From an uncultured SAR86 cluster bacterium (GTDB lineage Bacteria; Pseudomonadota; Gammaproteobacteria; Magnimaribacterales; D2472), in assembly GCA_902520725.1 (NCBI GenBank), contig CABYPB010000008.1, forward strand, positions 1 through 55,532: a stretch of DNA of 55,532 nucleotides, given 5' to 3'. Within the stretch, counting starts at the first letter, position 1. Every line of letters begins with the position of its first letter. The notes beneath the pieces were generated by a model that made no database searches, had not been told where the DNA came from, and saw only the letters and a program-made list of their open reading frames with translations. Below are positions 1 through 55,532 of the stretch, piece by piece. Made by a program: the position numbers and the translations under genes.

Positions 1-1184
1 CATTTCCTTTTAGACAAGATAGCAGCTTTTACTATATGTCAGGATTTTGTGAACCTTCGTCTTTACTAGCTATTGTTAATAATAAAGATGGCATAAGTTC
101 TATTGCATTTGTTCCACCTAAAGATAAGCTTAAAGAGATATGGGATGGTTATAGAGCAGGGCCAATAGGGGCTGTTGAAGATTTCTTATTTGATAAAGCT
201 TTTGATAACACTCAAATTGATAAGATGTTGCCAGATATTCTTCATGGTTCTGAACAAGTGCTATACCCAATTGGTAAGAAGCAGGGTTTTGATCAGAAAG
301 TAATTGACTGGACTACAGCAGCAGCATCCAAAGATAGACATAGTAAATCAATTAACATAATTGATGCATCTTCAATTATTGGAAACACTCGACTCATAAA
401 AGATGATCATGAGATTGCTTTAATTAAAAAAGCATGTGATATTTCTGCTGAAGCCCATATAGCTGCAATGAAATCTGTTAAAGGTGGTGATTCAGAACAA
501 CATATTGAAAGTTTATATATTCATGAATTTTCAAAACGAGGTGCAAGATATCCTGCATACAATCCAATTGTTGCTGGTGGTGAAAATGCTTGTGTACTTC
601 ACTATGTTGAAAACAATCAACAGTTAAAAGAGTCGGATTTATTATTAGTAGATGCTGGCTGTGAGTACGAAATGTATGCTGCCGATATTACTAGGACTTT
701 TCCTATAAGTGGCAAGTTTTCAGAGGAACAACTCAAAGTATATGAAGTAGTTCTAGAGGCAATGAACGCTGCAATAGACTGTGTTAAAGAAGGCAATAGC
801 ATTATGAAGCCTCAAGAAATTTCTGAAAAAGTAATTACAGAAGGTCTTGTAAAAATTGGTTTGCTAGAAGGCGACCCAGATGAGCTTCATAAATCAGGAG
901 CTTATAAAGATTTTTATATGCATAAAATTGGTCATTGGCTTGGTCTGGACGTTCATGATGCTGGTGATTATATGGAAGGTGATGAGTTTATGAAATTTAA
1001 ACCAGGAATGATCACAACTATTGAACCAGGTATCTACATAAGCAGCTCAATGAACGTTGATGACAAGTGGAAGGGTATTGGTGTCAGGATAGAAGATGAT
1101 ATTCTTGTTACGAAAGATGGTAACGAAAATCTTACTAAAAAAGTTCCGTCTGATCCTAAGGAAATCGAATCCTTAATGTCCTAG
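1..1184 (+). CDS. pepP: Xaa-Pro aminopeptidase (PepP), 5'-truncated by window edge
   Basis: Metallo-aminopeptidase P (M24 family) that removes an N-terminal residue before proline in the cytoplasm. The frame is open from base 3, and the residues before the first ATG (base 36) read RQDSSFYY followed by MSGFCEP. This matches the RQNSDFWYFTGFNEP segment of known PepP, so the true start lies before the window and the ATG at 36 is internal. Dinuclear-metal ligands are visible: two Asp in VDAGCEYEMYAADITRTFP, His in HKIGHWLGLDVHD, Glu in TIEPGIYI, and Glu in GVRIEDD near the C-terminus. The gene ends 4 bp before ubiH; the pepP-ubiH order is also found in E. coli. The family assignment is firm. Confidence 0.95.
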   Translation, partial: FPFRQDSSFYYMSGFCEPSSLLAIVNNKDGISSIAFVPPKDKLKEIWDGYRAGPIGAVEDFLFDKAFDNTQIDKMLPDILHGSEQVLYPIGKKQGFDQKVIDWTTAAASKDRHSKSINIIDASSIIGNTRLIKDDHEIALIKKACDISAEAHIAAMKSVKGGDSEQHIESLYIHEFSKRGARYPAYNPIVAGGENACVLHYVENNQQLKESDLLLVDAGCEYEMYAADITRTFPISGKFSEEQLKVYEVVLEAMNAAIDCVKEGNSIMKPQEISEKVITEGLVKIGLLEGDPDELHKSGAYKDFYMHKIGHWLGLDVHDAGDYMEGDEFMKFKPGMITTIEPGIYISSSMNVDDKWKGIGVRIEDDILVTKDGNENLTKKVPSDPKEIESLMS

Positions 1185-1188
1185 CTTT

Positions 1189-2343
1189 ATGAATCCTGTC
1201 GTTACAATATCTGGCGGTGGAATTATAGGTAATTATATTTCATTAAGACTCAATCAGAACAGTATTGAATCAGTAGTCATTGAAAAATCTAAAAATAAAA
1301 TCTCTGCAAACAAAAATATCCGAACAGTGACTTTAAATCCTTATTCAAAAAAGCTCTTAGATGACGTTGGGATAAAAATTCCTTATGCAAAAATTAAGAA
1401 AATAAATGTTTTTGATGGAGAGGGGACGGGTTCAATAGACTTTTCATCAGATGAAATAAATGAAGAAAATCTCTCTTTTGTTGTTTATTTTAATGACCTC
1501 GAGGACGCTCTAAAGAGAAATGTTCTTAAAACAACTTTTTTTGAGACTGAAATAAAAAATTTTAAAGAAAATAATAATGATAGATGTGAAATTACTTTAT
1601 CAAATGATAAACCTATAAATTCAATATTCTTAGCTGGATGTGATGGGAGAAATTCGAATGTTGCAAAATTAGCATCTTTAAAACCAGTCACATCCAATTA
1701 TGAGCAAACGGCAATAACATTTACGGCATCTGCTAATCTAAAAAATCCATATACTGCTTATCAAATTTTTTCAGAGAGAGGTATTTTTGCGATTATGCCT
1801 TTGCCATCGAGTACTGATCAATCTTTTTATACCATCGTATGGTCAGTTGATAATATGCAAATAGAAGAGCAAAGTATTGAAGACTTCATTAAAGAAAATA
1901 TTTCGTATTTCGAAAAAAAACTCAAGGCAAATATTAAAGTTAATTCAGATATTTTAAGTTTTAGCTTATCTAATCATCATTTTGAAAATTATGTGATCGG
2001 TTCTTTAGTTTTAATTGGCGATGCAGCTCATTCAATTCATCCTCTAGCGGGCCAAGGAATAAATTTAGGATTTGCAGACGCAGATGCATTTTGTGAAGAG
2101 ATAACCAATGCCTATCAAGCTAAGATTAATATAGATAAACATTTGGTATTAAAAAGATATGAAATAAGGCGTAAGAATATGAATCTCTTAATGCTCAAAT
2201 CTATGGATTTTTTTGTAAACTTATTTAAATCTAATAATCTATATATAAAACTACTTAGAAATTTTGGTTTATCAAGAGTAAATAAGACACAGTTTCTAAA
2301 AAAGTTTTTTATTAATCATGCTTCAGGCAAGAATAAGATATAA
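1189..2343 (+). CDS. ubiH: UbiH/COQ6-family FAD monooxygenase
   Basis: Flavin-dependent aromatic hydroxylase of ubiquinone biosynthesis. The N-terminal Rossmann FAD motif is SGGGIIGNYISLRL (residues about 8-21), and the second FAD/ribityl motif LIGDAAHSIHPLAGQGIN lies near residue 280, diagnostic of the UbiH/UbiF/VisC group. Its 384 residues are close to the usual 390-400. It starts 4 bp after pepP and is presumably co-transcribed. Position next to pepP favours UbiH (C6-hydroxylation step) over its paralogues UbiI and UbiF, but ring-position specificity cannot be read from sequence, and many marine bacteria use one such enzyme for several positions. Confidence 0.85.
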   Translation: MNPVVTISGGGIIGNYISLRLNQNSIESVVIEKSKNKISANKNIRTVTLNPYSKKLLDDVGIKIPYAKIKKINVFDGEGTGSIDFSSDEINEENLSFVVYFNDLEDALKRNVLKTTFFETEIKNFKENNNDRCEITLSNDKPINSIFLAGCDGRNSNVAKLASLKPVTSNYEQTAITFTASANLKNPYTAYQIFSERGIFAIMPLPSSTDQSFYTIVWSVDNMQIEEQSIEDFIKENISYFEKKLKANIKVNSDILSFSLSNHHFENYVIGSLVLIGDAAHSIHPLAGQGINLGFADADAFCEEITNAYQAKINIDKHLVLKRYEIRRKNMNLLMLKSMDFFVNLFKSNNLYIKLLRNFGLSRVNKTQFLKKFFINHASGKNKI

Positions 2344-2389
2344 TATTTTTGCACACCTAAAATAAAATCTTATTTATTACGAGGTTAAA

Positions 2390-3385
2390 ATGAAAAAACT
2401 TACTTTATTAGTATCTTTATTTATCTTGGTTTCTTGTGCAAAAGATACCAACAAAGAACTTACAATATTTACATCAAGGCAACCACAATTACTCGAGCCA
2501 ATTATTGAAAAATATTATCAAGAGACTGGTGTAAAAGTAATTTTATTATCTGGTAATGCGCAAGAGTTGATGGAAAGAATTGATATTGAGGGTGAGCAAT
2601 CTAAAGCAGATATTTTTATGACTGTTGATGCTGGTGTTTTATGGCAAGCTGCAGAAAGAAATATTTTTAGTGAGACCAAATCAAAGATTTTAGAAGAAAA
2701 TGTTCCAAGCTATTTAAGAGATCCAAATGGCAAATGGTTTGGCTTATCAAAAAGAGCAAGAACGTTAGTTTTTTCAAGTGATCAATTCTCAAAAAGTGAT
2801 TTTTCAACATATGAAGATCTGGCTAAACCACGATGGAAGGGAAGGTTATGTTTGAGAACTTCTAAAAAAGTTTATAACAGGTCTCTTATAGCAAGCATGA
2901 TTGATGCATATGGATTCGATAACAGTAAAAAAATTGTCACTGGCTGGGTATCCAATCTTGCAACAGAGGTCTTCTCAAATGATACTAATGCACTTAAAGC
3001 TGTTTCAAGCGGCCAGTGTGGTGTAACAATTGTAAATACATATTATTTAGCAAGATTATTAGACGATCCTAAATATGATAATTTAGAATTGGTCTGGGCA
3101 AATCAAAACGATCGTGGTGTTCATGTAAATATTTCAGGAGCTGGGATTGTAAAAACATCTCAAAATAAAAAGGAGGCTCAAAAGCTTTTAGAATATCTAT
3201 CTTCAGGTAGCGCGCAAGATTTTTATGCGTCAGCTAATAAAGAATATCCTGTTTTAAAAGATGCAAATGTAGCCGAGTCTATAATGGTTTGGGGAGCTTT
3301 TATAGAGGATGAAATTAATGTAAGCAAACTAGGTTCTTTGCAAAAAGAAGCAGTATTCCTTGCTCAAGAAGTAGGATACAAATAG
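2390..3385 (+). CDS. Iron(III)-type ABC transporter substrate-binding lipoprotein
   Basis: Periplasmic type-2 binding protein of the FutA/IdiA/FbpA ferric-iron group, expected to hand Fe3+ to an inner-membrane ABC permease. The N-terminus is a lipoprotein signal (MKKLTLLVSLFILVSC, lipid-modified Cys16). The mature part opens with LTIFTSRQPQLLEPI, typical of the family. A Tyr-Tyr pair in VNTYYLARL (about residue 225) corresponds to the tandem tyrosines that bind iron in FbpA and FutA. A GAGG Shine-Dalgarno lies just upstream. No permease or ATPase gene is adjacent, so the partner must be elsewhere. A 6-bp inverted repeat (AAATAA/TTATTT, 2360-2375) sits in the leader but is weak evidence for an operator. 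Confidence 0.85.
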   Translation: MKKLTLLVSLFILVSCAKDTNKELTIFTSRQPQLLEPIIEKYYQETGVKVILLSGNAQELMERIDIEGEQSKADIFMTVDAGVLWQAAERNIFSETKSKILEENVPSYLRDPNGKWFGLSKRARTLVFSSDQFSKSDFSTYEDLAKPRWKGRLCLRTSKKVYNRSLIASMIDAYGFDNSKKIVTGWVSNLATEVFSNDTNALKAVSSGQCGVTIVNTYYLARLLDDPKYDNLELVWANQNDRGVHVNISGAGIVKTSQNKKEAQKLLEYLSSGSAQDFYASANKEYPVLKDANVAESIMVWGAFIEDEINVSKLGSLQKEAVFLAQEVGYK

Positions 3386-3392
3386 TTTATAT

Positions 3393-3629
3393 TTAGATTT
3401 TTTCGCCGCGACCACGAATATCTTTGAGCACTTGGCTTATGCCTTTCTTGTCAATGATACGCATGCCTTTTGCAGATACTTTTAAGTTAACAAATCTATT
3501 TTCAGACTCTACCCAAAATTTGTGCGTATGAAGGTTTGGAAAGAACTTTCTTTTTGTTCTATTTTTAGCATGAGAAACATTATTCCCAGACTGTGGTATC
3601 TTTCCAGTTACTTGACATTTTTTACTCAT
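3393..3629 (-). CDS. rpmB: 50S ribosomal protein L28
   Basis: Structural protein of the large ribosomal subunit. It opens with [20 protein letters not shown] and contains [10 protein letters not shown] and [13 protein letters not shown], the hallmark segments of L28; 78 residues is the normal length. In most gammaproteobacteria rpmG (L33) follows directly. Here the next gene is the convergent binding-protein gene, so rpmG is not in its usual place. It is divergent from sixA across a 56-bp gap that contains the palindrome AATCGCGATT (3632-3641), just upstream of the rpmB start. Confidence 0.97.
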
Positions 3630-3685
3630 AGAATCGCGATTTTATAGAACAGAAGCTCACATATCAATACTATAATCAATAATAT

Positions 3686-4180
3686 ATGAAACAAATATTT
3701 ATATTGAGGCATGCAAAGTCCTCCTGGGACAATAGAGATTTAGCTGATTTTGATAGGCCTCTATCTATGCGTGGAGAAAATGATGCTAAAAAATTAAATA
3801 CTTTTGTTAAAAAAAAAATTTTTCATATTGATAAAGTGCTTTGTAGCAGCGCTATTAGAACAAAAGAAACATTTGATTTAATAGCTGATGGCTTTAGATT
3901 CTCCATAGAAGATGCTATTTATTCTGAAGATTTATATTTTGGAAGTGTTTGTAATATTATTGATACTTTAAGAAGATTAGATGAAAAAAATAAATCTATT
4001 TTAATCATAGGTCATAATCCAACTTTATTTTATTTGGTTGAAGAACTAGCTAATGAACGGATTCAAAAATTTACTACATGTAATCTTGCTGTATTAAATT
4101 TTGGTGATGAATGGAAAAAACTATCGAAATCCAAATGTAAGTTAAAATCACTTTATAGACCAAAGGAGATAAAGATTTGA
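3686..4180 (+). CDS. sixA: SixA-type histidine phosphatase
   Basis: Small cytoplasmic member of the histidine phosphatase superfamily, with 164 residues like E. coli SixA. The catalytic RHAK motif is at residues 8-11 ([20 protein letters not shown]), and the second catalytic His is in IGHNPT near residue 112. E. coli SixA removes phosphate from phospho-histidine on nitrogen-PTS proteins; that role here is family knowledge only, since no PTS genes are visible. Its stop overlaps the TTG start of dut by 4 bp, indicating translational coupling. Confidence 0.85.
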
Positions 4181-4632
4181 AAAAAGTAAAAGTAAAAATA
4201 ATTAGTCCACTTATAGGAGATCTAATACCTTTACCAAAATATGAAACAGCTGGTTCAGCTGGACTAGATCTTAGAGCATGTCTTCAAGAAAAAATTACAT
4301 TAAAGCCTGGAGAAACAAAGATGATACCTATGGGTTTTGCAATGTACTTAAAAGAAGAAGATTTAGCAGCGCTTGTAGTGCCAAGGTCTGGACTAGGTTC
4401 AAAACATGGAATAGTCCTAGGCAATCTTGTCGGACTAATAGATTCAGATTATCAAGGAGAATTAATGGTTCCTGCCTGGAATAGGTCTGAAAATGAATTT
4501 GAAATTAGTCCAGGAGATCGAATAGCCCAAATGATTATCGTTCCAGTTGTTCACGCCGATTTTGAAATTGTAGATAATTTTGAGGAGTCTTCTAGAGGAG
4601 CAAAAGGTTTTGGAAGTTCTGGAGTGAACTAA
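4177..4632 (+). CDS. dut: dUTP diphosphatase
   Basis: Trimeric dUTPase that hydrolyses dUTP to dUMP and PPi, limiting uracil in DNA and supplying dTMP synthesis. All five motifs are visible: [10 protein letters not shown] (1), [10 protein letters not shown] (2), [12 protein letters not shown] (3, with the catalytic Asp), [11 protein letters not shown] (4) and [10 protein letters not shown] (5) at the C-terminus. Its 151 residues is standard. The start is TTG at 4177, chosen because an AAGGAG Shine-Dalgarno (4163-4168) is well spaced and the family N-terminus (KKVKVKII) begins there. It overlaps sixA by 4 bp and converges with rpmE2, with a 4-bp tail overlap. Confidence 0.97.
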
Positions 4633-4877
4633 CTTTTTTTACCAAATCTTTCTTCAAACTTTTGGACTCTTCCACCTGTGTCAATAATTTTTTGTTTACC
4701 AGTGTAGAAGGGGTGTGAAGCTGAAGAAATATCAAGAGCATAATATGGATATGTTTTTCCGTCTTCCCATTCTTTAGTTTGAGTAGTATCTAAAGTTGAA
4801 TTAATGATAAAGTATTCATCCACACTAGTATCATGGAATAGTACTTCTCGATAATTAGGATGTATGTCTTTTTTCAT
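4629..4877 (-). CDS. rpmE2: 50S ribosomal protein L31, type B (zinc-free)
   Basis: Large-subunit ribosomal protein. [16 protein letters not shown] and the C-terminal [21 protein letters not shown] are typical of L31 type B (YkgM-like). There are no cysteines at all, so the CxxC zinc site of type A L31 is absent. An upstream in-frame TTG would add four residues (positions to 4889), but every family member starts MKKxIHP, so the ATG at 4877 is taken. In species with both forms, type B replaces type A under zinc limitation. Whether type A also exists here cannot be seen. Confidence 0.94.
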
Positions 4878-4936
4878 AATAAAATTCAAATTAGGATGAG
4901 AACTATAGCAAAAATTAAACCCAATTCAATTAAAAA

Positions 4937-6925
4937 ATGAATATTTTTTATTACGACATAGCTATTTCACTTCCTGTAAGGCAGTGTTTTACTTATAAAT
5001 CTGTTATAAAAATTAAAAAAGGTTCGAGGGTAATTGTTCCATTTGGAAAAAAAACGTTAGTTGGGATAGTCGTAAGAAAAATATCCCAACCTAGTTCATT
5101 TAATAAAGCTGGGGTTATAAAAGAAATTATTTCAGCTTCTGAAAAATTCACTTGTTTTGATAAATCAATATTTAATACAATTTTATGGGCTTCAGAATAC
5201 TATCACCACCCTATTGGTGAGGTTTTCTTTTCATTTATGCCAACTATTCTTAGAAATCAAACAAACAAAATAATAGAACCAACAAAAGAGATATCAAATT
5301 ATGTGCTTAATATTCCAGATAAAAATTTTAAGTTAACAGGCGAACAAGATGCGAATCTAAATAAATTAAAAAAGATAAAAAATTTTAATCCCTCATTAAT
5401 CTATGGCGTCACAGGATCTGGAAAAACTGAAATATATTTGAGGCTAGCGGAGAATATTATTAAAAAAGGAAAATCTATTCTTATCTTAGTACCTGAAATT
5501 AATCTAATTCCCCAGCTTGAAGCAAGATTTAAGAAAAGATTTGCCGGAGATATAGGAGTCTATCATTCAAGAATGACACCCAATAAAAGATTTAAGGTAT
5601 GGTTAAGATCAAAATTTGGAGAAATACAGATTGTTATTGGCACGCGATCATCTGTGCTAATGCCACTTAAAGATCTGGGCGCAATTATTGTTGATGAAGA
5701 ACATGATCAATCATACAAACAGTCTGAAGGATTTAGATTTTCAGGAAGAGATTTGGCTATAAAGAGAGCTCAGCTTGAAGATATTCCAATATTTCTTGGA
5801 TCAGCAACTCCTTCGCTTCAAACACTTAAGCTTGTAAGAGAAAAAAAATATAAGAAGTTCGATCTTTTAAGAAGAGTAGACGGAAAAAAGCCACCAAAAT
5901 TAATACCTCTTGATATAACAAATTCGCCTATGGTTGGTGGAATAGCCTTACAAACAATGAGTATTATTGGTGAAGCAATAAAAAAAGGTGAGCAGGTTTT
6001 AATATTTATAAATAGAAGAGGCTTTGCCCCATTATATGAATGTAATGCCTGCGGATGGGTTGCGAGTTGTTCTGCTTGTGAATCAAATTTAGTATTCCAT
6101 AAATCTAAGAATAGGCTTATTTGTCATAAGTGTGAATCTGCATTTGCTATTAATGAAAAATGTCCAGATTGTGGCTCGCATGACATTCATACTTATGGCA
6201 ATGGTACTGAAAGAGTTGAAGAGGTTTTAAAAAATGCCTTCACAAAAGTTCCAATCATCCGAGTAGATTATGATTCAACAAGATTAAAGGGATCTATTGA
6301 GGCGATTTATGAAAAAATTCAAAGTAGCAACGAAGCTATTTTAGTTGGAACACAAATGCTTTCAAAAGGACACGATTTTCCTAAGGTAACATTGTGTGTC
6401 ATTTTGAATGCTGATAATGGATTGATTAGTCCTGAAATAAATGCTCTTGAAAAGGTTTCTCAACAACTAATACAGGTATCTGGCAGGGCAGGAAGAAATA
6501 ACAACCTTGCAAAAGTTATCATTCAGACCAGATATCCAGATGACATAAACTTAAAACAAATAAAAACAGGCGATTATCGATTAATTTCAGATCAATGTTT
6601 AAAAGTTAACAAAGAATTGAGCATGCCACCATATTCAAGTATCTGTATTGTTAGAGCAATTTCCCCAAAAATTAAAGGCTCTTTGGATTTTTTAAATAGA
6701 GCATCCTTAACTCTATCCAATAAAAGAGGTATTAGTGTTGTTGGACCTCTTCCATCAATACCTTTTAAAATAAAGGGTAATACAAGAAATCATTTGGTTA
6801 TAAAATCTCCTACAAAAACCTACCTCAACAGAGTGCTCAAATTCTTGACTGAAGAATTTGATAGATGGCCGGAGACCAAAAAAGTTAAATGGAGTTACGA
6901 CATAGACCCATATGATATGAACTAA
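4937..6925 (+). CDS. priA: Primosomal protein N' (replication restart helicase PriA)
   Basis: 3'-5' superfamily 2 DNA helicase that recognises stalled forks and loads the replisome. The N-terminal 3'-DNA-binding domain includes residues 1-100. Walker A is GVTGSGKTEIY (about 157-167), and Walker B is VDEEHDQSYKQ (about 252). A zinc-binding cysteine cluster (CNACG, CSAC, CHKC, CPDCG) spans about residues 369-413, and helicase motif VI is in QVSGRAGR. At 662 residues it is shorter than E. coli PriA (732), but all domains are present. It stands alone on the plus strand, its last four bases overlapping the convergent amidase gene. Confidence 0.97.
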   Translation: MNIFYYDIAISLPVRQCFTYKSVIKIKKGSRVIVPFGKKTLVGIVVRKISQPSSFNKAGVIKEIISASEKFTCFDKSIFNTILWASEYYHHPIGEVFFSFMPTILRNQTNKIIEPTKEISNYVLNIPDKNFKLTGEQDANLNKLKKIKNFNPSLIYGVTGSGKTEIYLRLAENIIKKGKSILILVPEINLIPQLEARFKKRFAGDIGVYHSRMTPNKRFKVWLRSKFGEIQIVIGTRSSVLMPLKDLGAIIVDEEHDQSYKQSEGFRFSGRDLAIKRAQLEDIPIFLGSATPSLQTLKLVREKKYKKFDLLRRVDGKKPPKLIPLDITNSPMVGGIALQTMSIIGEAIKKGEQVLIFINRRGFAPLYECNACGWVASCSACESNLVFHKSKNRLICHKCESAFAINEKCPDCGSHDIHTYGNGTERVEEVLKNAFTKVPIIRVDYDSTRLKGSIEAIYEKIQSSNEAILVGTQMLSKGHDFPKVTLCVILNADNGLISPEINALEKVSQQLIQVSGRAGRNNNLAKVIIQTRYPDDINLKQIKTGDYRLISDQCLKVNKELSMPPYSSICIVRAISPKIKGSLDFLNRASLTLSNKRGISVVGPLPSIPFKIKGNTRNHLVIKSPTKTYLNRVLKFLTEEFDRWPETKKVKWSYDIDPYDMN

Positions 6926-8175
6926 ATATTTATTTTAATTATTTGACCGGGATAAATAGGCCTGTCGCCCAATTTATTAATGTTTTTAATTGATTCCACA
7001 GTGACACCAAACCTTATTGCAATTTCAGATAAAACATCTCCCTTTTGGATTTTATAATTAAGATAATCTGAATAATCCTCTAAAATTGATCCTGAAACGG
7101 GAGTTTCTTTGAAATAATTATGTATACCTAAAAATATTGATCTTGCTATCATTCTTCTTCCTGCTTTTGTTTTAAGTCTTTTCGCATCCTCAGGGTTTGT
7201 TATAAAACCTGACTCTACTAAGACAGATGGGATATCTACTGACTTGAGTACTCTAAAATCTGCATATTCTACATTTTGCTTATGAATCTTTGTGTATGGG
7301 TCTCTTTTGAGTTGATCTAAAATTTTTGAACCTAACATTTTGCTTTGATCGACCTTCTTTTTATATTTATTAGGATAAAGTTCTCTTGCAGCGTCTTCAT
7401 TAAAATCATAAGACTTAATATTTTTAATTTGGGCTTGAATCCTTTTTCTTTCTTTATCAGACAGATTTCTTGCAACACTACTTGACGATTCATCTGACCA
7501 AATAAAAACAGAAGCGCCTTTTACAGATGCTAATCTAAATCCATCTGCATGGATCGATATGAATGCATCTGCGCCATATTTTCTAGCATTTTGATATCTG
7601 TCATTGAGACTGACTGTACTATCATCACTTCTAATTAATACTGCTTGATACCCCTCTGTATCTCGCAGGGTCCTCTGTAATTCCTTAGCAATCAATAAAG
7701 TAATATCTTTTTCTAAAACATTATTGCTGCTTACTGCACCAGGATCCTTTCCACCATGACCTGCATCAATTGCAACTATAATATCTCTAATATTATTTGC
7801 TAAGTCCTTATTTTTTTTTAGATTTATTTTAAGCAATATCCCTTCATCTATTTTTTCTTGAGTGGGCTTGCTCCAATTAACATATTCATATAAATCAATA
7901 ACAATTCTAGTTAAGTCACCTTTAGAGGAAGCTCTTATTTGTTTAATAGGGTAATTGTATTTTTTTTGAATATCTTTTTTTAAATCACTTTGATAGACAT
8001 CAATAACAATTCTAGAAGGATTAATGAGAGAATATGACTTTATAAAAGATACTTTGTTTAAAAGAAAAGATATTTCCGTAGATTGATCATCAGAATCTTT
8101 TACATCATAGAATGAAATTTCATTTGAATATATAAGCGATGAGAGCATTAATAAAAATAATGACAATTTATTCAT
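6922..8175 (-). CDS. amiB: N-acetylmuramoyl-L-alanine amidase (AmiB/AmiC type, AMIN + Amidase_3 + LysM)
   Basis: Secreted zinc amidase that cleaves stem peptides from glycan during daughter-cell separation. Order: signal peptide (residues 1-17), AMIN septal-targeting domain (about 20-110), Amidase_3 catalytic domain (about 133-355), LysM domain at the C-terminus (YKIQKGDVLSEIAIRFG). Zinc and catalytic residues are visible as DAGHGGKDPGA, EKDI, SIHADGF and VESGFITNPED. A C-terminal LysM is known in Pseudomonas-type AmiB. Start overlaps the end of tsaE by 8 bp, the tsaE-amiB order being conserved in gammaproteobacteria, although mutL does not follow here. Activation presumably needs an EnvC/NlpD-type LytM factor. 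Confidence 0.93.
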   Translation of the reverse strand: MNKLSLFLLMLSSLIYSNEISFYDVKDSDDQSTEISFLLNKVSFIKSYSLINPSRIVIDVYQSDLKKDIQKKYNYPIKQIRASSKGDLTRIVIDLYEYVNWSKPTQEKIDEGILLKINLKKNKDLANNIRDIIVAIDAGHGGKDPGAVSSNNVLEKDITLLIAKELQRTLRDTEGYQAVLIRSDDSTVSLNDRYQNARKYGADAFISIHADGFRLASVKGASVFIWSDESSSSVARNLSDKERKRIQAQIKNIKSYDFNEDAARELYPNKYKKKVDQSKMLGSKILDQLKRDPYTKIHKQNVEYADFRVLKSVDIPSVLVESGFITNPEDAKRLKTKAGRRMIARSIFLGIHNYFKETPVSGSILEDYSDYLNYKIQKGDVLSEIAIRFGVTVESIKNINKLGDRPIYPGQIIKINI

Positions 8176-8629
8176 AATATTTAATTAAATTTGAAAATAG
8201 CTCACTATCATCATTTATTGATACTTTTCTTTTATTTTCAAAATGTTCGAAAGAAATCTTCAAATCAAAATTTCTATCTAAAACAAGTTTTTGAGGCCAT
8301 TCAATAATTATAATTTTTTTTAGATGAGTTTTTCTATCTAAATCAAAAATGTAAATATCTTCAGGCTCGTTAGTCCTGTAAAGATCAATATGTAAGAAAA
8401 TTAAATCTCCTAAATCATATTCTTCACACAAAGTATAGGTAGGACTTTTTACTATTCCGCTCCAACCAGAATTAGAAATTATCGACCTAGTTAGAAATGT
8501 TTTCCCAGTTCCAAGATCTCCTTCTAGATGAATTTCAACTGAAGATTTATTTATCTCCGTAAGTGTTTTTGAAATCAGTGCACCAAGATTATTTGTGGCT
8601 TCATCATTTTCTAGAATAATATTCTTCAT
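8168..8629 (-). CDS. tsaE: tRNA t6A37 synthesis ATPase TsaE
   Basis: P-loop ATPase (YjeE) that cycles the TsaBD complex in making N6-threonylcarbamoyladenosine at position 37 of ANN-decoding tRNAs. The Walker A motif is EGDLGTGKTFLTR (about residues 37-49), followed by SPTYTLCEEYD and the characteristic HIDLYR motif. At 153 residues it is the normal length. It overlaps nnrD (ATGA, 4 bp) upstream and amiB (8 bp) downstream, so the three are almost certainly one transcript. TsaB, TsaC and TsaD are not in the window. Confidence 0.95.
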   Translation of the reverse strand: MKNIILENDEATNNLGALISKTLTEINKSSVEIHLEGDLGTGKTFLTRSIISNSGWSGIVKSPTYTLCEEYDLGDLIFLHIDLYRTNEPEDIYIFDLDRKTHLKKIIIIEWPQKLVLDRNFDLKISFEHFENKRKVSINDDSELFSNLIKYYE

Positions 8630-9450
8630 TTATTAATTAGGTCTCTAATAGTTTGTATCAATGATGATGCATTTAAACCAATCTCGCCTGTTTTATTTTT
8701 AAATATTGTTCCTGCTCTTGCATGAACAGCAACAGAAAGCATGCACGCATCCATAATATCAAGTTTTTGAGCAATAAGGGCCGATATTACTCCGGCAAGA
8801 ACATCTCCAGTACCACCAGTAGACAACTCTGGCCCTCCATCAGAGCACTGAAATACATCTTCACTATTTTGAGAACAAATAATCGTATCTTTACCCTTTA
8901 GGATTACATAAGCTGAAAATTTCTTTGAAATTGTTTTTGCAGCATTAATCCTGTCTTCTTGTATTTCTATATTAGAAACACCTAAAAGGTTAGCAGCTTC
9001 TCCAGGATGAGGAGTAAGAACAATATTTTGGCTACCTTCTATTTTCTCTTCATCAATAAAGTTAAGAGCACCCGCATCAAATACCGATGCACTATTGTTT
9101 TTTATTTTAAGGACTTCATTAAATATATTTTTAGACCATTCATCATTTTTTAACCCTGGACCACATAAGAGTACATCAACATTATCTGGCATAGACAAAA
9201 CTTTCGTAATACCTAGAGCCATTATTTCTGGATTTCTTATTAAGCTAGCCTCGACATTTGATGGATGAGTATTTAGATGCACTAATCCTGCACCACAAAA
9301 CAAACTAGCCTCAGATGAGAGAATTGCAGCACCACCCATACCTTTGGAGCCGCCTGCTATAAGGACTTTTCCAAAGTTACCTTTGTGCGATTTTTTTAAC
9401 CTTTTTGGGATCTTTATAGATATAGAGTCAAAATTAAAATCCTTTGACAT
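8626..9450 (-). CDS. nnrD: ADP-dependent NAD(P)H-hydrate dehydratase (NnrD, stand-alone)
   Basis: Metabolite-repair enzyme that converts damaged NAD(P)H hydrate back to NAD(P)H using ADP. It has the ribokinase-like fold of the YjeF C-terminal domain: IAGGSKGMGGAAILSS near residue 31, LTPHPGEAANLL near 145, and the phosphate-binding GGTGDVLAGV near 215. In E. coli this domain is fused behind an epimerase domain (Nnr, 515 residues). Here the 274-residue protein is dehydratase only, so the NnrE epimerase is either separate or lost. It is followed by tsaE as in E. coli and begins 4 bp after the paraoxonase-like gene. Confidence 0.92.
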   Translation of the reverse strand: MSKDFNFDSISIKIPKRLKKSHKGNFGKVLIAGGSKGMGGAAILSSEASLFCGAGLVHLNTHPSNVEASLIRNPEIMALGITKVLSMPDNVDVLLCGPGLKNDEWSKNIFNEVLKIKNNSASVFDAGALNFIDEEKIEGSQNIVLTPHPGEAANLLGVSNIEIQEDRINAAKTISKKFSAYVILKGKDTIICSQNSEDVFQCSDGGPELSTGGTGDVLAGVISALIAQKLDIMDACMLSVAVHARAGTIFKNKTGEIGLNASSLIQTIRDLINK

Positions 9451-9454
9451 ATAT

Positions 9455-10825
9455 TTAATTTGTAGAGAAAGAACCTAATCTATCCGCATGAAAAGAACCT
9501 ATATAAACCTTTTCATTGTGTGGCACAGCAACTGTTGGAAGTCCAAATACAGTTTTACTAAAGATATATTTATTCTTTACTTCTAAAGTCTCTTTATCTA
9601 GTTCGTGTATAGAAAAGGGCAAAGAGCAATTAACTTTATATATGCAATCCTGAGCATCATTGGGTTGGAAGTCTAATGAAGTTATCCAAATAGAGTTATC
9701 TTTAATATATGGATTATCTGGAGATTCAACATAATAACTATTAATTCTTGAATTAGTTGTTAAATCAAAAATACTGATCTTATCTTCTAAGTTATAACTA
9801 ATATAAATGTTATTAGAGTCTTCATCCAACACTAGACCATTTGGGCTACTACCTTCAGAACCTAATAGCTCCGTAAAATTTGAATCTTTCCAAAAGACAA
9901 TATTTCCAGAATTACTTTTGATCAAAGCTATCATCAACCATTCATTTTCAGTAATGCCTCTTTTGTACATATGAGAAGCATAAAAACTTCCATCTTTTTT
10001 TAGACTTAAATCATTAAAGTAAAACTTATCTGGAACATCTATACATCCTCTCCATACCATTATCCAATCCAAATCATTTCTTTTTAATTCAAACATTTCT
10101 ACTGATTCTTTTGGATAATGATTAATAACTCCAATTTGGTATCTTCCGTCATTTCGTTTTACAAGATCAATTCCATGAGGACCATATCCATCTAAATTTG
10201 TTCTTAAACATGACTCGTCACCCCACGTATTTTTCTCCATAATTATTTCAGGGATAATTTTTTTATTTGTACCTAAATTCATCATTGCAAAAGATCCTGG
10301 TTCGTTATCACCCCATGGAGCTATCGAGCCCATCTGAGACATAAAAAGAAATTCTTTGTCTGGCGTAATAACTATATCTTCAGAATTATTAAATTTACAA
10401 ATAACTTGAATTTGATTATCTGATTCACATTTACTAATGTCTTTTTGAGGACCAATATAATCAGTAGTGACAATTAAAAAGGCTAAAAAGACCATAGTTA
10501 TTGAAATAGGAATAGTGAACTTGTAATAGTTTCCTACAAATACAGGTAGAATTTTTTTTATTTTTTCTATAAAAAATAGTATGAAGAGACTTCTAATTAA
10601 TAGAAGAATACCGAGAATTAAAGTAACTACCATCCACATTCTTTCATACCAAAAAGACTGCATTAGACTATAACTTGTAAGTGAAATTCCTATAAAAAAA
10701 GTTATAAGACCGGTTTTATTTAGATTATCTGATTTTACAATCCAATCAGAAATAGATTTTGCGAAAGGTTTAAATAAGATTATTACTGAAAGCGATAGAA
10801 AGAAAAAGAAATAAAAATAATTCAT
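9455..10825 (-). CDS. Membrane-anchored paraoxonase/arylesterase-like beta-propeller protein
   Basis: The N-terminal 130 residues hold four hydrophobic segments (about 2-20, 37-55, 62-86, 105-125). The remaining about 320 residues look like a six-bladed SMP-30/paraoxonase propeller on the periplasmic side. Motifs align by eye to mammalian PON in the same order: GPHGIDLV...IGVINHYPKESVEMFEL, FNDLSLKKDGSFYASHMY, SPNGLVLDEDSNNIYISY, and a C-terminal YIGSFHADRLGSF. In PON the Asn and Asp residues at such positions bind calcium and the substrate lactone or ester. Function here (lactonase or esterase) is inferred from fold only. It is 8 bp after an alpha/beta hydrolase gene and 4 bp before nnrD. 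Strictosidine-synthase-like or purely structural roles remain possible. Confidence 0.6.
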   Translation of the reverse strand: MNYFYFFFFLSLSVIILFKPFAKSISDWIVKSDNLNKTGLITFFIGISLTSYSLMQSFWYERMWMVVTLILGILLLIRSLFILFFIEKIKKILPVFVGNYYKFTIPISITMVFLAFLIVTTDYIGPQKDISKCESDNQIQVICKFNNSEDIVITPDKEFLFMSQMGSIAPWGDNEPGSFAMMNLGTNKKIIPEIIMEKNTWGDESCLRTNLDGYGPHGIDLVKRNDGRYQIGVINHYPKESVEMFELKRNDLDWIMVWRGCIDVPDKFYFNDLSLKKDGSFYASHMYKRGITENEWLMIALIKSNSGNIVFWKDSNFTELLGSEGSSPNGLVLDEDSNNIYISYNLEDKISIFDLTTNSRINSYYVESPDNPYIKDNSIWITSLDFQPNDAQDCIYKVNCSLPFSIHELDKETLEVKNKYIFSKTVFGLPTVAVPHNEKVYIGSFHADRLGSFSTN

Positions 10826-10833
10826 ATAAAGAT

Positions 10834-11724
10834 TTAAAATAATCTATTTTTAATTATATCAATTATTTTTATAGGCTGATCAAGTGGCACGTGGTGCGCT
10901 GCTTCTGAAACTTCTTTAAATTCCATTATGTCAGAGTACATATTTTTTATATTTTCTAAGATATTACCTGACATTAAGAGGCTATTTGCTCCATGAATAA
11001 AAAGAGCAGGGCAATCAAATTTAAATTTATAACCAAAAAGTCTTTCGAGGCTGTTAAACATTGAATCGTCAAACTTCCATCGCCAGCCCTCATCTGTCTC
11101 TTTAACAGAATGATCGGCTATGTACCTCATAAACCAATCATTTTTACATTCTTGTTGAGGTAATAATCTAAACCTCTCTAAAATTATTTTCTTTTCAGGG
11201 TAATGCTTAATCATTCTCAAAGGCCCTCCATCGTGTTGAGAAGGGTCCCAATCAGGAGGCCTTATAAAAGTATCAATCATTATTAAATGATTAACTAGTT
11301 CTTTTTGTTCTGATGCAACATATGCTGCAACCTGACCACCTAAAGAGTGCCCCACGATAGAAACATCATCTATATCGTTTTTAACTTTTTCATTTTCAAT
11401 AATTGAGATAATGCATTCACCAAAATCTTTAATGCTATATTCTTCTCTAAAACCTGAATCCCCCATTCCAGGAAGATCAACAGCAACAATATTAGTATCT
11501 TTCATAAACTGAGGTGCTATTGGGTACCACCATTTTTTATGGGCACCAGTGCCATGAATAAAAATTAAAAGCTTCTTATTCTGATATAAACAATTCCATC
11601 TAGAATAAGATAAATCACCTTTTATGTTTTTTATTAGTAGTTCAGATGGTTTAATCTTTAATGCATCAAGAAACCACTTTGGAGCATTTGATATATCTTC
11701 TTTTAGATTGTCAGTAATTCTCAT
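10834..11724 (-). CDS. Alpha/beta hydrolase
   Basis: Single-domain serine hydrolase of 296 residues. The oxyanion-hole motif FIHGTGAHKKWW is near residue 75, the nucleophile elbow GHSLGG near residue 127, an acid candidate Asp in MIDTF or near the FIHGAN strand, and the catalytic His in EAAHHVPLDQP near the C-terminus. There is no signal peptide, so it is cytoplasmic. Substrate is not identifiable; the fold covers esterases, lipases, C-C hydrolases and haloperoxidase relatives. It is the first gene of the minus-strand run that continues with the paraoxonase-like protein, which suggests but does not prove a shared role in ester or lactone breakdown. Confidence 0.85.
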   Translation of the reverse strand: MRITDNLKEDISNAPKWFLDALKIKPSELLIKNIKGDLSYSRWNCLYQNKKLLIFIHGTGAHKKWWYPIAPQFMKDTNIVAVDLPGMGDSGFREEYSIKDFGECIISIIENEKVKNDIDDVSIVGHSLGGQVAAYVASEQKELVNHLIMIDTFIRPPDWDPSQHDGGPLRMIKHYPEKKIILERFRLLPQQECKNDWFMRYIADHSVKETDEGWRWKFDDSMFNSLERLFGYKFKFDCPALFIHGANSLLMSGNILENIKNMYSDIMEFKEVSEAAHHVPLDQPIKIIDIIKNRLF

Positions 11725-11756
11725 AAGCAGTATTCTAAGCTATATCAATTAGATTT

Positions 11757-12548
11757 ATGAATAATAATTTAACTCCAGCAGCAACTGTCTTAGTTTTAAG
11801 AGATTTTAAGGATGAGATGGAGGTATTAATGGTTAAAAGATCTAAGAAGCCTCCATTTGGTAATCTTTATGTTTTTCCTGGAGGAAAAATAGATAATGAT
11901 GATTACTTAAAAGATTTGGAAAACTATTCCGATGTGCTAGATGATAAAAATGCATCTGAATTGCTTGGATTAGATAATGGAGGATTGAGCTATTGGATAG
12001 CATGCATAAGAGAATGTTTTGAGGAGGTTGGCATTCTTTTAGCAACTAAAAGATCTGGTGAGAAACTAAATCTTGAAGATGATGAAAAATCCAAATTCGA
12101 TAGTTATAGAAAAAAACTGGTTAATAATGAGATAAATTTATTAGATATATGTATGAAGGAAGACTTGATTCTATCTACTGCTAATATAGCACCATTATCG
12201 CATTGGATAACTCCTAATATTGAATCAAGGAGATTTGATACAAGATTTTTTATAGCCTATCTACCAGAAAAACAGATTGTTCAACACGACGGAATGGAGC
12301 TTACCCAAAGCTTATGGATTAATCCAAATAAAGCTGTAGACATGGCGTTTAAGGGTGAGATGCAGATGATTATGCCTACTATAAAAAATCTTCAATCTTG
12401 TTCAGAATTTACAGTTGCAAAAGACATGCTTGATAGTCAAAAAAGACTGAAAAATAAAGATATTCCGCCCATATTACCTAAGTTTTTTAAAGAAAATGGT
12501 AATTGGGTTGGTCTTTTACCTGGAGACGATGGCTATGAGGACCATTAA
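11757..12548 (+). CDS. Nudix hydrolase, NUDT19-like (interrupted Nudix box)
   Basis: Cytoplasmic Nudix-fold pyrophosphohydrolase of 263 residues. The Nudix box is split: FPGGKIDNDD (about residues 40-49) is separated from RECFEEVGI (about residue 83 onward) by roughly 35 residues, whereas the classical box has no such insertion. This interrupted arrangement is characteristic of NUDT19/RP2p relatives, which in mammals cleave CoA and acyl-CoA. That substrate is carried over from family knowledge. The stop TAA shares its last base with the ATG of the following metallo-hydrolase, so the two are translationally coupled. Divergent from the alpha/beta hydrolase with a 32-bp gap. Confidence 0.85.
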   Translation: MNNNLTPAATVLVLRDFKDEMEVLMVKRSKKPPFGNLYVFPGGKIDNDDYLKDLENYSDVLDDKNASELLGLDNGGLSYWIACIRECFEEVGILLATKRSGEKLNLEDDEKSKFDSYRKKLVNNEINLLDICMKEDLILSTANIAPLSHWITPNIESRRFDTRFFIAYLPEKQIVQHDGMELTQSLWINPNKAVDMAFKGEMQMIMPTIKNLQSCSEFTVAKDMLDSQKRLKNKDIPPILPKFFKENGNWVGLLPGDDGYEDH

Positions 12549-13348
12549 TGGATGATTTAATTAAAAAAATCACTGCACCTAATGGAGGAGTCTTTACTGG
12601 CCAAGGAACTAATACTTATTTAATTGGTAAAGATGATATTACTTTAATAGATCCTGGACCAAATATTTCTCAACATATCGAAACTATTTTGGACGAAGGC
12701 AGGGATAAGATAAAAAGAATTCTAGTTACGCATACTCATAAAGATCACTCTCCTGCAGCGATAATAATCTCAAAAGAATTGAATATACCAATGCTTGGAA
12801 GATTAGTTGATAGAGAATCTGAATGGGAAGATGAGACTTTTATACCCGATACAGTTTTGAGTCATGGAGATCTTATTGAAACAAAGGAATACTCTCTTGA
12901 AACAATTCATACTCCAGGACACGCATCAAATCATTTGTGCTTTTATTTAGAAAAACATAAATGTCTTTTAACTGGCGATCATATTATGGATGGTTCAACT
13001 GTTGTAATAGCTCCACCTGATGGGAATATGACAGAATATATAAATTCTTTAAAGTTGTTAGAAGATTACGATATTGATTATTTCGCACCAGGCCATGGCA
13101 ACTATATGGAAGAGCCTTCTAAGACTATTCATTCAATCATAAGACATAGGCTATCAAGAGAATCAAAAGTCTTAAGATGCATAGAAAAAAATCAGCAATC
13201 TAATCTAGATGAATTACTTCCTTTGGTATATAACGATGTATCAGAAATGCTCCATCCTATTGCAAGAATGAGTTTAATGGCTCATATAATTAAACTCGAA
13301 CATGATGGCAAAATAAAAAATATAGAAAATTGTTATTCTTCTTGTTGA
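12548..13348 (+). CDS. Metallo-beta-lactamase-fold hydrolase, LACTB2-like
   Basis: Binuclear-metal hydrolase of 266 residues. The ligand motif HTHKDH is near residue 61, followed by TPGHASNHLCFYL (His about 126), LTGDHIMDG (bridging Asp about 145) and APGHGNY (His about 182). The C-terminal about 60 residues (HRLSRESKVLRCIEK and on) form the helical, winged-helix-like tail found in LACTB2 relatives. Human LACTB2 is an endoribonuclease, while bacterial relatives have diverse thioesterase or lactonase annotations, so activity is left open. It is coupled to the NUDT19-like gene, suggesting the two act on one substrate pool, possibly acyl-CoA derivatives (inference). Confidence 0.8.
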   Translation: MDDLIKKITAPNGGVFTGQGTNTYLIGKDDITLIDPGPNISQHIETILDEGRDKIKRILVTHTHKDHSPAAIIISKELNIPMLGRLVDRESEWEDETFIPDTVLSHGDLIETKEYSLETIHTPGHASNHLCFYLEKHKCLLTGDHIMDGSTVVIAPPDGNMTEYINSLKLLEDYDIDYFAPGHGNYMEEPSKTIHSIIRHRLSRESKVLRCIEKNQQSNLDELLPLVYNDVSEMLHPIARMSLMAHIIKLEHDGKIKNIENCYSSC

Positions 13349-13671
13349 TCTTCTAGATTAATTTCAAGATTAAATTCTTCTTTTTCTTTTCTTTCGTTGA
13401 GAATTTTTTTGCGTTCATTATCAGATAATTTGTTTTCGACACAATCATTCTGATCATATACCTCGCTAGTTGGCACCTTATGACTTGGATTTATCGGAAC
13501 AGGTGGTCGGGGCACAGGTATTTGCATGCAAGAAATTAGTACTTTGGAATTAACCTCACTTAGAACCTTGGGGTCAGCATCAGGCAACATTGATTTGTCA
13601 TAATTTTGATTTGTATTACAACCAACAATAGTTAGTAAGGTAATCACTAAATAACTGTTACCTTTCATCAA
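13333..13671 (-). CDS. Small hypothetical lipoprotein
   Basis: I do not recognise a family for this 112-residue protein. The N-terminus is a short lipoprotein signal (ITLLTIVGC; lipidated Cys about residue 18). A proline-rich stretch follows (PVPRPPVPINPSHKVP, about residues 53-68), and the end is a charged, Glu/Lys-rich helix. Two further cysteines (CMQ and DCV) could form a disulfide. Its 3' end overlaps the convergent metallo-hydrolase gene by 16 bp, and it lies downstream of acs on the same strand, 36 bp away. The signal and codon pattern argue that it is real. Confidence 0.55.
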   Translation of the reverse strand: MMKGNSYLVITLLTIVGCNTNQNYDKSMLPDADPKVLSEVNSKVLISCMQIPVPRPPVPINPSHKVPTSEVYDQNDCVENKLSDNERKKILNERKEKEEFNLEINLEDQQEE

Positions 13672-13707
13672 TAGATATTAATAAAAAGAAGGCGAAAGTT
13701 ATTTTTT

Positions 13708-15630
13708 TCATAAAGCAATTTTATTACTAATTAAAGATTCTACAACCGAGGGATCAGCAAGAGTGGTGGTATCTCCTAAATTAGATAAATCATTTTCAGC
13801 AATTTTTCTTAAAATTCTTCTCATTATTTTTCCAGATCTTGTCTTTGGAAGGCCAGGAGCATTTTGTATAAGATCTGGTTTTGCAATAGCGCCTATTTCT
13901 TTAGCAACAAATTGTTTTAATTCATTAATTAATTCATCACTAAATGATTCTTCAATCATTAAAGTAACAAAAGCATAAATGCCTTGGCCTTTTATAGGAT
14001 GATCAAAACCAACCACTGCAGCTTCAGCAACTTTTGTATGAAGTACAAGAGCACTTTCGATTTCCGCAGTTCCAATTCTATGCCCTGAGACATTTAGAAC
14101 GTCATCCACTCTTCCAGTAATCCAGTAATAGCCATCTTCGTCTCTTCTAGCTCCATCACCAGTAAAGTAGATATCTTTATACATACTAAAATAAGTATCT
14201 AGCATTCTTTGATGATCTCCATAAAGACTCCTAATTTGACTAGGCCAAGACTGCTCTATAACTAAGTTTCCAGAATTTGGTCCCTCTAGTGTTTTACCAT
14301 TTTCATCGTATAGCGCTGGTTTTACACCAAAGAAAGGAAGGGTGGCTGAACCAGGCTTTGTTGGAGTAACTCCTGCGATTGGTGAAATAAGAACCGAACC
14401 AGTTTCAGTTTGCCACCAAGTATCTATAATTTCACATTTAGATTGACCAACAATTTTGTAATACCAATCCCATGCTTCTGGATTGATCGGCTCACCAACA
14501 GTTCCTAAGATTCTTAAAGAACTCCTTTTGGTCTTTAAAACAGGTTCATCACCTTGTGCCATAAGCGCCCTAATAGCTGTTGGAGCGGTATAAAAGATAT
14601 TGATTTGATATTTATCACATATTTCCCAGCATCTTGAAGCAGATGGATAAGTGGGAATTCCTTCAAACATTAAAGTTGTGGCTCCATTAGATAAAGGACC
14701 ATATAGGATGTAAGTGTGGCCAGTTATCCAGCCAACATCTGCAGTACACCAATATCTATCTTCTGACCTTATACCAAAGATATATTTAAAACTAATATGA
14801 GCGCCTAACAAGAATCCAGCAGTGGTATGAAGGACTCCTTTTGGTTTTCCTGTTGAACCAGATGTATACAATATAAAAAGGGGATCTTCAGAATCCATTG
14901 GTTCAGGAGTGCATGAGGTCGCTACATTTTTAGATATCTCTTCGTACCATATGTCTTTGGCTTCGTTCCATTGAATATCTCCTCCAGTCCTTTTTATAAC
15001 AAGAGTATTTTTTACTTCAGGACAATCCTTAAGTGCTTCATCAACATTTGATTTTAATGGTACTTTTTTCCCTCCTCTAAGACCTTCATCAGCTGTTATG
15101 ACAATTTTGCAATCAGCATCTAAAATTCTATCTTTTAGAGATTCAGGTGAGAAACCTCCAAACACAACCGAATGAACGGCTCCTATTCTTGCACAAGCAA
15201 GCATTGCAAAAGATGCCTCGATAATCATTGGCATATAGATACATACTCTTGAACCTTTCTCTACCCCAAGATTTTTAAGAACATTAGCAAATTTACAGAC
15301 CTCATCATGAAGCTCTTGATAGGTAAGTTTTTTTGATTCTGATCCATCATCTCCTTCCCATATTAGAGCGACCTTATCAGCATTATCGTTTAGATGCCTG
15401 TCAATACAATTGAAACTAACATTAGTTTGACCACCACTAAACCATCTAGTGCTTGAAAAACCATTGTTATGAACTTCTTCAAAATCTTTCAACCAAGATA
15501 TATTTTCTTTGGCCAATACTTCAAAGAATTCTTTAGGATTTTCTATAGATTCATTGTGGAGTTTTTTAAATTCATCAATATCTTTAATGTATGGGTTTAT
15601 AGACTTAGGGCTATATAACTCGTTAGACAC
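13708..15630 (-). CDS. acs: Acetyl-CoA synthetase (AMP-forming)
   Basis: Two-step enzyme that turns acetate, ATP and CoA into acetyl-CoA via acetyl-AMP. It is full length at 640 residues. The adenylation motif is [11 protein letters not shown] (about residue 256), with [13 protein letters not shown] and DTWWQTETG further along. The C-terminal RSGKIMRR contains the catalytic and acetylation-regulated lysine at residue 601. It follows the deoxynucleoside kinase gene by 10 bp and could be the last gene of a dksA-pcnB-dNK-acs transcript, an unusual placement for acs. A sodium/solute symporter of the type often linked with acetate lies about 24 kb away in this window. Confidence 0.97.
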
Positions 15631-15640
15631 AATTAATTAT

Positions 15641-16306
15641 CTAAATAATCGAAGGTTGTGGGTTAACAAAATTTTTACCCTTCGGATTAGACATAATCAT
15701 GGTAACTAATGCCTCATAATCAGATTCATTTGATTCAAGGTTAATATCAGCTGCATTAATAATTAATAGAGGTGCTGAATTGTAATCAAGGAAGAATCTA
15801 GAGTACGCATCATTCAATCTTTCTAAGTAGTCTAATGTGAGATATTGTTCATTAATATTTCCTCTTTTAGTAATTCTTTCTTTAAGAATTTCTATAGGAG
15901 CTTGAAGATAAATAACTAAATCTGGAGAGGGCGCATCTAAAGTTAAATGTTCATATACTTTGTCATAAAGATTCATTTCTTCGTTTGAAAGAGTAACTTC
16001 TGCAAACAGTCTATCTTTTTCAATTAAAAAATCTGCAACACGGACGTTTTCAAAAAGACTTCTTTGTTTTAGATCTTGAATTTGTTGCATTCTTTGGAAT
16101 AAAAAGAAAAGTTGCGTTGCTAAAGCCGATTGACCAGGATTTCTATAGAAATTTTTAAGGAATGGATTTTCTGCTGGTTGCTCTAAAAATGCATCATAGT
16201 TAAATGATTCTGCAATTTTATTGGCAAGAGTAGTTTTTCCAACACCTATTGGACCTTCAATAGCTATATATTTTGGTAATGGTATTTCGTTTAAAGCTGG
16301 CTTCAT
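15641..16306 (-). CDS. Deoxynucleoside kinase (dGK/dAK family)
   Basis: Cytoplasmic kinase of 221 residues that phosphorylates deoxyribonucleosides for dNTP salvage. The P-loop is IEGPIGVGKTTLANKIA (about residues 15-31). The LID-type arginine motif is in ERITKRGNINEQYLTLDYLERLND, and IEKDRLFAE sits at the usual ERS/DR position. In many gammaproteobacteria this kinase is encoded with pcnB, folK and panB. Here it follows pcnB by 27 bp, but folK is absent between them and panB-panC do not follow. Which base is preferred cannot be read from the sequence. Confidence 0.85.
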   Translation of the reverse strand: MKPALNEIPLPKYIAIEGPIGVGKTTLANKIAESFNYDAFLEQPAENPFLKNFYRNPGQSALATQLFFLFQRMQQIQDLKQRSLFENVRVADFLIEKDRLFAEVTLSNEEMNLYDKVYEHLTLDAPSPDLVIYLQAPIEILKERITKRGNINEQYLTLDYLERLNDAYSRFFLDYNSAPLLIINAADINLESNESDYEALVTMIMSNPKGKNFVNPQPSII

Positions 16307-16333
16307 TACAATTCTTTATTATTAATTAATAGA

Positions 16334-17563
16334 TTATCTTAACTCTTCTGAGAAGCCAAATTTTTTATTAGATTCTTGATTTTCTTCAGCCAACTTAGTT
16401 ATCAATGACTTCTTAATCTGATCGTCATTTTTTTGAAAGTTAGTCCACCAATCACCAAGAGTATTTCTGTGACCAGAAGCTCTTTCTCTAATTAAAAGAA
16501 AGTCATAAGCTGCCCTGAATCTAGGATGTTTTAAGGTTTTGTAAGGTTGTTTGCCAATTCTACTTTGAAGCTTTAATTGAAGAACCCATATGTCTTTAAT
16601 ATATGTATGAAATTTTCTTGGTATGGCTGTTATTTTTTGTTGTCTTCTGAGAACCCTATCCATTGATCTAAAAAACTTTCTTAAATTGATTTCTCCTTTC
16701 TGATTTGAAATTTCAATAAGCTGAGGCCATAAAAGAGCAGCCACAAGAAAGCCAGGAGTAACTGATTGATCATTAGAGATTCTTCTATCAGTATTCCTTA
16801 AAGCTTCAATCATTAAATTGCTTGTAAATTCATTCTTTTCAGGGTTTGTTCCAATTAAATATTTATTTAAACCAAAGGTGCATAACTTTGCAAAGTTTTT
16901 TTCAGCCATGCCATTTAGAAATATTTTGCAAAACTCATCAAATAACCTTGCATTAGATATATTCAATAGAAGACTACCTTTGTCATAAATTGCATGCTTA
17001 ATATCCGTATCAATTTTAAAATTTAATTTATTACTAAATCTAATAGCTCTTAAACTTCTTACCGGATCCTCAGCAAAACGTTTTTGAGGATCGCCAATTG
17101 ATACAATAACTCTTTCATGAATATGTTTCATGCCATTATTATGGTCTTCAATTTTTTGAGTAATAGGGCAGTAATACAAAGCATTAACAGTGAAATCTCT
17201 TCTGTATGTATCCTCCTCTAATGTTCCCCATATATTGTCTCTTAAAATCTTTCCTGCTTGATCTTTAACTAGACTTCCTTCATTTGAGCTATCTTCACCA
17301 GAGCGGAATGTTGCAACTTCAATTAATTCAGCCCTGTTAAATATATGAACTAGTTTAAATCTTTTTCCAATTATTCTAGAGGCTTTAAATATTTTTCTAA
17401 TTTGCTCAGGAGTTGCATTGGTAGCAATATCGAAATCCTTTGGCTCAATTCCGCAAAGAAGATCTCTAACACATCCACCTACTAAGTAGGCTTGAAAATT
17501 TTTATTCTGTATATCTTTTACTATTGATATAGCAAATTTACTAATTTTTTTATTATTTATCAA
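16334..17563 (-). CDS. pcnB: Poly(A) polymerase I
   Basis: Class II nucleotidyltransferase that adds 3' poly(A) tails to RNA and so marks it for decay. The N-terminal head is YLVGGCVRDLLCGIEPKDFDIAT (about residues 25-47), with the catalytic DxD in KDFDIAT and the flexible loop GEDSSNEGS. The RNA-binding segment is FAEDPVRSLRAIRFSNKL. At 409 residues it is slightly shorter than E. coli PcnB (about 465), lacking part of the basic C-terminal tail. CCA-adding enzyme is the main alternative, but the position next to dksA and the Asp-Phe-Asp-Ile-Ala-Thr-Asn motif favour PcnB. It lies 24 bp downstream of dksA. Confidence 0.92.
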   Translation of the reverse strand: MINNKKISKFAISIVKDIQNKNFQAYLVGGCVRDLLCGIEPKDFDIATNATPEQIRKIFKASRIIGKRFKLVHIFNRAELIEVATFRSGEDSSNEGSLVKDQAGKILRDNIWGTLEEDTYRRDFTVNALYYCPITQKIEDHNNGMKHIHERVIVSIGDPQKRFAEDPVRSLRAIRFSNKLNFKIDTDIKHAIYDKGSLLLNISNARLFDEFCKIFLNGMAEKNFAKLCTFGLNKYLIGTNPEKNEFTSNLMIEALRNTDRRISNDQSVTPGFLVAALLWPQLIEISNQKGEINLRKFFRSMDRVLRRQQKITAIPRKFHTYIKDIWVLQLKLQSRIGKQPYKTLKHPRFRAAYDFLLIRERASGHRNTLGDWWTNFQKNDDQIKKSLITKLAEENQESNKKFGFSEELR

Positions 17564-17587
17564 AATTTGGTTTTGATAGGGGAGAAA

Positions 17588-18172
17588 TCATCCGCTGAGT
17601 TGTTTTTCTTTAATTTCATCTAAGGTTTTACAATCAATACAATGAGTCGCAGTAGGTCTTGCTTCAAGCCTCTTGATACCAATTTCATCTCCACAAGATT
17701 CACACCAACCATATTCATCCTGTTTAATTTGCTCTATTGAAATCGCAATCTTATTTATCAGTTTTCTTTCTCTGTCTCTTGTTCTTAATTCAAATGCAAA
17801 TTCTTCTTCTTGAGAGGCTCTGTCTATAGGATCAGCATAAGTCTCACCCTTGGCTCTAAGATGATCAAAGGTCTTTTGCATTTCTTCTTTAAGATGTTCC
17901 TTCCATAAAAGTAGAACCGCAATAAAATGCTTTTTCATTGCAGCACTCATATATTTTTCATTTTTTTTTGGTTTGTAAGGAGCAATCTTAGATTTGTCAT
18001 TGGCTATGGTATTAGTTTTAACAACTTTTTTTGTATTTTTTTTAAGAGTTTTTTTAACAGGCGTTTTTTTAATAGCAACTTTCTTTGCTGGAGCTTTTTT
18101 TGGTGAAGCTTTCTTTACAGGTACTTTTTTTAAAGGTTTTTTAGTAATTTTTTTTGCTTTTTTTTCAGCCAT
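17588..18172 (-). CDS. dksA: RNA polymerase-binding transcription factor DksA with Lys/Pro-rich N-terminal tail
   Basis: Secondary-channel regulator of RNA polymerase that works with ppGpp. The core aligns end to end with E. coli DksA: NEKYMSAAMKKHF, the coiled-coil tip DPIDRAS (DxxDxA kept), EEEFAFELRTRDRERKLI, and a C4 zinc finger CESCGDEIGIKRLEARPTATHCIDC. Residues 1-70 form an extra tail of repeated Lys-Lys-x-Pro-type units (KKAPAKK, KKTPVKK) resembling histone H1 or AlgP tails, about 40 residues longer than the E. coli N-terminus. This tail may bind nucleic acid (inference). It precedes pcnB, as in other gammaproteobacteria. Confidence 0.96.
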   Translation of the reverse strand: MAEKKAKKITKKPLKKVPVKKASPKKAPAKKVAIKKTPVKKTLKKNTKKVVKTNTIANDKSKIAPYKPKKNEKYMSAAMKKHFIAVLLLWKEHLKEEMQKTFDHLRAKGETYADPIDRASQEEEFAFELRTRDRERKLINKIAISIEQIKQDEYGWCESCGDEIGIKRLEARPTATHCIDCKTLDEIKEKQLSG

Positions 18173-18227
18173 TATGATTTAACAAATAATTTAGGGTGGA
18201 GAAAGTATCAGATACTAGTTAAATTTA

Positions 18228-19229
18228 CTAGTTTTTTCTCAATTTATTTAAAACATCTTGGTATCCTTCTGATGTTAATCTAGGCCCAAATGTTTCAACA
18301 ACCTTTGATGAGGCATAATTGCTAAACCTTGCGCATTCAGAAATATCACAACCATTTAAGAAGGCATGCATAAAAGAACCAGCATACATATCTCCAGCAC
18401 CATTAGTATCTATAGGTATTATTTTTTCCGCTGGAGAAAATATTTCTTCGCCTTCCTTGATTACAATACTTCCCTCAGCTCCTTTTGTTATTGCAATCAT
18501 GTAGGATTGTTTTTTATAGAATTCAATAGCTTCTTTTAAATTTTCAGCTCCTGAAAATGCTATGGCCTCATCGTCATTGCAAAAAATCATATCGATTCCA
18601 AAAGACTCAATTTCCTTAAATTTATCCTTAAAACCATGCACTATGCCAGCATCAGAAAGAGACAATGCCTTTAAAGTGTTATCACTATTGATATTTTTTA
18701 AAACAGAAGTCACCGCACTAAAATTTTCCTCACTAGTTACCATATATCCTTCAATATAGAAAATTCTTGAATTATCTACAGCATCAAAATCTATATCCTT
18801 TGAACCAAGATATGCACTTATTCCAAGCATGCTACTCATAGTTCTTTTTGCATCTGGAGTTACAAATATTAAGCATTTTCCAGTTGGTAGTTCTGACCCT
18901 TCTTTACTAAAGCCAATATGTTTTACCCCAGCTTTATGAAGACTATCTAGATATTTTTTGCCATCTTCATCATTTGCAACTCTGCATACGTGATGGCAGT
19001 TTGAGCCATAGTATGAAGCAGCAACTAAGGAGTTTGTTGCTGATCCTCCGCAATCAGAGACGGATTCAACTCCCATTTGTTGTAGTTTATTTATAATTGG
19101 AGAATGTTCTTCTGCTGAAGCAAGAGTCATTGAATCTGCTTCCAGGCCAATACTTTCTAGAAATTCATGTTCAACCATATACTGTGTATCAACCAAAGCA
19201 TTTCCTAGGGCACTTATGTCATATTTCAT
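18228..19229 (-). CDS. PfkB-family kinase, adenosine-kinase-like
   Basis: Ribokinase-superfamily sugar or nucleoside kinase of 333 residues. The N-terminal signature ALGNALVDTQY and CGGSATNSLVAASYYGS (about residues 60-76) bind the sugar, and DTNGAGDMYAGSFMHAF (about residue 275) contains the catalytic Asp and anion hole. Bacterial proteins of this subtype (ALGNALVD, then MSTMLG-like SSMLGISAYL) are usually annotated adenosine kinase, but 2-dehydro-3-deoxygluconokinase or another sugar kinase is possible. It starts 1 bp after hemL ends, so it is probably co-transcribed with hemG-hemL although its chemistry is unrelated. Confidence 0.8.
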   Translation of the reverse strand: MKYDISALGNALVDTQYMVEHEFLESIGLEADSMTLASAEEHSPIINKLQQMGVESVSDCGGSATNSLVAASYYGSNCHHVCRVANDEDGKKYLDSLHKAGVKHIGFSKEGSELPTGKCLIFVTPDAKRTMSSMLGISAYLGSKDIDFDAVDNSRIFYIEGYMVTSEENFSAVTSVLKNINSDNTLKALSLSDAGIVHGFKDKFKEIESFGIDMIFCNDDEAIAFSGAENLKEAIEFYKKQSYMIAITKGAEGSIVIKEGEEIFSPAEKIIPIDTNGAGDMYAGSFMHAFLNGCDISECARFSNYASSKVVETFGPRLTSEGYQDVLNKLRKN

Positions 19230-19230
19230 C

Positions 19231-20520
19231 TTATAGTCCTTTTTCTAATATTTGTTTAATGATACTGATTGTATGATTAATTTCTACTTTAGTATGCTTT
19301 GTTGATATAAAACCAGCTTCAAACTTTGAAGGAGCAAAATATATCCCATTAGCAATACATTTATTTAGAAATTTTTTAAATTGCTTGTCATTAGTTTTAA
19401 TAACATCATTAAGATTTTTAGGTAAATTTTCAGAGAAAAAGAATCCAAACATTCCTCCCCTTTGATTAATAGAAAGCGGAATGTTATGTTCTAAAAATAA
19501 TTGCTGCATTCCATCTAACAAATAAGAAGCTTTAGCTTCTAAAGCTTTATAAGGATTATTTTTGATCAAAAGCTTAATAAGTTTTGAGCCTGCAGCCATC
19601 GCCAATGGATTACCTGATAGAGTACCAGCCTGATAAACAGGACCATTTGGCGCTAGAAAATCCATAATTTCTTTACGACCACCAAAAGCTCCAACAGGAA
19701 GACCCCCTCCAATTACTTTTCCCAGTGTTGTTAAATCTGGTTTGATTTTATAGATTTCTTGCGCCCCTCCCAAAGAAACTCTAAAACCTGACATTACCTC
19801 ATCAAAAATTAGCAAAGATTTATTTTCTGAGGTTTTCTTTCTCAATAATTGAAGAAAAGACTTGTCAGCAGGGATAAAACCCATATTTCCAGCAATTGGC
19901 TCAACTATAACCGCTGCAAGATCATTTTTTATTTTATTAAAGACTTTTAGAAAGTCTTCTTTATTATTAAATTCACAGCTTAATGTTTGCTTTGCAAGCT
20001 CTTTGGGAATGCCTGGAGAGTCAGGAAGTCCAAATGTTGTTACACCTGAACCAGCTTTAATCAATAAAGAATCTACATGCCCATGATAACAACCATCAAA
20101 TTTAATAATTTTATTTCTTTTTGTAAATCCTCTTGCAAGCCTAACTGCACTCATGGTGGCCTCAGTTCCAGAATTTACCATTCTTATTTTTTTTATAGAT
20201 GGCATACACTCTTTAATAAGAATTGCTGTGGATGACTCAATGCTTGTCGGGGCGCCATAACTAGTTCCAAGTTCAAGTTGCTTTGAAATAGCTTTAATTA
20301 TTTCAGGATGAGAATGACCCATTATCATAGGACCCCATGACCCTATGTAGTCAATATACTTATTATTGTCAGCATCAAAAACATATGCACCTTTAGCTTT
20401 CTTAAAAAAAATTGGGTTACCATCAATATTTTTAAAAGCTCTTACAGGTGAGTTCACTCCACCGGGCATATGTAATTTGGCTTCTTTAAAAAGCTCAATA
20501 GATTTATTTATTTTATTCAT
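19231..20520 (-). CDS. hemL: Glutamate-1-semialdehyde 2,1-aminomutase
   Basis: PLP enzyme that makes 5-aminolevulinate from glutamate semialdehyde in the C5 haem pathway. The N-terminus PGGVNSPVRAFK is diagnostic. MVNSGTEATMSAVRLARG, GCYHGHVDS, FDEVMSGFRVS and LGKVIGGGLPVGAFGG (PLP-Schiff-base Lys about residue 265) follow in the expected order. Length 429 is standard. Overlaps hemG upstream by ATGA (4 bp), so two non-adjacent steps of haem synthesis are co-expressed. Confidence 0.97.
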   Translation of the reverse strand: MNKINKSIELFKEAKLHMPGGVNSPVRAFKNIDGNPIFFKKAKGAYVFDADNNKYIDYIGSWGPMIMGHSHPEIIKAISKQLELGTSYGAPTSIESSTAILIKECMPSIKKIRMVNSGTEATMSAVRLARGFTKRNKIIKFDGCYHGHVDSLLIKAGSGVTTFGLPDSPGIPKELAKQTLSCEFNNKEDFLKVFNKIKNDLAAVIVEPIAGNMGFIPADKSFLQLLRKKTSENKSLLIFDEVMSGFRVSLGGAQEIYKIKPDLTTLGKVIGGGLPVGAFGGRKEIMDFLAPNGPVYQAGTLSGNPLAMAAGSKLIKLLIKNNPYKALEAKASYLLDGMQQLFLEHNIPLSINQRGGMFGFFFSENLPKNLNDVIKTNDKQFKKFLNKCIANGIYFAPSKFEAGFISTKHTKVEINHTISIIKQILEKGL

Positions 20521-21029
20521 AGCTTTAAATCTCTTGCAAAATTTTCAACTTCTTTCCAATTTGTGAATTCATAAGTTTGAGAAGTATCTGTCGGACCCTT
20601 TGTAACCCACATAATAAATTTTATAGCGTATTTATCAATAAAATTATATTTTGGATATTCTATTTTGCCTGCAAAAACCGCTAACTTCTTTGGTTTCCAC
20701 TTAGTTTTTTCTAAAAACTTTATTAAATATGGATTTGTTGTAGGTGAGTTTTTTTCAGGCTTTCTAGCAACGACATTTACAGAAAAAAATGCATTTTCTT
20801 TAGAATCTATTATATGCATATTTTTATCTACGAAATCATATACTTCATTCCGATACTTTCCATATCTTATACTTGCACCAATAATTATTTTTTCATATGA
20901 GCCCAAATCAATATTATTTGAAATCGGCAAGACATCTATACTAGTTTCAGAAGCATGTTGAGCAATATTTTTACAAATTGCTTTTGTTTGTCCATCAACT
21001 GTTGAATATATTATTAAAGATTTTTGCAT
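20517..21029 (-). CDS. hemG: Protoporphyrinogen IX dehydrogenase (flavodoxin type, HemG)
   Basis: FMN enzyme of 170 residues that oxidises protoporphyrinogen IX, in E. coli passing electrons to quinones at the inner membrane. The flavodoxin phosphate loop is YSTVDGQTKAI (about residues 8-18); GASIRYGKYRNEVYDFV and FFSVNVVARKPEKN, followed by the long basic insert, are typical of HemG rather than ordinary flavodoxin. Gene pairing with hemL supports this. The upstream 95-bp gap to the divergent gene at 21125 presumably holds both promoters. Confidence 0.92.
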   Translation of the reverse strand: MQKSLIIYSTVDGQTKAICKNIAQHASETSIDVLPISNNIDLGSYEKIIIGASIRYGKYRNEVYDFVDKNMHIIDSKENAFFSVNVVARKPEKNSPTTNPYLIKFLEKTKWKPKKLAVFAGKIEYPKYNFIDKYAIKFIMWVTKGPTDTSQTYEFTNWKEVENFARDLKL

Positions 21030-21124
21030 TTATAGTTATTTTGAAATTAATTGAATTTCTTGAAAAAAAAGTATTTAGGCATATTTATATTTTATACTGA
21101 TATTTAAATTTATAATGTCTTGAT

Positions 21125-21631
21125 ATGAAAAAATATTTTTTAGTAATTTTTATAATTTCTATGTATGAGTTAAATGCTGAAGTTAAACTTGAAGATTGTG
21201 CCTCAATAAAGTCTGATATAAAGAGACTAGCTTGCTATGATTATCTTACTACAGGAGTATCTAAAACATCAGAGGAACTATCAAAGAAAGAGTCTAACGA
21301 TACCTCTTCTGTAGATAACGATAACGAAACCATATCTAAAGAAGAAGCTAATTTTGGATTATCAAATAAACAAAAAATAGAAGCTCAAATACAAGTCAAT
21401 AAATTACAATTGAATTCAATAATTTCTAATGTATCAAAGGTAGTTGGAGGCAAAACAAGATTTAAGCTTTCAAATGATCAGCTTTGGGAATCTCAGTCAG
21501 TTTTATCATCTATTAAACTTAACAATTTCAGAGTAAAAAATAATATTGTTATTGAAGAGGCAAATATGGGCGGTTTTTGGATGATAAATATATCTTCAAA
21601 TGTAAAAATCAAGGTAAAGCGGATTTCTTAA
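21125..21631 (+). CDS. Small secreted protein with C-x(n)-RLACYD motif, unknown function
   Basis: A 168-residue protein with an N-terminal signal peptide (MKKYFLVIFIISMYELNA, cleavage near residue 18). The mature part opens with LEDCASIKSDIKRLACYDYL; the paired Cys in a Cys-x(12)-Cys-Tyr-Asp arrangement recurs at the start of many uncharacterised proteobacterial periplasmic proteins. A Ser/Glu/Asp-rich linker (about residues 50-85) follows, then a C-terminal beta-rich part containing QLWESQS and GFWMINI. It ends 1 bp before erpA and so is probably co-transcribed with it, but no role in iron-sulfur assembly can be read from the sequence. Confidence 0.7.
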   Translation: MKKYFLVIFIISMYELNAEVKLEDCASIKSDIKRLACYDYLTTGVSKTSEELSKKESNDTSSVDNDNETISKEEANFGLSNKQKIEAQIQVNKLQLNSIISNVSKVVGGKTRFKLSNDQLWESQSVLSSIKLNNFRVKNNIVIEEANMGGFWMINISSNVKIKVKRIS

Positions 21632-21632
21632 A

Positions 21633-21977
21633 ATGGATAAAATCTCTAATAAATCTTTAAATTTGACTGAAAGTGCTTTATCAAGAATACAAAGTGTTAT
21701 GACCGCTAATGATGATTTGGGATCTAAATTTAGAGTTTATGTAACTGGAGGAGGCTGTTCCGGTTTCCAATATGGATTTAAGTTTGATCCTGAGACAGCG
21801 TTTGATGATGATGTAATTGAGTTTGAAACTTTTTCAGTTCTATTAGATTCAATGTCTTATCCATACTTGTATGGATCAACGCTTGATTTTATAGAGGACT
21901 TATCTGGCTCTAAGTTTGTGATAAATAATCCCAATGCAAAGACGACTTGTGGTTGTGGAGAATCATTTACTATCTAG
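21633..21977 (+). CDS. erpA: Iron-sulfur cluster insertion protein ErpA
   Basis: A-type carrier that delivers [4Fe-4S] clusters to apo-enzymes, including those of isoprenoid synthesis. The three ligand cysteines are in GGGCSGFQYGF (about residue 44) and CGCGESF at the C-terminus. The FEDDLSGSKFV-like segment here is FIEDLSGSKFVINNPNA. Length 114 matches E. coli ErpA. IscA is the alternative, but the neighbouring anmK on the opposite strand is the usual gammaproteobacterial context for erpA. It overlaps the end of anmK by 8 bp. Confidence 0.93.
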   Translation: MDKISNKSLNLTESALSRIQSVMTANDDLGSKFRVYVTGGGCSGFQYGFKFDPETAFDDDVIEFETFSVLLDSMSYPYLYGSTLDFIEDLSGSKFVINNPNAKTTCGCGESFTI

Positions 21978-22986
21978 GGCTAAATATCTCACCTCTCTCC
22001 ATATACGCAAGGTAAGCAAAAGCTGCTGCTTCTACAAATTTAGATTCAACCTCTGCATCGGTTGTTTTTATTTCTAAATTAATCTTTTTTCTTATCAAAT
22101 CCATTAGAAACAAATTTTTTGTTCCCCCTCCGTGGAAGATAATATCTTTAGGATTATTGCAATGATCACAGAAAATTTTGATCATTTCGGCGCTGAATTC
22201 TGCTAGAGTCCTCATCAATTCATTTGCATCCAGTGAAGGGATTTCATTCATTAGATTGTAATAATCTTTTTTATCGTCCGCCCTTGGAAATTTCATATTA
22301 TGACATTTAGTTAATAATTCAGTTAACAAAATATTATTAATCTCACCTTTTGATGCTTCCTCTCCATTAAAATCAAATGGCCTATTAAATTTTTCGTTTG
22401 CAACTAAATCCATAAGACAGTTACCCGGCCCAACATCAGAAGCTAAAGATATTTTCTCTCCAATAAGGTATGTACCATTCGCAATACCACCAATATTAAA
22501 AATTAATTTATTTTTATCTCTTTCTGAATATAGGTACTTGTGAAAGAACGGAACTAAAGGCGCACCCATACCTCCTAAAGCTATGTCAAAATTTCTAAAA
22601 TCAGAAAATACTTTAATTCCTAAGGAATCAGATATCTTTTGAGGATTTCCTATCTGATAACTTCTTTGTCTTGTATGAAAAATAGTTTGCCCTGAAAAAC
22701 CAATAGCAGCTATGTCATTATGTTTGAGTCTTTTCTTATCTAGAAGTGTTTCAACAAGCTCAACGGTTTGATTATTTAATATATCTTCTAGTTCAAATAG
22801 TTTTTTTGATTCATCAATGGTCTTATACCCAGCCATCAAACATTCTTCATAATCTTTTTTATATGATTTTTCTAAATCTAAACTTATTCTTCCAATTAAT
22901 TGAAATTGATCATCAAAAGAAACAATACAACCATCAAGCGCATCAGCGCTTGTACCAGTCATTACTCCTATAAACTTTTTACTCAT
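21970..22986 (-). CDS. anmK: Anhydro-N-acetylmuramic acid kinase
   Basis: Phosphorylates and opens 1,6-anhydro-MurNAc recovered from peptidoglycan turnover, giving MurNAc-6-phosphate. GVMTGTSADALDGCIV at the N-terminus is diagnostic. FNIGGIANGTYL and DVGPGNCLMD follow in the ATP/sugar-binding core, and FHGGGTKNLFLMDLI near residue 280. The start is set at 22986 (MSKKFIGVMTG), seven codons inside the longest frame, because this is the usual family N-terminus. The start codon then overlaps the stop of the M23 peptidase gene by 8 bp (ATGAGTAA). Confidence 0.94.
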   Translation of the reverse strand: MSKKFIGVMTGTSADALDGCIVSFDDQFQLIGRISLDLEKSYKKDYEECLMAGYKTIDESKKLFELEDILNNQTVELVETLLDKKRLKHNDIAAIGFSGQTIFHTRQRSYQIGNPQKISDSLGIKVFSDFRNFDIALGGMGAPLVPFFHKYLYSERDKNKLIFNIGGIANGTYLIGEKISLASDVGPGNCLMDLVANEKFNRPFDFNGEEASKGEINNILLTELLTKCHNMKFPRADDKKDYYNLMNEIPSLDANELMRTLAEFSAEMIKIFCDHCNNPKDIIFHGGGTKNLFLMDLIRKKINLEIKTTDAEVESKFVEAAAFAYLAYMERGEIFSPR

Positions 22987-24223
22987 CTTGCTTAAAATTA
23001 TACTCACTTAGTTTTTCTAGATTTAAATTAACTAAATTTTTAAATTCCTTCATCTGACTTGGGGTGACTGATTTCGCAGAGGGCAGCTCTACTTTTACAG
23101 GATCTGTTCTTATTTTTCCTTGCCAAAACTCAAAATGTAAGTGAGTTCCTGTTGCCTGTCCTGAATCACCAACATATGCAATTATTTCACCTTGTTTTAC
23201 TTTACTCCCAACTTTTGTTTTTGTATTAAACCTTTCAAGATGAGCATATAAAGTTTTTATATTTCCGCCATGTTTTATTTCAACTGTTCTTCCATAACCA
23301 CTTTTATAACCAACAAAAGAAATTACTCCGTCTCCAGAGGCCATCACAGGTGTATTTCTCTTCGCAGCATAATCAACACCATTATGCGCTTTTATTTTAT
23401 GCAGAATAGGATGCATTCTATTTGGATTAAAATGAGAACTTATATATGCAAAATCTAGAGGAGCTCTTAAGAATGCCTTCTTTACATTATCGCCATTTTG
23501 ATTAAAGTACTGTTTACCTTGATTTTTATCAAAAAACCTTTGAGCAATATATCTATTATTTTTATTAATGAATTCAGCAAAAACTATATCTCCACTAGAA
23601 ATCTTCTTACCTTGTGAATAATCAGCTTCAAAAATTACAGAAAATTTATCTCCATCTCTTACATCAAAAATAAAATCAACATCCCAACCAAAAATATATG
23701 CAAAGTCCATAATAATGCTATCTGGAATACCAACATCTAAAGCATTTTTATAGAAAGAGGTACTTATTTCACCTTGTTTAAATGAAATAATATTTTCTAT
23801 TTCTTTTTTAACTTTCTCTACCGTAACCTCTTCAGAAACTCGAATCACTATTGAATTTATCTCGTCTTTAATGATTTCAATATTATTCAAGTTTTCGCCA
23901 AGATAATTAAATTCCATAATATCTCCAGGCTTTATACCCGATAAAATATTATTCTTATCAAAATTAAATATCTTGTAGGCTGTATTTAAAGGAACATTTT
24001 TTTCTTCAAATATTATTGAGAGACTTTCTCCTTTTTGAACTTTATGTATTTCTTTATTTTTTAAATTTGGAAGTGTATTAGCAAGATCCTTAGAAATGCT
24101 AATTTCTTCTATTGGATCTGGCTTATTGAAATTTGAATCTACATAGATTAACAAGATAGCAAAGATTGAAATCAAGAAAACAATTATTACTAATTTAGCA
24201 GGAGTTTTTTTAAACCCAATCAT
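22979..24223 (-). CDS. M23 (LytM) peptidoglycan peptidase, MepM-like
   Basis: Inner-membrane-anchored murein peptidase or regulator of 414 residues. One N-terminal transmembrane segment (about 10-28) is followed by an OapA/LysM-like domain (VQKGESLSIIFEEKNVP, about 62-78). The C-terminal M23 domain has zinc-ligand motifs HPILHKIKAHNGVDYAA and HLHFEFWQG, with the intermediate HGGNIKTLYAHLERF. All catalytic positions appear intact, so it is probably an active DD-endopeptidase rather than an EnvC-type activator. The M23-anmK order is common in gammaproteobacteria, with tyrS upstream; here putA sits between tyrS and this gene. Confidence 0.88.
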   Translation of the reverse strand: MIGFKKTPAKLVIIVFLISIFAILLIYVDSNFNKPDPIEEISISKDLANTLPNLKNKEIHKVQKGESLSIIFEEKNVPLNTAYKIFNFDKNNILSGIKPGDIMEFNYLGENLNNIEIIKDEINSIVIRVSEEVTVEKVKKEIENIISFKQGEISTSFYKNALDVGIPDSIIMDFAYIFGWDVDFIFDVRDGDKFSVIFEADYSQGKKISSGDIVFAEFINKNNRYIAQRFFDKNQGKQYFNQNGDNVKKAFLRAPLDFAYISSHFNPNRMHPILHKIKAHNGVDYAAKRNTPVMASGDGVISFVGYKSGYGRTVEIKHGGNIKTLYAHLERFNTKTKVGSKVKQGEIIAYVGDSGQATGTHLHFEFWQGKIRTDPVKVELPSAKSVTPSQMKEFKNLVNLNLEKLSEYNFKQDE

Positions 24224-27200
24224 AAATCTTCTTGAAGATTCAACAGTTCAGTATTGCCACCAAAGGCTACAGAATTTTTTGAAATGACCTTTTCATTTAA
24301 AAATTGCAATAAATAGTTAGGGCCTCCTGCTTTAAAACCGCTGCCAGAAAGACCAACTCCTCCAAAAGGTTGCGATCCAACTACGGCACCAACCATATCT
24401 CTATTAATATATATATTTCCAATATTTGATTGTTTTCCAAAATAGTCTGCTCTAGATTCTATTCTTGAGTGAATACCCATCGTTAAACCATATCCAGTTT
24501 TGTTAATATCATTAATTAACTTGTCAGTATTATTAGATTTATATTTGAGTAAGTGAAGAATTGGACCAAATTGTTCATTTTTAATATCTGATATTTTATT
24601 AATTGTTATTAGTGTTGGTGAAATATACTTATCATTAGTACTTTTAGTTGTTTGAAATACATCAAATTTCTGTTCTCTACATTTATCAATATATTTATTA
24701 AGATTAACGATTGATTGCTTAGTAATTATTGGCCCAATATCTGTGTCAAAATTATTTGGATCTCCAATTTTTTGAGTAATAATATTGCCTTTTATCATCT
24801 CGACAAGTTCTTCATAAATTTCTTCTTGAATGCAAAGCACTCTCAAAGCAGAGCACCTTTGACCTGCGCTATCAAAGGCCGACCTAATAACATCATCAGT
24901 TACTTGTTCTAGTAATGCACTTGAATCAACAAGCATAGAATTAATTCCACCTGTCTCAGCAATCAATGGGACTATCTGATTTTGATTTTCAATAAGATTT
25001 GTTTGAATTTTTTTTGCTGTTGGAAGTGATCCTGTAAAAGCAACCCCTTGAAGTGAATTTACTTTAGTCAACATATCACCGTACAAACCATCACCAAGAA
25101 TAAGCTCTAGCGCACTTAAAGGAATTCCACATTCATGAAATTTACTAACAACAAGATATCCAAGTATAGATGTATGTTCAGATGGTTTAGCTATAACTTT
25201 ATTACCGCAAGAGAGTGCTGCTGATATTTGTCCAATAAGGATGGCTACTGGAAAATTCCATGGACTAATACATAAGAATCTTCCTTTTGGACTATATAAG
25301 ATTTTATTCTCTTCTCCAGTCGGTCCGTCAAGTTCTCTTTCTTCTATTATCTTTAAAGCTTGTTCTGCATAGTATCGAAGAAAATCTACTCCCTCTCTTA
25401 TTTCATCCACTGCATTTTGAATAGTTTTACCAGCTTCATTTATAAGATAAAAAATTAACTCGTAGGGATCTTTTTCAATAGAGTCAGCAACCCGATTTAA
25501 AATTTCAGTTCTTTTTTTAACATTAATCTTTTCCCATTCACTTGAATTATTTTTTTCAAGACAATCTTTGATATCTTTTGGGTCATCAAAGTTTATGGTA
25601 CCCATATCAATGTTTGAAGAAATTGAGGATACTTTAAATTTTCTCTCAGCAGATTTATTTCTTCCAACATAAATAGATTCAGCATTTATTTTTTTGTCTT
25701 TGAATTTTGCTAATTTCACTGATAGATTTTCTAAATTTTGTTTTTCAGAGAGATCTATTCCAGAAGAATTTAGTCTTGTACCAAAAATATTTTTAGGCAA
25801 TAAAATTTCCTTTTTTTCACTCTTCATTCTTATATAAGGATTTTGAGCTAACCATTTTGAGTCTGTTTCTGGATCAAGCAACCTATTTATAAAAGAGCTA
25901 TTGGCACCATTCTCTAGAAGTCTTCTTACTAAATATGGCAATAAGTCTTTATAGTTGCCTATTGGAGCATATACAGAAGGAGATTGTTCTAAATTTAGAA
26001 TATTTGAAGCGCTTTTATATAAAAGCTCACCCATGCCGAATAAACGTTGAAATTCATATTTACAATTTTGGCCAAGGTAGTTGATTGATGAAATAGTGTG
26101 AGCATTGTGCGTTGCAAACTTTGGATAGATTTTTTTGTTTTCTAAGATTCTCTTTGAACAAGCTAGATAGACAATATCTGTAATAGATTTTTTAGAGAAA
26201 ACCGGGTAGCCATCATATCCCGATACTTGTGCATGTTTAATTTCATAGTCCCAATAAGCACCCTTAACAAGCCTTAGGTGCATCTCGGCTCTTTTATCTA
26301 ATATATCGTTTAACCAATTAATTGCATCAAATGCTCTCTTACCATAAGCCTGCAGAGCAATTCCAAATTTATTCCAATTTTTAATTTTTTTATCAAATGC
26401 AAGCTGTTCAATAATATGGAGACTCAATGAAAGTCTATCTTGTTCTTCTGCATCAATTGTTATCTCAACATCCTTTGAATATGCGTGATGTACTAATTCT
26501 TTTAATCGCGGAATTAGCTCCAAATTTACATCACTAATTTTTCTCATTTCATATCTTGGATGTAAGGCTGATATTTTTATGGAAACTCCATGCGATAGAT
26601 TTTTTACAAGATTAATTTTTGCTACCTCATCAATAGCATTCAAATAAGATTCAAAATAATTCTCAGCTTGAAAAGGAGTCCTTGCAGCTTCACCCAACAT
26701 ATCAAATGAATAAGCTTCTTTTTCAAGCCCAGGAAGTTTTTGAATATCTTTAAAATTTTTACCTATTACAAATTCTTGACTTAGAATCTGCATGGCAGCC
26801 AAAACTGCATTTCTAATTGGCATTTCTCCAGATTTTGATATTAAGTTGGATAAGAAACTATTTGGATCTTTAGACCATTCGCTTGGAGTGGCAACGACTT
26901 TGCCTGCAAGTAACAAACCCCAAGTAGAAGCATTTACAAAAATACTATCGGCTTTATTTAGATGATCAATCCATTTACCCTCTGAGAGCTTTTCAGAAAT
27001 TATCAAATCTCTTGTTTTTTTATCAGGTATTCTTAACACAGACTCTGCAAGACACATTAAGGCAACACCTTCCTTATTATCTAATCCATATTCGTTAAGA
27101 AAAGCATCAAGCATAGTGCGATCTTTTTTATCTTCTCTGCAAAGGTCAATAATAGATTTAGCATTTTGAGATATCGATACTTCCTCTAAAAACTTTGTTT

Positions 27201-27267
27201 CATTTGATATTTTTGATAAAAGCTGAGTTTCCGATACAAATTTATTATTTATATTAAGCATAGCCAT
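24220..27267 (-). CDS. putA: Bifunctional proline dehydrogenase / P5C dehydrogenase
   Basis: Oxidises proline to glutamate in two steps, feeding electrons to quinone (FAD domain) and NAD+. At 1015 residues it is a short-type PutA. The proline dehydrogenase barrel covers about 150-470 (LRLVKGAYWDYEIKHAQ, IATHNAH-type ATHNAHT, and RLLENGANSSFINR). The aldehyde dehydrogenase domain covers about 510-1000, with general base Glu in AETGGINS and catalytic Cys about 804 in SAGQRCSALRV. The N-terminal ribbon-helix-helix DNA-binding domain of E. coli PutA (1320 residues) is absent, so this copy is not its own repressor. It overlaps the M23 gene by 4 bp and is divergent from tyrS (72-bp gap). Confidence 0.96.
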   Translation of the reverse strand: MAMLNINNKFVSETQLLSKISNETKFLEEVSISQNAKSIIDLCREDKKDRTMLDAFLNEYGLDNKEGVALMCLAESVLRIPDKKTRDLIISEKLSEGKWIDHLNKADSIFVNASTWGLLLAGKVVATPSEWSKDPNSFLSNLISKSGEMPIRNAVLAAMQILSQEFVIGKNFKDIQKLPGLEKEAYSFDMLGEAARTPFQAENYFESYLNAIDEVAKINLVKNLSHGVSIKISALHPRYEMRKISDVNLELIPRLKELVHHAYSKDVEITIDAEEQDRLSLSLHIIEQLAFDKKIKNWNKFGIALQAYGKRAFDAINWLNDILDKRAEMHLRLVKGAYWDYEIKHAQVSGYDGYPVFSKKSITDIVYLACSKRILENKKIYPKFATHNAHTISSINYLGQNCKYEFQRLFGMGELLYKSASNILNLEQSPSVYAPIGNYKDLLPYLVRRLLENGANSSFINRLLDPETDSKWLAQNPYIRMKSEKKEILLPKNIFGTRLNSSGIDLSEKQNLENLSVKLAKFKDKKINAESIYVGRNKSAERKFKVSSISSNIDMGTINFDDPKDIKDCLEKNNSSEWEKINVKKRTEILNRVADSIEKDPYELIFYLINEAGKTIQNAVDEIREGVDFLRYYAEQALKIIEERELDGPTGEENKILYSPKGRFLCISPWNFPVAILIGQISAALSCGNKVIAKPSEHTSILGYLVVSKFHECGIPLSALELILGDGLYGDMLTKVNSLQGVAFTGSLPTAKKIQTNLIENQNQIVPLIAETGGINSMLVDSSALLEQVTDDVIRSAFDSAGQRCSALRVLCIQEEIYEELVEMIKGNIITQKIGDPNNFDTDIGPIITKQSIVNLNKYIDKCREQKFDVFQTTKSTNDKYISPTLITINKISDIKNEQFGPILHLLKYKSNNTDKLINDINKTGYGLTMGIHSRIESRADYFGKQSNIGNIYINRDMVGAVVGSQPFGGVGLSGSGFKAGGPNYLLQFLNEKVISKNSVAFGGNTELLNLQEDL

Positions 27268-27339
27268 TATTTTAATCGTTAAAGACCAACTAGCAACTTT
27301 GTGATTCTAATAATGATATAAAAATACTATGATAGTGAT

Positions 27340-28527
27340 ATGGAAGATGCTTTAAAAATAATTAATAGGGGAACAGATGAAATACTTACAGAAACTGATC
27401 TCGAAAAGAAACTAAAATCAGGTAAGCAGCTTGTAATAAAAGCTGGTTTCGATCCAACTGCACCTGACTTGCATCTTGGTCACACTGTTTTACTAAACAA
27501 ACTTAGACACTTTCAAGATTTAGGTCATAAAGTAATATTTTTAATTGGTGATTTTACTGGAAGAATTGGAGATCCATCAGGCAAAAATAAAACAAGGCCA
27601 ACATTAGATTCAAAAAATCTTATTGAGAATGCAAAGACATATGAAAAACAAGTCTTTAAAATTTTAAAAAAAGAACTTACAGAAATTAAATTTAATTCTG
27701 AATGGTGTGATCAGCTTGGAGCAGATGGGTTAATAAAGCTTGCTTCAAAATATAATGTTGCAAGAATGCTTGAAAGAGACGATTTTAATAAAAGATTTAC
27801 ATCAAATAAAAGTATTGCTATCCATGAATTTTTATATCCACTTGTCCAAGGATATGACTCAGTTGCTCTAAAAGCTGATGTTGAGTGTGGAGGAACAGAT
27901 CAAAAATTTAATCTTTTGGTTGGAAGAGAACTACAAAGAGATTACGATCAGGATCCACAAGTTGTTATCACTGTTCCTATTCTTGAAGGCCTTGATGGCG
28001 AAAAGAAAATGTCTAAATCATTAGATAACTATGTTGCTATAGACGAAGATCCTGATGAGATGTTCGGAAAAATTATGTCTATATCTGATGATCTAATGTG
28101 GAGATGGTTTGAGCTTTTAAGTTTCATGCCCGAAGAACAAATATCTAAATTAAAAGATGAAATGAATATAGGTAAAAATCCGAGAGATATTAAATTTGTC
28201 TTAGCAGAAGAACTTATAGATAGGTTTCACGAAGATGGAGATGGAAAAAAATGTAAAGAGACTTTCTTAAATAGATTCCAAAAAGGACATATGCCAGATG
28301 AAATTGAATTAATCGAAGTTAAAATTGAAAAAGATACAATCCTCTTGGTCAATCTTTTGAAAAATACAAATATGATTAGCAGTATTTCTGAGGGAAATAG
28401 ATTAATTAAACAAGGCGGAATTAAGATTAATTCTAAAAAGGTTGAAGACTCAAAATTAGAAATTTCAAAAGGAACTGAAGATGTCTATCAAGTTGGTAAA
28501 AGAAAGTTCCTTAAAATAAAAGTTTAA
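27340..28527 (+). CDS. tyrS: Tyrosyl-tRNA synthetase
   Basis: Class I aminoacyl-tRNA synthetase charging tRNA-Tyr. [19 protein letters not shown] contains the HIGH-type motif (HLGH about residue 45), and [11 protein letters not shown] has KMSKS at about residue 223. The HLGH spacing after FDPTAPD and a C-terminal S4 RNA-binding domain ([16 protein letters not shown], about residues 350-365) place it in the TyrZ-like subgroup common in Proteobacteria. Length 395 is standard. It is followed after 2 bp by the FKBP lipoprotein gene. Confidence 0.97.
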
Positions 28528-28529
28528 TT

Positions 28530-28982
28530 ATGAAAAATTTTTTAACCCTCTTTAGCTTATTTATATTAATTTCATGTGTCCAAGATAGCCCAAACGTTAA
28601 GCAAATTGAAAATATGCAGTTCTTTATAGATAACAAAAAGAATGTTGAGGTTGTTGAAATTGAACCAGGGCTCCAGTATTCAGTTATTAATCAAGGTGAT
28701 GCAAGTGGATCAAACCCGGAATTAAATCAAACTATAACTGCTCATTTTCATGGCACTCTCACTAATGGAGAAGTTTTTTGGAGCTCTCTTGATACCGAAC
28801 CATTAGAAATAGAATTATCAAAATTAATCATAGGTTGTCAAAAGGCAATATCTTTAATGAAGAAAGGAGATAAGTGGATGGTATATATTGACCCAACTAT
28901 GGCCTATGGTGAGGAAGGTAGACCAGGTATACCTTCTAACTCAATTCTCATCTTTGAAATAGAATTATTAGAAATAATCTAA
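28530..28982 (+). CDS. FKBP-type peptidyl-prolyl isomerase-like lipoprotein
   Basis: A 150-residue periplasmic lipoprotein: signal MKNFLTLFSLFILISC with lipidated Cys16, then a single FKBP domain from about residue 70. The fold is recognisable from ITAHFHGTLTNGEVF, MKKGDKWMVYIDPTMAYGEEG and IPSNSILIFEIELLE. Two active-site positions differ from FKBP12: the Asp after Phe in the KFDSS strand is Trp (VFWSS), and the pocket-floor Trp of IRGWEEG is Cys (IIGCQKA). Isomerase activity may therefore be weak or lost, leaving a chaperone role (inference). It starts 2 bp after tyrS and is presumably co-transcribed. Confidence 0.85.
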   Translation: MKNFLTLFSLFILISCVQDSPNVKQIENMQFFIDNKKNVEVVEIEPGLQYSVINQGDASGSNPELNQTITAHFHGTLTNGEVFWSSLDTEPLEIELSKLIIGCQKAISLMKKGDKWMVYIDPTMAYGEEGRPGIPSNSILIFEIELLEII

Positions 28983-29099
28983 GCTTTGATTAAAGGATTA
29001 TAGTTTATAAATATTAGACCAAACCAAGCCTTGTTGTATTCAAGTATTTTTTCTAATACATTTTTCATAATTCATTTTATCAGAACTTTTTTTGAATTA

Positions 29100-29178
29100 T
29101 GGTGGGCCTGGGAAGACTCGAACTTCCGACCTCTCGATTATCAGTCGAACGCTCTAACCAAAACTGAGCTACAGGCCC
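29100..29178 (-). tRNA. tRNA-Ile (anticodon GAU)
   Basis: On the minus strand the sequence folds into a complete cloverleaf: a perfect 7-bp acceptor stem GGGCCTG/CAGGCCC, a D arm GCTC/GAGC, an anticodon stem TTCGA/TCGAG around loop CTGATAA (anticodon GAT), and a T arm GGAAG/CTTCC with loop TTCGAGT. The discriminator A and an encoded CCA (29100-29102) follow. The D loop is 11 nt. tRNA-Ile(GAU) is normally inside rRNA operons between 16S and 23S; here it stands alone with its own promoter. Confidence 0.97.
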
Positions 29179-29193
29179 TAATTACGAATGAGC

Positions 29194-29222
29194 ATTCTAC
29201 CTTTGAATTAGTCTTTCGACAA
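29194..29222 (-). promoter_or_regulatory. Sigma70-type promoter of the tRNA-Ile gene
   Basis: On the minus strand TTGTCG (29217-29222, -35, 4 of 6 consensus) and TAGAAT (29194-29199, -10, 5 of 6) are separated by exactly 17 bp. The tRNA starts 15 nt after the -10 box, allowing a short 5' leader. The -35 box ends 5 bp short of the stop codon of the upstream membrane-protein gene, so the tRNA need not depend on that gene's transcription. Confidence 0.7.
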
Positions 29223-29227
29223 TTGCT

Positions 29228-29902
29228 CTATAAAGTTTTCAGTGACTTATAAAGAGTAAAGAAGATATAACCTAATGGGATTATAAAAATATATTCAGTT
29301 ATTGATAGAATAAAGATTTGAACAATTCCAGCAGGAATAATACTGCCAAGCACTAAAGCTGAAATTAGAATTAAACTCATGAAGATTAAAGTGAACATAA
29401 ATAATTTTGATCCATGTTCATCTGTTTTTTCCCATGAAGAGCTTATAGACTCTGATATTTTACTATCCTCATACATTATTTGCGCAGCAAATAAGCCAAA
29501 TCTTGCAGATAAATAAATACCAGGAAGTATTAATAATAAATAACCAAATGCAGTAACAATAGTTACTAAAATATATGCTCCAAATAATGGGAAAAATTTT
29601 GATAGACCAGCTTGCAGAGCACTTATTGGGTTGATAGATTTACCTGTATCAATCGACATGTATGCGATCCATACCCCACCTAAAAATGATATTTGCACAA
29701 CAAGACCGATTAACCCAACTAATCCAATCATTAGAGAATTATTCTCAAAAAACTCAAAAAAGTCTTCTGGTTGAGTCATTTCATTTAAAGGCGATACCAA
29801 GTAACCAAGTATAGTTTCCATTGCAATAATTGGGAGTCCTAGTATCAAGAAGAATTTCCAATTTGCAAATGCAAAACTCCATGCAGCTTTAAATTGATTC
29901 AT
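29228..29902 (-). CDS. Multi-pass membrane protein, YciC/UPF0259-like
   Basis: A 224-residue inner-membrane protein with about five or six hydrophobic segments and no signal peptide. The stretch LLILPGIYLSARFGLFAAQIMYEDSKIS followed by ESISSSWEKT matches the pattern of YciC-type and glycerophosphodiester-phosphodiesterase membrane domains (PGIYLxxR, then E, then SW). Molecular function is unknown in this group. It is divergent from the prolyl oligopeptidase gene with only 28 bp between the starts, so promoters must overlap. Confidence 0.65.
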   Translation of the reverse strand: MNQFKAAWSFAFANWKFFLILGLPIIAMETILGYLVSPLNEMTQPEDFFEFFENNSLMIGLVGLIGLVVQISFLGGVWIAYMSIDTGKSINPISALQAGLSKFFPLFGAYILVTIVTAFGYLLLILPGIYLSARFGLFAAQIMYEDSKISESISSSWEKTDEHGSKLFMFTLIFMSLILISALVLGSIIPAGIVQIFILSITEYIFIIPLGYIFFTLYKSLKTL

Positions 29903-29930
29903 ATCGCAATTGTAAAGTAATATATTTAAT

Positions 29931-32030
29931 ATGTATAAATTTTCTATCTATCTATCATTACTTTTAATTATTTCTTGCAGCAATTCTGATATGAAAATTA
30001 ATTATCCAGAATCTAAGAAAGTTAATTTCTCTGAAAAACTTCATGGCTATGAAATCACAGATTCTTATAGATGGCTTGAAGACTTTACTAGTGAAGATTC
30101 AATTGAATGGGTTCAAAGACAAAATGAGTTTACTCAAGAATATATTAAAAAAAATAAATACAAAAAAAATATATCAAATTACTTAGAAACAATTTGGGAA
30201 AGTGAGTCAATATCAATTCCCTATAAAATCAAAGACAAAACTTTTTATTATTTTAATGATGGAACATTTCAACAAAGCAAATTAATGATAAGAGATTGTG
30301 ATGATTGTGAAGAAAGAGTTTTAATAGATCCAAATACTTTTTCTGAGGATGGAACTGTATCCCTTGGTGGTACAAGTGTAAGTAATGATGCAACTCATAT
30401 GGCATTTTCAATTTCTGATGGTGGTTCTGATTGGAGGACCTGGAAAGTTATTAATATAGAAACTGGTGAAGTATTGGAAGATGAACTCAAGTGGGCAAAG
30501 TTTTCTGGTGCATCCTGGGAAAATGATGATAGTGGTTTTTACTATCGAAGATATGAAGAACCTAAAGGAGAACTTTTAAAGGAATTAAATGAATCTCCTA
30601 AATTAATGTTTCACAAAATTGGTACAAATCAGTCTGAAGATAAGTTAATTTACGAAAATCTTGATAATCCAAGATGGGGATTTGGAATTACTGTAATAAA
30701 AGACAGTGAAATGAAATTGTTGTCTATTTCAGAAGGGACTGATGATAGAAACAAGATATACATAAAATTAGATAAAAATAGTGATTTTATTCCGATTATT
30801 GATGAATTAATTGGGACATATAGCTTTATTGATAGCAAAGATAATATTTTGTGGTTTTATACGACTGAAAATGCTCCAAATGGGAAAATTGTTAATCTCG
30901 AAATAAAAAATGGGTCTTTTGTATGGAATGAAGTCATTCCAGAATCTAAAAAAGCTATAAGATCAGTAAATATTGTTAATAATTTATTTATTATTAATTA
31001 TTTAGAAGATACTTTTTCTCAAATTAGTTTTTTTGATTTGTCAGGTGAACTTATTTCTAATTTATCTCCACCCAAACAAGGTACTATTAGTGGATTTGGT
31101 GGTGGAATTGAAGACAGTAGTTCTTATTTTGCAATCACAAATTATGTTACTCCTAGGGAAATATATGAAATAGATCTGACTGATCAATCCTTTAAATTAT
31201 TTTGGAAGGAAGAACTTGTTGGGTATAACTCGGAAGAGTATGTTTCAAAGTTAGATTTTTATTCGTCAAAAGATGGTACCAAAATTCCAATTCACATAAG
31301 TCATAAGAAAAATTTAGTTATCAATGAAGAAACACCATTATTAATTTATGGTTATGGAGGTTTCAACATTTCAATACTTCCAAATTTTAGTAAAAATCAA
31401 ACAGCATGGAAAAACCAAAACGGAGTGTATGCTGTTGCAAATTTAAGAGGTGGTGCTGAATATGGAGATGCTTGGCACGAGGCAGGCATGTTATTTAATA
31501 AGCAAAATGTTTTTGATGATTTTGCTTACGCTGCAAAATTTTTACATTCAAAGAAAATTGGTTCGCCAGAAACTACAGCTATTGATGGAAGATCAAATGG
31601 TGGGCTTTTGGTGGCAGCAACCATGCTTCAAAATCCAGACCTATTTAAAGTAGCAATTCCTCAGGTTGGAGTATTAGATATGCTCAGGTTTAATAAATTC
31701 ACAATTGGATGGGCTTGGGAAAGTGATTATGGCTCTTCAAATAAAAAAGATGAATTTGAAAATTTGCTAGCATATTCACCACTTCACAATATTAAATCTG
31801 ATGTTTGTTATCCAACAACACTTATAACAACCGCGAGTCGTGATGACAGAGTTGTTCCTTCTCACTCATTTAAATTTGCTGCAAAATTACAGGAATTACA
31901 ATCTTGTGATAATCCTATTTTAATAAGAGTAGAAGATAGGGCCGGTCATGGTTCAGGAACCCCAAAAGATAAAAGAATAAACCAAATATCCGAAATCTAT
32001 GGATACGCTTTAAATGTTATAAATAACTGA
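29931..32030 (+). CDS. Prolyl oligopeptidase (S9A) lipoprotein
   Basis: Serine peptidase cleaving short peptides after proline (or basic residues in the oligopeptidase B branch). A lipoprotein signal (MYKFSIYLSLLLIISC, Cys16) places it in the periplasm. The N-terminal propeller runs to about residue 420, starting with GYEITDSYRWLEDF, the usual S9A opening. The hydrolase domain holds the nucleophile in DGRSNGGLL (Ser555; GRSNGG instead of GGSNGG), the acid in SRDDRVVPSHS (about 638-639), and His673 in RAGHGSGTP. Length 699 is typical. It probably supports peptide use from the environment. Confidence 0.93.
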   Translation: MYKFSIYLSLLLIISCSNSDMKINYPESKKVNFSEKLHGYEITDSYRWLEDFTSEDSIEWVQRQNEFTQEYIKKNKYKKNISNYLETIWESESISIPYKIKDKTFYYFNDGTFQQSKLMIRDCDDCEERVLIDPNTFSEDGTVSLGGTSVSNDATHMAFSISDGGSDWRTWKVINIETGEVLEDELKWAKFSGASWENDDSGFYYRRYEEPKGELLKELNESPKLMFHKIGTNQSEDKLIYENLDNPRWGFGITVIKDSEMKLLSISEGTDDRNKIYIKLDKNSDFIPIIDELIGTYSFIDSKDNILWFYTTENAPNGKIVNLEIKNGSFVWNEVIPESKKAIRSVNIVNNLFIINYLEDTFSQISFFDLSGELISNLSPPKQGTISGFGGGIEDSSSYFAITNYVTPREIYEIDLTDQSFKLFWKEELVGYNSEEYVSKLDFYSSKDGTKIPIHISHKKNLVINEETPLLIYGYGGFNISILPNFSKNQTAWKNQNGVYAVANLRGGAEYGDAWHEAGMLFNKQNVFDDFAYAAKFLHSKKIGSPETTAIDGRSNGGLLVAATMLQNPDLFKVAIPQVGVLDMLRFNKFTIGWAWESDYGSSNKKDEFENLLAYSPLHNIKSDVCYPTTLITTASRDDRVVPSHSFKFAAKLQELQSCDNPILIRVEDRAGHGSGTPKDKRINQISEIYGYALNVINN

Positions 32031-32124
32031 TATACGGTTATAAATAATCCATTAATAACATATAGAAATTAATACAAAATTACCACTTTTAAATATGATA
32101 AATATCTTTTAATATAACTCATAG

Positions 32125-32206
32125 ATGCAAAGGGGTGGCTTAAAAACCTGAGATCTTATGAAACTCTTTGAACCTGATCAACACAATAGTTGCGGAGGAA
32201 TTGCAT
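32125..32206 (+). promoter_or_regulatory. TPP riboswitch (THI element) with embedded Shine-Dalgarno
   Basis: Conserved THI-box segments occur in order and spacing: GGGGTGGC (32132-32139), CTGAGA (32148-32153), TTTGAACCTGATC (32167-32179) and GCGGAGGAA (32192-32200). P1 is closed by ATGCAA (32125-32130) with TTGCAT (32201-32206), a perfect 6-bp helix. P5 is CAAC/GTTG around ACAATA. The Shine-Dalgarno GGAGG (32194-32198) is inside the last conserved strand, 8 nt before the ATG at 32207. TPP binding should therefore hide the ribosome site directly, with no separate expression platform. It controls the TonB receptor and probably the two genes behind it. Confidence 0.93.
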
Positions 32207-34300
32207 ATGAATATCAGAAACAAATTTTTATTTTTAATACCTATATTATTTTCTATTTTTATTTTTTCACAAGATGTTGAAGAAATAATTGTTAAAGGTG
32301 AATATAGAGAAAAACCTATAAATGAAGAAGATTCAAGTATCAGCATTATTCAGTCTGAAAAAATAGAGTCTCAAGCAATAAAACATTTTCAACAACTTTC
32401 TTATCTTGTACCAAATTTAAATTATGCCGCCTCAGATTCAAGAGCAAGATATTTTCAAATTCGTGGAATCGGAGAAAGGTCTGGTTATCAAGGCACACCT
32501 AATTCTTCTGTAGGTTTTTTGATAGATGATATTGATTATTCTGGACAAGGTGGAATCGCAACTTTATTTGATGTTGATCAAGTTGAAGTTTACCGAGGTC
32601 CTCAAGGTTCTAGAACAGGAGCAAATGCTCTTGCAGGATTAATTTATATAAAGACCAAAGAACCAACCGATGAATTTGAAGGAACTTCTGAATTAACTAT
32701 CGGTGATTATGGAACACAAAATATTGGTTTTGCATTTGGCGGCCCAATGAAAAATAAAAAATTAAAATATCGTCTTGTTGTTAGATCTGATTATGCAGAT
32801 GGCTTTAGAAAAAATATTTACTTAAACAAATCAGATACTTCAAAAAAAGATGAACTTACACTGCGGTACAAAATAAACTGGGAACTTAATAAAAATACAA
32901 ATATAGATTTACTAATTTCTAAAGTTGAGATGAATGATCCAGCAGATATTTGGACTATTGATGGGAGTTTAAATACCCTATCTGATCGTCCTGGAATGGA
33001 TTCACAAAATACTGACTCATTTAAAGTAAAAATTTCTAAGAATTTTAACAATTTTGAACTACAAAGCATCACAAGCACTACAAAAACTGGTGTTGTTTTC
33101 AGTTATGATGCAGATTGGGGGAATTATGAATCCCATTTTCCTTTCACGTATGATTATTTTTCAGAAACATTAAGAAAAAGAGATACTTTTAGTCAAGAAT
33201 TGCGTATTTTGTCAAAAAAAACTGATTTTTCTATAAAAAATCCATTTGAATGGATTTTTGGCTTTAATTTTAGTGAGTTGGACGAAATAAATACAACTAA
33301 AGATGATGGAATTTACGGTGATCCATCTGATCCTTATGGTCCTTATGCAAGTCAAACGGTAGTCTCTCGAGATTATGATTCTGAGAGCTTATCGTTATTT
33401 GGAAATATTGATTATTTTTTAACAGATAATTATAAGATTGTTTTTGGATTAAGATGGGAGAGCTGGGAATCAAAATACAGCGATTCAAATAATGAATCCT
33501 TTAACCCATCTGACAACATGAACGGAGGAAAGATTTCATTAGTTAAAAATAATAATGATAACTCAAATATTTATTTTTCAATCGCTCGTGGTTATAAACA
33601 AGGTGGATTCAATCTTGGACTTGATGCCACTGATGATTCAATAAAAAAATCTCTTACGTATGATCCAGAATTTCTAACGAACTATGAGATTGGTATTAAC
33701 TCAAATATGTCAAAGTTCAATTATTCTCTAGTTATGTTTTTTTCAAAGAGAGAAGATCAGCAAGTTTTAATATCCAAGCAAATAGACCCAACTGATCCAA
33801 ATACATTTTCTTTCTTAACTCAAAATGCTGCTGAGGGAGAGAATTATGGATTAGAAGTTAACACAAATTATTTTATAAGTGATAGCTTAAATTTATTTGC
33901 CAATTTAGGAATCTTAAAAACTAAAATCAAAAATTGGGAGTCCAGAGTTGATTTGCAGAATAGGTCTCAAGCACATGCTCCTAAAAAATCATATTCAATT
34001 GGAGCTAACTTTGATCTAAATAATAATCTATATATTAAACTTGATATAAATGGAAAAAGTAGTTTCTATTATTCAAATTCTCATAATAATAAATCAAAAA
34101 AATACCAACTGCTTAATACAACAATTGGCTATTCAAAAGCTAATCTTTCGGCAGAATTTTGGATAAGAAATGTTTTTGATAAATACTACTCAACTAGAGG
34201 TTTCTTCTTTGGTAATGAGGCACCAGATTTCATTGAAACTTTATATAGAAGGCAAGGGGATCCTAGAAATATTGGCTTTACTGTAAGATATAAATTTTAA
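32207..34300 (+). CDS. TonB-dependent outer-membrane receptor, probably for thiamin or a precursor
   Basis: Outer-membrane beta-barrel receptor of about 697 residues. It has a signal peptide (MNIRNKFLFLIPILFSIFIFS), a short TonB-box-like stretch (VEEIIVKGEY), a plug domain with YFQIRGIGERSGYQGTP and VEVYRGPQGSRTGANALAGLIYI, and a barrel ending in Phe (GFTVRYKF), as required for Bam insertion. A frame from a TTG at 32168 would run through the riboswitch, so the ATG at 32207, with GGAGG 8 nt upstream, is the start. Substrate is inferred from the TPP riboswitch and the adjacent pnuT; candidates are thiamin, HMP or other breakdown products. Confidence 0.92.
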   Translation: MNIRNKFLFLIPILFSIFIFSQDVEEIIVKGEYREKPINEEDSSISIIQSEKIESQAIKHFQQLSYLVPNLNYAASDSRARYFQIRGIGERSGYQGTPNSSVGFLIDDIDYSGQGGIATLFDVDQVEVYRGPQGSRTGANALAGLIYIKTKEPTDEFEGTSELTIGDYGTQNIGFAFGGPMKNKKLKYRLVVRSDYADGFRKNIYLNKSDTSKKDELTLRYKINWELNKNTNIDLLISKVEMNDPADIWTIDGSLNTLSDRPGMDSQNTDSFKVKISKNFNNFELQSITSTTKTGVVFSYDADWGNYESHFPFTYDYFSETLRKRDTFSQELRILSKKTDFSIKNPFEWIFGFNFSELDEINTTKDDGIYGDPSDPYGPYASQTVVSRDYDSESLSLFGNIDYFLTDNYKIVFGLRWESWESKYSDSNNESFNPSDNMNGGKISLVKNNNDNSNIYFSIARGYKQGGFNLGLDATDDSIKKSLTYDPEFLTNYEIGINSNMSKFNYSLVMFFSKREDQQVLISKQIDPTDPNTFSFLTQNAAEGENYGLEVNTNYFISDSLNLFANLGILKTKIKNWESRVDLQNRSQAHAPKKSYSIGANFDLNNNLYIKLDINGKSSFYYSNSHNNKSKKYQLLNTTIGYSKANLSAEFWIRNVFDKYYSTRGFFFGNEAPDFIETLYRRQGDPRNIGFTVRYKF

Positions 34301-34305
34301 TTCGA

Positions 34306-34878
34306 ATGCCTTCAATTATTATTGAAATATTGGCCGTTACTACTGCATTATTATATCTTTTTCTTGCCGCAGAAGAAGATGTAAAGTGCTGGTATGCCGC
34401 TATAATTAGTTCTTCTTTATATTTTTATATAATGCTCAATGCTAACTTAATCATGGAAGCTTATCTCCAGATTTTTTATATAGGGATGGCAATTTTTGGT
34501 TTTTTCCAATGGAGAAAATCATATGCTAACAATGAACCAATTAAGATTAAATCCTGGGAATTAAAAACGCATATTTATGTGATTGCTACCATCATAATTA
34601 TCTCATTATTATCAGGGATTTTACTAAGCAAATATACAAACGCAGCATTACCATTTCTTGATGCAATAACAACATTCGGAGCAATAATAACAACCTATAT
34701 GGTGGCTAAAAAGGTCTTAGAGAATTGGATATATTGGTTTGTAATAGACTCTATTTCAATATATATATTTGTGTCTAGAGAGCTTTTTTTAACAGCTATA
34801 TTATTTCTAGTTTACTTAATAATAATTATTTTTGGATATATCTCCTGGAAGAAAACCCTACAAGAACAATATGAATGA
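34306..34878 (+). CDS. pnuT: PnuC-family transporter, thiamin-type (PnuT)
   Basis: Inner-membrane facilitator of 190 residues with about seven hydrophobic segments. The family signature is clear: YLQIFYIGMAIFGFFQWRK in the middle, and NWIYWFVIDSISIYIFVSRE followed by AILFLVYLIIIIFGYISWKK near the C-terminus. PnuC members move NMN, riboflavin (PnuX) or thiamin (PnuT) down their gradient and rely on intracellular phosphorylation for trapping. It starts 5 bp after the TonB receptor under TPP control, which indicates thiamin. The next gene is a kinase, as expected for metabolic trapping. Confidence 0.85.
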   Translation: MPSIIIEILAVTTALLYLFLAAEEDVKCWYAAIISSSLYFYIMLNANLIMEAYLQIFYIGMAIFGFFQWRKSYANNEPIKIKSWELKTHIYVIATIIIISLLSGILLSKYTNAALPFLDAITTFGAIITTYMVAKKVLENWIYWFVIDSISIYIFVSRELFLTAILFLVYLIIIIFGYISWKKTLQEQYE

Positions 34879-35698
34879 AATTAACGAAGATCTTAAAAAA
34901 TCTAAGATAAATTTTGAAATAATAAATAAAATCAGAAGTGGCATTACAGCAAATACGTATTTAGCAAAATATAAAAAAAATAAATCAATTATAAAAGTAT
35001 TCAAAAAACAAAAATACAAATTAATAACCAACCAATTTCAATCCAATTTTATTAAAGAGCAATTAGTTAATAAAAAATTATTTCCAGAAGTTACCTATCT
35101 TAATAGAAAAGAGGGGATTTTAATTTATAAATATTTTGAAGAAAATAGTATTAAATTGAGTAGAAGCAAGACAATAGAATTACTTGGAATTTCTCTTACT
35201 AAATTGCACTCAATTAAATCAAATAAAAATATTAAAACATTTGAACATCAAATAACTGCATATAATAAAATTTTAAAATCTAATAAGAATACTAAACTTA
35301 TAAAAAAAGCAAATTATCTCCTTAAAAAAATTGAGTCATATGAAAACGGAGAGAAAGTTTTTTCGCATAATGATCTGAATCCCACAAATATATTATTTAG
35401 TAGAGAAGATATACGCTTTATAGATTTTGAGTATTCTAGTATGAATAGCAGATTCTGTGATATTTCTAGAATAGTAGAATCTTTTAATATTAATGACGAG
35501 GAAATTAATGTTTTATTAAGTTCTTATGGTATTAAAACTAATTCAAGTGTTTTGGAAATTATTAAAGATTGGAGTCTAATGAATTTATATTTAGATCTAA
35601 TTTGGGCTTATGTTATGAATAAAGTGCAAAAAGGTTCAATTAAAAACAATTATATAAATGGATTAGAGCTTAAATTAGACAATAAAGGCAATGAATAA
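34871..35698 (+). CDS. Aminoglycoside/choline-kinase-fold small-molecule kinase, putative thiamin kinase
   Basis: A 275-residue protein with the APH/ThiK fold. The Brenner motif is FSHNDLNPTNILF (catalytic Asp about 174, Asn about 179), and the metal-binding motif is IRFIDFEYSSMN. The N-lobe has the glycine-poor loop IRSGITANTYLAKY and Lys-Val at KSIIKVFKK. The start is set at the ATG 34871, overlapping pnuT by 8 bp; a longer frame from 34832 is less likely. From context it should phosphorylate imported thiamin (like E. coli ThiK/YcfN), making thiamin monophosphate that ThiL would need to finish. Choline or another alcohol is an alternative. It is extremely Lys/Asn/Ile-rich. Confidence 0.7.
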   Translation: MNEINEDLKKSKINFEIINKIRSGITANTYLAKYKKNKSIIKVFKKQKYKLITNQFQSNFIKEQLVNKKLFPEVTYLNRKEGILIYKYFEENSIKLSRSKTIELLGISLTKLHSIKSNKNIKTFEHQITAYNKILKSNKNTKLIKKANYLLKKIESYENGEKVFSHNDLNPTNILFSREDIRFIDFEYSSMNSRFCDISRIVESFNINDEEINVLLSSYGIKTNSSVLEIIKDWSLMNLYLDLIWAYVMNKVQKGSIKNNYINGLELKLDNKGNE

Positions 35699-36163
35699 AG
35701 TAAGAATCAATATAACTATTGGTATAAATGCATCAATTTTCATAATAATCTCCTCTTTTTTTGGAATTTTAGGTATTCTAATGGAAAATAAAGTGAAATT
35801 ACTATCATTACTGTAACCAAGATCATCTAAATCTGTGTCATCATCTATGGGTACATGCATATATTCGCTTTTTGATAATTTATTAATAGAATTAGTTTCA
35901 AATTCTTGATCTTTAGTTAAATCAGCTGTATTTTCTTGATGTAGAGCAATATCTTTGTTGTTATTTGTAGTCATTTCCTCAATCTCATACAGTATTTTAT
36001 CCCTTTTCGCTCTGGCTACATGAATATCAGTAGTTTTTAATGATTTTTTGATAAAATCTTTACCATATATAGCTGCAGCTTCTTTCGACAGTCTTTTCTG
36101 TATAAAATAAATATCTTTATTCTTACCTCTTAATATAAGATATTTATCTTTAGTTGTACTCAT
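35675..36163 (-). CDS. Putative membrane-tethered protein with integrase-type N-terminal domain
   Basis: A 162-residue protein without a recognised full-length family. Residues about 7-62 resemble the N-terminal domain of proteobacterial tyrosine recombinases: YLILRGKNKDIYFIQKRL, then IYGKDFIKKSLKTTD, then ARAKRDKILYEIEEM. The catalytic recombinase domain is absent. Residues about 65-125 are an acidic, low-complexity linker (DDDTDLDDLGY). The C-terminus (FIPIVILILTLFIAFIV) is a single membrane segment at the very end. Five copies of ATGAGTACA lie at and upstream of the start, the last copy containing the start codon. No Shine-Dalgarno is visible. Its 3' end overlaps the kinase gene by 24 bp. 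Confidence 0.6.
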   Translation of the reverse strand: MSTTKDKYLILRGKNKDIYFIQKRLSKEAAAIYGKDFIKKSLKTTDIHVARAKRDKILYEIEEMTTNNNKDIALHQENTADLTKDQEFETNSINKLSKSEYMHVPIDDDTDLDDLGYSNDSNFTLFSIRIPKIPKKEEIIMKIDAFIPIVILILTLFIAFIV

Positions 36164-36255
36164 ATGTACTCATAATACTAAATTATTTTCTTTGTATTTG
36201 CAAATATATGTACTCATATTTTGCTGTTTGTACTCATATAAACCATTGTACTCAT
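36155..36255 (-). repeat. Five direct copies of the 9-mer ATGAGTACA
   Basis: On the minus strand ATGAGTACA occurs exactly at 36155-36163, 36165-36173, 36209-36217, 36229-36237 and 36247-36255 (plus-strand TGTACTCAT). Start-to-start distances are 10, 44, 20 and 18 bp. The copy nearest the gene contains its start codon (Met-Ser-Thr). Five perfect copies in 101 bp are far beyond chance. Candidates are protein-binding sites, possibly for the adjacent integrase-domain protein, or relics of tandem duplication of its start region. Confidence 0.85.
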
Positions 36256-36396
36256 GTTTTTTTCTAATTTTTAATCTTTAATAAAATTTAACAAGAATAA
36301 TATTTTTTTAACTTAGTTTATTAATTTAATTTTTTGTTGTGTTTAATTTTTTTTGATTTACCATTGATTGGTTAAATATTTATAAGGGGAATTTAA
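36256..36396. other. A+T-rich non-coding gap upstream of formate dehydrogenase
   Basis: Together with the repeats this makes the longest gene-free stretch in the window (36164-36396, 233 bp). It contains runs of T at 36257-36263, 36268-36272, 36303-36309, 36330-36335 and 36347-36354, and just before the gene a strong AAGGGG ribosome site (36384-36389). T-tracts like these can bend DNA or act as UP elements. I could not place a convincing -35/-10 pair. Confidence 0.4.
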
Positions 36397-37593
36397 ATGA
36401 AAATATTATGTATACTCTATGACGATCCAATCAACGGTATGCCAAATCAATACGCTCGAGATGATTTGCCAAAACTAGATAAATATCCTGATGGTATGAC
36501 TTTGCCTTCACCTAGTTCAGTTGATTTTACCCCTGGTGAACTTTTGGGATGTGTTTCTGGCGAATTGGGGTTAAGAAAGTTTCTAGAAGATGCTGGGCAT
36601 ACTCTTGTTGTAACCTCAGATAAAGATGGAGATGGTTGTGAGGCTGACAAAGAACTTGTTGATTCAGATATTGTAATTTCTCAACCATTCTTTCCATATT
36701 ACTTAACTAGAGAAAAAATGGAATCTGCTCCAAATTTAAAAATGGCTATTACTGCAGGCATTGGTTCTGATCATGTAGATTTGCAAGCCGCAATGGACAA
36801 CAATGTAGATGTAGTTGAGGTTACTTATTGTAATTCGAGATCTGTTGCCGAGCACATTGTAATGATGATTCTTTCAATGGTTAGAGACTATCACAATCAG
36901 CATAGAATAGTAAAAGAAGGTGGATGGAATATTGCTGACGCTGTTCAAAGATCATATGACGTTGAGGGTATGCATGTTGGTACGGTAGCCGCAGGTAGAA
37001 TTGGTATTGATATGCTAAGAAAAATGAAGCCTTTTGATGTTCATCTTCATTATTTTGATATTCATAAACTTTCAGATGAAGTAGAGGCAGAACTAAATCT
37101 TACTTATCATGATTCTGTAGAATCTTTGGTGGCCGTTTGTGATGTAGTTAATATAAGTTGTCCACTTCATCCCAAAACTGAACACTTATTTAATGACGAG
37201 ATGATTAATAAGATGAAACGTGGTGCATATATTGTTAATACTGCTCGTGGAAAAATTTGTGACAAGGATGCTATCGCTCGAGGATTGGAGTCAGGCCAAT
37301 TAAGTGGTTACGCTGGAGATGTTTGGTTCCCACAACCCGCTCCAAACGATCATGTCTGGAGAACTATGCCAAATCATGGAATGACACCTCATACATCAGG
37401 AACATCCCTTTCTGCTCAAGCCAGATATGCTGCAGGTGTAAGGGAAATACTCGAATGTTTCTTTGATAATAAACCCATAAGAGAGCCATATTTGATCGTT
37501 CAAAATGGTGATCTAGCTGGCATGGGAGCTCATTCATATACTAAGGGCACTGCCACTGATGGTTCTGAAGAGGCTGCAAATTATAAAAAGTAG
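36397..37593 (+). CDS. fdh: NAD-dependent formate dehydrogenase (metal-free D-2-hydroxyacid dehydrogenase type)
   Basis: Oxidises formate to CO2 with reduction of NAD+; cytoplasmic homodimer without molybdenum. The 398-residue chain keeps the residue numbering of the Pseudomonas sp. 101 enzyme: Asn146 in YCNSRS, Arg284 in NTARGK, Asp308 and Gln313 in GDVWFPQPAP, and His332 in PHTSGTSL. The C-terminus EPYLIVQNGDLAGMGAHSY is also diagnostic. The dinucleotide loop is VAAGRIG. It has a strong AAGGGG ribosome site, and its codons look more GC-rich than those of flanking genes, consistent with high expression or transfer. It is followed by a hairpin terminator. Confidence 0.97.
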   Translation: MKILCILYDDPINGMPNQYARDDLPKLDKYPDGMTLPSPSSVDFTPGELLGCVSGELGLRKFLEDAGHTLVVTSDKDGDGCEADKELVDSDIVISQPFFPYYLTREKMESAPNLKMAITAGIGSDHVDLQAAMDNNVDVVEVTYCNSRSVAEHIVMMILSMVRDYHNQHRIVKEGGWNIADAVQRSYDVEGMHVGTVAAGRIGIDMLRKMKPFDVHLHYFDIHKLSDEVEAELNLTYHDSVESLVAVCDVVNISCPLHPKTEHLFNDEMINKMKRGAYIVNTARGKICDKDAIARGLESGQLSGYAGDVWFPQPAPNDHVWRTMPNHGMTPHTSGTSLSAQARYAAGVREILECFFDNKPIREPYLIVQNGDLAGMGAHSYTKGTATDGSEEAANYKK

Positions 37594-37614
37594 CAAATTA
37601 TTTTCTTAAATCTA

Positions 37615-37641
37615 GGCGGAGTAAATATCTTCGCCTTTTTT
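37615..37641 (+). terminator. Rho-independent terminator of formate dehydrogenase
   Basis: GGCGGAG (37615-37621) pairs with CTTCGCC (37629-37635), seven base pairs including one G-T wobble, with a 7-nt loop, and is followed by six T. It separates the formate dehydrogenase from the downstream symporter genes. Confidence 0.85.
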
Positions 37642-37678
37642 ACGCCTATTATATTGTCCTTAGTCATATAATAGATTC

Positions 37679-37948
37679 ATGAAACTTAATTATTGGCAAA
37701 TTAATTTATTGATTCTTTTGTTCTTGCTTTCGATTTGGTTTGTTGTGTCTTTTGGCTTTGGAATAATTTGGTCAGAAGAATTAGATAGGTTTAAGTTTGG
37801 TGGATTTAAATTGGGCTTTTGGTTCTCGCAACAGGGAAGCATTTACTTCTTCGTATTAATTATTTTTATATATGTTTTTTTAATGAATAAGCTCGATAAA
37901 AAGTTTTATAAAAATTCAATAGACTCACAAGAAAAACATAAAGAATGA
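37679..37948 (+). CDS. Sodium/substrate symporter small subunit (DUF4212)
   Basis: An 89-residue protein with two membrane segments (about 9-29 and 55-75). WQINLLILLFLLSIWFVVSFGFGIIW and FKLGFWFSQQGSIYFFVLIIFIYVFLMNKLDKKF are separated by a short charged loop. The GFWFxQQGSI motif is characteristic of DUF4212 subunits that always precede a large SSS-family symporter of the VC_2705 type. Its stop overlaps the start of the large subunit by 4 bp (ATGA), so stoichiometric synthesis is likely. Confidence 0.93.
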   Translation: MKLNYWQINLLILLFLLSIWFVVSFGFGIIWSEELDRFKFGGFKLGFWFSQQGSIYFFVLIIFIYVFLMNKLDKKFYKNSIDSQEKHKE

Positions 37949-39693
37949 GTCTCCAAGCACTAACTTATTTATTTGTAGGAATTTCTTTTGCTGTATATAT
38001 AGGCATAGCTATATGGTCTAGAGCTCAATCAACTAATGACTTTTATATCGCTGGTAAAGGCGTTAGTCCTATAGCAAATGGGATGGCTACAGCAGCTGAC
38101 TGGATGTCAGCAGCATCTTTTATCTCTATGGCTGGTTTGATAGCGTTTCTTGGCAAAGACGGGTCAGTCTATTTAATGGGCTGGACAGGAGGTTATGTAC
38201 TCCTAGCACTTTTATTAGCACCATATTTAAGGAAATTTGGAAAATACACGGTACCTGATTTTATTGGAACTAGATATTATTCAAAGGCAGCAAGGTTAGT
38301 AGCAATTATCTGCTTAATTTTCATTTCATTTACATATGTTGCTGGTCAGATGAGGGGAGTAGGAATTGTTTTTTCAAGATTCTTAGAAGTAGATATAAAT
38401 ACTGGAGTAATAATTGGAATGTGTATTGTTTTCTTTTATGCAGTACTTGGAGGTATGAAAGGAATAACATACACACAGGTTGCTCAATACTGTGTTTTAA
38501 TATTTGCATACTTAGTACCAGCAATATTTATATCTTTAATGATAACTAATAATCCTATTCCTCAAATAGGATTTGGAGATAAAGTTATTGGCTCATCAAC
38601 TTATTTGTTAGATAAATTAGATCAAGTATCTTTAGATCTTGGTTTTAATGCGTATACAGAATATAGCAAAAGTAATATAGATATATTTTTTATAACAGCA
38701 GCACTAATGTTTGGAACAGCTGGACTTCCTCATGTAGTAGTTAGATTTTTTACAGTTCCAAAAGTAAGCGATGCAAGAAAATCGGCTGGATACGCATTAG
38801 TATTTATAGCACTTTTGTACACAACAGCTCCGGCAGTAGCAACCTTCGCAAAAATTAACTTTATAAACTCTGTTCAAGAGGTTGAATATAAGCAAGCTCC
38901 AAATTGGTTCAAAAACTGGGAGGACATAGGTTTGATTGCTTGGAAAGATAAAAATAATGATGGGATTATAAATTATTCAAATGGTAATGCATTAGAAGGT
39001 GTAAAGCCAAACTATATAGATAAAGAGGGTGACTATGGAGAAAGAGCTACTATAAACAATCCGGATCTTTCAAATTCAAATGAAATATATATAGATAATG
39101 ACATAATGGTTCTTGCTAATCCTGAGATTGCACAATTGCCAAATTGGGTAATCGCATTAGTTGCAGCAGGGGCACTAGCAGCAGCCTTATCAACGGCTGC
39201 AGGATTATTGCTTGTGATCTCAGCATCAATATCTCATGATTTGATGAAAAAAATATTGATGCCCAAGATAACAGAAAAACAAGAGTTGTTTTTTGCAAGA
39301 TGTGCTGCTGCAGCAGCAATTATTATTGCAGGATTATTTGGAATCTATCCACCAGGATTTGTAGCGCAAGTAGTTGCATTTGCATTTGGATTAGCTGCAT
39401 CTACTATTTTTCCAGCTTTATTTCTTGGAATTTTTTATAAAAGACTAAATAAAGAGGGCGCAATTGCTGGAATGATTTCTGGATTAATAGCTACATCATC
39501 TTATATAACTTATTTTAAGTTTATAAGTCCTCAATTGAATATTGCTAAAAATTGGCTTTTTGGTATATCACCAGAAGGATTTGGATTCTTTGGCATGATA
39601 ATAAATTTTTGTATTGCATTAATTGTTTCAAATTTTTATAGTAAACCACCTAAGGAAATCTATCAGATGATAGATGAAATAAGAAAACCATAA
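37945..39693 (+). CDS. Sodium:solute symporter large subunit (SSS family, VC_2705 type)
   Basis: Na+-coupled transporter of 582 residues with about 13 membrane segments. DFYIAGKGVSPIANGMATAADWMSAASF near the N-terminus and GTAGLPHVVVRFFTVP near residue 255 are hallmarks of the acetate/pyruvate-like branch (ActP relatives). LAAALSTAAGLLLVISASISHD follows near residue 412. A soluble loop between about residues 310 and 385 contains DKNNDGIINY, an EF-hand-like acidic loop. Substrate is probably a short carboxylate such as acetate (family knowledge); the neighbouring formate dehydrogenase makes formate another possibility, though a terminator separates them. Confidence 0.9.
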   Translation: MSLQALTYLFVGISFAVYIGIAIWSRAQSTNDFYIAGKGVSPIANGMATAADWMSAASFISMAGLIAFLGKDGSVYLMGWTGGYVLLALLLAPYLRKFGKYTVPDFIGTRYYSKAARLVAIICLIFISFTYVAGQMRGVGIVFSRFLEVDINTGVIIGMCIVFFYAVLGGMKGITYTQVAQYCVLIFAYLVPAIFISLMITNNPIPQIGFGDKVIGSSTYLLDKLDQVSLDLGFNAYTEYSKSNIDIFFITAALMFGTAGLPHVVVRFFTVPKVSDARKSAGYALVFIALLYTTAPAVATFAKINFINSVQEVEYKQAPNWFKNWEDIGLIAWKDKNNDGIINYSNGNALEGVKPNYIDKEGDYGERATINNPDLSNSNEIYIDNDIMVLANPEIAQLPNWVIALVAAGALAAALSTAAGLLLVISASISHDLMKKILMPKITEKQELFFARCAAAAAIIIAGLFGIYPPGFVAQVVAFAFGLAASTIFPALFLGIFYKRLNKEGAIAGMISGLIATSSYITYFKFISPQLNIAKNWLFGISPEGFGFFGMIINFCIALIVSNFYSKPPKEIYQMIDEIRKP

Positions 39694-39695
39694 AT

Positions 39696-40418
39696 ATGAA
39701 AAAAATTGCTGCTATTATTGGCTCCAACGGAGCTATTGGAAACTCAATTTCAGAAAATCTTTTGAAGGACGATATAGTTGATTGCATTTATAAGTTTTCA
39801 AGAAAAATCAATGACAAGGATACTGATAAAGTAAAGAACTTTGTTATTGATATAGAAGATGAAGATTCGATAAAAGAAGCCGTTCAAAGTCTGCCCGATA
39901 ATATTAAATTCGATTTAGTCTTTGTAGCTACTGGAATTCTTCATAATGATGACGATATATTTCCAGAAAAAAGTATAAGAGATATTAATTCCATCAAGCT
40001 AAAGAAAGTTTTATTAGTGAATACTATTGGGCCAACATTGGTAGGCAAATATTTTATACCACTCTTACAAAAAGGCACTAAAAGTACTTTCGCTTTTTTA
40101 AGTGCAAGAGTTGGAAGCATCACTGATAATAAATTAGGAGGCTGGTATTCTTACAGGGCAAGCAAAACAGCCCTTAACCAGATTATAAAAAACTTTAGTA
40201 TTGAAGTGAAAAGAACTAATCCTGATGCAATTTTTGTTGGGTTACAACCAGGTACTGTAAAAAGTTATCTCAGTAAGCCATTTGAAAAAAACGTGAAAGA
40301 CAACAAACTTTTCACTCCTGACTATAGTGCAAAAAAATTACTCGAAGTTATAGCTGAACTTGATATCAAGGATACTGGAAAGATCTTTGCATGGAATGGT
40401 GAAGAAATTCAACCATAA
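39696..40418 (+). CDS. Short-chain dehydrogenase/reductase
   Basis: NAD(P)-binding SDR of 240 residues, related by pattern to C-factor/CsgA-like enzymes. The cofactor loop IIGSNGAIGNSI is at residues 7-18, FVATGILH near residue 75, and the catalytic Ser-Tyr-Lys set in AFLSARVGSI and YSYRASKTALNQ (Tyr about 150, Lys about 154). Substrate cannot be assigned. It begins 2 bp after the symporter gene and ends 2 bp before a strong terminator, so it is the last gene of the symporter operon. Confidence 0.85.
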   Translation: MKKIAAIIGSNGAIGNSISENLLKDDIVDCIYKFSRKINDKDTDKVKNFVIDIEDEDSIKEAVQSLPDNIKFDLVFVATGILHNDDDIFPEKSIRDINSIKLKKVLLVNTIGPTLVGKYFIPLLQKGTKSTFAFLSARVGSITDNKLGGWYSYRASKTALNQIIKNFSIEVKRTNPDAIFVGLQPGTVKSYLSKPFEKNVKDNKLFTPDYSAKKLLEVIAELDIKDTGKIFAWNGEEIQP

Positions 40419-40445
40419 AAAAACCCAGCATAGAGCTGGGTTTTT
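40417..40445. terminator. Bidirectional terminator between SDR and proteorhodopsin genes
   Basis: AAACCCAGC (40421-40429) pairs perfectly with GCTGGGTTT (40435-40443) around the loop ATAGA. The arms are flanked by an A-run on the left (40417-40423) and a T-run on the right (40441-40445), so the same hairpin ends transcripts from both convergent units. It is the strongest hairpin I found in the window. Confidence 0.92.
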
Positions 40446-40461
40446 ATGAATAAAAATTAAA

Positions 40462-41190
40462 TTATTCTGAGTCGCTTACTGCAGCTACATATATAGCTAA
40501 ACCAAATGCGATTTTGTTAATAAAATCAGCAAGGTTGTATATTGTATTTGCTCCGGCCATATCTCCGCCACCCATTGCACCAAGCCAATATCCAATTGGA
40601 TAAATAGCCCAACCAAAAGTAACAATCAATCTGATTGTTCCAAATGCGCTTTGTGCAGCAGCATTTCCACTTGAAGCATTTAATTTTCCAGCTTCGCCAG
40701 AGAATACTTCCCAGATGATGTATAACCATGCAATTGTTGCAATAACACCACAGACTAATGCGTTATAGCCAGTTTCACCCATGAAACCAACAACAAGCAT
40801 TACTAAAGAAGCGCCTAAGAGCTTATAGAATACGCTTGAGCTAACATTAGTACACACTTTAAGAATTAAGTAGAACTCAATAATTTGAAGTGGAACTGTG
40901 ATTAACCAGTCAATGTATCTGTATACAGTTGGTGATGTTCCAGTTTCGACCCAAACACCTCTCATATATAGATAGTGCCAAAACGCCACACCAGTAACTA
41001 AACCAGCAACTGATAATGATGTTTTCCATTTGCCATGAACTCTGTCTCTTTCAACAAAGAAAAATACAGTAGCAGCAAGCATAGCAGCTGTTACCAGCCA
41101 GAATGTTACTCCTGTTATATCACTTGTTTGCAAGTCAGCAGCAAATGCAGGTAGTGCAAGAACACTAACCATTGTTAATAAAAATTTCAT
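40462..41190 (-). CDS. Proteorhodopsin, blue-absorbing type (light-driven proton pump)
   Basis: Seven-helix retinal protein of 242 residues. After a cleavable signal (MKFLLTMVSVLALPAFA), helix C carries RYIDWLITVPLQIIEFYLIL: Asp94 (proton acceptor, PR Asp97), Glu105 (donor, PR Glu108) and Gln102 at the tuning position (PR 105; Gln gives blue, Leu gives green). His72 (PR His75) is in FWHYLYMRG, and the Schiff-base Lys226 is in DFINKIAFGLA. A longer frame from 41256 is rejected, because AAGGAG (41197-41202) lies 6 nt before this ATG. No retinal-synthesis gene (crt, blh) is nearby, so retinal comes from elsewhere. Confidence 0.98.
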   Translation of the reverse strand: MKFLLTMVSVLALPAFAADLQTSDITGVTFWLVTAAMLAATVFFFVERDRVHGKWKTSLSVAGLVTGVAFWHYLYMRGVWVETGTSPTVYRYIDWLITVPLQIIEFYLILKVCTNVSSSVFYKLLGASLVMLVVGFMGETGYNALVCGVIATIAWLYIIWEVFSGEAGKLNASSGNAAAQSAFGTIRLIVTFGWAIYPIGYWLGAMGGGDMAGANTIYNLADFINKIAFGLAIYVAAVSDSE

Positions 41191-41213
41191 ATATAACTCC
41201 TTATAAGTAAGTA

Positions 41214-41229
41214 GGAGTATAATTACTCC
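41214..41229 (-). promoter_or_regulatory. Hairpin in the proteorhodopsin 5' leader
   Basis: GGAGTA and TACTCC form a perfect 6-bp stem with a 4-nt A/T loop, located between the predicted transcription start and the ribosome site (AAGGAG, 41197-41202). It could stabilise the mRNA or compete with the ribosome site, since both contain GGAG. No T-run follows, so it is not a terminator. Function is inference. Confidence 0.6.
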
Positions 41230-41251
41230 CCCCTGAAATATACAAGTGCCT

Positions 41252-41280
41252 ATCATACAAAAAACTTAAAAATGTATCAA
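41252..41280 (-). promoter_or_regulatory. Sigma70-type promoter of proteorhodopsin
   Basis: On the minus strand TTGATA (41275-41280, -35, 5 of 6) and TATGAT (41252-41257, -10, 5 of 6) are separated by exactly 17 bp. The predicted start near 41245 gives a leader of about 55 nt. This is the best promoter match I found in the window, in line with strong, possibly constitutive expression. Confidence 0.85.
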
Positions 41281-41346
41281 ATTTATGCCTTATTAAGAAA
41301 ATCTACTTTTTTATTAAATTTGATTAAACACTAATATTTAGTATGA

Positions 41347-42644
<1,298 letters not shown>

Positions 42645-42647
42645 GAT

Positions 42648-43988
42648 TTATTTAAGAAGATTATTAATATTTACAATATCACTTGGACTTATTGTTCCTG
42701 CTGCTAAAGCTAATCTTAAATTAGCGAGAATATAGTCATACCTTGCATTAGCAAGATTTTTTTCAGCACTATAAAGATTTTTTTCAGCTTGAAGAAGGTC
42801 AACGACATTCCTTGTACCAACTTTGTAACCAACTTGGGTAGCTTCTAGTGCGCTTGTAGCAGAAATAACTGCTTGTTCTTGCGCAGTCACATTTGCAACC
42901 AAAGTTACAACATTAGAAAATTGTGAACGGACTTCTTGAATGATTCTTCTTTCAGTAAATAATGAGTTTTCATCTGCTTGATTGTATTGAGAATAGGCTT
43001 GTTTCCTTCTTGAACTTACTGCGCCGCCTTGAAAAATTGGAACACTCATTTGTATCGCGTAGTTTCTTCTTCCAGTCACTGCAGGTATTGGAATACCCTG
43101 ACCATTAATTTCAAAGCCTTCATAATTAAACTGATTTGTTTCTGAATCCGAACCACTTCCAACAATATCTATTTTTGGTAAATGGTTGGATGCAGCATTT
43201 CGAGCATTATTTTTAGCAGCATCTTTTCTTAAATATGATGCTTTTAATTGGTAATTATTTTTTAAGGCTAATTCAACCCATTCTTCTTTGGAGTTTGGAT
43301 ATGGAGAGGAAACATTAAGATCATCTCCTAATTCGTTCAACGAAAAGATTTCCCTTCCAATTAAAGCGTTTAAAGCCTCTCTTGCAGAAAATAAGTTACC
43401 TTCAGTACTGATTCTTGCAGCTTTACTTAGATCAAAAGCTAGTTGAGCTTCTTGCACTCCAGTTATAGCGGATAAGCCAACTTCGAACCTCTGTTGAGCT
43501 TGATCTAATTGTTTTTTAATTGCTTTTTCTTCTGATATCGCGGCATTTAAATTATCTATTGCTCTCAATACTCCAAAATACAATTCAGCAGTTCTAAGTA
43601 AAAGATTTTGTTGTTCATACGCAAAATCTGCTTCAGCAGCATTTGTTAGTGATTTTGATCTCTTAAAATTAAACCAGGTGTCTAGTCTAAATAAAGGTTG
43701 CGTAACTCTTGCCGATTTTGAAAAAGAGTTATATTCCTGCTGCAAGACATCATTTTGATAATATTCATTCCAATTAGTTGTCCCACTTAAGGTAATACTT
43801 GGAAGAAGCGCAGCTCTTCCTTGCACAACAATTTCTTTATCAGCAAGATACGAGTACTCAGCTGATTTATATGTAGGATCATTTTCAAGAGCTTCGTTAT
43901 AGATTTCAAGAATATTTTCAGCAGACAAATATGAGCAAGAAAGAATCACAATCAGTAATTTGTTGCAAAAATTAATTTTCATGAACAT
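42648..43988 (-). CDS. tolC: TolC-family outer-membrane efflux protein
   Basis: Trimeric outer-membrane channel for tripartite efflux pumps and type I secretion. A signal peptide (residues 1-23) is followed by two repeated outer-membrane efflux domains. The first has EYSYLADKEIVVQGRAALLPSITLSG and YFGVLRAIDNLNAA; the second has ASNHLPKIDIVGSG and QVGYKVGTRNVVDLLQAEKNLYSAEKNLANARYDY, the classical TolC end. Length 446 fits. No pump genes are adjacent, so it probably serves several partners. The start at 43988 is preferred over the ATG two codons later because of an AGG 7 nt upstream. Confidence 0.95.
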   Translation of the reverse strand: MFMKINFCNKLLIVILSCSYLSAENILEIYNEALENDPTYKSAEYSYLADKEIVVQGRAALLPSITLSGTTNWNEYYQNDVLQQEYNSFSKSARVTQPLFRLDTWFNFKRSKSLTNAAEADFAYEQQNLLLRTAELYFGVLRAIDNLNAAISEEKAIKKQLDQAQQRFEVGLSAITGVQEAQLAFDLSKAARISTEGNLFSAREALNALIGREIFSLNELGDDLNVSSPYPNSKEEWVELALKNNYQLKASYLRKDAAKNNARNAASNHLPKIDIVGSGSDSETNQFNYEGFEINGQGIPIPAVTGRRNYAIQMSVPIFQGGAVSSRRKQAYSQYNQADENSLFTERRIIQEVRSQFSNVVTLVANVTAQEQAVISATSALEATQVGYKVGTRNVVDLLQAEKNLYSAEKNLANARYDYILANLRLALAAGTISPSDIVNINNLLK

Positions 43989-44195
43989 ATTTTAACCTAT
44001 TTAATGTATGCAGTGTAAACATTATAAAAACAATTAGATTGCTAATTATACATATGACAATAAAATTATCTAAAAAGTTTAAATAAAACATCTTTCCTTA
44101 TTTGTTTAGAGTAAAATAAATAAGCTATTAAAGAACTTTTATGAAAAATTATACTAAGGAAAGTTTTTATAAATTAATTCAAAAGGCATATTAAG
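43989..44195. other. Divergent intergenic region between tolC and parE
   Basis: A 207-bp A+T-rich region that must carry promoters in both directions. I found no convincing -35/-10 pair or hairpin. A 17-codon frame at 44141-44194 (MKNYTKESFYKLIQKAY) ends 1 bp before the parE start; it has no clear ribosome site and is not called as a gene. Confidence 0.4.
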
Positions 44196-46088
44196 TTGGC
44201 CAAGAATTCATACGACTCAAAAGCAATAGAAGTCCTTTCTGGTTTAGATCCTGTCAGAAAAAGACCTGGTATGTATACCGATACATCATGTCCAAATCAT
44301 TTGATTCAAGAAGTCCTTGATAATTCAGTTGATGAAGCAATAGCAGGACACTGTTCAAATATCAAAATAAAAATTGAAAAAGATGGTCATATTAAAGTGA
44401 GTGATGATGGCAGAGGAATGCCAGTTGATATTCATCCAGAACACAAGGTAAGTGGCGTAGAATTAATTTTATGTAAATTGCATGCAGGAGCAAAATTCTC
44501 TGGCGACGAATATAATTTTTCTGGAGGATTACATGGGGTTGGAGTTTCAGTTGTGAACGCATTGTCAGATTCACTTCAAGTGAATATAAAAAGAGATTCC
44601 AAAGAACATGAAATGCATTTTGATAATGGAAATAAAAAAACCGAACTAAAAGTTGTTGGTGATGTTGGTGTCAGAAATAGTGGAACCACTATAAAGTTCA
44701 AGCCTAACTCAAAATACTTTGAATCAGATCAGATTAACCTTAAAGACCTTAAACATCTTTTAAAAGCGAAAGCAGTTTTATGTCCTGGATTAACTATCGA
44801 CTTTCATTATGAAAAAAAGAAAGAAAAAATAAAATGGTTTTATGAGGACGGCTTAAAAAGTTATCTTGAAGATGCTTCAGAGGGTATTGATTTAATATTA
44901 GAGGAATCAATACTATCTTCAAAAGATTCTGATATACAAGAGGTAGAATTTGTAATTAATTGGTCAAATAAACCATCAAAAAATAAGTTAGATGAAACTT
45001 ATGTAAATTTAATTCCTACAGCACAAGGTGGTTCTCATCTTAATGGTTTTAAATCAGGTTTATTAGAAGCACTAAAAGAATTTTGCGATTATCGAAGTCT
45101 ATTACCAAAAGGCCTTAAAATTAATGCAGAAGACGTTATTGCAAATGCTATTTTTGTTGTATCTTCAAAAATGCAGAATCCTCAATTTGCTGGACAAACG
45201 AAAGAGAGACTTGATTCAAAAGATCATATGTTATTTGTAAGTAGTTCAACAAAAGATGTTCTAAGTATATGGTTTAACAAACATACTGAAGAGGGTGAAA
45301 AAATTGCAGAGCTTGCAATAATTTCTGCCCAAGCAAGAGCAAAAGCTTCAAGCACAGTCGAAAGAAAAAAAACTTTTAAAGGTCCTGCATTACCAGGAAA
45401 ACTATCAGATTGTAATAGTGAAGATTTAAACGAGACTGAACTATTTCTTGTAGAAGGTGACTCTGCAGGAGGCTCAGCAAAACAAGCAAGAGAAAGATCT
45501 TTTCAAGCAATAATGCCATTGAGAGGAAAAATACTTAATACATGGGATCTTCAAAGCGATGAAATAATTAAGTCTCAAGAAATAAAAAATCTTTCAACTG
45601 CAATAGGAGTTTTACCAGGAAATGCAGATATTTCATCTTTGAGATACGGAAAGATATGTATTTTAGCTGATGCAGATTCTGATGGTCTTCACATTGCAAC
45701 TTTATTATGTGCACTTTTTTTAAGACATTTTAGGAGTCTTGTGCAAGAGGGAAGAATATTTATAGCAATGCCTCCGCTCTATAGAATAGATTGTGGAAAA
45801 GAGGTTTTATACGCTTTAGATGAGGCTCAAAAAGAAAAAGCAGTAAATGATTTTAAAAATAAAAAGGGAAAGCCAAAAATTAATATTCAAAGATTTAAAG
45901 GTTTGGGTGAAATGAATCCATCTCAGTTGAGAGAGACCGTCATGGATCCTCAAACAAGACAATTGGTAAGATTATCAATATCAGCAACAGATAATGCGAA
46001 CTCAATGATGGACCTTCTTCTTTCTAAAAAGAATGCTCCTGCAAGAAAAGAATGGCTTGAAAAAAAAGGCTCATTAGTTAGGGTATAA
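44196..46088 (+). CDS. parE: DNA topoisomerase IV subunit B
   Basis: ATPase subunit of the chromosome-decatenating type II topoisomerase. The GHKL domain has [13 protein letters not shown] and [14 protein letters not shown], then [16 protein letters not shown]. The TOPRIM domain carries [16 protein letters not shown] (about residue 418) and DADSDGLHI (about 492). At 630 residues, with an [10 protein letters not shown] segment, it matches ParE rather than GyrB (about 800). It begins with TTG, set by the conserved [21 protein letters not shown]-terminus and a nearby AAGG. parC follows after 2 bp. Confidence 0.96.
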
Positions 46089-46090
46089 GT

Positions 46091-48337
46091 ATGGCAAACG
46101 ATAAGTTCAATTCAATAAGTTTAAAGAAGTACGCTGAAGAGTCTTATCTAAACTATGCTATGTACGTAATTCTTGATAGAGCCCTTCCAAATATTGGTGA
46201 TGGTTTAAAGCCTGTTCAAAGAAGAATCTTATATGCCATGTCTGAATTAGGATTAGATGCATCATCAAAATATAAAAAATCAGCAAGAACTGTAGGCGAT
46301 GTTATTGGAAAATTTCATCCACATGGAGATAGTGCTGCCTACGAGGCGATGGTGCTAATGGCACAAAATTTTTCATTTAAGTATCCTTTAGTTGACGGGC
46401 AAGGAAATTGGGGGTCACAAGATGATCCAAAATCATTTGCAGCAATGAGGTATACAGAATCAAGACTTACTAGCTTTGCCAATCTTCTCATTTCTGAACT
46501 AAAATCTGGAACTGTTGATTGGCAGCCTAATTTTGATGGATCACTTTTAGAACCAGTAATTTTTCCATCAAAAATACCAATGATTCTATTAAATGGAACC
46601 TCAGGCATTGCTGTTGGAATGGCAACTGATATTCCATCACATAATATTAATGAAGTTATTGATGCAACTATTAGTATTCTTGAGAAACCCAAATCAGAAC
46701 TAAAAGATATTTTAAAGATTATAAAGGGTCCAGATTTTTCAAATGAATCGTCAATTATAGCTAGCAAAGAAGATCTAGAAGAGATGTATCTTTCAGGAAG
46801 GGGAGGTTTTAAAATTCAAGCAAACTGGGAACAAGAAAAAAATCAAATAATTATTAATGCACTGCCTTATCAAGCATCTGGATCAAAAATTTTAGAACAA
46901 ATTGCAGAACAGATGCTCAATAAAAAATTGCCTATGGTTGTTGATTTGGCTGATGAGGGAGATCATGAATTCCCTGTAAGACTAGCTATTACCCTTAAAT
47001 CAAATAGGGTAAATGTTGAAGACTTGATGAATCATTTATTTGCTTCGACCGATCTTCAAAAGTCCTACAGAATAAACATGAATCTTATTTCGTTGAAAGG
47101 TGGTCCAAAAGTATTTTCACTAGTTGATTTATTAAAGGAATGGATAATATTTAGAAAAGATACTGTCAGAAGGAAACTAGAACACAGACTTGACCAAGTA
47201 AATGACAGGCTTCATATCTTAGAGGGCTTGTTAACAATCTTTATCGATATAGATAATGTTATAAAGATAATTAGACAGTCTGATGAGCCGAAGAAAGACA
47301 TTATAAAAGCTTTCAAGTTGTCAGAAATTCAAGCAAATGCAATTTTAGAAATTAAGCTAAGGCAGTTAGCAAAACTTGAACAGATTAAACTACAAAATGA
47401 AAGAGATGAGTTGGTCAGCGAGCAAGATAGCATTGAAAAAATTCTAAAATCAAAGACTAGGTTAAAGACTCTTATTAAAAATGAATTACTAGAAATAAAA
47501 GAAAATTTTGGAGAAGACAGAAAATCTCCAATAATAGAGTCTTCTAATGCAAAAGTTTTTTCTGAAGAGGAAACTATAGTTACTGAATCTATAACAGTAG
47601 TACTTTCAAAAGCTGGTTGGATTAGGAGTGCAAAAGGACACGAAATTGATCCTACATCATTATCTTATCGGGGAGATGATTCTTTACAGGATTTCGCTAG
47701 AGGCAAGAGCAATCAACTCGCAGTATTTTTAGATTCAAACGGTAAAGCTTATTCTATTCCCAGTCATTCTCTTCCTTCTGCAAGAGGAATGGGTGAACCA
47801 ATAACAGGAAGACTAAATGCTGATTCAGGTGTTCAATTTATTTCTTCAGTAATTGGGAAAGATCAGGATAAATTCTTAATTATGAACTCAGGTGGGTTTG
47901 GTTATATATCAGCATATGAGAATATGACCTCTAATAAAAAATCTGGTAGAGCATTTATGAGATTGCCTGAAAATGCTCAAATGCTAAAAGCTATTCCAGT
48001 AAGAGAAGATCACACTCATATTGCTGCTGTTTCAAACATTGGAAAGCTTCTTATATTTGAACTCGTTGAGTTGCCTATTCTAGGCAAAGGAAAAGGTAAT
48101 AAGATTATCAATATTCCAAAAGATAAGCTTGCAAGTGGTGAAGAATTTATGGCACATGCACAACTCTTAGCACCAGACAGCTCTCTTAAAATTGAGGTAG
48201 GTAAAAGATTTGTTACTCTTAAACCAAAAGATTGGTCTGAATATATTCTTTCAAGAGCTAAAAGAGGAAAGAAAGTTGGTAAGTTAATTAATATCGAAAG
48301 GCTTACCGAAGAATTAAAATTATCTAAAACAGATTAG
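46091..48337 (+). CDS. parC: DNA topoisomerase IV subunit A
   Basis: DNA-cleaving subunit of topoisomerase [40 protein letters not shown] (quinolone-determining region, with Ser and Glu at the usual positions) and the catalytic Tyr121 in [10 protein letters not shown] are visible. [17 protein letters not shown] follows. The C-terminal part (about 490-748) is the degenerate beta-pinwheel, lacking the GyrA box, which together with pairing to parE supports ParC over GyrA. Length 748 is typical. Confidence 0.96.
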
Positions 48338-48360
48338 TCTTCATATAAGGATTATATAAA

Positions 48361-48846
48361 TTGGTAACAGTCGAAAAAGTTAACGATTCTCAATATCTAA
48401 TATCTCTTAGCCCAAATAGTTCTTTAGTTGGAATATATAGAATTATTTTTTTATCTAGTATTACATTGGTATGTGGTGGTATTGGAGTAATCTTTTATTT
48501 TTTAGGGGCAGCACTAATACTCCCATTTGCAGGACTAGAACTAAGTATTTTATTTATTGCATTTTATTTAAGTTTTAAGTGGAGCAGTAAAAGAGAAAAA
48601 ATTTATATTTCAGAAGACATTGTAAAAGTTGAAAGAGGCGTAAACAAAGCTGAATATTCTTGGAAAGAATTCCGAACATTTACTTACTTTAAAATAAAAA
48701 AAGAGAAAGATAAGACTATTCGGCTTAGCTTTAAATCAAAAGGTCAGGATATCGTAATTGGAGAATTCTTAAACGAAGATGATAAAAAAATCTTAAGAGA
48801 TGAAATTACAAGTATTATTGAAAGTCTTAATCTAAAAATGTACTAA
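48361..48846 (+). CDS. DUF2244 membrane protein
   Basis: A 161-residue integral membrane protein with two hydrophobic segments (about 24-46 and 50-70), followed by a soluble beta-rich domain. LSPNSSLVGIYRII, then GAALILPFAGLELSILF, then EKIYISEDIVKVERG are the ordered hallmarks of DUF2244, whose function is unknown. In Alphaproteobacteria and some others it is linked with cytochrome oxidase genes, but no such gene is present here. The start is TTG (48361), 23 bp after parC. It converges with the phosphofructokinase gene with a 4-bp overlap. Confidence 0.85.
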   Translation: MVTVEKVNDSQYLISLSPNSSLVGIYRIIFLSSITLVCGGIGVIFYFLGAALILPFAGLELSILFIAFYLSFKWSSKREKIYISEDIVKVERGVNKAEYSWKEFRTFTYFKIKKEKDKTIRLSFKSKGQDIVIGEFLNEDDKKILRDEITSIIESLNLKMY

Positions 48847-50099
48847 ATCTTCCATTTTGGGAGCTTTTTCTTTACTTCTATCAATTTCAATTTCTCTAAT
48901 TTTGGTATTCCATTAAGAAATTTTGGATAAGCCTCTCCTAGAATCAAAGGCTGCAGATATTTTATTGCCTTTGCATTAACATTAAATCCATCTTTTGATA
49001 TGAAAGACTTAGGAAGTTTTTTTTCTACATTAGCTATTTTAGATAAAGGCGCAGGCTCTATGCTCCATGTATATTTATCTTCCTTACCCCTAACGATAAC
49101 TGGCATAACACCATTCATACCTTTAACAGCATATCTAACAGCATGAATTCCAACCGCTTCGGCGTGAAGAAGATCGGTTTTTGAAGCTATGTGACGAGCA
49201 CTTCTCTGAAGATAATCTGAAACAGCCCAATGATTTTTTAGTTTAAGTTTAGTATTTATTAATGATGAAAGGTATGGAGCTACTCCGCCTAGTTGAGTAT
49301 GTCCAAAGGCATCTTTTCGATCTGATTCAGCTAAGAAATTTCCTTTACTATTTTTTACACCTTCTGAAGCCACTATTACGCAATAGCCTTTAGTTTTTAC
49401 AATATTTTTTACTTTAGATATAAATTTTTGTTGATTAAATGCGACTTCTGGAAGAAGAATCATATGAGGAGCATCTGTTGCAGAATTTTTCGCTAATGCA
49501 GAGGATGCAGCCATCCAACCGGCATTTCGACCCATTACTTCAAGAATGAATACTTTAGTCGAAGTCTCTGACATTGACTCGACATCTAGAGATGCCTCCA
49601 TTGTCGAAGTTGCGATATATTTTGCAGCAGAACCAAATCCAGGACAGCAGTCTGTAATTGCTAAATCATTATCAACAGTTTTAGGGATGGCAATACAATT
49701 AATGGGATAATCTAATTTTTTACTAATTTGAGAAACCTTAAATGCAGTATCAGCTGAATCGTTTCCCCCATTGTAAAAAAAATAACCAATATTATGAGCT
49801 TTAAAGACTTCAACCAATCTTTCATACTCTCTTTTACTTTCTTCAAGGTCTTTTAGTTTTAGTCTGCAAGATCCAAAAGCGCTCCCTGGACGAGCTTTAA
49901 GGGATTTAATGGCAGTAATACTTTCTTTAGATGTGTCTATAAGTTCTTCTTTTAGTGCTCCAAGAATTCCATTCCTTCCTGCATAAACCTTTCCAATTTT
50001 AGATTTATATTTTTTAGCTTCCAAAATTAAAGCAGCAGCAGTGGCATTTATTACCGATGTAACACCTCCTGATTGAGCATAAAAAGCATTTTTTTTCAT
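48843..50099 (-). CDS. pfp: 6-phosphofructokinase, pyrophosphate-dependent type
   Basis: Interconverts fructose 6-phosphate and fructose 1,6-bisphosphate, probably using PPi. The N-terminus AFYAQSGGVTSVINAT is the PFK phosphate-binding opening. The phosphoryl-donor site reads NGGNDSADTA, and the catalytic loop is IPKTVDNDLAI; Lys in PKTVDND (Gly in ATP enzymes, PGTIDND) is the usual mark of PPi-dependent PFKs. LEVMGRNAGWMAA and ASEGVK follow. The ATG at 50099 is taken as the start because a purine-rich GGGGAAA precedes it; the frame extends 11 codons upstream. A reversible PPi enzyme saves ATP and can serve gluconeogenesis. Confidence 0.88.
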   Translation of the reverse strand: MKKNAFYAQSGGVTSVINATAAALILEAKKYKSKIGKVYAGRNGILGALKEELIDTSKESITAIKSLKARPGSAFGSCRLKLKDLEESKREYERLVEVFKAHNIGYFFYNGGNDSADTAFKVSQISKKLDYPINCIAIPKTVDNDLAITDCCPGFGSAAKYIATSTMEASLDVESMSETSTKVFILEVMGRNAGWMAASSALAKNSATDAPHMILLPEVAFNQQKFISKVKNIVKTKGYCVIVASEGVKNSKGNFLAESDRKDAFGHTQLGGVAPYLSSLINTKLKLKNHWAVSDYLQRSARHIASKTDLLHAEAVGIHAVRYAVKGMNGVMPVIVRGKEDKYTWSIEPAPLSKIANVEKKLPKSFISKDGFNVNAKAIKYLQPLILGEAYPKFLNGIPKLEKLKLIEVKKKLPKWKI

Positions 50100-50151
50100 T
50101 ATTTCCCCGCTTATACTTTGAATAAAATCCAAGTATCGTATTATAACTAAT

Positions 50152-51447
50152 ATGAGAATACATATCCTAGGTGTTTGTGGAACCTTTATGGCCGGGTTAG
50201 CGCAGATCTTAAAGGAGTCTGGACATAAAGTCTCAGGATCGGATATTCAATTTTATCCACCCATGTCAGACTATCTTGAAAAGATAGATATTGAAATAAT
50301 TCAAGGGTATCAAAAAGAGCAATTACCAGAGGCTGATCTCTATGTCATAGGTAATGCACTATCAAGAGGCAATGAGTGCGTCGAAGAAATATTAGACAAA
50401 AAATTACCATTTGTTTCAGGACCTGAAATATTAGGGAAAGAGCTTAAAAATAGGAATGTTTTTGCTGTATCAGGAACTCATGGAAAAACTACTACTTCTT
50501 ATATGCTTGCGCATATTTTAAAAAAACAGGGTAAAGATATTGGATTCTTGATCGGAGGAATTTCTAAAAACTTTGAAAATTCTGCAAAACTTGGTACAGA
50601 TAAATCTTTTGTTATAGAAGCAGATGAGTACGATTCAGCTTTTTTTGATAAACGTTCTAAATTTATACATTATTCTCCACAAAACTTGGTTATAAATAAT
50701 ATTGAATTTGATCATGCAGATATTTTTGATGATATTGATGACATAAAAAAACAATTCCGCCATCTCATAAAAATTATTCCTCAGTCAGGTAATATTATTT
50801 ATTTTAAAGATGATAAAAATAGCACTGATCTTATTAAGGATGGTTCATGGTGTGGTAAAACAGAGATCAATTCAGATTTAATAAAAATAGATTTTAAATT
50901 AATGCAACTAGAGATAGATAATAAGAAGTTTTCACTTGAAGACCTGCCATTAATAGGCCAACATAATTTTAAGAACTACATTTCTGCAATTCTTGCAGCA
51001 AAACTTGATGATGTTCCAATTAATGACTCAATTGAGTCACTCAAAACTTTTAAAGGCGTTAGAAGAAGAATGGAACTGGTATTGGATACTTCAAACATAA
51101 AAGCTTATGATGATTTTGCTCATCACCCCACTGCAATTAGACTTTCATGCGCTGCAATAAAAGAAAAATATTTTAATGAAAAAATATTAGGACTTATCGA
51201 ACTTGGTTCAAATACCATGTCAGCAGGCTACCACAATGATCTACTTGATTCGTTTAAATTGCTTGATCAGGTCTTTTTGCTTGATCGTGAACAGGTTTAT
51301 AAATATGAAAATTCCTTTAATTCAACTGAGTCGTTGCTTTCAAAGCTAAAGGAAACAATTTTTGATTATGATATTATCTTAATAATGACTAATAAAGATA
51401 GTCAAAAATTTATACGACCGATTATAAGCTACGTTGAAAACAAATAA
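50152..51447 (+). CDS. mpl: UDP-MurNAc:L-Ala-gamma-D-Glu-meso-DAP ligase
   Basis: Mur-ligase-family enzyme that re-attaches recycled murein tripeptide to UDP-MurNAc. The N-terminus HILGVCGTFMAGLAQILKESGH is specific for Mpl. The P-loop is VSGTHGKTTTSYML (about residue 106), with VIEADEYDSAFFDKRSKF following, and DDFAHHPTAIRLS marks the C-terminal domain. Length 431 is near the usual 450. With anmK elsewhere in the window, it shows that this organism recycles peptidoglycan. Divergent from the phosphofructokinase gene; overlaps the LON-domain gene by 14 bp. Confidence 0.95.
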   Translation: MRIHILGVCGTFMAGLAQILKESGHKVSGSDIQFYPPMSDYLEKIDIEIIQGYQKEQLPEADLYVIGNALSRGNECVEEILDKKLPFVSGPEILGKELKNRNVFAVSGTHGKTTTSYMLAHILKKQGKDIGFLIGGISKNFENSAKLGTDKSFVIEADEYDSAFFDKRSKFIHYSPQNLVINNIEFDHADIFDDIDDIKKQFRHLIKIIPQSGNIIYFKDDKNSTDLIKDGSWCGKTEINSDLIKIDFKLMQLEIDNKKFSLEDLPLIGQHNFKNYISAILAAKLDDVPINDSIESLKTFKGVRRRMELVLDTSNIKAYDDFAHHPTAIRLSCAAIKEKYFNEKILGLIELGSNTMSAGYHNDLLDSFKLLDQVFLLDREQVYKYENSFNSTESLLSKLKETIFDYDIILIMTNKDSQKFIRPIISYVENK

Positions 51448-52024
51448 CTTACCTATTTTCCCATTGGGCATAGTTGCACTACCTGGAACAATTCAAGATC
51501 TTCAAATCTTTGAACCAAGATATATAGATATGGTCAAAAATTGTATGGAAAATGATCATGGGTTTGTTATGACTTTCCAAAAAAAATTATCTGAAAAAGA
51601 TGAGTATGAAATTTCAAAACAGGGAGCCTATGTTGAAATAATAGACTTTAATAATTTACCCAATGGCTTGCTTGGAATAACTGTAAAATCTATAAATAAA
51701 GTATCCATTAAAGACATGGTCAAGCTTAAAGATGGGCTTAATTTGGCTGAAACTTATCCTATAGTAGACCCAGAAGTTGATGATCAAGCTCTTCTTGCTG
51801 AATTTCCAGAGATTTCAAATATTCTCTCTCAGTTAATTAAACATCCAAGAATAGCGAATATGTCTATTAATGTTGACTTTAATTCTGCTGATTCTGTTGC
51901 CTATCACCTTGCTGGACTTATACCAATACCATGGACTCATAAACAAAATTTATTAGAAGCTTATGATGCTACGCAAAGGTTTTCTATCCTTTCAAAATAT
52001 ATTGATGAAATTTCTTCAAATTAA
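51434..52024 (+). CDS. Stand-alone LON substrate-binding-domain protein
   Basis: A 196-residue protein consisting of only the N-terminal domain of Lon protease (PF02190 type). The opening NLPIFPLGIVALPGTIQDLQIFEPRYIDMV is characteristic; the rest is beta-rich plus a C-terminal helical bundle ending EAYDATQRFSILSKYI. There is no ATPase or protease domain. Bacterial relatives are common but uncharacterised; a role as adaptor or in protein quality control is guesswork. The TTG start at 51434 gives a 14-bp overlap with mpl, so translation is coupled. Confidence 0.85.
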   Translation: MKTNNLPIFPLGIVALPGTIQDLQIFEPRYIDMVKNCMENDHGFVMTFQKKLSEKDEYEISKQGAYVEIIDFNNLPNGLLGITVKSINKVSIKDMVKLKDGLNLAETYPIVDPEVDDQALLAEFPEISNILSQLIKHPRIANMSINVDFNSADSVAYHLAGLIPIPWTHKQNLLEAYDATQRFSILSKYIDEISSN

Positions 52025-52027
52025 GAG

Positions 52028-52453
52028 TTAAATATCTAACGGAGGCTTCTTAGATTTTCTTCTTAACCAATTTACCATTTTTAAAATACTTGGAATAGAG
52101 ATTAATTTTCTTTCCAACTTATATTTACCTGGATAATTACTTAATATTAAGCCTATAAATATTGTAAATAGTCCCTGGCCAGGAAGAACTAACATTAGAA
52201 TTCCTCCAAAAATTAGCGCATAACCAATTATATTTTTGATTACAATTGAAAAAATCCATATCAACGGATATCTCATTTTAAATTCAGAGGTACCTTTATT
52301 GATGAAATAATCACTCGGTATTAAAGTTACCAACCATCTTATGCTCACAAGACTAAATACGAAAATTAAAAAAGAGATTACTCCTATCCAAAATATGTAT
52401 GTTTTGTAACTTAACAAGAATTCGTTAGCTGTTTCGAAGAAGTTTATTTCCAA
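52028..52453 (-). CDS. Small membrane protein, PGPGW-like
   Basis: A 141-residue protein with three hydrophobic segments (about 17-38, 66-88 and 90-105). The central motif GGILMLVLPGQGLFTIFIGLIL resembles the PGPGW-type transmembrane family (a Pro-Gly-x-Gly loop inside a long hydrophobic region). The basic C-terminal tail is MVNWLRRKSKKPPL. Function is unknown. It converges with the LON-domain gene (3-bp gap) and is divergent from rsfS. Confidence 0.6.
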   Translation of the reverse strand: MEINFFETANEFLLSYKTYIFWIGVISFLIFVFSLVSIRWLVTLIPSDYFINKGTSEFKMRYPLIWIFSIVIKNIIGYALIFGGILMLVLPGQGLFTIFIGLILSNYPGKYKLERKLISIPSILKMVNWLRRKSKKPPLDI

Positions 52454-52525
52454 AATTACTTACCTTTTTAAACAATTATGATTTAGTATATCAATTACTA
52501 TTATATTAATAATATTTACTAAATT

Positions 52526-52870
52526 TTGTCGAATAAAAGTCTTTCTCAAATATGTAATTTCAGTTTAAACGAAAGTAAAGCTGAAAATATTCTATGTCTT
52601 AATGTAGAAGAAATATCTTCCTTTGCTGATGAAATAATAATTGTTACTGCTAATTCTAATAGACATGCAGCTTCTGTATCTCAAAAATTAGTAGAGCATC
52701 TCAAACAAAATAATATTAATGTTATCGGGGTTGAGGGAGAGCTTGATTCAGGGTGGATTCTTGTAGATTGCGGAGATATTGTAGTTAATATTATGAAACA
52801 AGATCAAAGAGACTTTTATGATTTGGAAGGTCTATGGGGAGAGAATAGTCTCTTAAAGAAACTTAATTAA
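52526..52870 (+). CDS. rsfS: Ribosomal silencing factor RsfS
   Basis: Binds L14 of the large subunit and blocks subunit joining in stationary phase or starvation (YbeB/Iojap family). Typical segments are DEIIIVTANSNRHAASVSQKLVEHL, GVEGELDSGWILVDCGDIVVNIM and RDFYDLEGLWGE. At 114 residues it is slightly longer than E. coli RsfS (105). The start is TTG (52526); no internal ATG is suitably placed. Its stop TAA shares a base with the ATG of rlmH. Confidence 0.95.
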   Translation: MSNKSLSQICNFSLNESKAENILCLNVEEISSFADEIIIVTANSNRHAASVSQKLVEHLKQNNINVIGVEGELDSGWILVDCGDIVVNIMKQDQRDFYDLEGLWGENSLLKKLN

Positions 52871-53334
52871 TGTTGATAAAGATCATTAGTGTTGGAAATA
52901 AGCTTAATCAGTGGCAGTTAAAAGAAATTGAATTCTATACTAAACAATTACCAAAAAATTTAGTAATAAAATTTATAGATTTAAAGAGTCAACAGAATCC
53001 AAATTATTCTATAGAAGAAGTTATTCAAAAAGAATCGAGTTTAATTCTTTCAAAGATTTCAAAAAATGACTACGTTGTTTCATGGGATTCTAGTGGAGAG
53101 TCTTTGACCAGTAAAAATTTTAGTAATTTTATTCTAAAGAGCCAATCATCTATGAGTTCAATATTATTTATTATTGGTGGTTCGTTTGGTTTATCGTTAG
53201 AAGTAAAACAAAGATCAAACAAAATTTTTTCTGCTTCGCAATTTACATTTCCTCATAGGTTATTTAGATTACTATTAGTGGAACAAATATATCGTGCCCA
53301 TACAATTATAAATAATATGCCGTATCACAAATGA
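52870..53334 (+). CDS. rlmH: 23S rRNA pseudouridine1915 N3-methyltransferase
   Basis: SPOUT-class methyltransferase that modifies pseudouridine 1915 in helix 69 of 23S rRNA. The SAM-binding knot includes DYVVSWDSSGESLTSKNF, FIIGGSFGLSLEV and the C-terminal FPHRLFRLLLVEQIYRAHTII followed by YHK, all RlmH signatures. Length 154 equals E. coli RlmH (155). Overlaps rsfS by 1 bp and mrdA by 4 bp; rsfS-rlmH-mrdA-rodA is the conserved gammaproteobacterial order. Confidence 0.97.
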   Translation: MLIKIISVGNKLNQWQLKEIEFYTKQLPKNLVIKFIDLKSQQNPNYSIEEVIQKESSLILSKISKNDYVVSWDSSGESLTSKNFSNFILKSQSSMSSILFIIGGSFGLSLEVKQRSNKIFSASQFTFPHRLFRLLLVEQIYRAHTIINNMPYHK

Positions 53335-55172
53335 TAGATCTTAACGAAACAATAAAGGAAAAGAAAAATTTTTTTAACAGGCTTGTTTTTGTTTATTTAT
53401 TTTTTGGAATGCTTTTTTTGTTTTTCTTATATCGCACTTTTTCTCTTCAAGTCTCTAGTTTTACAGATTATGAGATTGCATCATTAGAAAATAAAACGAG
53501 AGAAATTCTTATTCAGCCAATAAGAGGAATTATTTATGACAGAAACGGAAAAATTATTGTAAATAATCAGCCAAACTATAATCTTATCCTAAAACCCTCA
53601 CAGATTGACAATATTGATGAACATATCAATACGATAGTTAGCTACATTGAATTGTCTAAAGAGGATATTGCATATATAAGAGACAATTTTAAAAGAAAAG
53701 CTAGATTAAATAGAGAACTTGTCTTAAAGAAAAATCTCTCTATGGAAGAAATTGCAAGGTTTGAATCGAGAAGATATAAATTTCCAGCAACTTTTATTGA
53801 TGAGAGGTATTCAAGAGAGAATATCTACTCTGAAATATTTTCTCATGCTGTTGGTTATGTTGGAAGTATAGGCGATGACTATCTCGAAGAAATACTTACT
53901 GATCAAAACCTTAGTTTAAAAGAAACAATTTTCAAGTATTCAAATGGTTATATTGTTGGCAAGACTGGGCTAGAAAATATTTATGATAAAAAGCTACGAG
54001 GAAATTTTGGCAAAAAAATTTATGAGGTTGATGCATCAGGAAAATTATTAAATGAGTTACAAGAAATACCAGCTAAAAATGGAGAGGATTTGTATACTTC
54101 TCTTGATGTAGAGAGTCAGAAAGTTGCATTCGAACAACTTAATAATAGAAGAGGGGCAGTTGTCGCCGTTGAAATAGAATCAGGGGCTATAGTAACGTAT
54201 GTTAGCTCACCCTCATTCCCCATTAACAAGATTACTAATGGAATGTCATCAGCAGATTTCAATCAATTACTTAATGATCAAGACAAACCATTTTTTGATA
54301 GAGCTGGTCAGGGAAGATATTCGCCAGCGTCAACTATAAAACCGGCTATTGGATTATATGGATTAGAAAATCAAATAATTGACTGGGAATATAGTATTGA
54401 TGACCCTGGTTTTTTTGTTCTTCCAGAGGACGGTAGAATTTACAGAGGATGGAAAAAGGGTGGACATGGAAATATTACCCTTATGGACGCAATTATTGAA
54501 AGCTCAAATACTTTCTTTTTTTCCCTAGCATACAATTCAGAAATTGATAAATTGGTGGAGCACTTATCTAATTTTGGTTTTGGAAGGAATATTTGTATAG
54601 ATTGCTTCATTCCTGATGATGGATTGCTACCAAATCCTGAATGGAAAATGAATACTCTTAACTTTGGATGGTTTAAAGGTGACACGGTCAATATGGGGGT
54701 TGGTCAAGGTTACTTGAGTGCTACACCAATACAACTTGCATATTACTCTGCGTTCCTTGCAAAAAAGGGAACTCTTAATAAGTTTTCTTTTATTCAAAAT
54801 GATAATATAAATAAACAAGAAACTTTTATGAGCAATAATCTTAAAGATGAAGATTGGCAAAATATACATAAAAGCATGATTGGAGTTATAGAAAATCCGA
54901 AAGGAACAGCTGGAAGATTAAGAAGTTTAAAGAATTATGCTGTTGCTGCTAAATCAGGAACTGTTGAGCTTGTTAGCACAGAAACGAAAGAAGATTACAA
55001 AATTATAAGAGAAGTAGAAGGTCAAAGAGATCATGCGATCATTGTAGCTTTTGCTCCAATGCCAAATCCTAAATATGCAGTAAGTGTAGTAATTGAGAAT
55101 GGAGAGAGCGGAGGAGCTGTAGCTGGACCAGTGGCTATTAATGTCTTAAACAGTCTTATCAATAATGAATAA
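53331..55172 (+). CDS. mrdA: Penicillin-binding protein 2 (elongasome transpeptidase)
   Basis: Class B PBP that cross-links lateral-wall peptidoglycan in rod-shaped cells, in complex with RodA. A short cytoplasmic tail and one membrane segment (about 18-38) are followed by the dimerisation/pedestal domain (QPIRGIIYDRNGKIIVNN about residue 62). The transpeptidase domain holds SxxK with nucleophile Ser334 in SPASTIKPA, SxN in IESSNTFFF, and KSG in AAKSGTVEL. Length 613 is typical. It overlaps rlmH by 4 bp and rodA by 8 bp. Presence of this pair indicates rod-like elongation. Confidence 0.97.
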   Translation: MIDLNETIKEKKNFFNRLVFVYLFFGMLFLFFLYRTFSLQVSSFTDYEIASLENKTREILIQPIRGIIYDRNGKIIVNNQPNYNLILKPSQIDNIDEHINTIVSYIELSKEDIAYIRDNFKRKARLNRELVLKKNLSMEEIARFESRRYKFPATFIDERYSRENIYSEIFSHAVGYVGSIGDDYLEEILTDQNLSLKETIFKYSNGYIVGKTGLENIYDKKLRGNFGKKIYEVDASGKLLNELQEIPAKNGEDLYTSLDVESQKVAFEQLNNRRGAVVAVEIESGAIVTYVSSPSFPINKITNGMSSADFNQLLNDQDKPFFDRAGQGRYSPASTIKPAIGLYGLENQIIDWEYSIDDPGFFVLPEDGRIYRGWKKGGHGNITLMDAIIESSNTFFFSLAYNSEIDKLVEHLSNFGFGRNICIDCFIPDDGLLPNPEWKMNTLNFGWFKGDTVNMGVGQGYLSATPIQLAYYSAFLAKKGTLNKFSFIQNDNINKQETFMSNNLKDEDWQNIHKSMIGVIENPKGTAGRLRSLKNYAVAAKSGTVELVSTETKEDYKIIREVEGQRDHAIIVAFAPMPNPKYAVSVVIENGESGGAVAGPVAINVLNSLINNE

Positions 55173-55532
55173 GTTGTTCAATTTATTTAGATCAAAGGTT
55201 TACTTTGATCAATATTTATTTATATCAATAACCCTTTTATCAATAATGGGACTTTTATTTTTATATAGCGCATCTCAAGGCAATATGGACACAACTATTA
55301 AACAATCATTGTTTGTTTTACTTGGCCTAATTTTAATGTTCTTATTAAGTCAAATAGATCCAGATTTTTATAAAAATAACTCCCTGATCTTTTTAATATT
55401 CTCAATTGTATTAATTCTTATTACTATGATATTTGGTAAAGAAGTAAATGGAGCAAAAAGGTGGCTAGATTTGGGATTCTTTACATTGCAATCTTCAGAA
55501 ATCATTAAGATTGCATTGCCAGTTTTCTTGGC
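55165..55532 (+). CDS. rodA: Rod-shape glycosyltransferase RodA, 3'-truncated by window edge
   Basis: SEDS-family peptidoglycan polymerase paired with PBP2. From the ATG at 55165 the frame stays open to the window end (122 complete codons). The visible part reads LLFLYSASQGNM in the first membrane segment, then IKQSLFVLLGLILMFLLSQI, and the SEDS signature GKEVNGAKRWLDLGFFTLQSSEI followed by IKIALPVF. Its start lies 8 bp inside the mrdA end, so it is translationally coupled. The remaining about 250 residues lie beyond the window. Confidence 0.95.
   Translation, partial: MNKLFNLFRSKVYFDQYLFISITLLSIMGLLFLYSASQGNMDTTIKQSLFVLLGLILMFLLSQIDPDFYKNNSLIFLIFSIVLILITMIFGKEVNGAKRWLDLGFFTLQSSEIIKIALPVFL

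Follow-up and report, generated by a model that had tools for sequence, protein, structure and literature searches.

A sequence of nine bases is repeated five times, on one strand, at the start of a short gene of an uncultured SAR86 bacterium. The question that this locus raises is if the repeats are bound by the product of the gene beside which they stand and, if so, to what effect. The initial annotation, made from the sequence alone, had described the repeats as lying at and upstream of an integrase-like gene, and had suggested that a recombinase-type N-domain and the repeats form one unit, either an autoregulator or a tethering site. The analysis of the whole stretch of 55,532 nucleotides (hereafter the window) and of related genomes leads us to favour, by a modest margin, an operator array bound by the product of its own gene and mediating negative autoregulation, with both binding and repression inferred.

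Results

Repeats at the start of the gene encoding P0001

Exact copies of ATGAGTACA were found on the minus strand at positions 36155, 36165, 36209, 36229 and 36247, with start-to-start distances of 10, 44, 20 and 18 bp, as the annotation had stated. Site 1 (36155..36163, minus strand) coincides with codons 1-3 of the gene (Met-Ser-Thr; ATG AGT ACA), overlapping the start codon, and is the only one of the five copies within the coding sequence, as sites 2-5 lie outside the gene. Site 2 (36165..36173, minus strand) is located 10 bp upstream of site 1 and is followed by a site-free gap (36174..36208, minus strand) which, from an alignment of 38 orthologues at the ATG, is the probable place of the promoter, a position that is inferred. 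Beyond this gap, sites 3 (36209..36217), 4 (36229..36237) and 5 (36247..36255) are further exact copies of ATGAGTACA on the minus strand. A sixth site, inverted and overlooked by the annotation, was detected inside the gene (TGGGTACA, 35848..35855, plus strand), where Val-Pro-Ile of a linker is encoded as GTA CCC ATA. The described position at and upstream of the gene is correct, but the sites also extend into the coding sequence.

Dinucleotide shuffling of the window gave an expected count of 0.33 for ATGAGTACA, and five copies were reached in none of 100 shuffles. In the assembly of 1,001,528 bases (78.5% complete), the 9-mer was present seven times, five of them at this locus, and a reversed control pattern was present six times. 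Frequent occurrence of the 9-mer elsewhere in the genome would have refuted the annotation, but it is rare outside the locus.

The source genome belongs to SAR86, a marine group of very high abundance, and the contigs with orthologues are titled SAR86 cluster bacterium or Gammaproteobacteria bacterium. A bacteriorhodopsin-like gene is also encoded in the window (40462-41256, minus strand).

P0001 combines a DUF6538-like domain with a hydrophobic tail

The gene (35675..36163, minus strand) encodes P0001, a protein of 162 aa with an N-domain of the arm-binding type, a variable linker and a C-terminal hydrophobic helix. The strongly conserved N-domain (codons 1-70; 35954..36163, minus strand) resembles DUF6538, a domain of the integrase arm-binding type, and matched PF20172 with an E value of 1.9e-5 and 24.7 bits, below the curated gathering cut-off of 27 bits. 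A Pfam scan of P0001 with E values up to 0.1 gave only DUF6538 and a weak match to Tox-MPTase4, without the catalytic Phage_integrase domain. P0001 is not an integrase, as the recombinase part is missing, and the term integrase-like is valid only for the N-domain. No sensor part was seen in the protein, which consists only of a domain of the DNA-binder type, the linker and the hydrophobic helix.

The C-terminal helix (codons 136-161; 35681..35758, minus strand) is predicted to be a membrane anchor from a structure model and hydropathy; membrane location has not been shown. The AlphaFold model of the full protein contains a helix at 136-161, with pLDDT values of 87-94 over residues 141-162, and in 36 of 38 orthologues the 19-mer of highest hydrophobicity reaches to within 0-1 residue of the C-terminus. 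This full model was poor in the N-domain, and its comparison with the PDB was unusable.

When the N-domain was modelled separately, AlphaFold gave a beta-beta-alpha-beta-alpha fold with a pLDDT of 84. Of the 40 PDB chains listed for this model, 3rmp (Z 4.9) and 3jtz (Z 4.7) ranked first and second (rmsd 2.5 over 53 residues). Both are arm-type-binding domains of integrases and weak matches (Z <5); ribosomal chains came next, within Z 1 of the top. Foldseek alone found no match to the N-domain model with an E value of 0.001 or better, and a PDB sequence search yielded no relative that was convincing. As part of the best overall explanation, we regard the N-domain, with a slight preference, as related to the arm-binding domain of tyrosine integrases but standing alone; the fold match is at low Z.

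An orthologue of P0001 was found in 30 of 34 genomes of the same genus, including all six of those at least 90% complete. The linker varies in both length and sequence among orthologues, and the N-domain showed a median dN/dS of 0.108 (67 of 703 orthologue pairs, those with pS 0.05-0.5).

The array is conserved with the gene

For the comparison of upstream regions, 63 records were collapsed into 38 distinct orthologous genes, every one of which carried 3-6 sites within -200..+9. These upstream sites amount to 116, compared to a mean of 0.23 and a maximum of 2 in 200 mononucleotide shuffles. Their consensus was TGRGTACAWW, mostly preceded by A, rather than the exact ATGAGTACA; here TG.GTACA had been set by the search, and the remaining positions were observed. 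The base before TG was A in 87% of the 116 sites, whereas that after TG was mostly A (53%) or G (38%), and what is conserved is therefore not ATG AGT.

In the orthologues, the array ends on the start codon (30 of the 34 genomes of the genus carry gene and array), and a tandem pair with sites 10-11 bp apart is found at the start codon in 33/38. The third site from the start lies at -51 to -92 in 34/38 and at -31 to -33 in the other four. The gap between the proximal pair and the next site leaves room for a promoter in most orthologues, but this promoter is inferred and could not be pinned down: the best -10 hexamers were scattered between -38 and -15 in the 38 orthologues.

Upstream of the array, the sequence changes between lineages while the array stays, as read by eye. 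Control of the divergent dehydrogenase gene (36397-37593) was considered and is disfavoured, because the flank beyond the constant array varies with the lineage. The locus fulfils what is expected of an autogenous repressor, namely sites of the cognate type at its own promoter region that are conserved with the gene. Repeats not conserved where the gene is present would also have spoken against the annotation, but a clustered pair was found in 30/30 gene-bearing genomes of the genus.

Sites within the coding sequence

A profile of 31 loci revealed coding-strand sites from about -135 to +1 and again from +200 to +510, the latter mostly inverted, and only 12 scattered matches to TGNGTACA in all other bins within 2.5 kb. 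Three of 34 loci were left out of this profile as their start was not found, but they were included in the codon analysis of the 38 genes. Most inverted intragenic sites read as Val-Pro-(Ile/Met/Thr), and the forward ones as Met-Ser/Gly-Thr or Tyr-Glu-Tyr.

In the 38 genes, Val-Pro was encoded as GTACCC in 31 of 35 cases, while CCC made up 5 of the 83 other proline codons. In 24 other ORFs of the window, GTACCC was used for none of 20 Val-Pro pairs, and CCC for 30 of 425 prolines. From codon 66 to the end, 50 intragenic sites were observed, compared to 1.85 +- 1.33 (maximum 6) in 500 synonymous resamplings that drew codons at the usage of the window. The orthologues are related, and these 50 sites are not independent events. 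The codon bias shows that the intragenic sites are kept by selection at the DNA level, which makes this a clean example of regulatory-type sites retained within coding DNA at the cost of using a rare codon.

Few clustered sites elsewhere in genomes of the genus

The clustered-pair pattern was found at 67 places in 34 genomes, 62 of them at the gene (counted from rows) and 5 elsewhere, and the reversed control at 28. Nearly all clustered pairs in the genus of the window lie at the P0001 gene. With so few pairs away from the gene and so many matches of the control, a regulon was rejected. The pattern ATGAGTACAW, counted singly, gave 190 places in the 34 genomes versus 145 for the reversed pattern, places at and away from arrays being taken together.

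Four genomes of the same genus lack the gene: no pair was found in three of them, and the fourth, G005, carries two, both within an unrelated coding repeat. The pairs of G005 (L074) were rejected as true sites, since a Trp-Val-Gln coding repeat mimics the motif pair by chance. In G008, a contig of 1.19 Mb contains the strict motif at 18 places, with a single cluster, at the gene, and the bare GGTACA at 278 places, with clusters of three per 600 bp at three other places.

Within the stretches examined, cumulative GC skew reached its minimum at position 27000 of the window and at 310 kb in G008, 514 kb in G026 and 246 kb in G032, 94-97 kb from dnaA in these three genomes.

The same domain and similar sites on other proteins

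When the order was searched with a profile, several genera proved to have the full protein, and the N-domain by itself was detected within longer proteins: a Rieske protein, a GltD/NfnB-like Fe-S flavoprotein and one true tyrosine integrase. Further hosts of the domain are IscS, an NfnA-like protein and KorA. Pfam confirmation of the host is limited to L180, L188, L195, L196, L257, L239 and L281, and the rest were classed by sequence likeness. The DUF6538 score was above the cut-off for the Rieske fusion (27.9), two GltD-like proteins (29.2 and 35.9), the integrase (37.5), the NfnA-like protein (39.2) and KorA (35.6), whereas the IscS fusion L239 had no DUF6538 match at E 1e-5 and was linked through the domain-only profile (A2). 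With this A2 profile, the domain was found in 123 of 203 genomes of the order, one copy each except for two pieces of a broken gene in G125. Two intact copies were never found together in these 123 genomes, despite the differing hosts.

In a tree of the domain, clade A (GltD, IscS) was separated from clade B (membrane-tail, Rieske and integrase), each with a support of 100/100, and midpoint rooting placed the integrase at the base of clade B, with few columns and weak inner forks. Alignment A1 took in 22 of the 38 genes, and A3 left out four class-level rows. The site differs with the clade, being ARGGTACA in A and TGRGTACAWW in B.

Within clade B, the Rieske fusion of genus g3 (Pfam matches UCR_Fe-S_N and Rieske) has at least two TGNGTACA upstream in 9/9 loci, and the true tyrosine integrase of G082 has TGGGTACA and TAGGTACA upstream. 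For clade A, 40 of 72 genomes were fetched for locus counts (L195 and L196 were read additionally), with the domain on IscS in 12 and on GltD-like proteins in 28. GGTACA was present within 220 bp upstream in 40/40 of these loci, in both orientations and at a density of 13.2/kb, compared to 0.10/kb in the flanks and 0.99/kb in coding DNA.

The domain was also found in 43 of 396 genomes of another order, that of G376, of which 20 loci were read. All 20 showed GGTACA within 400 bp upstream (6.4 versus 0.41 per kb). For this order, Pfam identified the host of G376 as KorA and that of L281 as NfnA-like, the others being classed by likeness.

The domain comes with an array of GTACA-core sites in six kinds of host protein, and also in one integrase. 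It is likely that domain and sites form one portable unit, as inferred from co-occurrence without binding data. The proposal that the recombinase-type domain and the repeats belong together is supported, as the pairing recurs on five host proteins other than P0001 and on the integrase.

Elsewhere in the class, 17 DUF6538 genes were read, and no upstream array as clear was seen. A 7-mer was present 3-4 times within 250 bp upstream in eight of them and in none of the other nine, without testing against chance. The eight genes are L242, L244, L245, L249, L251, L254, L256 and L257, L256 being a stand-alone domain of 81 residues. As none of the 17 has an equally clear array, an integrase origin of the pairing rests on a single integrase. 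No relative was found when viral contigs were scanned with the A2 profile, and a phage collection gave four weak matches to the G082 integrase, none covering the N-domain. DUF6538 was named in no paper, and no report of this module of domain plus sites was found, as far as our literature search reached.

Association of clade A with iscS

Several of the hosts are Fe-S genes that are regulated through IscR in other bacteria. In family f2, 23 of the 35 domain-bearing loci were read; the domain was on IscS in 12, and in 11 on a GltD-like gene divergent from iscS with the array in between. A profile for Rrf2 (IscR-type) proteins gave no match in any of the 35 domain-bearing f2 genomes. In the domain-bearing genomes of family f3, Rrf2 was present in 25/25 and, judged by positions, each of the 25 has it directly divergent from the domain gene. 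At L240, L241, L195, L212-L218 and L235-L237, a GGTACA array stands between a GltD-like/KorA/KorB operon and the divergent iscS (f2) or iscR-iscS (f3).

Among 12 g5 genomes with the clade-A domain, Rrf2 was found in seven, on another contig than the domain gene, and the two g5 loci examined (L230, L233) had no iscS upstream. The g5 genomes show that the link with iscR does not hold for all clade-A genomes. The pattern in f2 and f3 is as expected of a transcriptional regulator filling the vacancy of IscR, a possibility that is inferred from incomplete genomes and one profile only.

Discussion

In the reading that we favour, the N-domain would bind TGRGTACAWW simultaneously in three places, namely upstream of the promoter, on the start codon and, in inverted orientation, within the gene, possibly with looping. 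Accumulation of the product would then shut down its own transcription, as for integrase genes. The C-terminal helix would anchor the repressor, and hence its own locus, to the inner membrane, making the window protein a putative membrane-anchored version acting on its own gene. In the relatives, the module would let a product of an operon control the Fe-S genes of that operon (iscS, kor/nfn, petA). The sign of the regulation is inferred, and without expression data activation through the sites is also possible. Self-repression alone would be useless to the cell, and this reading therefore lacks some further output. Nor does autoregulation alone account for the upkeep of this gene by streamlined cells.

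The main rival reading is a chromosome-to-membrane tether, in which the array would be a centromere-like anchor, the protein a clamp holding the locus at the inner membrane, and autoregulation a by-product of having the sites at the promoter, as in plasmid partition loci. A bolder form sees in P0001 a one-gene, motor-less anchor derived from an integrase arm-binding domain, the gene being its own centromere. Either form is conceivable and, if true, a tether would be a new way of fixing the chromosome to the membrane. In favour of it are the clustering of sites almost only at the P0001 locus, the sites within the gene on both strands, and a protein made of a DNA-binder, a linker and a hydrophobic helix with no sensor part seen; a tether would also explain the upkeep of a protein without other visible target. 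Rieske proteins, which are also hosts in clade B, are of a membrane-anchored kind, which is a further point for it. The locus lies 103-107 kb from dnaA in 10/10 genomes of the genus with both genes on one contig, as does the broken gene of G125, from another genus (107 kb), and in G008, G026, G032 and the window the cumulative GC skew of the stretch examined is lowest 9-10 kb from the gene. Against it, other genera differ in the distance to dnaA (on the other side, 22 kb in G117 and 36 kb in G111; 271 kb in G133 and 357 kb in G087). In G008 the skew minimum is part of a broad plateau; the search for it covered only 200 kb of G026 and G032 and 55 kb of the window, and no DnaA-box cluster was found at the minimum. 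In addition, the hosts of clade A are enzymes without a hydrophobic tail, yet they have the same kind of array.

Other explanations fare worse. That the sites belong to another regulator, the fused domain being incidental, is unlikely; there are no binding data, several hosts are Fe-S genes, and four TGNGTACA sites remain in G125 (L189) though the gene is broken by stops, but the array accompanies the domain on unlike hosts and in unlike neighbourhoods, the site sequence changes with the domain clade, and the sites persist in f2, in whose domain-bearing members no Rrf2 match was found (0/35). Moreover, a stop-ridden match in G134 has no TGNGTACA in the 10 kb around it. It is still less probable that the repeats are a relic, merely inherited from an integrated element that is now dead and of which they would be the attachment-site arms and int promoter. 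The domain does occur on integrases, and one integrase of the SAR86 family has the same kind of upstream site, but the low dN/dS of the N-domain, the selection on sites within coding DNA, and the maintenance of the sites across several genera with genomes of ~1 Mb all argue against a relic. An action on translation, through decoy start codons (ATG AGT ACA) or a signal in the leader RNA, can be all but discarded: every copy in the window contains ATG and the proximal pair straddles the true start, but the window spacings are mostly no multiples of three, the clade-A sites (GGTACA) have no start codon and lie in both orientations, and the intragenic copies are mostly inverted.

Between the autoregulator and the tethering site proposed in the initial annotation, the sequence does not decide, and negative autoregulation remains our preferred reading. 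A mobile-element-type DNA-binding domain could have served as a plug-in, with successive hosts and sites at each new promoter. In one family, this plug-in domain stands on or next to iscS where an IscR-type gene was not found. Such a module suggests a testable route by which streamlined ocean bacteria may have gained feedback control.

Among known systems, plasmid partition sites such as those of ParR/parC and StbA have iteron arrays in the promoter of the adaptor gene. The SAR86 locus is alike in that short direct repeats surround the promoter from which their presumed binder would be expressed, but it is chromosomal, the presumed binder has a hydrophobic tail, anchoring is hypothetical, and a motor gene was sought only among the scanned genes of the window. 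The isc operon under IscR (Rrf2) offers a second parallel, since in the 23 f2 loci the clade-A module lies on iscS or divergent from it, in genomes without an Rrf2 match; in contrast, the clade-A domain is unrelated to IscR, and the presumed regulator is fused to an enzyme.

In the trifunctional PutA, an added N-terminal DNA-binding domain makes the enzyme an autogenous repressor that can be membrane-associated (PMC5293562). A PutA-type gene is encoded in the window (24220-27267, minus strand), with matches to proline dehydrogenase, the family of its DNA-binding domain and aldehyde dehydrogenase. PutA resembles the domain-enzyme fusions in being an enzyme with an N-terminal DNA-binding domain (PMC5293562), but its domain is of the ribbon-helix-helix type, whereas SAR86 has a domain of the integrase arm-binding type, which six host proteins share and which in the window is joined to a bare hydrophobic tail.

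The integrase gene intS of KplE1 is negatively autoregulated, with arm-type sites that overlap the intS promoter, and none of the single arm-site mutations led to derepression (PMC2951348). Both systems would share an N-domain that binds arm sites, sites over the own promoter and a product that represses its gene, as reported for intS (PMC2951348) and inferred for the window protein. Unlike IntS, the window protein lacks a recombinase domain, has a hydrophobic tail and has sites in its coding sequence, and its type of domain also rides on metabolic enzymes.
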